DNA from: an uncultured Acidimicrobiaceae bacterium
Lineage (GTDB): Bacteria > Actinomycetota > Acidimicrobiia > Acidimicrobiales > Aldehydirespiratoraceae
Assembly (NCBI GenBank): GCA_913041415.1
Contig: CAJWHS010000020.1
Coordinates: forward strand, 1 to 35,898
DNA: 35,898 bases
Direction of reading: 5' to 3'
The notes beneath the pieces are model-generated. The model saw only the letters and a list, made by a program, of their open reading frames with translations, did not search any database and was not told the origin of the DNA. How positions within the stretch are numbered: the first letter of the stretch is position 1; each line of letters begins with the position of its first letter. Positions 1-35,898 of the stretch are shown here, one piece after another. The translations under genes and the position numbers were made by a program.

Positions 1-1381
1 GGATGACGAAGAAGCTGCCCACCGGCATGAACAGCATCGTGAGGATGATGATCGTCGGTCGTTCGCCGATCGCGTCCTGCAGGAAGGCGGAGAGCATGCC
101 GCCACCGATGCCGCCGATGGCGAACATGAAGAAGGTGATGATCGCCGTGCCCATGCCGCGCAGGCGGTATGGCACCACGCTCTGGATCGACGGCTGGATC
201 ATCGCGAACGCAGCGCCGAGGAAGGTCGTGTTGAGGGCGCCGACGGCGGCGAACAGCCACACGTTGGGCATGAAGTACTGGATGGGCACCAACAAGGTGG
301 CGGGGAGCAGCAGCAGGCCGAGGATGCGGAGTGCGCCGTTGGGGTTCTTGCGGAAGGTCTGGTCGAACTTCCGGCCGACCCAGGGCAGGAAGAGGATCAG
401 CAACACGCCGGCCGGTGCGACCGCGAGGCCACGTTCGAGTGCGTCGAGACCGAATTCTTCTTCGAGGAAGAAGCTCTGAATCGATTGGGCGGGGAAGAGC
501 GCGAAGCCGATCGCCGCCATCGCGAGGGTCATGTAGCGGATCGTGTCGATTCGCCAGATGCGAGCGAAGGCGGCCTCGACGGAGATCGGGGCCTCCTCCT
601 TGCGCTCGAGGCCGGTGCCGAGGACGTCCTGCTTCTCCCATTGACCGCGTTCGGGTTCAGGGATGAAGAAGGCGAGGACGCCGAGGATGGCGACGGGGAT
701 GCCGAGGATGAAGTAGGCCCAGCGCCAGCCAGCGACGCCGCCGGCGATTGCGGCGATGCCACCGACGAGGATCGGTGAGACAGCGCCGAAGATGCGACCC
801 ACGCCGGCGTTGGTGGCGTACATGCGGCCGCGAGTGGCGATCGGATAGGTGTCGGCCAGCAGGGTCGAGTGGACGGTGATCGTGTTGGCCTTGGAGATGC
901 CGGCGAAGAAGCGGGCGACGAACAACATGAAGGCGTTGACCGCGGCGCCGGACAAGAACACGAAGAAGCCGAAGGCGAGGCTGGCAACACCGACGATCGG
1001 GCCTCGGCGTATCCGGTCGGCGAGCCACCCCATGGGGCCGGCGCCGAGCACGAAGAACGCCACCGATGCCGTCGAGATGAAGGTGATCGTGCCGTCGGAG
1101 ACGCCGAAGGTCTCGGCGATATCAGGGCCGAGGATGTTGATCGCGGCCTGCTCGAGTTCGTCGAGGGAGTTGAGCAGCAACAACACGACGAAGGTGAAGA
1201 AGCCGCCCTTGCGGAGCCCTTCTTTGAGCGGCATCGCTTCGCTGCCGACACCGGGCAGGAGGTCGTCGGCGAAGATGACGTCGGCCGAGCGTTTGGCCTG
1301 ATTCGCCTGGCGGGCGGCCTCTGCATCGAGCACTGCGGCGGTGAGCGACGACGCGCTTGTCGAGTCCTCGATATCGCTCAC
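1..1381 (-). CDS. MFS transporter, C-terminus cut by window edge
   Basis: Major facilitator superfamily permease that would move a small solute across the inner membrane; the substrate is unknown. Reading the complement of 1381 down to 1 gives about 460 residues with no stop, so the gene continues past the left edge. A soluble N-terminal stretch of about 55 residues is followed by hydrophobic helices beginning FFTFVVLLLL. The loop after TM2 reads GWLADRIRRG, the MFS motif A. A second helix bundle follows a central charged loop (EPERGQWEKQD). The start is GTG at 1381 with GGGGGA 3 bases upstream; an in-frame stop lies further up. A 19-bp palindrome lies 75 bases upstream of the start. The neighbouring nitroreductase points the same way, 116 bases upstream. 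The family call is firm; the substrate cannot be told. Confidence 0.88.
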   Translation of the reverse strand, partial: MSDIEDSTSASSLTAAVLDAEAARQANQAKRSADVIFADDLLPGVGSEAMPLKEGLRKGGFFTFVVLLLLNSLDELEQAAINILGPDIAETFGVSDGTITFISTASVAFFVLGAGPMGWLADRIRRGPIVGVASLAFGFFVFLSGAAVNAFMLFVARFFAGISKANTITVHSTLLADTYPIATRGRMYATNAGVGRIFGAVSPILVGGIAAIAGGVAGWRWAYFILGIPVAILGVLAFFIPEPERGQWEKQDVLGTGLERKEEAPISVEAAFARIWRIDTIRYMTLAMAAIGFALFPAQSIQSFFLEEEFGLDALERGLAVAPAGVLLILFLPWVGRKFDQTFRKNPNGALRILGLLLLPATLLVPIQYFMPNVWLFAAVGALNTTFLGAAFAMIQPSIQSVVPYRLRGMGTAIITFFMFAIGGIGGGMLSAFLQDAIGERPTIIILTMLFMPVGSFFVI

Positions 1382-1455
1382 GCGTCCCCCAACGGTGTTT
1401 GCAGCGGCTTGGTCCCGCAGGACCCTAGGCGACCGCTCGAAGCGGGACCAGACAA

Positions 1456-1474
1456 ACCTGACGATCCGTCAGGT
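1456..1474. promoter_or_regulatory. 19-bp palindrome, candidate operator
   Basis: ACCTGACGATCCGTCAGGT: two perfect 8-base arms around an ATC centre, in the gap between the nitroreductase stop (1498) and the MFS start (1381). The form TGACG-N3-CGTCA resembles TetR-family operators. It has no T-run, so a terminator is less likely. The half-site CCTGACGATCCG occurs again on the minus strand at 5735-5746, 15 bases upstream of the amidohydrolase start. Confidence 0.5.
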
Positions 1475-1497
1475 CACCGGCCGTGATGGCTGTGGAG

Positions 1498-2229
1498 TCA
1501 GCGACGGGGTGGTCCGGCGCTGGTGTGGCGGGTGCCGGGTGGGTCGACCGCCCATGCCGGGCTCTGGCCCCACACACCGTCGTAGACGAAGTGGTCGAGT
1601 GGGCGGCGACGGACGGGTCCGTGGTTGCCAGCGGGTTTGCCGAGGGTGACGGTCGCAGCGAGGAAGACCTCGTCGGGGATCTGCAGCAGGGACCGCAGTT
1701 GGGTTTCGACGGTGGCGTGCCACATCGTCACGACCCCGCCGTAGCCGAGGCCGCGGGCGGCGAGCAGCAGATTCTGTATCGCAGGGTAGACCGAGGCGCC
1801 TTCGGTCGAGGTCGGGTCTCGGTGGCGGATGAGCGTGGGGAGGATGAGGGCGGGCACGTCGCTGAGGCCGTCGACGTAGGTCTCCATGCTGCGGGCCATG
1901 CGCGCCTTGGGCGAGTCGTCGGTGATGCCGCTGCCTTCGTCGTAGCCGTCGTTGCGTCGCTTGGCCGACCACAGGCGTTGGGCACCCTCGGCGATCAGCT
2001 GTTTCGCCTGGTGAGCGACGTCGCCATCGGTCAACACGATCATGCGGAACTGTTGGCGATTGCTGCCCGTCGGGGCCCGTGACGCTGCGAAGCAGATGTC
2101 GCGCAGCACCGATTCCGGCACGGGCGCGTCGGCGTAGCGCCGGATCGATCGCGTTGTCGCGATGCCCTCGAGGAGGCCGATCGAATCGTCGGGGGTCGGA
2201 ATCTGGTCGAGGCCGTCGGGGGTCGCCAT
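1498..2229 (-). CDS. Nitroreductase family protein
   Basis: FMN-dependent NAD(P)H oxidoreductase of the nitroreductase fold, 243 residues. These enzymes reduce nitro groups, quinones or related electrophiles in the cytoplasm. The N-terminal FMN signature is clear: RSIRRYADAPVP near residues 27-38, then SRAPTGSNRQQF near 50-61. The later LLLAARGLGYGGVVTMW is the usual helix before the second flavin contact. The C-terminal 35 residues are proline and arginine rich and look unconserved. The ATG at 2229 is preceded by TAGGGT at 2236-2241 with a 6-base gap, which suggests a leaderless mRNA. It is divergent from the phosphotransferase (75 bases between starts). The physiological substrate is unknown. 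Confidence 0.9.
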   Translation of the reverse strand: MATPDGLDQIPTPDDSIGLLEGIATTRSIRRYADAPVPESVLRDICFAASRAPTGSNRQQFRMIVLTDGDVAHQAKQLIAEGAQRLWSAKRRNDGYDEGSGITDDSPKARMARSMETYVDGLSDVPALILPTLIRHRDPTSTEGASVYPAIQNLLLAARGLGYGGVVTMWHATVETQLRSLLQIPDEVFLAATVTLGKPAGNHGPVRRRPLDHFVYDGVWGQSPAWAVDPPGTRHTSAGPPRR

Positions 2230-2235
2230 GCCTGG

Positions 2236-2241
2236 ACCCTA
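2236..2241 (-). promoter_or_regulatory. -10 hexamer of nitroreductase promoter
   Basis: TAGGGT on the minus strand, 6 bases before the ATG at 2229. With a start about 7 bases downstream the transcript would begin at or next to the start codon. Confidence 0.5.
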
Positions 2242-2290
2242 GGGGGCGTCGCGCCCCGCACGAATTTCGGAGCGCTGGGCGATCGAGAGC

Positions 2291-2296
2291 TAGTGT
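2291..2296 (+). promoter_or_regulatory. -10 hexamer of phosphotransferase promoter
   Basis: TAGTGT, 8 bases before ATG 2305. It overlaps the alternative GTG at 2293, which argues for the ATG as the true start. Confidence 0.5.
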
Positions 2297-2304
2297 CCGC
2301 ATCG

Positions 2305-3471
2305 ATGCCGAAGCCGAAGGACACGTTCATCCCGAACACACCCGACGAACTCACTGCCGCCTGGGTGGGTGAGGCGCTGCTCGGGGCCGGGGAGGCGTGC
2401 ACGGTCGAGGACATCCGCGTCGAGCCGCTCGGCGGTGGTGTGGGCATGACCGGCCAGACCGTCCGGGTTCGGATCGAGGGCGATGGTGCGCCGGCCACTG
2501 CCGTCGCCAAGTTCGCGGCGTCGCAGGCCCAGACCCGTGGCATCACGGAGTCATACGACTCCTATGCCCGGGAGATCCGCTTCTATGAGGGGTACGCCGA
2601 GCGGGTCCCGGTCCGCACCCCCAGGTACCTCGGCGCCGATTACGACCCCGGCACGCACGGCCAGCCTGGCCCGGTTGTCGTGCGGATTATCGAGTCGCTG
2701 CCGGTCAGGGTGAAGCGGTGGATCTCGCGCAACACGGTCAAGTACCTGCGCCCGACCAAGCGCCGCTATGCGCTCCTCATCGAGGATATGGGCGATGCCG
2801 GCTCGGTCTACGGGCTCGGCGAACCCCCCGGCGACGACGAGTTGCGCGCTGCGCTCACGGCGCTTGCCGGTGTGCACGCATCGTTCTGGAAGTCACCGGA
2901 GCTCGATCAGGACGACGAGACCTTCGTCCAGTTGGTCACCTCCACCCCGACCTTGCTGAGCGATGTCGCCCGCACGGCGGCGTTGTCGGTCGCCGAGGCT
3001 CGTTACGACTGGTGCGGTCCGGCCGAGCGTGAGGTGCTCGAGACCGCGACGCATCGCTTTCCCGAGAACATCACATGCGCCAACGAACGCTGGGCGCTTG
3101 TGCACGGCGACAGTCGTAGCGACAACTTCATGTTCTCGCCCGACGGTGAGGCGATCATCCTCGACTGGGCGATGGTGTCGCGTGGTCACCCGGGCTTCGA
3201 TGTCGGCTACCTGCTCAGCAGCTGCCTCGATGCCGACCGCATCGAATCGCTCGGCCCACTCGTCGAGCACTACCTCGGCGCGCTCACCGGCCTCGGGGTC
3301 GACTTCGACCCAGCTGAACTCCGGCGTGGCGTCGACGCAGCGTACGAAATCAACGCGGTGCTCCAGTTGCTGACCCTCACGGTCTTCGAGGGGCAAGGCG
3401 ACAACACCGGCTCGGAGATGGCCGATCTGTGGTTGCCTCGCGTTGCTGCCGGACTCACCCATTCCTGGTAG
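2305..3471 (+). CDS. APH-type phosphotransferase family protein
   Basis: Protein-kinase-like phosphotransferase of the aminoglycoside phosphotransferase or ecdysteroid-kinase-like group, 388 residues. It is expected to transfer the gamma-phosphate of ATP to a small molecule; the acceptor is unknown. The catalytic loop HGDSRSDN (His267, Asp269, Asn274) and the metal-binding ILDW (Asp287) are intact. A glycine-rich N-terminal stretch (PLGGGVGMTG) and AVAKF with a plausible ATP-binding lysine come before them. ALLIEDMG is the usual hinge segment. The start is taken as ATG 2305; GTG 2293, in frame, would add four residues but lies inside the -10 hexamer. The gene is convergent with the SDR, 12 bases away. 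Such proteins sit next to acyl-CoA and xenobiotic catabolism genes in many actinobacteria, and a resistance role is not implied. Confidence 0.85.
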   Translation: MPKPKDTFIPNTPDELTAAWVGEALLGAGEACTVEDIRVEPLGGGVGMTGQTVRVRIEGDGAPATAVAKFAASQAQTRGITESYDSYAREIRFYEGYAERVPVRTPRYLGADYDPGTHGQPGPVVVRIIESLPVRVKRWISRNTVKYLRPTKRRYALLIEDMGDAGSVYGLGEPPGDDELRAALTALAGVHASFWKSPELDQDDETFVQLVTSTPTLLSDVARTAALSVAEARYDWCGPAEREVLETATHRFPENITCANERWALVHGDSRSDNFMFSPDGEAIILDWAMVSRGHPGFDVGYLLSSCLDADRIESLGPLVEHYLGALTGLGVDFDPAELRRGVDAAYEINAVLQLLTLTVFEGQGDNTGSEMADLWLPRVAAGLTHSW

Positions 3472-3483
3472 CCCGACCCGACC

Positions 3484-4407
3484 TCAGGTCATCTTGGGCA
3501 TGCCGTGGTGCGGGGGAACCTCGAGGCGGCTGATGGCGTCGGCTCGGCGATGCAGCAGATCGACGGTGTCGCGGAGGTCGTTGGTGATGATGTAGGTGCG
3601 GGCGACAGTGCTGTTGACGACCATGTCGCCTTGGGCGTCGAGGTCGGCTTCCTTCACGTCGCGACCCGACCGCTCAAGGAGGGCCTTCATCTCTTCGAAC
3701 GACAGACTCTTGCGTCCGGTGCCCTCACCAATTCGCTGGAGGTGTTCGGGGCGGTTGCGTTGGGCGGTGAAGAGGCCGGTGCGCTGGAGACCGCCGGCGG
3801 GGTAGAAGACTGATGCTCGCAGCTGGGTGCCTTCGGATTCGAGGTTGTGGTGCAGTGCTTCGGTGAAGCAGCTGACGGCTGCTTTCGACGCGGCGTAGAC
3901 CGATGCCGTGGGCACCGGGGCGAAACCGCCGTCGCCCGATGACGTATTGACGACCTGACCGGGATGGCCGCCGTCGATCATGCGGGGCACGAATTCTGAG
4001 GTGCAGATGGCCGTGCCGAAGACGTTCACGCCGAAGCACCAGCGCCAGTCGTTGGGTTCTTGCTGCCACGGCTTGCCGCCACCGCCGGAGGTGACGCCGG
4101 CGTTGTTGTAGAGGAGGTTGACCTTGCCGTGGCGCTCGTAGACGACGTCGGCGAGGGCCTTGACCGATGCTTCGTCGGTGATGTCGGTGCGGATGCCGGT
4201 GACGTCGCCGAGAGCGCTTATTTCGGCGACGGTCTCGTCGATCGCCGACTGTTCGATGTCGGCGATGACGACCTTTGCCCTGTGGCGCAGTAGCGCGCCG
4301 ACGATGCCTTTGCCGATGCCCGATGCGCCGCCGGTGACGACGGCGACCGAGTCGCTGATGACGATGTCCTGAAGGGCGGTGGTCTGGTCCTGGGTCTGCT
4401 CGCTCAT
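3484..4407 (-). CDS. SDR family NAD(P)-dependent oxidoreductase
   Basis: Short-chain dehydrogenase/reductase, 307 residues, interconverting an alcohol and a ketone with a nicotinamide cofactor. The cofactor motif TGGASGIG is at residues 25-32. Asp50 at the end of beta-2 points to NAD rather than NADP. NNAG is at 101-104, the catalytic Ser is in NTSSGDGG near 156, and the YAASK pair is Tyr171/Lys175. The C-terminus is about 50 residues longer than the 250-residue classical form. The ATG at 4407 overlaps the stop of the upstream amidohydrolase by four bases (ATGA), so the two are translationally coupled and probably act in one pathway. The substrate is not evident. Confidence 0.93.
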   Translation of the reverse strand: MSEQTQDQTTALQDIVISDSVAVVTGGASGIGKGIVGALLRHRAKVVIADIEQSAIDETVAEISALGDVTGIRTDITDEASVKALADVVYERHGKVNLLYNNAGVTSGGGGKPWQQEPNDWRWCFGVNVFGTAICTSEFVPRMIDGGHPGQVVNTSSGDGGFAPVPTASVYAASKAAVSCFTEALHHNLESEGTQLRASVFYPAGGLQRTGLFTAQRNRPEHLQRIGEGTGRKSLSFEEMKALLERSGRDVKEADLDAQGDMVVNSTVARTYIITNDLRDTVDLLHRRADAISRLEVPPHHGMPKMT

Positions 4408-5720
4408 GCGACGACCTCCTCACGTTGGTTGAGTGGGTTCATGCCCGGGCAGCCCTTGGCTCGCTCTGGGATCTGCGAGTAGTCGATCGGGTTGGCGACC
4501 TGCGCCTTGGTGGGGCAGAACTGTTCGGCGAGCGGGAGAAGCGCTTCGAGATCAAAGCCGTAGACCTTTGCGGCGTTCGCGGTGAGCATCTGCGTGGTCT
4601 CCTCCACCGTGTAGTTGGCGAAGGTGAGGCGGAGGTGTTTCTCTGTGTGGGGGTGGCTGCCTTCGATGTGGGGGTAATCGCTGCCCCACATCACCTTGTG
4701 GGTACCGACCGATCTGGCGATGTCGGTCTCGGACGGCCGCAGGAACGAGGCCCCGATGTGGCACTGGCGGTCGAAGTATTCGCTCGGCGTCAGCGACATC
4801 TGGGCGACGGCCTGGCCGCCGAAGATCGACTCCGAGCCGTAGCGGCTGTACTTCATGCGGTGGTGGAAGCTGTCGAGCTTCGCGAGCGTGTCGGGCACCC
4901 AGGCGGTGCCGGTTTCGGTGATGACGTAGTCGAGTTTGGGGTGGCGTTCGAACACGCCGGAGAACATCAGGTGCCACAGCGCGCGCTGGGTCCACCACTG
5001 GACCTCGAGCATGAACATGGCGAGCGAGGCGGGGAAGTGGTTGCCGAAGTTTGGTGACGCGCCACCGGCGTGGTGGTTGAGCGGCATGCCGTGGGCGGCG
5101 GCTGCAGCCCAGATGGGCTCGTAGCTGTTCGAGTAAAGCGGTTCGAAGGGGGAGTCGGGTGGCGCTCCCGGCACCAGCACGCCGCCGGTGAGGCCCTGTT
5201 CGGCGGCCCATTCGATCTCGGCGACCGAGCTCTCCACGTCACCCAGGAAGATCTGAAAGACCCCGGCGCGGCGGGTGGGGGCCTCGCTCACGAAGTCGGT
5301 GAGCCAGCGGTTGTGGGCCCGTAGCCCGGCCCAGCGGTACTCGAAGTTGTCGGCGTAGGCCGGTGCCTCGAAGCTGCTCGCCGCCGGCGGCGCGAACGGA
5401 GGCTGGGTGTTCGGGAACAGCACGGTGGCGACGACGCCGTCTTGTTCCTGCTCACGGAGACGGCGTTCGCTCGACCAGTTGCGGTCACCGAACTCGTCGG
5501 GGTCGCCATCGACGCCGACCTCGAGCGGCGAGCGCTTCATGTCTTTGTACATCGCCTTTTGGCGGGCGACACCGGCTTCGATGTCGTCGGCCCAGGCGTC
5601 GAAGTCGGCGTGGTATTTCGTCTCGAGGTACTGCTTGTAGTCGCGCACGCTGGCGCCGCAGTGGGCGTCGGCGGAGACAACGATGTGGTGATCGGTTTCG
5701 GGAAGCGCAGGGTTCGTCAC
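4404..5720 (-). CDS. Amidohydrolase family 2 protein
   Basis: TIM-barrel metal-dependent hydrolase or decarboxylase of the amidohydrolase-2 group (PF04909 type), 438 residues. The first strand reads VVSADAHCG, with one His where many relatives have HxH. NHHAGG near the middle gives the strand-5 type His, and WGSDYPH near residue 345 gives the expected strand-8 Asp. EVQWW and RHPKLDYVITETG are typical of this actinobacterial group. The GTG start at 5720 is followed by TNPALPETDHH; no ATG lies nearby upstream. A half-copy of the 1456 palindrome, CCTGACGATCCG on the minus strand, lies 15 bases upstream. It overlaps the SDR by four bases. Related enzymes decarboxylate aromatic acids or hydrolyse ring lactones; the reaction here is unknown. 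Confidence 0.87.
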   Translation of the reverse strand: MTNPALPETDHHIVVSADAHCGASVRDYKQYLETKYHADFDAWADDIEAGVARQKAMYKDMKRSPLEVGVDGDPDEFGDRNWSSERRLREQEQDGVVATVLFPNTQPPFAPPAASSFEAPAYADNFEYRWAGLRAHNRWLTDFVSEAPTRRAGVFQIFLGDVESSVAEIEWAAEQGLTGGVLVPGAPPDSPFEPLYSNSYEPIWAAAAAHGMPLNHHAGGASPNFGNHFPASLAMFMLEVQWWTQRALWHLMFSGVFERHPKLDYVITETGTAWVPDTLAKLDSFHHRMKYSRYGSESIFGGQAVAQMSLTPSEYFDRQCHIGASFLRPSETDIARSVGTHKVMWGSDYPHIEGSHPHTEKHLRLTFANYTVEETTQMLTANAAKVYGFDLEALLPLAEQFCPTKAQVANPIDYSQIPERAKGCPGMNPLNQREEVVA

Positions 5721-5734
5721 CCTGGCATGGTCCC

Positions 5735-5746
5735 CGGATCGTCAGG
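5735..5746 (-). promoter_or_regulatory. Half-site of the 1456 palindrome
   Basis: CCTGACGATCCG on the minus strand, identical to 12 bases of the palindrome at 1456-1474, but the second arm is degenerate (GGGAC instead of TCAGG). It overlaps the stop codon of the DUF6356-like gene and lies just upstream of the amidohydrolase GTG. It could be a weak operator or chance. Confidence 0.3.
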
Positions 5747-6062
5747 GCGCGGTCAAAACCGCGGAGTCGCGTTGGTCGAGTTCGCCTGCGGTGGGAGCGG
5801 CTGTGGCGTCGTCGGTGGGGGCGAGTCGGGTGGCCTTCACGATGGTGATCGCGTCGCGGTCACCGCTCTCGATGCAGGCGGCGAGGCACTGGATCCGTTC
5901 GCTTGCGGTCGTCTGGTGGAACATCGGGAAGATGGCGTGCACGAGGGCGCACATGCCGGCACCGATGGTCTGCCGTGCGAACCCGACCGCGACCCTCATG
6001 TGCTGGAAGTAGCTCTCGCCGGCGCTGTGGGGGTGGCGGGTGAACGGGTTCGTAACGGCCAT
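5742..6062 (-). CDS. DUF6356-like small protein
   Basis: Small protein of 106 residues resembling the DUF6356 family, recognised from the N-terminal pattern NPFTRHPHSAGESYFQHMRVAVGF and the following GAGMCALVHAIFPMFHQTTASE. One weakly hydrophobic segment around residues 35-48 could contact a membrane. The function is unknown. The ATG at 6062 is chosen over an in-frame start at 6170 because the family similarity begins there and a -10 hexamer (TATGGT, 6069-6074) sits 6 bases before it. It is divergent from the Lrp/AsnC regulator, which may control it. The last 35 residues, rich in Ala, Thr and Pro, look less conserved. Confidence 0.75.
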   Translation of the reverse strand: MAVTNPFTRHPHSAGESYFQHMRVAVGFARQTIGAGMCALVHAIFPMFHQTTASERIQCLAACIESGDRDAITIVKATRLAPTDDATAAPTAGELDQRDSAVLTAP

Positions 6063-6068
6063 GTCGTC

Positions 6069-6074
6069 ACCATA
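6069..6074 (-). promoter_or_regulatory. -10 hexamer of DUF6356-like gene
   Basis: TATGGT on the minus strand, 6 bases before ATG 6062. It overlaps the left arm TACGAAA (6073-6079) of an inverted repeat. Confidence 0.5.
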
Positions 6075-6111
6075 CGAAATGCCGCCTGCACGTTCTGTGC
6101 GAATTTTCGTA
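6073..6111. promoter_or_regulatory. Inverted arms in DUF6356/Lrp divergent promoter
   Basis: TACGAAA at 6073-6079 and its complement TTTCGTA at 6105-6111, 25 bases apart. The right arm also lies in a short dyad CGAATTTTCG (6100-6109). The region is AT-rich against a GC-rich background. Lrp/AsnC proteins often bind such spaced arms next to their own gene, so this is a candidate site for the regulator that starts at 6170. Confidence 0.4.
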
Positions 6112-6169
6112 GTATCGGGGATATGTGTGAAAGAATCATTTAAAAGACCCGAGTTAAGAGAGAAAATCA

Positions 6170-6649
6170 TTGAATCTGGACGAGATCGATCGGGAAATCG
6201 TGCGTCTTCTGCAGGCGGATGCGTCGCTCACGGCTCGTGAGCTCGCCGAGCATGTCGGCCTCACGGCCACGCCTGTCTGGCGGCGGGTGCAGATCCTCGA
6301 GACCGCCGGTGTGATCACCGGTCGGGTCGCGCTGATCGATCCCGAGGCACTCGGGCTCGGTGTGACCGTGATGGTCCACGTGCGCACGAACGATCACAGT
6401 GCGGCTTGGCTCGACCGTTTCGCTGCGGCGATCGAGGACCTGCCCGAGATCATCGAGGCGTACCGGATCTCCGGCGAGATCGACTACACGCTCAAGGTTG
6501 TGGTGCCCTCAATCGATGCCTATGACGACTTCTACCGGCGCCTGATCGGCAAGGTCGAGCTGTACGACGTGCGATCGGTCTTCGTCATGGAGGAGATCAA
6601 GCGCACCACCGCCCTGCCCCTGCATTTTCTTCCCGGAACCGGCTCCTGA
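6170..6649 (+). CDS. Lrp/AsnC family transcriptional regulator
   Basis: Feast/famine regulator of 159 residues. The N-terminal winged helix-turn-helix runs from LDEIDREIVRLLQADASLTARELAEHVGLTATPVWRRVQILE (residues 3-45), with the usual ERGVI-type turn as ETAGVITG. The C-terminal RAM effector domain covers about residues 65-150 (VMVHVRTND, then SGEIDYTLKVVVPSIDAYDDF). Effectors in this family are amino acids or related small molecules. The start is TTG at 6170, preceded by AAGAGAG about 8 bases upstream. It is divergent from the DUF6356-like gene with a 107-base shared promoter, and control of that gene and of itself is the simplest reading. The F420-type oxidoreductase follows 43 bases downstream. 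Confidence 0.93.
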   Translation: MNLDEIDREIVRLLQADASLTARELAEHVGLTATPVWRRVQILETAGVITGRVALIDPEALGLGVTVMVHVRTNDHSAAWLDRFAAAIEDLPEIIEAYRISGEIDYTLKVVVPSIDAYDDFYRRLIGKVELYDVRSVFVMEEIKRTTALPLHFLPGTGS

Positions 6650-6651
6650 TC

Positions 6652-6657
6652 TAGGTT
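6652..6657 (+). promoter_or_regulatory. -10 hexamer ahead of mini-ORF
   Basis: TAGGTT, 6 bases before ATG 6664, the same geometry as the other leaderless starts in this window. It implies that the transcript begins at the mini-ORF and not at the oxidoreductase start. Confidence 0.4.
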
Positions 6658-6663
6658 CGGGCC

Positions 6664-6696
6664 ATGTCGAGCAGGCCGCCGAGGAGGTCGATGTGA
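6664..6696 (+). CDS. Putative 10-residue leader ORF
   Basis: ATG 6664 opens a reading frame for MSSRPPRRSM and stops with TGA at 6694-6696. The stop overlaps the GTG start of the oxidoreductase (6693) in the string ATGTGA. Its codons 8-9 contain the GAGGAGG that acts as Shine-Dalgarno for that GTG. A leaderless ribosome entering here would finish exactly at the main start, so coupled translation or attenuation is possible. There are no homologs to lean on; this is inferred from position only. Confidence 0.35.
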   Translation: MSSRPPRRSM

Positions 6697-7649
6697 GTGC
6701 GTTGACGAAGCCGGGGGAGTGGACCTACGGGATCCAGCTCCCGATCCAGACCTTGACCCGCACCCTCGTCGACGAGTGGGAGGATGCGGCAACCGTCGAC
6801 GATCTCGTCGCGATCACCAAGGCCGCCGACCAGCTCGGCTACGGCTTCGTCGGCGTGTGCGACCACGTCGCCATCCCCGACAACGACTACGCGTCGAAGA
6901 TGACCACGACGTGGTACGACACAATCTCGACCCTGTCGTACCTCGCTGCCCACACGCAGCACACGCATCTGTTGTCCGTCGTATGGATCGCGGCGTACCG
7001 CCATCCGCTGCAGACGGCGAAGGCGTTCGGCACCCTCGATCATCTCTCCGGTGGGCGGGCGATCCTGGGGGTTGGTGCCGGGCACGTGGAGGCGGAGTTC
7101 GATGCCCTCGGCATCGACTTCCGTACCCGGGGCAAGCAGCTCGACGAGACGCTCGAGGCCGTTCGCGGTGCGTTCGCCGACACCTATGTCAGCCATGAGG
7201 GCGAGTTCTTCTCGTACGCCGATGTTGGTGTGTCACCGCAGCCCCAGAGCGAGCTGCCGATCTGGATCGGCGGGGCGGGCAAGGCGGCGTGGAAACGCAC
7301 CGGTCGCATCGGCGACGGCTACATCCCGATGGGTCTGCCGAAGGAGCAGTACCCCGAGGCCATTGCGATCATGCGAGAGGCGGCGGTCGCCGCTGGGCGC
7401 CCCGAGGATGTTCCGCTCGATGTCGGCTACATGACCCCGTGGGGGTACGTCCTCGGCGACCCGCCCGAGGGCATCGGGATGCACTGGCTGCAGGGCGGCA
7501 CCGAGGGTCTCGCCGAGGACATCCGGGCTGCTCGCGAGCTGGGCTGCAATGTGGTGCACCTGAAGTTCCGGGCCCGCGACGCTCAGGAGTACGCCGACAG
7601 CCTCGCCGCGTTCAGCGAGATCGTCGTGCCGTTGGTGAACGAGGGCTGA
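6693..7649 (+). CDS. LLM class F420-dependent oxidoreductase
   Basis: Luciferase-like TIM-barrel oxidoreductase, 318 residues, of the type that uses deazaflavin F420 in actinobacteria (closest in pattern to the Rv2161c-like group). Visible hallmarks are GYGFVGVCDHVAIP near residues 49-62, the non-prolyl segment TLSYLAAHTQ, HPLQTAKAFGTLDHLSGGRAILGVGAGHVEAEFDALG, then PIWIGGAGKAAWKR. The substrate is unknown. The start is GTG 6693 with GAGGAGG at 6681-6687. The preceding 10-residue ORF overlaps the start. It is convergent with the enoyl-CoA hydratase, 42 bases away. Confidence 0.9.
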   Translation: MSALTKPGEWTYGIQLPIQTLTRTLVDEWEDAATVDDLVAITKAADQLGYGFVGVCDHVAIPDNDYASKMTTTWYDTISTLSYLAAHTQHTHLLSVVWIAAYRHPLQTAKAFGTLDHLSGGRAILGVGAGHVEAEFDALGIDFRTRGKQLDETLEAVRGAFADTYVSHEGEFFSYADVGVSPQPQSELPIWIGGAGKAAWKRTGRIGDGYIPMGLPKEQYPEAIAIMREAAVAAGRPEDVPLDVGYMTPWGYVLGDPPEGIGMHWLQGGTEGLAEDIRAARELGCNVVHLKFRARDAQEYADSLAAFSEIVVPLVNEG

Positions 7650-7691
7650 CCGCCGACACCTTGATCGCCCGATCGTTGGGATCGTGGCAGG

Positions 7692-8537
7692 TCAGTCTTT
7701 GAAGTCGGGAGCTCGGCCTTCGGCGCGGGCCCGGGTCGCCTCCTGGAAGTTCTGGGTGGTGAGCCGCACATAGAGCTGGGTGTGGCTTTCGAGTTCGATC
7801 GCGGCGGCGAGGCTTGCCGTCTCGAGTCCAGACCACATCATCTTCTTGGTGAGCGACACGCCTTGGGTGCTCCAGCCGTTGATCCGATCGGCGAGATCGA
7901 GCGCAGCGTCGAGGAGTTCGTCGTCGGGCACGACTCGGGAGACCAGTCCGATGCGGTCGGCTTCCTCAGCGTCGAGATCGCGGCCCGACAGCATGAACTC
8001 GAACGCGTGCGTCGAGCCGACGGCTCGGGGAAGAAGGAACGACAGGCCAAGTTCGGTCGCGGTGAGACCGTTGTTGATGCCGGCGGCCCGGAAGTAGGCG
8101 GATTTGCCGGCGAGCCGGATGTCGGCCCCGAGCGTGAGGCACATGCCGCCGCCGATGGCGGCGCCGTTGATGGCGGCGATGATCGGTTTGTTCATCCGAC
8201 GCATGCGAGGCACGAGATCGGCGAGGGTCGCCATCGCCTTGGTGGCGATGCCGCTCAGGCCGAGTCCGTCGATGTTGGGTGGCGGCATGGTGTCGCGGGT
8301 GTCGGCGCCGGAGCAGAAGCCGCTCCCGGTCCCGGTGAGCACGACGCACGTGATGTCGTTGTCGGCGTCGAGCTCGTCGAACACGTCGGCGAGCGGCACC
8401 ATCAGCTCAAACGCCATCGAGTTCATCCGCTCGGGTCGGTTCATCCGGATGACCGCAGTGCCGGGGCGGGGGCGCTCGACGAGAACGACCGGTTCGCTGG
8501 GCTCGTCGGTCTGGGAATGGATGTCGGGATCGCTCAT
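7692..8537 (-). CDS. Enoyl-CoA hydratase/isomerase family protein
   Basis: Crotonase-fold CoA-ester enzyme, 281 residues, probably acting in fatty-acid or related acyl-CoA breakdown. Hallmarks are the NRPERMNSM start of the core, CVVLTGTGSGFCSGAD (oxyanion hole), NGAAIGGGMCLTLGADIRLA (second oxyanion glycine), and ATELGLSFLLPRAVG, which carries a candidate catalytic Glu. Whether both hydratase Glu residues are present cannot be settled by eye, so isomerase or hydrolase activity is also possible. The ATG at 8537 begins SDPDIHSQ; the open frame runs on upstream but overlaps the divergent amidohydrolase, so that part is discarded. The two divergent starts are only 18 bases apart, which fits leaderless transcription of both. 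Confidence 0.9.
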   Translation of the reverse strand: MSDPDIHSQTDEPSEPVVLVERPRPGTAVIRMNRPERMNSMAFELMVPLADVFDELDADNDITCVVLTGTGSGFCSGADTRDTMPPPNIDGLGLSGIATKAMATLADLVPRMRRMNKPIIAAINGAAIGGGMCLTLGADIRLAGKSAYFRAAGINNGLTATELGLSFLLPRAVGSTHAFEFMLSGRDLDAEEADRIGLVSRVVPDDELLDAALDLADRINGWSTQGVSLTKKMMWSGLETASLAAAIELESHTQLYVRLTTQNFQEATRARAEGRAPDFKD

Positions 8538-8542
8538 CCACG

Positions 8543-8548
8543 TAGTGT
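8543..8548 (+). promoter_or_regulatory. -10 hexamer of amidohydrolase promoter
   Basis: TAGTGT, 7 bases before ATG 8556. It lies inside the 18-base gap between two divergent start codons, so the -35 region must lie within the enoyl-CoA hydratase coding sequence. Confidence 0.5.
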
Positions 8549-8555
8549 CACGCAC

Positions 8556-9425
8556 ATGGCCGGGCTTGAGGGAATCTCGATCGTCGACACGATGATTGGA
8601 TTCGCGGCGCCGTTGGGGGTCGATCGGGAGATCCCGCAGGTCAAGTCGGCGCATCGCGGCTCGGCGCACACGGCCGACTACATATTCACCGAGGTGCCCG
8701 ATGACGATCCCGACGATCCGATCACGGCGACGCTGACGGAGATGGATCGCCACGGTGTCGGTGTCGGGCTGGTCAACACGGGCCGTCCGGAGGCGGTCGA
8801 AGCGGCCCGCCGCCACCCGGACCGGTTTGTGCTCGAGACGCACGTCGGTCAGATGGGGCGTCCCGTCGACATCGTGGGCGAGGTCCGGCGGATCCGGGCC
8901 GAGCACGCCGAGTACGGCACTCGTGCGGTGTCGTTCTTTCCGGTCGGTCCGGTGCCGCAGTTGCCGGTCGATGCGGCGACGTGGTACCCGATCTATGCGA
9001 CGTGCGTGGAGCTCGGTCTTACCGTCTTCGTCAATGCCGGGGTGCCGGGCCCGCGGGTGCCGATGGCGGCGCAGCGGGTCGAGGGTTTCGATCGTGTCTG
9101 TTACGACTTCCCCGAACTCGTCATCGTCATGCGGCATGGCGCTGAGCCGTGGACCGATCTGGCGGTGAAGCTGATGCTGAAGTGGCCGGGGCTCCACTAT
9201 TCGACCTCGGCCTTCGCGCCTCGCCACTACCCGTCGGCCATTGTCGACTATGCCAACACTCGTGGAGTCGAGAAGGTCCTGTACGGCGGGTATTTCCCGA
9301 TGGCGTTGAGCCTCGAACGCATCGTCGCCGAGCTTGCCAATCTGCCGTTGCGTGACCATGTGTGGGAGCCGTTCCTGGCCGGCAATGCCCGACGCGTCCT
9401 TGGTCTCGCTTCGCCACTTTCCTGA
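8556..9425 (+). CDS. Amidohydrolase-2-like protein lacking usual metal ligands
   Basis: TIM-barrel protein of 289 residues related to amidohydrolase family 2. The first strand reads IVDTMIGF where active relatives carry HxH, and the last strand reads LYGGYFPM in place of GSDYP. A His remains in VMRHGAEPW. The metal site therefore looks incomplete, so either the chemistry is different or the protein has a non-catalytic role. The start is ATG 8556, backed by a -10 hexamer 7 bases upstream; the longer open frame upstream is antisense to the enoyl-CoA hydratase. It is followed 29 bases later by a second amidohydrolase on the same strand, so the pair may be expressed together. Confidence 0.8.
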   Translation: MAGLEGISIVDTMIGFAAPLGVDREIPQVKSAHRGSAHTADYIFTEVPDDDPDDPITATLTEMDRHGVGVGLVNTGRPEAVEAARRHPDRFVLETHVGQMGRPVDIVGEVRRIRAEHAEYGTRAVSFFPVGPVPQLPVDAATWYPIYATCVELGLTVFVNAGVPGPRVPMAAQRVEGFDRVCYDFPELVIVMRHGAEPWTDLAVKLMLKWPGLHYSTSAFAPRHYPSAIVDYANTRGVEKVLYGGYFPMALSLERIVAELANLPLRDHVWEPFLAGNARRVLGLASPLS

Positions 9426-9440
9426 CCGACACGACGGCAG

Positions 9441-9446
9441 TACGCT
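9441..9446 (+). promoter_or_regulatory. -10 hexamer of second amidohydrolase
   Basis: TACGCT, 8 bases before GTG 9455. It gives the downstream gene of the pair its own potential promoter. Confidence 0.45.
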
Positions 9447-9454
9447 CGCTGAGC

Positions 9455-10510
9455 GTGACCGGGCAGCGCATCATCGATCCTCACGTCCATCTCTGGGATC
9501 CACGGACCACGCCGCGGCAGATCACCCCGCTGGTGAAACTGCTCGGCCGGTTCCCGAACGTGCTCGAACGGGTCGGTCGGGCGTTGACCCCGACCCCGCT
9601 CGTCGAGTTCGTCGGCGACACCCAGTACGTCATGAACGCCCACCTGCTCGAGGATTTCCGGGCCGATGTCGGTCATCATCAGGTGGAGGGGATCGTGCAC
9701 GTCGAGGCCGGTTGGACAGCCCGAGGCACGCTCGGCCCGGTCGGCGAGACCCAGTGGCTCGACCGTCTCTCCGAGCCCCCGCTGGGGATCGTCGCCCATG
9801 CGGTCGTCGACGATCCGGCGGCGCTTGAGGCGCAGCTCGACGGCCACTCGATCGCCAGCGGCCGCCTGCGTGGCGTGCGGGACATTCTCTCTGCCCACCC
9901 CGACAAGCGTGTCCACACCTGGACCGATCCGAGCCGGATTGGCAGCGATGCGCTTCGTGTCGGGCTCGGCACGCTCGCCGAGCGAGGACTCACCTTCGAG
10001 GCATGGTGCTACTCGAACCAGCTCGGCGAACTCGCCCGCCTTGCCGACGATGTGCCGATGACCACCATGGTACTCGACCACATGGGCACACCCGTCGGCC
10101 TCGTCGGCCCCCACGGGGGACAGGGTGAGACGGAGGCCGACCGGGCGCGAATCCTCGACGACTGGCACGCCGGCCTCGTTGCGGTCGCCGAGCATCGGAA
10201 CGTGCACTGCAAGCTGTCAGGGCTGCTGATGCCGATCTGTGGTTTCGGGTTCCACGAACGCGACACCAAACCCTCGGTCGGTGAAGTTGTCGATGCGCTA
10301 GGCCCTCATGTGCTTTTCGGGATCGAGACGTTCGGTGCCGAACGCTGCATGTTCGCCAGCAACTTCCCGATGGACAAGGTGTCCGTCGACTACGACGTGC
10401 TCTGGGATGCGTTCCTGCAGATCATCGCCAACGCCGGTCTCGACGCCGCCCAACAGGCCGCACTGCTCGCCGGCAACGCCGCTGCGTTCTACCGGCTCGA
10501 GGAGCGCTGA
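9455..10510 (+). CDS. Amidohydrolase family protein (COG3618-like)
   Basis: Predicted metal-dependent TIM-barrel hydrolase of the 2-pyrone-dicarboxylate lactonase-like group, 351 residues. It starts RIIDPHVHLWDPR, with HxH intact at about residues 9-11. VEGIVHVEAGW, LRGVRDIL, VLDHMGTP and HCKLSGL follow in the order seen in the family, and CMFASNFPMDK closes the barrel in the SNFP form usual for this group. The expected reaction is hydrolysis of a lactone or similar ring; the substrate is unknown. The start is GTG 9455 with a -10 hexamer 8 bases upstream; an in-frame ATG at 9362 would overlap the preceding gene. It is convergent with the second F420-type oxidoreductase, 27 bases away. Confidence 0.87.
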   Translation: MTGQRIIDPHVHLWDPRTTPRQITPLVKLLGRFPNVLERVGRALTPTPLVEFVGDTQYVMNAHLLEDFRADVGHHQVEGIVHVEAGWTARGTLGPVGETQWLDRLSEPPLGIVAHAVVDDPAALEAQLDGHSIASGRLRGVRDILSAHPDKRVHTWTDPSRIGSDALRVGLGTLAERGLTFEAWCYSNQLGELARLADDVPMTTMVLDHMGTPVGLVGPHGGQGETEADRARILDDWHAGLVAVAEHRNVHCKLSGLLMPICGFGFHERDTKPSVGEVVDALGPHVLFGIETFGAERCMFASNFPMDKVSVDYDVLWDAFLQIIANAGLDAAQQAALLAGNAAAFYRLEER

Positions 10511-10537
10511 ACGGGCCAGCGGCCGTGTCGCTGTAGC

Positions 10538-11563
10538 TCAGCCGGCCTTGAGTTCGTCCATCACGGAGCGGTACGCCGTGATGTCGCCCTGGCCGGGTGC
10601 GTAGAACGAGATGCGGTCGACGACATCGCCGTAACGGGCCTTGAGCCCCGGCGCGATCTCGTGTGGTTCGCCGACCACGGCGAAGGTGTCGAGCACTTCG
10701 TCGTTGATCAGATCGCCCATGCCGACCCAGTCGCCCTGCTTCGACAAGGTGTTGAGCCGCGGCTGGAGATCTTCCCAGCCGTGGCACTCGAAGACCTTGG
10801 CGTAGGCCGGGGTCGAGCCGTAGAAGGCGATCTGTTGCTTGGTGGCCGCCATCGCGGCGTCGAACTCCAGCTCGTTGTTGCCGGACACGACGAAGAACGG
10901 GCCGGAGATCATGAAGTCGTCCATCGACTTGCCGGCCCGCTCGCGCCCCTCGGCCAGGTTCGGCAGGGTGACTTCACGCAGGTACTTCTCGGTCGTGAAG
11001 CCGTGGCAGATGAAGCCGTCGCAGACCTCCCCGGCGGTGCGAGTCATGAGTTCGCCGACTCCGGCGAGCCAGATGTTCGGGCGACCGAAGTCGCCGAGGT
11101 CGCTCTCGTCGGGCGTGAAGAACGGGGTCATCAGGGTGTGGGTGTAGAACTCACCGCGGAACTGCAGCGGTTCGCCGTGCTCCCATGTGTCCCAGATGGC
11201 GCTGATGGCCGAGATCATCTCTTTCGCCCGGGCTGCGGGCTTGCTCCACTCCATGGAGAACCGCTTGGTGATGTGCGGCTTGATCTGGGTGCCGAGGCCG
11301 AGGTTGAAGCGGCCCTTGCTGAGCGCCTGGAGATCCCAGCCAAGGTTCGCGAGCAGCATCGGGTTTCGGGCGAAGGCGACAGCGATCGATGTGCCGAGTT
11401 CGAGCGTTTCGGTGTGTTCGGCGGCGAGCACCAAGGGCAGGAACGGATCGTGGCTCGTCTCGGCCGTCCAGACGCCGTCGTAGCCGGCCGCTTCCTGGGC
11501 CTTGGCGTTGACGACGATCTTGTCGATGTCGGGGCTTAGTCCGAGACCTCCGTCGACCTTCAT
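10538..11563 (-). CDS. LLM class F420-dependent oxidoreductase (MSMEG_2256-like)
   Basis: Luciferase-like F420-type oxidoreductase, 341 residues. The N-terminus MKVDGGLGL and the stretch AGYDGVWTAETSHDPFLPLVLAAEHTE match the mycobacterial MSMEG_2256 group. FARNPMLLANLGWDLQALSKGRFNLGLGTQIKPHITKRF and PNIWLAGVG complete the pattern. The substrate is unknown. ATG 11563 is chosen because the family begins at this MKVDGG; an in-frame start at 11623 adds an arginine-rich, unlikely extension. A possible promoter (TGCTAGACC on the minus strand near 11624-11635) would give a leader of about 60 bases. It lies 235 bases from the upstream MFS gene on the same strand. Confidence 0.91.
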   Translation of the reverse strand: MKVDGGLGLSPDIDKIVVNAKAQEAAGYDGVWTAETSHDPFLPLVLAAEHTETLELGTSIAVAFARNPMLLANLGWDLQALSKGRFNLGLGTQIKPHITKRFSMEWSKPAARAKEMISAISAIWDTWEHGEPLQFRGEFYTHTLMTPFFTPDESDLGDFGRPNIWLAGVGELMTRTAGEVCDGFICHGFTTEKYLREVTLPNLAEGRERAGKSMDDFMISGPFFVVSGNNELEFDAAMAATKQQIAFYGSTPAYAKVFECHGWEDLQPRLNTLSKQGDWVGMGDLINDEVLDTFAVVGEPHEIAPGLKARYGDVVDRISFYAPGQGDITAYRSVMDELKAG

Positions 11564-11772
11564 GATGCCTGCTCGCTTTCTGCCGGTTGGGCGGTGGGGG
11601 CGTGGTGACCGGGGCCTGCCCAATGGTGCGGGTCTAGCACTCGGACCGGTGCCGTTCCTAGCCGTCAGGCAGCGTTCACCTCATCGTCTCCGTGAGGCCA
11701 CCGAGACCGCACGAGGCCTCGTTATGTTCGCCAGTGCGGGTCGACACCAAGCGGGCCGCGGATAAAACAGAA

Positions 11773-11791
11773 CCCCCCCGCCCCACCGCCC
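11773..11791 (-). terminator. G-tract run 3' of MFS gene, possible G-quadruplex
   Basis: On the minus strand, 8 bases after the MFS stop, comes GGGCGGTGGGGCGGGGGGG, which fits the four-G-tract rule for an intramolecular quadruplex. It is followed directly by TTCTGTTTTA. No ordinary hairpin is visible here. A G-rich structure plus U-rich tail could end transcription, but this is inferred from composition only. Confidence 0.3.
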
Positions 11792-11798
11792 GGCAAGG

Positions 11799-13019
11799 TC
11801 ACCGCAGTTGTTGGTCCCCTCGCTGGGCGGTGACGCGTCGAAGATCGGGGGCGTGGTCGCGGTGGCGGTTGGATCGCCAGAACTCCTTCGCCAGCCACAT
11901 ACCGGCGACGACGAACACGATCATGGCGATGGCGGCGGCCGTGTAGGAGGTAGTGCGTCCCGAGCCTTCGTAGATCGTGCCGATGGCACCGGCGGTGAGG
12001 CCACCGGCGAGGGCCTGGGCTGCGCCGATGAGTCCTTGGGCGCCGGCCTGGCGTTCTTCGGGCACGGCCATGGCGACGGCAACACCCGACGCAGAGATCG
12101 AAAGGGCATCGGTCAGGGCGTGGCCCATGGTGAAGGCGAAGATCCAGTTGCCGTCGGGCAGCTGACCGTACATGAACATGAAGAAGGCGCCGGCGAGCAG
12201 GCCGGCGCCGCCAATCCGGAACGGACCGTAGTTCTGGGCGAGGCGTCCGCTGGTCGGGCCGAGCATGATCAACGGGATCGCGAACAAGGTGATGCCGAGG
12301 TTGGCAATCCAGTCGGCAGTGCCGAGGTCGTCGTGCACGACGTCCCACAGGGCGTCGAAGGCGCCGATCATCAAGAACACACCGGCGGCGAGGACGACAG
12401 CGCCGGCGACGACTCGGTTGGTGAGCAGATCGACGGCGAGGCGTTGGGGCGTGTTGGTGGTGGCCACCGTTTCCTCGACGGGCACCGTTCGGCTGATCAC
12501 CAGCAGGATCGCGGTCGCCGTCGAGACGACCAGGAACGGCGCTGCGAGTCCGTACGGGCCGACGAGCACGGCCGAGATCGCAGGACCCATCGCGAACCCG
12601 AAGACGTCGGCGCTTAGGAGGCGGCCGAGGTTGGCGCCGAGGTTTTCGCTGTCGGTGAGGATCACGACGCGGCGGATTGCCGGTAGCGATCCGCCGATGC
12701 CGATGCCGGAGATGATGCGGCCGAGCATCAGGATCGACAGGCTTTCGCCGAACGCCATCAACAAGAGTCCCGCGATGTTGATGGCAACGCCGGCGACGAT
12801 CACGCGCCGGGCGTAGCCGCGATCGGCGATCGGTGCGACCAGGGTCTGGGAGAAGAAGGCGGCTATGAAGCCGGCACCGATCAGCCACCCGATCGCGGTT
12901 TCGCTGATGCCGTAGGTCTCGCGGTAGTCGGCGACGATCGTGAAGAGGACGCCGTAGCCGGAGGCAAGCGCCGCCGACAGACCGGCGAAGATCCAGAGAG
13001 CGGCGGAGGGCGAACGCAT
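11799..13019 (-). CDS. MFS transporter
   Basis: Twelve-helix major facilitator permease, 406 residues, in the inner membrane. The N-terminus ALWIFAGLSAALASGYGVLFTIVADY is TM1. Motif A in the loop between TM2 and TM3 reads APIADRGYARR. RIISGIGIGGSLPAIRRVV is the TM4 region, and the second half carries GPTSGRLAQNYG as the repeat of motif A. The pattern fits drug or metabolite efflux, with no clear substrate. The ATG at 13019 is supported by TACGCT (13027-13032) 7 bases upstream; the in-frame extension to 13253 overlaps the divergent esterase and is rejected. The last 25 residues are charged and cytosolic. Confidence 0.9.
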   Translation of the reverse strand: MRSPSAALWIFAGLSAALASGYGVLFTIVADYRETYGISETAIGWLIGAGFIAAFFSQTLVAPIADRGYARRVIVAGVAINIAGLLLMAFGESLSILMLGRIISGIGIGGSLPAIRRVVILTDSENLGANLGRLLSADVFGFAMGPAISAVLVGPYGLAAPFLVVSTATAILLVISRTVPVEETVATTNTPQRLAVDLLTNRVVAGAVVLAAGVFLMIGAFDALWDVVHDDLGTADWIANLGITLFAIPLIMLGPTSGRLAQNYGPFRIGGAGLLAGAFFMFMYGQLPDGNWIFAFTMGHALTDALSISASGVAVAMAVPEERQAGAQGLIGAAQALAGGLTAGAIGTIYEGSGRTTSYTAAAIAMIVFVVAGMWLAKEFWRSNRHRDHAPDLRRVTAQRGDQQLR

Positions 13020-13026
13020 CGTCGGG

Positions 13027-13032
13027 AGCGTA
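13027..13032 (-). promoter_or_regulatory. -10 hexamer of MFS promoter
   Basis: TACGCT on the minus strand, 7 bases before ATG 13019. Confidence 0.5.
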
Positions 13033-13186
13033 CGGTCTCGGATTCTCGACGCGTTAGAGCTCAGGCGTCCTAAGCGGACTCTGCTCTGTTGACTCGCCGA
13101 AATGTTGCTTCTGAGCGGTTGTTCCTCGGCCCGACCCGGCGAAAGTTGAACCTGCGATGCTGCGTCGCTTGTGCAGGACGCAGGGC

Positions 13187-13192
13187 TACAGT
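13187..13192 (+). promoter_or_regulatory. -10 hexamer of esterase promoter
   Basis: TACAGT, 7 bases before ATG 13200. Confidence 0.5.
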
Positions 13193-13199
13193 CCGCGCC

Positions 13200-14234
13200 A
13201 TGCCGCTGCCTGACTTTGCCGCCGACCATCGACTCATCCCGAGGATTGCGCAAGTCCTTCCATTGTTGAGTTCCGAGGAGGCTCCTGCGCCGTTCACGAG
13301 CCGTGAGCAGGCGCTGGCCATGTCACTCACCCCGGAGACTGTCGCCCGCCGTGAGCTCGTGACGGCCGCTACCGAAGCGATCGATTCCGACAAGGTCGTG
13401 CCGTTCGCCGGTACGTCGACGGAGACGATCACGTTCGAGTCGTCGCCTGATGGCAACGTCATTCCGTGCCACGTCACTCGGCCCGACGGGGCGAAGGCAG
13501 CGCCGTGCGTGATCTATCTCCATGGTGGCGGCATGGCGAATTTGGCGGCGTTTGACGGTAACTATCGAGCGTTCAATCGGATGATGGCCCATGAGGGCGC
13601 GGTGGTGATCGCCGTCGATTTCCGTAACTCGATCGTGGCGTCGGCATCGGGGGAGATCGGCGAGTTCCCGGCTGGTCTGGACGATTGTGTATCGGCGGTT
13701 CGTTGGGTCCACGCCAACGCCGAGTCGCTCGGAATCGACCCGGCCCGCGTCGTGATCGCCGGCGAGAGCGGTGGTGGCAATCTCACGTTGGCCACCGGGA
13801 TGCGGCTGCTGAGCGATGGCGACATCGATCTGGTCGCCGGGCTCTACGCGTTATGCCCGTACATCGCGCTCGATCGAGATGGCGAGACCTTCCCGTCAGC
13901 GGTCGAGTTCGACGGGTACTTCCTGCGGGTGCTCGGGGATTGGGGCCGCTACTCCTATGGCGTTGCGGCGGCCGACGCAAAGGATCCGTTGGCATGGCCG
14001 ATCTTCGCCGGCACCGACGATGTCGCAGGACTGCCGCCGACCGTCATCCGCGTCAACGAGTGCGATCCGTTGCGCGATGAGGGCATCGCGTTCTTCCGGA
14101 CGCTGCTCGCCGCCGGCGTCGCGGCTCGTTGCGACACTGTCATGGGCACCATGCACGCCGTCGAGGCGATCCCGAACGTTTGCCCGGAGATCTCACGGGC
14201 CGCAGCCCGCGACATCGTCGGTCACGTAGGCTGA
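13200..14234 (+). CDS. Alpha/beta hydrolase, HSL-family esterase
   Basis: Carboxylesterase of the hormone-sensitive lipase family, 344 residues. The oxyanion motif HGGG is at 108-111, the nucleophile elbow GESGGG has Ser190, the acid is in NECDPLRDEG (Asp289), and His319 lies in MGTMHA. No signal peptide is seen, so it probably acts in the cytoplasm on a short-chain or aryl ester. The start is ATG 13200, supported by the -10 hexamer; a longer frame from 13089 has a basic N-terminus unlike the family. It is divergent from the MFS transporter with 180 bases between starts, and convergent with the DUF429 gene at 17 bases. Confidence 0.92.
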   Translation: MPLPDFAADHRLIPRIAQVLPLLSSEEAPAPFTSREQALAMSLTPETVARRELVTAATEAIDSDKVVPFAGTSTETITFESSPDGNVIPCHVTRPDGAKAAPCVIYLHGGGMANLAAFDGNYRAFNRMMAHEGAVVIAVDFRNSIVASASGEIGEFPAGLDDCVSAVRWVHANAESLGIDPARVVIAGESGGGNLTLATGMRLLSDGDIDLVAGLYALCPYIALDRDGETFPSAVEFDGYFLRVLGDWGRYSYGVAAADAKDPLAWPIFAGTDDVAGLPPTVIRVNECDPLRDEGIAFFRTLLAAGVAARCDTVMGTMHAVEAIPNVCPEISRAAARDIVGHVG

Positions 14235-14251
14235 TCGAATTCTTGTCGAGT

Positions 14252-14971
14252 TCAGCCGTCGAGATTGGCGAGCACCGCGAGATCTTCGATCGGGCCGCTT
14301 GGGATGTGGATCCAGCCTTCGCGGGCGGCCTGTGCCTTGTCGCTTTCTACCGGTGCGTGGGTGCGACCGTCGGCGGCGAGCCCAACGATCGCCGCGCACA
14401 GCACGGCGTCAAGATCATCATCGCTCGTAACCATCTGTTCGGTGAACCTGCCGAGATCGAGACGGCGGCCGAGCGCGGCGACGATCGCTGCACGTTCCGG
14501 CCGGCTGTCGGTGCGTTTGTAGCTGCGGTCGACGAGAGTCCACGCTGCGACGGCGCCGCCTGGATACGTCTCGTACACGCCGGCGCTGCCGGATCGATCG
14601 GCGCCTGCCCCGGCAAGACGTTCGAGCAGTCGGATTGCCCGAAGCGCGACTACGCCGATGCGGTCGGTCGAGACGCTGAGCGGCCGCTTCCCGCTTTGCT
14701 CAGCGACGATTTGGTCGGTGCGGCGGAGCTGGAGATCCTTCGGGGTCGCCGGCGGGGGTGATTCGCCTCGGTGGTGTGCGGTGACGACGTCGACGAACGC
14801 ATCCGGCCAGCCGAGCGGGGCGTCGATACCTACGACCTCACAGTCGGCAGCAAGCCCGACGATCGCGTCGTCGTCCGCCTCGCTCGCCAGGTAAACGAGC
14901 GTCGTGCCGTCGAGCACGGCGACCGACGTGTTCTTCGGTTGGGAGGCGAGGTCGACACCGAGCAGCCGCAT
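14252..14971 (-). CDS. DUF429 family protein
   Basis: Protein of 239 residues with the DUF429 pattern: MRLLGVDLASQPKNTSVAVLDG at the N-terminus, VVGIDAPLGWP near residues 52-62, then a RxTDxxV-like segment (RRTDQIVAEQSGKRPLSVSTDRIG) and YETYPGGAVAAW. The fold is thought to be RNase H-like from the GVDxA opening; no biochemical role is established. The ATG at 14971 is where the family similarity begins. CATGAT sits 6 bases upstream as a -10. A 35-base segment covering this -10 and the first three codons is imperfectly duplicated at 15095-15129. It is divergent from the small zinc-ribbon-like gene. Confidence 0.85.
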   Translation of the reverse strand: MRLLGVDLASQPKNTSVAVLDGTTLVYLASEADDDAIVGLAADCEVVGIDAPLGWPDAFVDVVTAHHRGESPPPATPKDLQLRRTDQIVAEQSGKRPLSVSTDRIGVVALRAIRLLERLAGAGADRSGSAGVYETYPGGAVAAWTLVDRSYKRTDSRPERAAIVAALGRRLDLGRFTEQMVTSDDDLDAVLCAAIVGLAADGRTHAPVESDKAQAAREGWIHIPSGPIEDLAVLANLDG

Positions 14972-14997
14972 ACGCAGATCATGAACCCTTGGACAGG
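14963..14997 (+). repeat. Imperfect direct repeat, copy 1
   Basis: Thirty-five bases matching 15095-15129 at 28 positions, with the 12-base core CGCAGATCATGA identical. This copy holds the -10 and the first three codons of the DUF429 gene on the minus strand. Confidence 0.6.
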
Positions 14998-15094
14998 TCG
15001 AACGCACGATCGGAGCTGAATGGGCGGCATTTGTGCCGTGTCCATCGATTCGGATTGCAGCTCTGCGAGAGGGTTGCACCGGGTGAGATCCCAA

Positions 15095-15129
15095 CAGCCG
15101 TCTGCGCAGATCATGATCCCTCGGGCAAG
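15095..15129 (+). repeat. Imperfect direct repeat, copy 2
   Basis: Second copy, 132 bases to the right of the first. It lies just upstream of the ATG at 15139 and ends 9 bases before it. In minus-strand translation both copies read HDLRxRLLG, so it looks like a remnant duplication of the DUF429 5' end. Confidence 0.6.
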
Positions 15130-15138
15130 ACTGCCGCC

Positions 15139-15285
15139 ATGAGCGAACTGTGGGACGACATCGACCCGGACGACACGTCGCCGATCTGCCCGGAATGCGG
15201 CGTGAGCGCCCTGCCACCCGAAGCGATGGGAGAGCCGTCGATGTGCGAAAACCCGAACTGCTCCACCTTCGGCGAACCGATCTGA
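15139..15285 (+). CDS. Small zinc-ribbon-like protein
   Basis: Acidic 48-residue protein with four cysteines in two pairs: CPECG near residues 17-21 and CENPNC near 36-41. This is the form of a small treble-clef or zinc-ribbon knuckle. The acidic start MSELWDDIDPDD is typical of small actinobacterial zinc proteins of unknown role. The ATG at 15139 lies 9 bases after the second repeat copy, with no Shine-Dalgarno. The stop is 22 bases before the thioesterase GTG, so the two could share a transcript. The function is not recognised. Confidence 0.65.
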   Translation: MSELWDDIDPDDTSPICPECGVSALPPEAMGEPSMCENPNCSTFGEPI

Positions 15286-15307
15286 CCGGATTCCGGCAGA
15301 CTGCCAC

Positions 15308-16159
15308 GTGCCTTCCCTCGAGGTCAGCCATCGCAGCACCGTCACGCCCGACCAGATCGACGATCTCGGCCACATGAACGTCCGGTACTACGGCATCAAC
15401 GCGTCAGCCGGCACGAAGACCGTCTGCGAACGCCTCGGCATCGGCCGACCCCCGATGCGCAGCAGCTACACCCGCCACCACCACGAACAGATGAAAGGCG
15501 CCAACCTCGTCGTCCGCAGCGCCGTCATCCCCGGCGGAAAACGGCTCCGGATCTACCACGAACTCCGCAACAACGCCGATGACGACCTCGCCGCCACCTT
15601 CGTGCACGAACTCGACGGTCCCGCCATCGACGCACCGGCATTCGAACTGCCCGCCCACGGCACCCCCCGCAGCCTCAGCCTCATTACCGACGCGCTCGCG
15701 TCCGCTCCCGTCATCGAACAACTCCACGACCTCGGCCTTGCGATGCGCAAGCCTCGATCGGTCGACACCGACGACACACAAGGCGCTGACACCGTGCCGC
15801 CTGCGAACTTCGCCACCCTCGTGTGGGGTGGTGTGCCGTTCGAAGAACACGATTGGGTGCGCACCCTGCCCAACGGCGACCGGTACGCCTACGCCGTCAT
15901 GGAACAGCGGACCTGGATCTGCCCCGGACCGGTCACGCTCGGGACCAACATCCAGAGCTTCCGGGCATCACTCGAGCTAAGGGAGAAGGTCGGACGATCG
16001 ATCGCCTGGTGCTTCGACACCGACACCGGCGAACCGCTCATTGCGTCCGAAGCGGTCGACCTGTGCCTCAACCTCACCCAGCGGCGAGCGATCGCGATCC
16101 CTGCCGAGTCTCGCTCCGACGCCGACCCCGACTCCCACCCGGAGCTTGCGCCCCGCTGA
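15308..16159 (+). CDS. Hotdog-fold thioesterase family protein
   Basis: Acyl thioesterase-like protein of 283 residues, enough for two hotdog domains. The first domain opens with the diagnostic DDLGHMNVRYYG (residues 18-29), in which the Asp and His-Met-Asn form the active-site entry seen in 4-hydroxybenzoyl-CoA thioesterase relatives. The second domain probably begins near ANFATLVWGGVPFEEHDW. It should hydrolyse an acyl-CoA or acyl-carrier thioester in the cytoplasm. GTG 15308 is chosen because VPSLEVSHRSTV leads directly into the first strand. It follows the small zinc protein by 22 bases. The substrate chain length cannot be told. Confidence 0.8.
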   Translation: MPSLEVSHRSTVTPDQIDDLGHMNVRYYGINASAGTKTVCERLGIGRPPMRSSYTRHHHEQMKGANLVVRSAVIPGGKRLRIYHELRNNADDDLAATFVHELDGPAIDAPAFELPAHGTPRSLSLITDALASAPVIEQLHDLGLAMRKPRSVDTDDTQGADTVPPANFATLVWGGVPFEEHDWVRTLPNGDRYAYAVMEQRTWICPGPVTLGTNIQSFRASLELREKVGRSIAWCFDTDTGEPLIASEAVDLCLNLTQRRAIAIPAESRSDADPDSHPELAPR

Positions 16160-16192
16160 TCATGCCGTCATGTCGGCAGCGGTCCGGTGGCG

Positions 16193-16198
16193 TAGCGT
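16193..16198 (+). promoter_or_regulatory. -10 hexamer of unknown gene at 16206
   Basis: TAGCGT, 7 bases before GTG 16206; this decides the start against ATG 16170. Confidence 0.5.
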
Positions 16199-16205
16199 CA
16201 CGGAC

Positions 16206-16565
16206 GTGCCCGAACGCGAGCCCTCCAAGGCCGAACGCAAGAAAGCCCGTCGCAAGCAGCGAGCCGCATCCGAACGTGCCGGCGCCCAGGCCCTCGACGT
16301 GCTCGCCGACGTTGCCGTCGACGAGGCGCTCGAGGTCGTTGCTCGGGTCACCGCCGACGGCGAGCTCGGCCTCTCGACCGAGGTGACCACCCTCGAAGCT
16401 GCCCGCTACTGCCTGAAACGTATCAATGACGCGCTGCGCATGGACGAGTGGCTCGACGAGGTCGAGGTCTGGGTGTGGGATGCCCACACGTCCGTGCGTC
16501 GACCGATCACTCCCGGGGGTGAAACGCACGGTGTCGAACTACGGATCGAACCCCGCCTCAGCTGA
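16206..16565 (+). CDS. Hypothetical basic-N-terminus protein
   Basis: Unrecognised protein of 119 residues. The first 25 residues are strongly basic and helical (KAERKKARRKQRAASER). They are followed by an acidic helical middle (ALDVLADVAVDEALEVVARV) and a beta-rich tail (DEVEVWVWDAHTSVRRPI, GVELRIEPRL). No membrane segment or known motif is seen. GTG 16206 is chosen because a -10 hexamer sits 7 bases upstream; ATG 16170 is in frame and would add 12 residues. It is convergent with the rhomboid gene, 8 bases away. A nucleic-acid contact by the basic head is possible but unproven. Confidence 0.6.
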   Translation: MPEREPSKAERKKARRKQRAASERAGAQALDVLADVAVDEALEVVARVTADGELGLSTEVTTLEAARYCLKRINDALRMDEWLDEVEVWVWDAHTSVRRPITPGGETHGVELRIEPRLS

Positions 16566-16573
16566 GCGAAGGC

Positions 16574-17218
16574 TCAGGCGATGTTCCAGGGTTCGTCGAG
16601 CTCCCAGGGCTCGGGCGTGTAGGGCTCCTTATCCTCTGGCACCCGAGGCTCGGCCAGCCATTTCGATGCGAGCACGCCGGCGAGCAGACCGAACAGATGG
16701 CCCTCCCAGGAGATCTGCGGCTGCGGGATCACCCCGGCGATCAGGCTCGAGTAGAAACCGAGCGCGATAAGCGCAGCGCCGAGCGTCCGGACCCGCCGCT
16801 CGAACACCGCTGCGCCAAGGATCGTGCCGAAGTAGCCGAAGACGACCCCGCTGGCGCCGACGTGCAGGCCGGACCCACCGAGCAGCCAGGTCGCGCCGCC
16901 ACCGATCACGATCGTGATGGCGGTGATCCAAGCCCAGTACCGCATGCCTCGCACGGCGACGAGCCCGCCGAGAGCCAGGAAGGGAACCGTGTTCGACGCG
17001 AGGTGGCCGAAATTGGTGTGCAGGAACGACGCCCACATGATCCCGTCGAGGCCCTCGACGTCGCGCGGTCGCAGGCCATGGCGCTGGAGGCGATCTTCGA
17101 GGGCGACGCTGTCGACAAGCTCGATCATCCACATCAGCAGGACCCAGCTGACCAGCAGCCCGACGGGCGTCCACACGAGACGTGCCAACGAGGGGCGGGA
17201 ATCGGTGGGGGAGGTCAT
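16574..17218 (-). CDS. Rhomboid family intramembrane serine protease
   Basis: Integral membrane protease of 214 residues that cleaves transmembrane substrates. The catalytic Ser123 is in GASGVVFG and the catalytic His174 in SWEGHLFG. HTNFGHLASN (His67, His72, Asn76) is the oxyanion-stabilising TM2 segment. About six helices can be counted, the first at residues 14-36. The acidic, proline-rich tail after residue 187 is cytosolic. The ATG at 17218 has TAGCAT 6 bases upstream. It is divergent from the pirin gene with a 108-base shared promoter. Substrates are not predictable. Confidence 0.93.
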   Translation of the reverse strand: MTSPTDSRPSLARLVWTPVGLLVSWVLLMWMIELVDSVALEDRLQRHGLRPRDVEGLDGIMWASFLHTNFGHLASNTVPFLALGGLVAVRGMRYWAWITAITIVIGGGATWLLGGSGLHVGASGVVFGYFGTILGAAVFERRVRTLGAALIALGFYSSLIAGVIPQPQISWEGHLFGLLAGVLASKWLAEPRVPEDKEPYTPEPWELDEPWNIA

Positions 17219-17224
17219 CGCCTC

Positions 17225-17230
17225 ATGCTA
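17225..17230 (-). promoter_or_regulatory. -10 hexamer of rhomboid promoter
   Basis: TAGCAT on the minus strand, 6 bases before ATG 17218. Confidence 0.5.
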
Positions 17231-17282
17231 CGACTCGTCGGGCGTTGGATTCCGGCGGACCCCGCCCCTTATCACCGAGTCA

Positions 17283-17294
17283 TTCAATATTGAA
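17283..17294. promoter_or_regulatory. TTCAATATTGAA palindrome, candidate operator
   Basis: Perfect 12-base palindrome in an AT-rich patch. It ends 17 bases before the -10 TACGTT (17312-17317) of the pirin gene, so it covers the -35 position. ArsR- and MarR-type repressors commonly bind TCAA-N-TTGA dyads placed like this. Confidence 0.5.
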
Positions 17295-17311
17295 ATACTG
17301 CAGCCTACGGA

Positions 17312-17317
17312 TACGTT
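17312..17317 (+). promoter_or_regulatory. -10 hexamer of pirin promoter
   Basis: TACGTT, 9 bases before ATG 17327. Confidence 0.45.
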
Positions 17318-17326
17318 GGCAGGCGC

Positions 17327-18364
17327 ATGAGCACCGAAACCGTGTCCCCCGTGCTAGAGACGTTTCCGTTAGGTGCCCAGTGGCCGACGATCGACCCCTT
17401 CTTGTTCGTCGCCCATCACCGAGACGACTACCCCGAAGGCATGGACGACCTCGGTCCGGCCCCGGAGAAGCTCGCCGGGCGCTCCATGGGTCACGACTTT
17501 TCCGAACAGGACGGCTGGTCGATGTATCACGGCAGCCGGGTGCCGGGCTTCCCCCAGCATCCGCACCGCGGCTTCGAGACCATCACCTATGTACGCCACG
17601 GCCTGATCGATCACGCCGACTCGATGGGGGCCACCGCCCGCTTCGGCGACGGTGACACCCAGTGGATGACCGCCGGCAAGGGCGTGCAGCACTGCGAGAT
17701 GTTTCCGCTGGTCAACGGGGACTCCGGCAACCTCGGTGAGCTCTTCCAGATCTGGTTGAACCTTCCGGCTGCCGACAAGATGGTCGACCCCTACTTCACG
17801 ATGCTCTGGAACGAGCGCACACCGAAGGTTCGCATCGCCGACGACGCTGGGACCACCACCGAGATCATCCTCATCGCTGGGAGCCTCGGTGAGACCGCCG
17901 GCCCGACGCCGCCCCCCAACTCGTGGGCCTCGAAGCCCGACGCCGACCTCGCCGTGTGGCACATCCGCATCGAGGCCGGTGGCCGCTGGACGCTGCCGCA
18001 GGCCAAGAACGCCGAGACGCTCCGAGTGCTCTACGCCTTCGAGGGCTCCAGCGTGCAGATTGGCACCGCCGGCCCGATCGCCGCCCACACCGGTGCAGCA
18101 ATTGTGTCCGACCGTGATCTCGAACTCGTCGCCGGCGACGGCGGCGTCGAGATGATGCTGCTGCAAGGCCGCCCGATCGGCGAACCCGTCGCCCAGCACG
18201 GCCCGTTCGTCATGAACACCCGGGCTGAGATCGTGCAAGCCTTCGAGGACTACCGGCGCACCGAGTTCGGGGGCTGGCCCTGGCCGAGTCCCGACCCGAA
18301 CCACGGCACCGATGCTGGCCGCTTCGCGATCCACGCAGACGGCCGCCGCGAAGATCCAGCCTGA
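17327..18364 (+). CDS. Pirin family protein
   Basis: Bicupin of the pirin family, 345 residues. The four expected metal ligands are His78, His80 (HPHRGFE), His122 and Glu124 (GKGVQHCEM), spaced as in human pirin. Bacterial pirins are quercetinase-like dioxygenases or redox-linked regulators; which applies here cannot be told. The second cupin runs from about residue 200 (AVWHIRIEAGGRWTLP) to 290. The protein is longer than most bacterial pirins, with insertions around residues 30-60 and 165-200. A palindrome over the -35 region suggests repression. The 3' side is a 108-base gap holding a 23-bp hairpin. Confidence 0.92.
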   Translation: MSTETVSPVLETFPLGAQWPTIDPFLFVAHHRDDYPEGMDDLGPAPEKLAGRSMGHDFSEQDGWSMYHGSRVPGFPQHPHRGFETITYVRHGLIDHADSMGATARFGDGDTQWMTAGKGVQHCEMFPLVNGDSGNLGELFQIWLNLPAADKMVDPYFTMLWNERTPKVRIADDAGTTTEIILIAGSLGETAGPTPPPNSWASKPDADLAVWHIRIEAGGRWTLPQAKNAETLRVLYAFEGSSVQIGTAGPIAAHTGAAIVSDRDLELVAGDGGVEMMLLQGRPIGEPVAQHGPFVMNTRAEIVQAFEDYRRTEFGGWPWPSPDPNHGTDAGRFAIHADGRREDPA

Positions 18365-18387
18365 TGCCCCCACGCACTGAACCGTTG

Positions 18388-18441
18388 TTGTCGCACACTT
18401 GTGAGACACCACCCCACCGGTGTCTCACAAGTGTGCGACAA
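18388..18441. repeat. Perfect 23-bp inverted repeat with palindromic arms
   Basis: Arms 18388-18410 and 18419-18441 are exact complements, 23 of 23, around the 8-base loop ACCCCACC. Each arm contains a 20-base near-palindrome of the form TGTCNCACANNTGTGNGACA. It lies in the 108-base gap between the convergent pirin and aminotransferase genes. It could act as a terminator for both strands, but the nested symmetry and length are more like a REP-type or miniature mobile element, or a double protein-binding site. No T-run follows either arm. Confidence 0.75.
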
Positions 18442-18472
18442 ATGAGGCGAGCTTTCGGGCGAAGCTTCGGCG

Positions 18473-19291
18473 CTACGGATCGATGGAGTCGGCGACGAGG
18501 TCGGCGAACGCCGTCATCGCGCTGGCGGTGAGCGGGCCGGACGCCATCGAGCGATCGTCGATGCGATCGATCGGCATCACGTCGCGGGTCGACGACGTGA
18601 GAAACGCCTCAGTGGTCGTCTGCAGGATCTCGACCGGGACATCCAGCTCATCCACCGCCATCGACTCGACCACGAGTGCTCGGGTGACGCCAGCAAGACA
18701 ACCGCTGCCGAGCGGCGGCGTGACGAGCCGGCCCTCATGCTCGACGAAGATGTTCGTCCCGGTGCCTTCGCACAGGTTGCCGATCGTGTTGGCGAAGATC
18801 GCCTCCGATGCACCGCGCGCCGCGGCATGGGCGAGGGCCACCACGTTCTCGGCGTAACTCGTCGACTTGATTCCTGCCAGCGCGCCGCGTTCGTTGCGGG
18901 GCCACGGCACCGTCATGATGGCAGCGGACGGCGGCCAGCCACGCGACGGACTCGACCCGATGATCACCGACGGAGCCGAGTCACCACGGCCCGAACCCAA
19001 CGGGCCCAGACCTGCGGTGACGGTGAGACGCAGCACGTGATGCTCCGGGTTGGCGTCGGCCACCATCTGAGCTGCCTCCCGGAGCGCCTCGTCGGTCAGC
19101 GCCAGGTTGATGCCGACGCCGTTCAGGCTGTGGTGAAGCCGGGCGAGATGGCGCCGCATGGCGAACGGCACGCCGCGCACGATCGTCGTCGTCTCGAAAC
19201 AGCCGTCGCCCACGGTGAGGCCATGGTCCGTGATCGACAGATTCGCCTCGTCGCCGGGAACGAGTTCGCCGTTGATCCACCAGGTACCCAT
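18473..19291 (-). CDS. Class IV aminotransferase (aminodeoxychorismate lyase-like)
   Basis: Fold-type IV PLP enzyme, 272 residues. The Schiff-base Lys142 is in GIKSTSYAENV, and GTGTNIFV near residues 177-183 is the phosphate-binding segment. WINGELVP and SITDHGLTVGDGCFETTTIVRG form the usual N-terminal domain. The short length and KSTSYAEN favour 4-amino-4-deoxychorismate lyase (folate route) over a branched-chain aminotransferase, but no pabA or pabB is nearby to support it. The ATG at 19291 lies 101 bases from the divergent epimerase start. The stop is followed at 32 bases by the 23-bp hairpin. Confidence 0.87.
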   Translation of the reverse strand: MGTWWINGELVPGDEANLSITDHGLTVGDGCFETTTIVRGVPFAMRRHLARLHHSLNGVGINLALTDEALREAAQMVADANPEHHVLRLTVTAGLGPLGSGRGDSAPSVIIGSSPSRGWPPSAAIMTVPWPRNERGALAGIKSTSYAENVVALAHAAARGASEAIFANTIGNLCEGTGTNIFVEHEGRLVTPPLGSGCLAGVTRALVVESMAVDELDVPVEILQTTTEAFLTSSTRDVMPIDRIDDRSMASGPLTASAMTAFADLVADSIDP

Positions 19292-19392
19292 CCCCTAAAG
19301 CGTGTCACACCCCCTCGGCGGGATGTGACCATGCCCGCAGCAGACGACGTGTGCAAGAGTCTTCGCCGACGATCGGGGACGGAGGAGATGTC

Positions 19393-20496
19393 ATGCGAGT
19401 CCTGGTGATGGGTGGCACCCAGTTCAACGGTTTAGCGCTCGTGCACGAACTGGTCCGCCAAGGCCACGAGGTCACAGTGTGCAATCGAGGCCGAACCGAA
19501 TCCGACATCCCCGGCTCGGTCGGTCGGCTGGTCGCCGACCGCACCGACCACGAGCAACTCCGGACGGTGCTCGGCGGCACCGAATGGGACTGTGTGCACG
19601 ACGTGTCGGCGTACCACCCCGAAGACGTCGACATCATGATGGAGCTCTTCCGTGACGCGGTCGGTCACTATGTGTTCGCCAGCTCCACCGTCACCTACGA
19701 GTCGCAGAACCGGCCCATCACCGAAGACGACCCCGACGACCGAGGCGAGACCCAGATCGAATACGGCCTCCACAAGCTGCTCTGTGAGGACCGGCTCTTC
19801 GCCGCGCACGCCGACTGGGGATTCCCCGCCACGACCGCGCCGTTCTCGATGGTGCTCGGCCCCCACAACGCGATGACCGACCGCGAACAGCGCATGTTCG
19901 CCCGACTCCTGACGGGCCGACCGATCCTCGTTCCCGGCGACGGCTCGACCCGGCTGCAGGTCGGCGACGTCGACGACCAAGCCCAAGCGCTCGAACAGCT
20001 CATGGGAAGACCGGCCACCTTCGGACGTCGCTACAACCTCACCGGCGCCGAGTCCATCACCCGCAATGAGTACATCGCCCTGTGCGCTGCGGCCGTCGGC
20101 GTCGACGCCGACGTCCACCACATTCCCGCCGACGTCATGGAAGACCTCTGGACGGGGGAGCGGTCGATCGACATCGTCCAGCAGTCCGGCGCCCTCGACA
20201 TCCGCTCGAGCGGCAACGCCAAGAAGCAGGATGCGCAAGGCCCGCGGGCCATGCTGCGCACCCGCTTCATGCTCTGCATCAACCTCGTGCAACACCTGGC
20301 TCCCAACATCCACTGGTGGGACCAGGACACCTCGTTCAGCATCGATCGGCTGCAAACCGACGTCGGGTGGACGCCCGAACACACCACCGCCTCAATGCTC
20401 GACCGGGCCCACACCTGGTGGCGCGACAGCGACCGAGCCGACACGGCCTACGACTGGACCACGGAGGGCCAGATCCTCGCCCTGCTCGGCTCGTAA
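19393..20496 (+). CDS. NAD-dependent epimerase/dehydratase family protein
   Basis: Extended Rossmann-fold protein, 367 residues. The N-terminus MRVLVMGGTQFNGLALVHEL has the GGTxFxG dinucleotide motif, and VTVCNRGR follows beta-2 with Asn-Arg, which suggests NADP or a lost preference. IEYGLHK supplies the YxxxK pair. FSMVLGPHN and QVGDVDDQAQA resemble the nucleoside-diphosphate-sugar epimerase-like group that includes isoflavone-reductase and RNA-binding relatives. The start is ATG 19393 with GGAGGAG at 19381-19387, one of the few strong Shine-Dalgarno sites here. The in-frame GTG at 19351 is rejected. The substrate is unknown. Confidence 0.85.
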   Translation: MRVLVMGGTQFNGLALVHELVRQGHEVTVCNRGRTESDIPGSVGRLVADRTDHEQLRTVLGGTEWDCVHDVSAYHPEDVDIMMELFRDAVGHYVFASSTVTYESQNRPITEDDPDDRGETQIEYGLHKLLCEDRLFAAHADWGFPATTAPFSMVLGPHNAMTDREQRMFARLLTGRPILVPGDGSTRLQVGDVDDQAQALEQLMGRPATFGRRYNLTGAESITRNEYIALCAAAVGVDADVHHIPADVMEDLWTGERSIDIVQQSGALDIRSSGNAKKQDAQGPRAMLRTRFMLCINLVQHLAPNIHWWDQDTSFSIDRLQTDVGWTPEHTTASMLDRAHTWWRDSDRADTAYDWTTEGQILALLGS

Positions 20497-20542
20497 CCGT
20501 CCAACGTCAGCCGACACCGGCACTGCAGCCCGATGTGAGAAC

Positions 20543-21895
20543 ATGCCGTCCATGTTCAGGCGAGTGATCGCCGGGCTCATCCTCGGCCCGGCTCTACTGA
20601 TCGGCTCTTTCGCGTGGTCGGGCTACCTCGCCCTCGGAACGATTTTCGATGAGAACCGATCGGCCACGGTGGCCCAGGAGCTCCTCGACAACGAGAAAGT
20701 GAAGGCGCAGGTCGCCTCCAACATCGCCGGCGCGATTTCGTCGACGCTGCCCGACGGCACGCCCGTCACCGAAGAACAGGTCGACGCCGCAGCACTCGCC
20801 GTGCTCAACGACGGACGCATCGCCGGTCTCGTCATCGACTCCCTCGGCGAAACCCACCGCTCCTTCCTCGGACTCAACGACGTCCCCCAGACCGTCGACC
20901 TCAACCCGGTCGCCGAGGTCGCCCGCGAACAGATCGCATCGATCTCACCCGAGGCCGCCGTTGCGATCCCCACCGACACCGACTGGTCCATCGATCTCCC
21001 TACCGAGAACATCCCGAACTCGAGTCGGGTCAAGACCTTCCTCGAGACCTCGGTGCCCTTCCTCGCCGGCATCTCGCTCGTCATGGTGCTGATTGCCTTC
21101 CTCACCACCAGCGACCGGCCATCGGTGCTCCGCAAGGCCGCCTTCTGGGCGATCGGCACCACGGCGGTCTACCTGATCGTCGGCTACGGCGTGCCGGCGT
21201 TGCTGCGCGTTGCGATCGGTGATCAGGCGGAGATCTTCGCCGCTCTCATCACCGCCCTGCTGCGCACGACGCTCGTTCCCTCGATCGTGCTCGCCGGGGT
21301 GGGCGCCGCACTGCTTCTCGCCTCCTGGCTCTGGCCCGACGAACGGCCTCAGCCCACACGGGCCCCAGCCCCATCCCCGCCCACAACCCCGGTTCCGACC
21401 ACCCACATCGCACCGGTCCGCCCCCAGGCGAGTGCGCCGCCCCAGCAGCCGGTCACCCCGCCGTCGACACCGGTCGTGCCCGCCACACCGCCGTCCAACC
21501 CCGTCGTCCCGGCCGACGCCGTGCCGGCGACCGACCCATTCGCCCCACCGGTCGACATCCCGCTCACGTCCGGGCCGGACTCCGGCATGGTGCCGCCGAT
21601 CGTCACCGGCGGCGACGCAACCGTCGACCCGCCGACCGAACCGCCCCCGTTCCGACCCACCTTGCCGACCCGAGCTGCGCCGAACGAACGGGTGAGGCTG
21701 CCGCCGTGGACCGGCGATCCCGAACCACCGCCCGATCCCACCCCGACCGGTGGCGTGCCGAAAGCCCGCCCCCCGACATGGGTGGGCGGACACGGCTGGG
21801 TGCTCGACCCCGACGACGACCGTCCGGTCCCGGCCAACGCCCGCTACGTCGACGGTGTCGGCTACGTCGTCCCGGGCCCGCCGCCCCGGCCCTGA
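20543..21895 (+). CDS. Proline-rich-tailed membrane protein
   Basis: Membrane protein of 450 residues with no recognised family. One N-terminal helix (residues about 8-30, AGLILGPALLIGSFAWSGYLAL) is followed by an extracytoplasmic region of about 130 residues, then three helices (SVPFLAGISLVMVLIAFL, AAFWAIGTTAVYLIVGYGV, VPSIVLAGVGAALLLASWLW). The last 185 residues are proline rich and cytosolic or cell-wall spanning, ending in WVGGHGWVLDPDDDRPVPANARYVDGVGY. ATG 20543 is used; ATG 20552, three codons later, is equally possible. The layout suggests an envelope or sensing role, which cannot be refined. It is convergent with the AMP ligase, 7 bases away. Confidence 0.75.
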   Translation: MPSMFRRVIAGLILGPALLIGSFAWSGYLALGTIFDENRSATVAQELLDNEKVKAQVASNIAGAISSTLPDGTPVTEEQVDAAALAVLNDGRIAGLVIDSLGETHRSFLGLNDVPQTVDLNPVAEVAREQIASISPEAAVAIPTDTDWSIDLPTENIPNSSRVKTFLETSVPFLAGISLVMVLIAFLTTSDRPSVLRKAAFWAIGTTAVYLIVGYGVPALLRVAIGDQAEIFAALITALLRTTLVPSIVLAGVGAALLLASWLWPDERPQPTRAPAPSPPTTPVPTTHIAPVRPQASAPPQQPVTPPSTPVVPATPPSNPVVPADAVPATDPFAPPVDIPLTSGPDSGMVPPIVTGGDATVDPPTEPPPFRPTLPTRAAPNERVRLPPWTGDPEPPPDPTPTGGVPKARPPTWVGGHGWVLDPDDDRPVPANARYVDGVGYVVPGPPPRP

Positions 21896-21902
21896 CGTCG
21901 CG

Positions 21903-23435
21903 CTAGTTGATGCCCTTCTCGACGCCCTCCCAAAAGGGAGCGCGCAGCTTGAACTTCTGCAGCTTGCCCGTGGCCGTGCGAGCGAGCTCCTGACGGAAAT
22001 CGACCGAGGTCGGACACTTGTAATGGGCGATCTTCTCTCGGCAGTAGTCGATGAGATCTCGCTCGCTGACGTCGGCAGCGTCGCCGATCACCACGAGCGC
22101 CTTGACCGTCTCACCCCACTTTTCGTCGGGCACGCCGATCACCGCCACCTCCTCGACGGCAGGATGCGAGAACAGGCAGTCCTCGACCTCGATCGACGAG
22201 ACGTTCTCTCCGCCGGAGATGATCACGTCCTTCTTACGATCCTGCAGGGTGAGATAGCCGTCATCGTCGATCACACCACCGTCGCCGGTGTGGAACCAGT
22301 CGTCGGCGAGCGCCTCGGCTGAGGCCTCCGGGTTGTTCCAATACGACTTCAGGATGTGGTTGCCCCGGGCCAGCACCTCGCCCTCGAGATCGGTGGACAT
22401 GGTGATCCCCACCGCCGGCACACCCTGACGGCTCAGTTTCGACGCCCGTTCGGCTGGGGTGTCGTCGTCCCACTCCTGACGCGAGCGGTTGATCGTCAGC
22501 AGCGGCGCCGTCTCGGTGAGGCCATAGATCTGGATGAACTCCCAACCGAGCTCGGTCTCGACCCGCTCGATCGTGCGGGTGGGCGGTGGAGCGCCGGCCA
22601 CGACCATCCGGACCTTGTCCTTCCCGGGAATCTTGCCATCCCACTCGGCAGCGGCGTCCAGAATGGCGGTGACCACCGCCGGCGCGCCGCACAACAGCGT
22701 CACGCCGTACGTCGCGATGCGGCGCAGGATCTCCGGACCATCGACCTTGCGAAGGTTGACCTGCGGCACCCCCATCGCCGTCGTGGCGTACGGCATGCCC
22801 CAGCCGTTGCAATGGAACTGCGGAAGCGTGTGGAGATAGACGTCGCGGTCGTTGACCCCCGTGTGCCAGCCGAAGATGGCGGCGTTGCTCCACAGGTTGC
22901 GGTGGGTCATCTCCACCCCCTTGGGGCGGGCGGTGGTGCCGGAGGTGTAGTTGATGGTGGCCGTGGCGTTCTCGTCCGGCGCCCACGGGCGGGCCTCAGC
23001 GTCGACCTTGAAAAGCGAGTCGGACTCCTCACCCGAGATGAAGCGATGCTTGACCTTGATGTCGCCGAGCGTGTCTTCGAGTTCAGGATCGAGGATCAAC
23101 ACGTCACAGCCCGAGTGGTCGACGATGTACTCCACTTCGTCGGGTCCGAGTCGGAAATTGATTGGCACCGCCACACGCCCCCACGCGCTGGCACCGAAAA
23201 GCGTGGTTAGCAGGCGGGCGGAGTTCTGCGACACGATGCCGACACGAGCACCCTGCTCGAGACCGAGGTCGTCGAGGCCAGCCGCCATGCCCTGGGCCAG
23301 GTCGTAGAACCGCCCATAGGTGAGGTCGCCCAGGCTGGGCGCCGGCTGGTCCGGCTCGTCATAGATGCCCACTCGGTCGCCGTACACGATCCGGGCTCGC
23401 TCAAGGTGGTCACGGATGGTCATCGGTGTCTGCAT
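21903..23435 (-). CDS. Fatty-acid AMP ligase / acyl-CoA synthetase
   Basis: ANL-superfamily adenylating enzyme, 510 residues, forming acyl-AMP and then acyl-CoA. NYTSGTTARPKGVEMTH is the P-loop-like motif, IQIYGLTETAPL is motif A5, WFHTGDGGVIDDDGYLTLQDRKKD covers A7-A8, and TATGKLQKF carries the catalytic C-terminal Lys. The pattern is that of medium/long-chain acyl-CoA ligases. ATG 23435 is chosen for its GGGGGA Shine-Dalgarno 3 bases upstream; ATG 23423 and ATG 23453 are in frame. It lies close to the ole genes and could supply their acyl-CoA, although it is not co-transcribed with them. It is divergent from the S4 gene with 89 bases between starts. Confidence 0.92.
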   Translation of the reverse strand: MQTPMTIRDHLERARIVYGDRVGIYDEPDQPAPSLGDLTYGRFYDLAQGMAAGLDDLGLEQGARVGIVSQNSARLLTTLFGASAWGRVAVPINFRLGPDEVEYIVDHSGCDVLILDPELEDTLGDIKVKHRFISGEESDSLFKVDAEARPWAPDENATATINYTSGTTARPKGVEMTHRNLWSNAAIFGWHTGVNDRDVYLHTLPQFHCNGWGMPYATTAMGVPQVNLRKVDGPEILRRIATYGVTLLCGAPAVVTAILDAAAEWDGKIPGKDKVRMVVAGAPPPTRTIERVETELGWEFIQIYGLTETAPLLTINRSRQEWDDDTPAERASKLSRQGVPAVGITMSTDLEGEVLARGNHILKSYWNNPEASAEALADDWFHTGDGGVIDDDGYLTLQDRKKDVIISGGENVSSIEVEDCLFSHPAVEEVAVIGVPDEKWGETVKALVVIGDAADVSERDLIDYCREKIAHYKCPTSVDFRQELARTATGKLQKFKLRAPFWEGVEKGIN

Positions 23436-23524
23436 GCGTCCCCCGGAGGTCATCCCCGCCGTGCTCAGCTTGGCCGTTCGGCCGCAACGGAACAAGTGAG
23501 AGGGCAGCCTGCCACACTGATACC

Positions 23525-23902
23525 ATGGCTGTGCGCGTCGACAAGTGGTTGTGGGCGGTTCGAGTCTTCAAGACCCGTCGTCAGGCCACCAATGCCTGCA
23601 CGGCAGGGCGGATCCGCATCAACGGCGACCTCGCCAAACCTGCGTCGAAGGTGAAGGTCGGCGACGTCGTCCAGGCCGCTCGACGCGACCACATGATCAT
23701 CTATGTCGCTCACGAACTGCTTGAGAAGCGGGTGTCGGCCCCGCTGGCGGCCGCTGCGGTCGAGGACCGTTCGCCGCTACCGCCGAAGAAGCAGGATCAT
23801 CTCGATCTCTCGGTGTTCGCCCAGCGCGACCGGGGCAGCGGTCGCCCGACGAAGAAGGACCGCCGGGCGATCGAGAAGCTGCGCGGCGAACGACGCAGGT
23901 GA
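23525..23902 (+). CDS. RNA-binding S4 domain protein (Hsp15-like)
   Basis: Small basic protein of 125 residues with an N-terminal S4 RNA-binding domain: VRVDKWLWAVRVFKTRRQATNACTAGRIRINGDLAKPASKVKVGDVV (residues 3-49). In Escherichia coli Hsp15 binds stalled 50S subunits carrying nascent chains; a similar ribosome-rescue role is likely but unproved here. The C-terminal 40 residues are lysine and arginine rich (PTKKDRRAIEKLRGERRR). The ATG at 23525 precedes the first conserved Val-Asp-Lys-Trp; the upstream open frame overlaps the divergent ligase and is rejected. It is convergent with oleD at 9 bases. Confidence 0.9.
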   Translation: MAVRVDKWLWAVRVFKTRRQATNACTAGRIRINGDLAKPASKVKVGDVVQAARRDHMIIYVAHELLEKRVSAPLAAAAVEDRSPLPPKKQDHLDLSVFAQRDRGSGRPTKKDRRAIEKLRGERRR

Positions 23903-23911
23903 TCCGGCGGC

Positions 23912-24883
23912 TCAGCCGTCGCCGAACGAGGCGGCGAGTCGGACCCAGCCGTTAGCGAGGCTGACCTCGGGGGCCCAGTCCAATGCGCTGCGGGTCTCGC
24001 GCTGATCGAACCAGTGGGCGGTGGAGAGCTGCTCGGCCCCGAACGCGGTCATCGGCGGTTCGCCGTCGCGCCTGCTGCGCTCCCATACGGCCTCGGCAGC
24101 GGCGCTGCCGGCGATGGCGGCCCGGGCGGGCACGGTACGAGGCGACCAGTCGACGCCCGCAGCGGCAGTGATCCGCGCGATGAGCTCGTTGATGGTTCGA
24201 GGCTCACCATTCGACACGACGAAAGCCCGACCGCCGACTCCGGGGAGGGCATCGAGCGCAGCGAGCAGTGAGGTGGCGGCATTGTCGACCCAGGTCGTGT
24301 CGACGAGTGCCAGGCCCGAGCCGATCAACGGCATGCGGCCGTTGCGGGCTCGATCAACGATGCGGCCAATCAACTGGGTGTCGCCCGGCCCGATGACGAG
24401 GTGGGGGCGAACGGCGACGACCGGCATCGTGTCGTCAGAGGCCGTGAGGACGGCCCGCTCCGCCATCGCTTTGGACACCGAGTAGTGGCCGCGGGCCTGC
24501 TCCGGGTCGGCCGGCGCAGCACCTTCGCCGCTGATCGACGAGCCGTCATGGGCGACTGACGGGCTCGAGACGTACACGAACCGCGACACACCTGCGGCAC
24601 GAGCTGCAGCGTGCACCGCAGCGGTGCCATCGACATTGATCGCCTCGAAATCGGCCCAGTCGCCGACTGGATCCACCTTCGCAGCAAGGTGGATCACTCC
24701 GTCGACCCTTGCCATCGCAGCATCGACGACGCCGGCATTGGTGACCGAGCCGAGGTGCTCGACCACCCGGTCGAAACCGCAGGGGGCGCGTTGTAACACG
24801 ACGACGTCGTGGCCGGCGTCGAGCAGCCGGGTGACCGTGTGGCGGCCGAGCAGGCTGGTGGCACCGGTGACAAGCACCCTCAT
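23912..24883 (-). CDS. oleD: 2-alkyl-3-oxoalkanoate reductase OleD
   Basis: Extended short-chain dehydrogenase, 323 residues, predicted to reduce the 2-alkyl-3-oxo acid made by OleA to the 2-alkyl-3-hydroxy acid with NADPH. The cofactor motif GATSLLG is at residues 7-13. Catalytic Ser is in YVSSPSV and the YxxxK pair in HYSVSKAMAE. HLAAKVD and AVRPHLVIGPGD are typical of the 3-beta-HSD-like group to which OleD belongs. The assignment rests on both fold and context: its ATG overlaps the stop of oleBC by four bases (ATGA). The downstream neighbour is the S4 gene on the other strand. Confidence 0.87.
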   Translation of the reverse strand: MRVLVTGATSLLGRHTVTRLLDAGHDVVVLQRAPCGFDRVVEHLGSVTNAGVVDAAMARVDGVIHLAAKVDPVGDWADFEAINVDGTAAVHAAARAAGVSRFVYVSSPSVAHDGSSISGEGAAPADPEQARGHYSVSKAMAERAVLTASDDTMPVVAVRPHLVIGPGDTQLIGRIVDRARNGRMPLIGSGLALVDTTWVDNAATSLLAALDALPGVGGRAFVVSNGEPRTINELIARITAAAGVDWSPRTVPARAAIAGSAAAEAVWERSRRDGEPPMTAFGAEQLSTAHWFDQRETRSALDWAPEVSLANGWVRLAASFGDG

Positions 24884-27480
24884 GGGTTGCGAACCGATCC
24901 ACCCTCGAGCACGCCGGTCGCCCAGTCGGCGAGGTGGGTGCGGTCGATCTTGGAGTTGTGGCGACGATCGACCGGAAGCGAGGCGACCTCGAGACACGCC
25001 GCCACGTCGAGGCCGGTCGCCTCGGCGACCGCTGTACGGATCCGGTCGATGCGATCGAGCGAGCTCTGACGAGGGCGCCGACCGGCATCGCTCGTCTCTG
25101 CGATCACGACCACCACCTGGGCCCCGGCGGGTCCGACGCCGACGGCAGCCGACCGACGGATGCCGTCGAGCATGTCGACAGCCCGTTCGATCGGGGTCGG
25201 CGCAACCGGACCGGTCGCCGTGCGGATCACGTGGCCGGTTCGGCCACCGATCCAGAGTCGGCCGTCGGCGTCGATCGTCCCGATATCGCCGGTGGCGTGC
25301 GTGCCGTCGGCGGGGGAGGCGAGGTGCGTTGTGTGCCACAGGCGGTCGTAACCGAGCCGCTGATGGGCGGCCCGCACCCGAACCTCGCCGAGCAAGCCAG
25401 GCTCGGAGGTGGGAAGACCGGTCGGTACACCGAGCTCGTCGAGTGGATCGATGAGGAGCTTGACGCTGTCGACGGGCATCCCGACACACACCCCGAGGTG
25501 ATGGAGCGCGTCGGGACCGAGCGACTCCAGCGAGACCAGGTCAATGTCGGCGACCGGCAAACATTCGGTCATGCCGTAGGGCGTGTGCGCCGCCGCGTTC
25601 GGAACGAGTCGATCGACTGCGGCCCGCAGCACGTGGCCGGGTACCGGCGCACCAGCTGAGAGCAGGAGACGGACATGGTTGAGCGCCGTGCGGTCGCGGG
25701 CGCCGAGCTCGTCGAGCGTTTCGAGCACGCTCAGGATCGCTGCCGGCGAGGCGAACACGAGCGAGGCGCCGACCGCCTGGACGGCGTCTAGCAGCGTTGG
25801 TGCGGTCAGGGTGCCAGGGGAGCTCACGTCCATGTCGGGCACGGTCGAGGGAATACCCATCGCCGGGCCGTACAGCGCAAACGGAGCGAACGCGGCGACG
25901 AGCGAATCGTCGGTCGAAATGTTGTACTGCGCGACCAGCGTGCGGATCTGAGTATCGATGCGGGCAGCGCTGTAACGCACCCCCTTCGAGGGTCCGGTCG
26001 CTCCCGATGTGAACACCACCGCCGCCTCGGCGTCGGGATCGACCGCCGGCAGCGGCACGCTCGGCGCGTCCTGTAGCGACGCCAGGTCATGCTCCACGCC
26101 GAGCAGTCGGCGGGCCACACGATGCGTCGGCTCGACGGCGATGCGGCGCCCCGGCCAGCGAAGCGTCCGCGCCGCGGCAAGCGCCCGCCGAATCCCGATC
26201 AGGTGGTTGGGGTGGGCGACCTTCATCGCCGCACCCATCTGGGCCGGGCCGAGCCCACCATCGATCAGCACGGGCACTGCGCCCATCCGCCAACAGGCGT
26301 ACAGGGTGATGGCGAGATCGACGCCCGGCGGGATCATCACGGCCACCCGATCGCCGACCTGCACGCCGCCAGTGCCGAAGAGGCCCTCGGCGGTGCGCTG
26401 CACCAGTTCGTCGAGCTCGCCGAACGTGACCGAGCGGCCGTCGGCACCCATCTCACGGATCGCAATCCGATCGGCGATCGCTGGGTCTCGAAGCGCCGCA
26501 GTCAGGTCGACCGGCGCCGAAAGCGGTGGTGGCGTCTCATCGGTGCCGAGCGTCTGGAGCCAGTCGACGACGATCGAGGCGACGTCGGTGTCCTCGGAAA
26601 CGAGATGCCCGGCCTTCGGGTGGCGGTGCACGTCGGCGTGGGGGAGCCGAGCCTCGAGATCGTGCAGATAGATGTCGGAGAACACCCGATCACCGGCACC
26701 CCAGACCAGCAGGGTCGGGACATCGCCTAGGCCGGCGAGCCCAGCGGCCACGGCGTCGAGCGCCGCCGCCGACGGATGGTCGGCTTCGAGCGGGATGTCC
26801 GCAACGAACTCGCCAATGGCCTTTCGGCGATCCGGCGTGTCGTACGGCGCCAGATAGCCGCGACGGATCTCGGCGGGGGTCCGAGGATTCGACAGCTCGA
26901 ACATGCCCCGCAAGAACGCAGAGGTCTCGACCGTGACCTGCCCTAGCCACAACGGCCGTCGGGCGTTTCGGATCAGGGTCGGCGCCGACGACTCCGCCGG
27001 CTGATGCACTGCCGTGTTCGTGAGAACCAGACCTACTATGTCGAGGCCGTCGTGGTTCGCGTGGACATGCTGCAACCAACCCAAGGAGACTGGGCCGCCC
27101 CAGTCGTGAGCGACGACGACAACGTCGCCGCTGAGCTCGAGCTCGTCGGTGAGCGCTAACAGATCGGCGATGCGATCGCCCAGCCTACGTAGCTCACCGG
27201 AGCGCTCCGAGAAACCCATCTCGAGCTGATCCGGGGCGATCACCCGCACATCGTCGGGCACCGCGGCAGCCAGATGGCGCCATGTGTAGGACCAGGTCGG
27301 GTTGCCGTGCACCGCCAGAACGGTGAGCCGGGTGTCGGCGGTCGCGCCGGTATCGAGCAGATACCAGCGGCGGGTCACCCCTCGGTGATCGGGAGCGTCG
27401 ACGAAAAGCGACCAGGAAGCGTCCCAGCCGTCGAGGTCTGCAGCCGGCCGCAGGCGCGAAGCCTGCGGCTCGGGGTTCAC
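24880..27480 (-). CDS. oleBC: OleB-OleC fusion: beta-lactone decarboxylase plus beta-lactone synthetase
   Basis: Fused enzyme of 866 residues. The first 305 residues are an alpha/beta hydrolase of haloalkane-dehalogenase type: HGNPTWSY near 58, nucleophile Asp126 in AHDWGG, acid Asp in AGDRVF, His in KAGHLVSED. This is OleB, which releases CO2 from a beta-lactone to give the cis-olefin. The rest, from about residue 325, is an ANL adenylation domain with FTSGATGPSKGV near 490, PYGMTEC, TGDIGTID and a late HNSKIDR lysine segment. This is OleC, which closes the beta-hydroxy acid to the beta-lactone with ATP. GTG 27480 overlaps the oleA stop as GTGA; GTG 27483, one codon up, is also possible. Fusions of this type are known in actinobacterial ole clusters. 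Confidence 0.9.
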   Translation of the reverse strand: MNPEPQASRLRPAADLDGWDASWSLFVDAPDHRGVTRRWYLLDTGATADTRLTVLAVHGNPTWSYTWRHLAAAVPDDVRVIAPDQLEMGFSERSGELRRLGDRIADLLALTDELELSGDVVVVAHDWGGPVSLGWLQHVHANHDGLDIVGLVLTNTAVHQPAESSAPTLIRNARRPLWLGQVTVETSAFLRGMFELSNPRTPAEIRRGYLAPYDTPDRRKAIGEFVADIPLEADHPSAAALDAVAAGLAGLGDVPTLLVWGAGDRVFSDIYLHDLEARLPHADVHRHPKAGHLVSEDTDVASIVVDWLQTLGTDETPPPLSAPVDLTAALRDPAIADRIAIREMGADGRSVTFGELDELVQRTAEGLFGTGGVQVGDRVAVMIPPGVDLAITLYACWRMGAVPVLIDGGLGPAQMGAAMKVAHPNHLIGIRRALAAARTLRWPGRRIAVEPTHRVARRLLGVEHDLASLQDAPSVPLPAVDPDAEAAVVFTSGATGPSKGVRYSAARIDTQIRTLVAQYNISTDDSLVAAFAPFALYGPAMGIPSTVPDMDVSSPGTLTAPTLLDAVQAVGASLVFASPAAILSVLETLDELGARDRTALNHVRLLLSAGAPVPGHVLRAAVDRLVPNAAAHTPYGMTECLPVADIDLVSLESLGPDALHHLGVCVGMPVDSVKLLIDPLDELGVPTGLPTSEPGLLGEVRVRAAHQRLGYDRLWHTTHLASPADGTHATGDIGTIDADGRLWIGGRTGHVIRTATGPVAPTPIERAVDMLDGIRRSAAVGVGPAGAQVVVVIAETSDAGRRPRQSSLDRIDRIRTAVAEATGLDVAACLEVASLPVDRRHNSKIDRTHLADWATGVLEGGSVRNP

Positions 27481-28499
27481 CACTCGATCTCGACAATCGC
27501 TGCGTTGATGCCCGAACCCATGCCCTGGAACATCACGCCGTCGCCTGGTTCGAGGGTGTGCTGCACGCTGGCGAGCGTGACGGGCATGGCGGCCGGACCC
27601 ATGTTGCCGTACTCCGGGAAGCTCCGGACGACCCGATCACCATCGATCCCGAGCGTGTCGATCACCGCCTGGGTGTGCACCGAGGAGACCTGATGAAGGA
27701 TGTAGTAGCGCATGTCGAACCACCCCTCCTTGTCGCCGGCGTCCTCCCACCCGAGCTTGGCGACCTCGGTGCCGGCTTCGAGCAGACCGCGGGTGTCGGT
27801 TCGCATGCCCTCGAGCGAACCGACGCAAAGTTCGTGATGCTGCGACGCAGCCCGGAAGAAGCCACCCTTCACCCGGTGGCTGCCCGGGTTCTCCGAATGG
27901 CGACCGATCACCATCGCCGCCGAACCCGAACCCAGGGTGAGGGTCGCGAAGTTCTCGAACAGATCCACGATCGTTGCGTCTTCGGCGAGCAGCCTCTGGA
28001 TGGTTGTCTCATGGATCTGGCGGGTGCCTTCGCCATCGACGACAAGGGCGTAATCGATCTGGCCGGTCTCAATCATCGAGCCTGCGATCTGAATGCCGTT
28101 GAGAAAGCCCAGGCACGCGTTCGAAATGTCGAAGTTCATGCAGGTCGACGGAAGCCGCAACAGGTCGTGCACGGTGACCGCGCTCGACGGCTCGAGCCGC
28201 TCACGGCACACGCTCGAATCGACCACCAGCCCGATGCGGCTTCGATCGATACCCGAAGACGCGAGCGCCTTCTCACCCGCCATCGCTGCCGCCTCCGTGA
28301 ACGACACACCCTCGGGCCACTGGCGGCGCTGGCTGATACCGGAGAGCGACTCGAGCAGGCCCTTGGTCGCTCCCGTGCGCTCGTAGAACGGCGCCAGACG
28401 CTCATCAATCTCGGCCGAGGTTACGACCTCGGGCGCATCGCACGCTTCGACAGACACGATGGCGACGTCGTCGAAACTGAAAGTGGCATTCCCAAGCAC
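27477..28499 (-). CDS. oleA: Head-to-head acyl condensing thiolase OleA
   Basis: Thiolase-fold enzyme of 340 residues that condenses two fatty acyl-CoAs to a 2-alkyl-3-oxo acid. The catalytic Cys129 is in SNACLGF, His269 in LHQVSSVHT and Asn299 in GNMGPAAMP. The His-Asn spacing of 30 equals that of Xanthomonas OleA (His285, Asn315). The distinctive OleA glutamate, which comes from the partner subunit, is present in VCRERLEPSSA near residue 103. FabH-type 3-oxoacyl-ACP synthase III is a relative, but the glutamate and the oleBC-oleD context favour OleA. The GTG start at 28499 opens LGNATFSFDDVAIV, which aligns with the family start. It overlaps oleBC. Confidence 0.92.
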   Translation of the reverse strand: MLGNATFSFDDVAIVSVEACDAPEVVTSAEIDERLAPFYERTGATKGLLESLSGISQRRQWPEGVSFTEAAAMAGEKALASSGIDRSRIGLVVDSSVCRERLEPSSAVTVHDLLRLPSTCMNFDISNACLGFLNGIQIAGSMIETGQIDYALVVDGEGTRQIHETTIQRLLAEDATIVDLFENFATLTLGSGSAAMVIGRHSENPGSHRVKGGFFRAASQHHELCVGSLEGMRTDTRGLLEAGTEVAKLGWEDAGDKEGWFDMRYYILHQVSSVHTQAVIDTLGIDGDRVVRSFPEYGNMGPAAMPVTLASVQHTLEPGDGVMFQGMGSGINAAIVEIEW

Positions 28500-28606
28500 A
28501 GTCGGATTTTCCTGTCTCGCCCGATGGTGGCTATGGGCGAATTCCGGCCCTGACCCTACGCAACCTTACGGTGCTATGCGCCCCTCAGCGAAGAATCCCC
28601 CGCAGT

Positions 28607-29944
28607 TCAGCGACGATGAACCGACACGCCGTCGACCCACACCTCAGCGATGTCGTGGGGACCAGCGAGGCGCACGAGCTTCTCGAACCGCCGCGCCTCG
28701 TCGTCGAGCGCAAGATGGCGGATCACCCCACCCGGGGCATCGAGGTCGAACACGACGGCATCGAACCGGTGTCCCGGCTCCAGCAGACCAACGGGCAGGC
28801 CGGCCGCCTCGGCGGCACCCGCCGTCGCCAGCCAGAAGCCGGTGACCGTGTCGATTGCAGCATCCGGCACACCACGCTCATCGGCGTCCTTGCGAGCGTC
28901 GACGCCATCCTGGCGGATCCGGGAGAAGGTCACGGCGTCGTGGATCTGCTGGAACACCCCGACGCGCACGCCGGCACCGATGTCGGTGGCTAGGCCGACG
29001 CGGGCCCCGCGTGTCAGCGCGTCGGGAAGTGGCAGCACGGCGTTGGCGAAGTACGCGTTGCTGATCGGACAGTGCGCAATCACCGCACCCCGCTCGGCGA
29101 TGAGGTCGATGTCGCTCGGACGCACATGGTTCGCATGCGCCAGCAGGGTGTGCTCCCGCAGGAGCCCGAAGGCGTCGAGCGCCTCGGTGTCGCTCGTGCC
29201 GAAGCGTTCGAAGGCGTAGTTGTGCTCCCAGTCGCTCTCGGAGCAATGGGTTTGTACCAGCGTCCCGGTTTTCTCGGCGAGACGCCCGAGCCCGGCCAGC
29301 ATCTCGTCGGTGCAAGCCGGTGCGAACCGTGGCGTGATGATCGGCCGGACCAGGCCCCGACCGGCGTCGATCGCAGCGATGTCGGCGATCGACCGACGGC
29401 TCGCGTCAATCCCCGTGACCGCATCGTGATCTCGGTAGAAGTCCGGCGTGCCGGTCGGGTGATCCATCGCCACGCGGCCGACGAACGCCCGCTGACCCTG
29501 CGCGACGCAGGTTTCGGCCAGGATTGTGGTGGCCTCGCCGTGAATCGACGAGAGGTAGGCCGCCGTGGTTGTGCCGTGCCCGAGAAGGGTGGCCACCAGG
29601 TCGGGGTAGACCGCCTCGGCGACGGCCCGATCAGCGAAGCTCGCCTCCAACGGGAACGTGTAGGTGAACAGCCACTCGTCGAGCGGGAGATCGAGCGCCG
29701 TGCCGTTCTGCTGCCACTGCGGCGCATGGAGGTGCAGGTCGATGAACCCCGGAGTCAGCACCTGGTTGTCGCCGAGCACTCGGTGATCGGGTGACGTCTC
29801 GGCGAGCACCCGCGCTGCATCGGTTTCGGCTCGTTCGACCGCCGTGATCTCGCCGTCGACCACCGCAATGACGACGCGGCCGGCCTCGAGGTGATCCGGG
29901 GTGGGCGTCTGGAAACGGGTCGCCTCGACGGTGAACAAACTCAT
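28607..29944 (-). CDS. guaD: Guanine deaminase
   Basis: Zinc amidohydrolase of 445 residues predicted to convert guanine to xanthine and ammonia in purine salvage. PGFIDLHLHAPQW (HxH plus the APQ guanine-deaminase signature) is near residues 75-87. THCSESDWE supplies the third His and Glu, HANHVR and HCPISNAYF follow, and ATDIGAG gives the Asp. Length and motif order match GuaD. A related deaminase acting on another purine is possible but less likely. ATG 29944 overlaps the upstream DsbA-like stop by four bases, and the next gene downstream, oleA, starts 107 bases later. Confidence 0.88.
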   Translation of the reverse strand: MSLFTVEATRFQTPTPDHLEAGRVVIAVVDGEITAVERAETDAARVLAETSPDHRVLGDNQVLTPGFIDLHLHAPQWQQNGTALDLPLDEWLFTYTFPLEASFADRAVAEAVYPDLVATLLGHGTTTAAYLSSIHGEATTILAETCVAQGQRAFVGRVAMDHPTGTPDFYRDHDAVTGIDASRRSIADIAAIDAGRGLVRPIITPRFAPACTDEMLAGLGRLAEKTGTLVQTHCSESDWEHNYAFERFGTSDTEALDAFGLLREHTLLAHANHVRPSDIDLIAERGAVIAHCPISNAYFANAVLPLPDALTRGARVGLATDIGAGVRVGVFQQIHDAVTFSRIRQDGVDARKDADERGVPDAAIDTVTGFWLATAGAAEAAGLPVGLLEPGHRFDAVVFDLDAPGGVIRHLALDDEARRFEKLVRLAGPHDIAEVWVDGVSVHRR

Positions 29945-30717
29945 GTGGCGGCCTTTTCGTCTCGGTCGCTCGCAAGGTGCCCACGGCAATGGCCGCCGGT
30001 CCAGTCCTCCTCAGCCGGTTCGGCGCTGAGCCCGCCGAGCATGGGCAGCTGGGGCACCTCACGCATGCTGCGCTTGATCTCAGCGAAGCCCGGGAACGAC
30101 GCCAGCGTGGTGACCGCATCCCACAGGGCGACGGACTCGGCCCTCGCCGGCACCCGAGAGATCACCGGGCCGAGAAACGACACCGACGGCGCGTCGGGGC
30201 GATGGAACGTGATGATCGGCGTGCCGACATTGCGCCCCGTGCGGCTCAACGCCAGCTCGGTCTCCGCGTTGAGCTCCTGATCCCACGATGGATCGTCGAG
30301 GGCGCTGGCATAGTCGGGGTCGACGCCGGCTGAAGCGAGGACGGCTCGGGCATGGGCATCGGTGCTGAGGTGCTCCCGAATCCCGACCCCGCGCGCCTCG
30401 TCGCGCGTGAGATCCGAGTAACTCTCCCCGAAGGCCCGCACCAGCGACCCCATCGGGGCCCGGCCGAGATCGGCTCGGATCGCCGCCACCCGAAGGAAGC
30501 GAAGATCTGCCGTGTGACCCTGCTCGTATTCGGGCGCGAACTCGGTGGCGTAGTCCTTGTCCTTATTGAGCAGGCGCAGAGAGATGAACCGCCAATCGAC
30601 CAACAGGCCAGTCTGGGCGGCCACATCCTCCACCCAACGGGACGTGATGCAGGCGAACGGGCACACCGGATCCCAGAAGAACTCGATGTCGCACCCGGAT
30701 ATCGAAGCGTCGCTCAC
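29941..30717 (-). CDS. DsbA-family protein, mycothiol-linked type
   Basis: Thioredoxin-fold protein of 258 residues resembling the mycothiol-dependent reductases of the Rv2466c type. The N-terminal motif reads FWDPVCPFACITSRWV (residues 13-28), so the active site is CPFA and not CPWC, with another Cys directly after it. The helical insertion (residues about 60-150) and TPIITFHRP, the cis-Pro loop, are in place. It would reduce a disulfide or a mycothiol conjugate in the cytoplasm; no signal peptide is seen. The GTG start at 30717 lies 7 bases after the stop of the upstream oxidoreductase. It overlaps guaD by four bases. Confidence 0.82.
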   Translation of the reverse strand: MSDASISGCDIEFFWDPVCPFACITSRWVEDVAAQTGLLVDWRFISLRLLNKDKDYATEFAPEYEQGHTADLRFLRVAAIRADLGRAPMGSLVRAFGESYSDLTRDEARGVGIREHLSTDAHARAVLASAGVDPDYASALDDPSWDQELNAETELALSRTGRNVGTPIITFHRPDAPSVSFLGPVISRVPARAESVALWDAVTTLASFPGFAEIKRSMREVPQLPMLGGLSAEPAEEDWTGGHCRGHLASDRDEKAAT

Positions 30718-30724
30718 GAAGCGA

Positions 30725-31681
30725 TCAACCCATCGCCCTCGTTGCGGATTCCCCGGCGAGCATGACCATCTCGGGATCGTGACCGTTTGCGACCAGGTTG
30801 AGGGTCACGCCGTCGATGCCTGCGTCGATCAGTTTCTGCATCTCTTCACCGAACGTGTCGGCATCGCCGACCGTTGCAACGCTGCGAACGAAGTCGGCGA
30901 TCTCGGCGGGCCAGCCCTTCATCGCAACGAACGCATCGACGGAGGCGTGGGCCTCCTCCATGGTGCGCCCGATCACGCCCATCACCAGCTTCGTGACTTT
31001 GATCTCGGAGCGATCGCGACCGAGACGCTCACAGTGAGCGTCGAGCGCCTCCAGCTTGCGTGGAATCTCGTCGGGCTGGCAGGTCAGGTTCGACTCGTCG
31101 GCGTACTGGGCAACCATGCGAAGGGTCTTCTTCTCGCCGGAGCCGCCGATCATGATCGGGATCTTGCTCAACGGGGCCGGCTGATTGATCGCCTCGACCA
31201 CGGTGTAGTGATCGCCCGAGAAGGTCGGGCGTTCGTCCGCAAGCATCGGGATGATGATCTGCAGCGCCTCCTCGAGCTTCTCGAACCGCTCGGTGAACGT
31301 GTTGAACGGGATGCCGAATGCGTTGTGCTCGAGCTCAAACCAGCCCGAGCCGATGCCGAGCGTGGCCCGCCCACCCGACACATGGTCGAGGGTGGTGACG
31401 GTCTTCGCGAGCACGGCTGGGTTGCGGTAGGTGTTGCCAGTGACTAGCGACGACAACCCGATCGAACTGGTGTGCTGCGCGAGCGCAGCCAGCATCGTGT
31501 AGCACTCGAACATCTCAGCGTCGGGATCACCGATACCGGGCAGCTGGTAGAAGTGATCCATCACGAGGAGCCGATCGAAGCCGGCCGCTTCGGCCGCCTT
31601 CGCTTGGGCGACGACCTGATGGAAGATGTTCCCGCCTCCGGGGTAGGAGAAGTTCGGGATCTGGTAGCCGAGCTTGGTCAT
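30725..31681 (-). CDS. LLM class F420-dependent oxidoreductase (Rv1855c-like)
   Basis: Luciferase-like oxidoreductase of 318 residues. LGYQIPNFSYPGG at the start and FDRLLVMDHFYQLPGIGDPDAEMFECYTMLAALAQHTSSIGLSSLVTGNTYRNPAVLAKTVTTLDHVSGGRATLGIGSGWFELEHNAFG match the mycobacterial Rv1855c group, and PIMIGGSGEKKTLR closes the cofactor site. F420 use is inferred from the group. ATG 31681 has AGAGGA 8 bases upstream, so it is preferred over ATG 31687 and the in-frame 31723. A promoter (TAGGGT, minus strand 31722-31727) and several dyads lie upstream. It is the first gene of a six-gene minus-strand block leading to ole. Confidence 0.92.
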   Translation of the reverse strand: MTKLGYQIPNFSYPGGGNIFHQVVAQAKAAEAAGFDRLLVMDHFYQLPGIGDPDAEMFECYTMLAALAQHTSSIGLSSLVTGNTYRNPAVLAKTVTTLDHVSGGRATLGIGSGWFELEHNAFGIPFNTFTERFEKLEEALQIIIPMLADERPTFSGDHYTVVEAINQPAPLSKIPIMIGGSGEKKTLRMVAQYADESNLTCQPDEIPRKLEALDAHCERLGRDRSEIKVTKLVMGVIGRTMEEAHASVDAFVAMKGWPAEIADFVRSVATVGDADTFGEEMQKLIDAGIDGVTLNLVANGHDPEMVMLAGESATRAMG

Positions 31682-31697
31682 GGGCATCGTCCTCTCC

Positions 31698-31723
31698 GCG
31701 CCACCGTGGCGCACGGGCGCCAC
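31698..31723. promoter_or_regulatory. Three alternating GCGCCAC/GTGGCGC arms
   Basis: GCGCCAC at 31698-31704, its complement at 31706-31712, and GCGCCAC again at 31717-31723. The third copy overlaps the -10 TAGGGT of the oxidoreductase and the first two would lie in its 5' leader. This could be an operator set or a leader hairpin close to the Shine-Dalgarno. Confidence 0.4.
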
Positions 31724-31727
31724 CCTA
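31722..31727 (-). promoter_or_regulatory. -10 hexamer of third LLM oxidoreductase
   Basis: TAGGGT on the minus strand, 40 bases before ATG 31681; here the mRNA has a leader and a Shine-Dalgarno. Confidence 0.4.
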
Positions 31728-31738
31728 GGTCGCTCTAT

Positions 31739-31764
31739 CTGACATTTCAGCCTGAAGGTGTCAG
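31739..31764. promoter_or_regulatory. 26-base dyad, candidate operator
   Basis: Outer arms CTGACA (31739-31744) and TGTCAG (31759-31764) enclose a second pair TTCAG / CTGAA around the centre. It covers the -35 position of the oxidoreductase promoter and lies in the gap shared with the divergent unknown gene at 31806. Confidence 0.45.
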
Positions 31765-31793
31765 CGGCATGCGGGGCTGTCGGTCATCGCAGG

Positions 31794-31799
31794 CATGAT
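31794..31799 (+). promoter_or_regulatory. -10 hexamer of hypothetical gene at 31806
   Basis: CATGAT, 6 bases before GTG 31806; the same hexamer and spacing as at the DUF429 start. Confidence 0.4.
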
Positions 31800-31805
31800 G
31801 AGCCG

Positions 31806-32357
31806 GTGGCCGACGAGACTCCCGAGCTCAACCTGCAACGCCTCACCGACGAGCTCGAGGCGGTAGTCGAGTTGGCCGCCGCCCTGCCCGACGACACGCT
31901 CACTCACCTCGCCGCGGCGATACGCGATGAGATCCGTCGACGGGCCCGCGAAGGCGGCAACCACGACGCCATCATCGAGGAGGCCTTCCAGCAGGCGTTC
32001 GGGCGCGACGGTCTCGGGGCGGCCCCCTGGGTTGAGGGCGACGTCATCGTGTGCCCGGGCGCCACGATCGCCAAGAGCCGCACCTCCCACCGGTCGCGTT
32101 TCATCAGCGTCGAAGACACCTGGGTCTGGGATTCGATGGATCTGATCGTCGAAGAAAAGAAATCGCATCCTGGCAAGGACGAGGGATTCAAGGCGGTCGC
32201 GCTCGTCCCCGTCATCGAGGGCATGGAACTTGACCTGGTCACCATCAAGGGTCGCAACGGCGTGCTCAACGCCGAACGCGTCGTCTCCTACGAGGTGCAG
32301 CGCGGCGAACTGATCGAGGTGAGTGCCCGCACGATCGCGCTGCGCAACCTGCCGTGA
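31806..32357 (+). CDS. Hypothetical protein
   Basis: Unrecognised protein of 183 residues. The first 60 residues form two acidic-amphipathic helices (NLQRLTDELEAVVELAAALPDDTLTHLAAAIRDEIRRRA). The rest is mixed strand and turn: EGDVIVCPGATIAKSRTSHRSRFISVEDTWVWDS, then KAVALVPVIEGMELDLVTIKGRNGVLNAERVVSYEV. There is no membrane segment, cysteine pair or known catalytic motif. GTG 31806 is chosen because CATGAT lies 6 bases upstream as a -10. It is divergent from the F420-type oxidoreductase and convergent with the esterase at 10 bases. Codon use and GC content look like the neighbours. Confidence 0.7.
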   Translation: MADETPELNLQRLTDELEAVVELAAALPDDTLTHLAAAIRDEIRRRAREGGNHDAIIEEAFQQAFGRDGLGAAPWVEGDVIVCPGATIAKSRTSHRSRFISVEDTWVWDSMDLIVEEKKSHPGKDEGFKAVALVPVIEGMELDLVTIKGRNGVLNAERVVSYEVQRGELIEVSARTIALRNLP

Positions 32358-32367
32358 CGGTGGCCGG

Positions 32368-33291
32368 TCAGTCGGCCATCGCTGCGAACTGGCGGCTCAG
32401 CCAATCGACCTGGTCGGCCCAGTAGCGGCGGGCCGGCTCGGTGCCCTGCCAGAAGCGAACGCCATGGGGCACGCCCGGGTACACGTGGAGCTCGGTGTCG
32501 ACACCGGCGGCCATCAGCCGTTGGGCGTAGGTGATGTCCTCGTCGCGGAAGCCATCAGCGCCGCCGACGCAGACAAACGACGGCGGGAGCCCCGAGAGGT
32601 CGGTGGCCCGCGCCGGCGCCGCATCGGCGGGAACGTCGCCACCGCGGCGGCTGCCGAGGTAGGCGTTCCATCCGAAGTCGTTCGAGGCCTTCGACCAGAT
32701 GGCAAGGCCCTCAAGCTGCGAGGAGGCCGTGGTCATCGTGTCGTCGATCATTGGGCAGTCGAGCAGTTGGAAACGCACGGGGATGCCGCCATCACGGGCC
32801 CGAAGGCCGAGCGCGGCACACAGGCCGCCGCCGGTGCTCACGCCGGTGATGCCGATCTTGTCGGCGTCGATGCCGAGATCAGCGGCGTTCGCGATCGTCC
32901 ATAGCAAGGCCGCCTCGCAGTCGTCGATCGCGGCCGGATAGGGGTGCTCGGGGGCCAAGCGGTACTCGACAGAAACCCCGACGATCCCGAGCTTCGGACA
33001 AAGCTCGTCCATGCTGGAGTCGTCCATCGCGTAGGAGCCGGCCACGTAGCCGCCGCCATGGATGGAGAACAGGCAGGGCAGCGCTCCGCCGGCATTCACC
33101 GGTCGATGGACCCTAACGACGACGAGCGGATCCTGCGACACCGTGTGCTCGGTGCGTTCGACGGCATCACTGAGGTGCTGTTCACCGACGAGACCAGTGC
33201 CGCGCAACTGCGACAGGACCTCAGGGGTGAAGTCCGGCGCGATCTCAGCGAGCTCCGGATCGAGGTCGGGATGGAGCTTGGGTGCATTCAT
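32368..33291 (-). CDS. Alpha/beta hydrolase, HSL-family esterase
   Basis: Second hormone-sensitive-lipase-type esterase, 307 residues. HGGG is at 78-81, the nucleophile Ser152 lies in GVSTGG, Asp246 in GGADGFRDE and His276 in GVPHGVRF. EYRLAPEHPYPAAIDD is the classic family segment and is clearer here than in the esterase at 13200. It is a cytoplasmic carboxylesterase with an unknown acyl or aryl ester substrate. The start is ATG 33291 with GGAGG 7 bases upstream; the in-frame extension to 33531 is rejected because it would run into the helicase 3' end. A palindrome ACCACGTGTGGT lies at 33315-33326, within the leader of about 50 bases expected from TATGTA or TACGCT further up. Confidence 0.93.
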   Translation of the reverse strand: MNAPKLHPDLDPELAEIAPDFTPEVLSQLRGTGLVGEQHLSDAVERTEHTVSQDPLVVVRVHRPVNAGGALPCLFSIHGGGYVAGSYAMDDSSMDELCPKLGIVGVSVEYRLAPEHPYPAAIDDCEAALLWTIANAADLGIDADKIGITGVSTGGGLCAALGLRARDGGIPVRFQLLDCPMIDDTMTTASSQLEGLAIWSKASNDFGWNAYLGSRRGGDVPADAAPARATDLSGLPPSFVCVGGADGFRDEDITYAQRLMAAGVDTELHVYPGVPHGVRFWQGTEPARRYWADQVDWLSRQFAAMAD

Positions 33292-33314
33292 CAGGCACCT
33301 CCAGTGCGGGTGAG

Positions 33315-33326
33315 ACCACGTGTGGT
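33315..33326. promoter_or_regulatory. 12-base palindrome upstream of esterase
   Basis: ACCACGTGTGGT, arms ACCAC and GTGGT around GT, 24 bases before the esterase ATG and downstream of its likely -10. It could be a repressor site, or chance. Confidence 0.3.
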
Positions 33327-33373
33327 TGCGATGGTGGAGTACATAGGCGATGAGCGTAGGAGAGGTCGAGGTG

Positions 33374-33389
33374 TCGGGCGAACGCCCGA
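33374..33389 (-). terminator. GC-rich hairpin after helicase gene
   Basis: Arms TCGGGCG (33374-33380) and CGCCCGA (33383-33389) form a stem of six or seven pairs, beginning 11 bases after the helicase stop at 33401. There is no clear U-run. It is the most likely end point for the helicase transcript and separates it from the esterase on the same strand. Confidence 0.45.
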
Positions 33390-33400
33390 GTCGTGACGGG

Positions 33401-35884
33401 TCAGGTGTCGCGGTGTTCGGCGATGATCGCCAGGATCTCGTCGCCGTAGCGCTCGACCTTGACCGGGCCGATGCCCGAGATCCGCAGCAGCGCCCGTTCA
33501 TCGTCCGGTAGTCGCTTGGCCAGCAGCGCAAGCGTGGCGTCGTTGAAGATTACGTACGCCGGCATCTTCGCCGCTCGGGCCTTCTCGAAACGCCAGGTGC
33601 GCAAGGCGTCAGCGACCGGGCCCTCGGGTCGCTCGACCTTCTTCGTGCGCACCTCACCGCCCGAATCGGAACGCTGCGGAGCGACCGGCTCCGGCTCGGG
33701 GGCCTCGGGATCGGCTTCGGTGTGGAGTTGCTCGACGAAAGGCGACGCCGGAACGCCGGCGACCACCAGCGTGCGCTGCGATGAGCGGGTTACGGCGACG
33801 TGGAAGACGCGACGCTCCTCCTCGACATCGGAGGCCAGGCGATGCGGGAAGAGTCCGGCGGTGGCGTCGTGGACGATCACATGCGGCCACTCGCGGCCCT
33901 TGACCCGATGGGTGGTGGAGAGCTGCACACCGTCGGGATCGTGGATGCTGTGCTCGAGGCGTTCGGTGAGCCAGGCGGGAAAGCGCTCTGTGTCGGGTTC
34001 GAGGGCGGCGACGGCGAGGAGCGCAGCGACGTCGTCGCCGTGGGCCGAGCGGTCGACCGAGCGCCGGCTGGCGTCGAGTCGGTTGTCGAGTGCCGAGCCG
34101 AGCCTGACGATGTCGCGGATCGCAACGACCAACTCGGCGGTCTCCGCGCCACCCGCAGCGAGTGCTCGAAGCTGCCCGAGGTCGGCGACGAAATCCTCCA
34201 CGCGGACCTTGTCCTTCTCGCTGTTGAGCCGGTTCGCCAGCGCAGCGATCTCACGGAGGCTCGGCTTCTCGACGATCCAGTCGATCAGGTTAGGTCGCAA
34301 CCCCCGCGGGGGTCGACGGACGGCGACACCGAGATCGCGCCCGGGCAGGCGCTGCTCTGGAGCCGTGGCGAGCCGTAGCCACCCAAGGACGGCCGAGACA
34401 CCGGTGCGTTCGAGAAAGCGGAGGTCGACTGGCTTGGTGCTCGCCACGCCGGAGGCATCGAGGCCGAGCGCCGGCCCGAGCAGTGTGGCGTTGACCCGGG
34501 TGAGCACGGCGATGTCGCCCGGCGCAACACCATCGTCGACGAGCGCCTGCACGGCATCGACGGTGAGGGCGGCGGGGTTGGGCCCGGAAACAAGGTCGAG
34601 CGAACCATCATCGGGTTCGCGTTCGGCGCACGAATGGATCGTCTTGGCGATGCGGTGTCGGTTGTGGCCGAGCAGGGTGCGAGCGCTGTCGACGACTGGG
34701 GCTGCGCACCGGTAGTTGACTGTGAGGTCGTGGCTGCCGGAGCCAGGGAAGAGATCGGCGTAGTCGATCAGCCACGCAGGGGAGGCGCCCGCATAGCCGT
34801 AGATGGTCTGGTCGTCGTCGCCGACGCCGAACACGTTGGCGTCGGGGCCCGCCAGCAGCCGCACTAGCAGCACATGGGCAGGGGTGAGATCCTGGAACTC
34901 GTCGACGAGCACGACTTGGCACGCCCGTCGGGCGGCAGCCCGAGCTTCGGCATCGCGGCACAAGATCTCGATGGCGCCGAGGATCTGCTCGTCGAAGTCG
35001 AGGAGGCCATTGCGGGCCAGCGCCTCGCGGTATCCCGCAACGACGGCGGGAAAGTCACGGACATCGCCGCCGAACTCCTGCTCGACCACCTCCGGCGACC
35101 GTAAGCCGAGCCGGGTCGAGGTGAGCGCTTCGAGATACACCGCCATCGGATCGGCCATCGCCTGGCGGCGGGTCGAGACGAGATCGTCGAGCAGGCGGCG
35201 GACGTGAGGTTCGTCGATCACCTGGGTGCCAGGGACGGATCGGGGCTGGACGAACGGCGCCCGACCGGCGATGATCGCCAGCGCCAACGAATTGAGGGTG
35301 CGAATCTCGAGACCGGGAAGGTCGCGGGTGCGCTCCTGCATCTCGGCGCGAGCACGGACGTTGAACGCAAGCAGGCAGATGGCCGCTGGATCGATACCCC
35401 GATCGTGGATCAGGTGGCGGGCCCGTTCGGTGAGAACGGTGGTCTTGCCCGAACCGGCCGGTGCGATGATGCGGGCGCCCGCACCACCGTGCTCGACTGC
35501 GGCGAGTTGGTCGGGGGCGAGTCGGGCCGAGGGGGCATCAGCACCGAGTGGCCGCAGCGACCCGACGCGCAGGTTGGCGAGCGGCACGATCGGCGTGTCG
35601 TCGGATTCGACGGTGGCCCAGTCGAGTGGCCCGCCATCACACCAGACCGGACCGTCGGGACCTACGACGTCGCCGGGACCGTCGACGACGGGCTCGGCTC
35701 CAGCAACGACCGCGAGGTCGATTGCGCGGATCGACGGGCGCTGCGGATCGCGGGCATCGACCGAGTGGGCGAGCACGAGGTGCCGCAACGCCTCGCCTTC
35801 GAGATCGGTGTCGGGCGCGAGATGCCAATAGTCGATCGTGAGGGTCGGGTCGGCGGGCGGGAGCTCGCCATGGAGCTCGATCAC
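33401..35884 (-). CDS. UvrD/REP-family DNA helicase with HRDC domain
   Basis: Superfamily 1A ATP-dependent 3'-5' DNA helicase, at least 827 residues. The Q motif LAPDQLAAV is followed by Walker A APAGSGKTTVL near residue 142, Walker B VVLVDEFQDLTPAH near 330, motif III GDDDQTIYGYAGA, motif IV TVNYRCA, motif V STTHRVKGREWPHVIV and motif VI FHVAVTRSSQRT. The C-terminal HRDC domain (from about 750, ADALRTWRFEKARAAKMPAYVIFNDATL) is as in mycobacterial UvrD2, but the 130-residue head before the helicase core is not typical of UvrD2. It probably acts in DNA repair. GTG 35884 is the first possible start seen; the frame stays open to the edge, so the true start may lie outside the window. Confidence 0.9.
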   Translation of the reverse strand: MIELHGELPPADPTLTIDYWHLAPDTDLEGEALRHLVLAHSVDARDPQRPSIRAIDLAVVAGAEPVVDGPGDVVGPDGPVWCDGGPLDWATVESDDTPIVPLANLRVGSLRPLGADAPSARLAPDQLAAVEHGGAGARIIAPAGSGKTTVLTERARHLIHDRGIDPAAICLLAFNVRARAEMQERTRDLPGLEIRTLNSLALAIIAGRAPFVQPRSVPGTQVIDEPHVRRLLDDLVSTRRQAMADPMAVYLEALTSTRLGLRSPEVVEQEFGGDVRDFPAVVAGYREALARNGLLDFDEQILGAIEILCRDAEARAAARRACQVVLVDEFQDLTPAHVLLVRLLAGPDANVFGVGDDDQTIYGYAGASPAWLIDYADLFPGSGSHDLTVNYRCAAPVVDSARTLLGHNRHRIAKTIHSCAEREPDDGSLDLVSGPNPAALTVDAVQALVDDGVAPGDIAVLTRVNATLLGPALGLDASGVASTKPVDLRFLERTGVSAVLGWLRLATAPEQRLPGRDLGVAVRRPPRGLRPNLIDWIVEKPSLREIAALANRLNSEKDKVRVEDFVADLGQLRALAAGGAETAELVVAIRDIVRLGSALDNRLDASRRSVDRSAHGDDVAALLAVAALEPDTERFPAWLTERLEHSIHDPDGVQLSTTHRVKGREWPHVIVHDATAGLFPHRLASDVEEERRVFHVAVTRSSQRTLVVAGVPASPFVEQLHTEADPEAPEPEPVAPQRSDSGGEVRTKKVERPEGPVADALRTWRFEKARAAKMPAYVIFNDATLALLAKRLPDDERALLRISGIGPVKVERYGDEILAIIAEHRDT

Positions 35885-35898
35885 GATCGACTGGCGGG

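Follow-up and report, generated by a model that had tools for sequence, protein, structure and literature searches.

An intact oleA-oleBC-oleD operon of the fused type in an uncultured Acidimicrobiales bacterium, with signs of cassette movement between lineages

Does a 35,898-nucleotide stretch from an uncultured member of the Acidimicrobiales (the window, contig CAJWHS010000020.1) encode a complete route from acyl-CoAs to long-chain olefins, and how did these genes come to sit in this lineage? An initial annotation, made from the sequence alone, had read the region as a complete oleA-oleBC-oleD operon of 4.6 kb, with OleB fused to OleC and 4-base overlaps at both gene joints. The coordinates and gene order proved exact on re-reading (Table 1), the operon measured 4,588 bp, and one frame between oleA and oleD covered both OleB and OleC. 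The reading as a complete operon was borne out by the family matches, the active-site residues and the outcome of the comparison of OleA with FabH, and chance is not realistic because three adjacent genes give full-length family matches. In its genes, frame, overlaps, residues, family placement and domain model, the region is an intact operon of known type whose enzyme chemistry is not new. We give a probability of about 93% to its being a functional operon of the actinobacterial fused type.

The 3' end of oleA reads ...GAGTGGTGA, and the two joints are GTGA (oleA/oleBC) and ATGA (oleBC/oleD), each a 4-base overlap. The length of the first depends on the choice of start, because the oleBC frame carries two GTG codons in a row (27481-27483 and 27478-27480), three bases apart: starting at the second gives 4 bases and at the first, upstream, 7 bases. 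The -4 spacing at oleA/oleBC is also found in the closest relatives of the window, and the oleBC/oleD overlap is -4 in 66 of the 90 loci; the three genes are probably translationally coupled. The source assembly is a draft (2.68 Mb in 143 contigs). The single OleB-OleC frame was uninterrupted in several members of the genus clade, and the fusion is thus not an assembly slip. A guanine deaminase gene lies 107 bp upstream of oleA on the same strand and is itself adjoined by a gene for an Rv2466c-like mycothiol-dependent nitroreductase (window 29941-30717), an order kept in congeners. Neither Rfam families nor tRNAs were found in the window, so that no tRNA-anchored element was seen.

Table 1. 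Positions of the ole genes of the window and of the loci compared with them (positions in the window for the first four rows, in the named locus for the others).
Feature	Position	Strand	Description
oleA	27477..28499	minus	340 aa, GTG start; 420.8 bits on NF006720, X. campestris OleA matched over the full length
oleBC fusion	24880..27480	minus	866 aa, GTG start; Pfam Abhydrolase_1 54-297 and AMP-binding 337-711
OleBC inter-domain linker	26503..26550	minus	about residues 311-326; low confidence, without secondary structure in the model
oleD, 2-alkyl-3-ketoacid reductase (extended SDR)	23912..24883	minus	323 aa, ATG start; NF042422 273.9 bits
Unfused oleA-oleB-oleC-oleD, Acidimicrobiia family f59	L194 2366-6874; L195 1847-6355		
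Granulosicoccus MAG ole operon	L041 4952-9659		
Calcineurin-like metallophosphoesterase, sister species	L193 2181-3095; L191 2669-3583		site equivalent to window 23902-28607
Divergent-oleA ole lineage	L014 (G032) 363-4056; L013 (G004) 1492-4642		

We recovered a window-type operon in five congeners (G000-G003 and G005), flanked, where the contigs allow, by the guanine deaminase gene and an S4-domain gene. At the equivalent site, G004, G006 and G007 carry a metallophosphoesterase gene that is absent from all five window-type genomes. The OleBC of G004 is 47% identical to that of the window, against 71% for a genome of another family, and forcing the G004 protein to group with the window was rejected by the AU test (p-AU 7.6e-99). 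G004 belongs to a second ole lineage, present in the same family and genus, in which oleA is divergent (on the opposite strand) to oleBC-oleD; the OleA of another member, G032, groups with those of Xanthomonas campestris and of the unfused family f59, apart from the window. The metallophosphoesterase at the same site and the second ole lineage within the genus point to cassette exchange, and the pattern agrees with a horizontal exchange of this cassette in the genus, ancient duplication followed by loss being a possible alternative. The operon may have replaced the metallophosphoesterase gene in this genus or have been replaced by one, both directions of the swap being possible. The neighbouring acyl-CoA synthetase gene (21903-23495) behaves vertically, its identity being 82-92% in the genus outside the own clade of the window, 77-78% in the family and 68% in G408. 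This gene was also considered as a member of the pathway and rejected, as it is kept at 82-92% identity, with the same neighbours, in congeners that lack a window-type ole operon.

That the operon is a recently acquired cassette, silent or unused in its host, would agree with its patchy distribution (OleA at E <= 1e-60 in 69 of the 395 genomes of the class), with the eight congeners, of which three (G006, G007 and G008) lacked any match at the level of OleBC and one (G004) has the different lineage, and with its occupation of a site where sister species have another gene. We nevertheless consider this unlikely, since the congeners with the operon have intact frames and catalytic residues, and its GC and GC3 do not stand out from those of its neighbours and thus give no compositional sign of recent import. 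The same observations suggest that the operon is kept under selection in its carriers. No relatives of it were found in the viral contigs searched, hence no sign of a phage-borne cassette.

Within the fusion protein, the OleB half spans about residues 15-312 and the OleC half about residues 328-866. The former matches haloalkane dehalogenases by sequence and has all the elements of an alpha/beta hydrolase of that kind (Asp nucleophile, His base, acid and HGNP); the latter has those of the ANL adenylation fold (P-loop TSGxTGPxK, YGMTE, TGD and the C-terminal Lys). In 121 aligned proteins, N60, D126, W127, D264 and H292 of OleB and T491, S492, G493, T495, G496, K499, T638, E639, D732 and R747 of OleC were invariant, and K844 of OleC was kept in 120. 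The initial annotation had made its reading hinge on the role of Asp126, and this residue, which is the OleB nucleophile position when numbered from the GTGA start, is intact together with the rest of the active site. The AlphaFold model of OleBC, built with 39 relatives, had a pLDDT of 91.3 and a pTM of 0.91, and the top Foldseek matches to it were ANL enzymes over the OleC half. We estimate the linker at about 16 residues because the pLDDT falls to 71 in the block 311-320, between helices 300-310 and 328-331. In the comparison of linker lengths that had been proposed, the spacing between W307 and V379 was 72 residues, inside the range of the other fused proteins (67-124) and at its short end.

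The OleC half scored well below the NCBIfam equivalog cut-offs NF045786 and NF045785 (270.5 of 900 and 229 of 850, respectively). These cut-offs are narrow, since the OleC of a complete unfused oleABCD operon of Acidimicrobiia also fails both; the names of the OleC and OleD equivalogs point to Xanthomonas and Shewanella. OleD is an extended SDR with the Ser-Tyr-Lys triad and the N-terminal dinucleotide motif, and its best NCBIfam match was NF042422 OleD, likewise well below the cut-off (580). Its YSVSK motif lies at 134-138, with K138 in 121 of 123 rows and the remaining two masked. In its nucleotide-binding motif, GATSLLG, a Ser at position 10 replaces the middle Gly, as in 53 of the 123 aligned rows.

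OleA, OleC and OleD are common to the olefin and beta-lactone pathways (PMC7064751), and the identity of the product, olefin or beta-lactone, cannot be read from sequence. The operon could then make a beta-lactone natural product, nocardiolactone- or lipstatin-like, with OleB inactive or used only for disposal or self-protection. We regard this as very improbable: the known beta-lactone clusters (lst and nlt) consist of oleA, oleC and oleD without oleB (PMC7064751), whereas OleB is present here, intact and fused in frame, with catalytic positions invariant across the aligned proteins, and the lipstatin-like clusters seen on plasmids are made up of other genes, among them an NRPS and a formyltransferase, and have no annotated OleB. 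Because of the in-frame OleB with its conserved active site, and of the lack of oleB in published beta-lactone clusters, we favour the olefin over a beta-lactone end product; by analogy with characterised systems, a long-chain cis internal olefin is the most likely product of the operon.

OleA scored 420.8 bits against the OleA-type NCBIfam model NF006720 (cut-off 285) and 87.7 bits against the fabH model (cut-off 292.1), whereas the FabHs of the host genome, one of which is encoded next to FabD, scored 317 and 362 with the fabH model and 101-111 with NF006720. Its best solved relatives were the X. campestris OleA structures 3s21/3row (E 8e-80, end-to-end alignment). Cys129, His269, Asn299 and a Glu at 103 had been singled out from the sequence and are all at these positions; they align with X. 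campestris OleA, in which E103 corresponds to Glu117, and are invariant in 153 aligned rows except for two masked residues. The published OleA signature EPxx[AS]x(14,18)DxxNACL (PMC7158056) is present, starting at E103. The proposed phylogeny of OleA against FabH placed X. campestris OleA inside the clade of the window and the FabHs of the genome apart (73 rows); this was a quick tree with SH-aLRT only and long outgroup branches, but the model scores agree with its OleA/FabH split, so that by both measures OleA does not fall inside FabH. A ketosynthase of the FabH kind, serving ordinary fatty acid synthesis and lying among unrelated lipid enzymes, would have the same fold and Pfam domains, but this reading can practically be dismissed given the model scores, the own FabH of the genome, the Glu103 typical of OleA and the operon partners conserved in about 90 loci.

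The four-step Ole scheme is known from characterised enzymes (PMC7064751, PMC7158056), and it is from such homologues that we infer the reactions, product, chain length and benefit of the fusion. OleA would be a non-decarboxylative Claisen condensing thiolase, joining two fatty acyl-CoAs head to head into a 2-alkyl-3-ketoacid, with Cys129 as nucleophile and Glu103 as base for the second substrate, together with His269 and Asn299. OleD would convert this ketoacid with NAD(P)H into a 3-hydroxyacid, which the OleC half of OleBC would adenylate and then close into a beta-lactone. The OleB half, through Asp126, His292 and probably Asp264, would turn the beta-lactone into a cis internal olefin and CO2. 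The fusion would set a 1:1 ratio of the two activities and hold the labile lactone near the decarboxylase.

OleBC fusions have already been published for Micrococcales and Granulosicoccus (PMC7158056, PMC7064751). The clusters of Micrococcus luteus and other Micrococcales (Mlut_13230 and its neighbours) have the gene order, the B-C fusion and the four predicted reactions of the window; the OleBC of the Micrococcales members that were fetched (M. luteus itself not among them) is about 43-50% identical to that of the window, which differs from them by its Acidimicrobiales host and its linker at the short end of the range. Olefins are produced by fused-type Micrococcales clusters, and M. luteus changes its olefin profile when oleA or the entire cluster is exchanged (PMC7158056). 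The oleABCD genes of X. campestris encode the same OleA family, catalytic residues and chemistry, but OleB and OleC are separate proteins according to the literature and the OleA is distant from that of the window in the tree. In the Acidimicrobiia of family f59, the class and the A-B-C-D order are those of the window, but OleB and OleC are separate ORFs, and OleC and OleD are closer to the Xanthomonas models than those of the window.

We found fused OleBC in all of the 80 loci from named genomes, mostly Actinomycetota, spanning Micrococcales, Propionibacteriales, Geodermatophilales, Kineosporiales, Nanopelagicales, Nitriliruptoraceae and Acidimicrobiales; a few of the records bear the names of other phyla. 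Cultured carriers outside Micrococcales were Geodermatophilus obscurus, Modestobacter excelsi, Auraticoccus cholistanensis and Kineosporia babensis. According to a survey of 2020, ole genes were confined among Gram-positive orders to Micrococcales (PMC7158056); the range of fused ole loci is wider. Our search of open-licence papers, a set outside which most subscription journals fall, returned none naming Acidimicrobiia with ole genes and no biochemical or lipid data for any Acidimicrobiia. Among 42 OleA-positive genomes of the class, OleB and OleC formed one frame in 35, the frame was cut or partial in 4, and the 3 genomes of family f59 gave an OleC-only match. In two f59 loci (L194 and L195), OleB (292 aa) and OleC (540 aa) are each encoded by a gene of their own; the order in L194 is oleA-oleB-oleC-oleD, with 4-base overlaps at oleB/oleC and oleC/oleD. 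This overlap of oleB with oleC suggests that the fusion arose from such a pair, the L194-like arrangement being the likely state before fusion. The unfused beside the fused operons of Acidimicrobiia offer a natural before-and-after pair for the role of the OleB-OleC fusion.

Purified OleA of Granulosicoccus condenses C10-C14 acyl-CoAs (PMC7064751). The Granulosicoccus MAG has a fused OleBC and an OleA 61% identical to that of the window and in its clade, although its host is gammaproteobacterial and that of the window actinobacterial. The operon was nested among Acidimicrobiales in the OleA tree as well as in the OleBC tree, and its grouping with the Micrococcales rows was rejected (p-AU 0.006, for a group chosen after seeing the tree). 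The ole genes of this MAG have 60% GC against 53-55% in their flanks. These data point to a donor related to Acidimicrobiia, the difference in GC being consistent with import. Whether Acidimicrobiia are unrecognised olefin makers in which oleA-oleBC-oleD moves as a cassette, with a member of the clade as donor of the Granulosicoccus operon, is to us an evenly balanced proposition. The novelty is modest, lying in the actinobacterial host group and the signs of cassette movement between lineages; it extends the fused-type genes for head-to-head olefins to a large, mostly uncultured actinobacterial class, and matters for distribution and evolution, not for mechanism.

A fused OleBC is also carried by three records titled Acidobacteria or Chlamydiae (L038, L056 and L103). 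In the trees, the two with an Acidobacteria label form tight groups with Acidimicrobiia or Arthrobacter, so that these bins may be contaminated or wrongly labelled. The plasmids searched held no close fused OleBC, the two best-covering places being 33-34% identical and in two pieces each. The next plasmid matches were to OleC only, and both of the two inspected, on plasmids of Streptomyces sp. NBC_01001 (L201 3904-12893) and Rhodococcus sp. H-CA8f (L202 3931-12604), were clusters resembling that of lipstatin, with a ketosynthase, a second ORF, an OleC-like ligase, a reductase, an NRPS and a formyltransferase.
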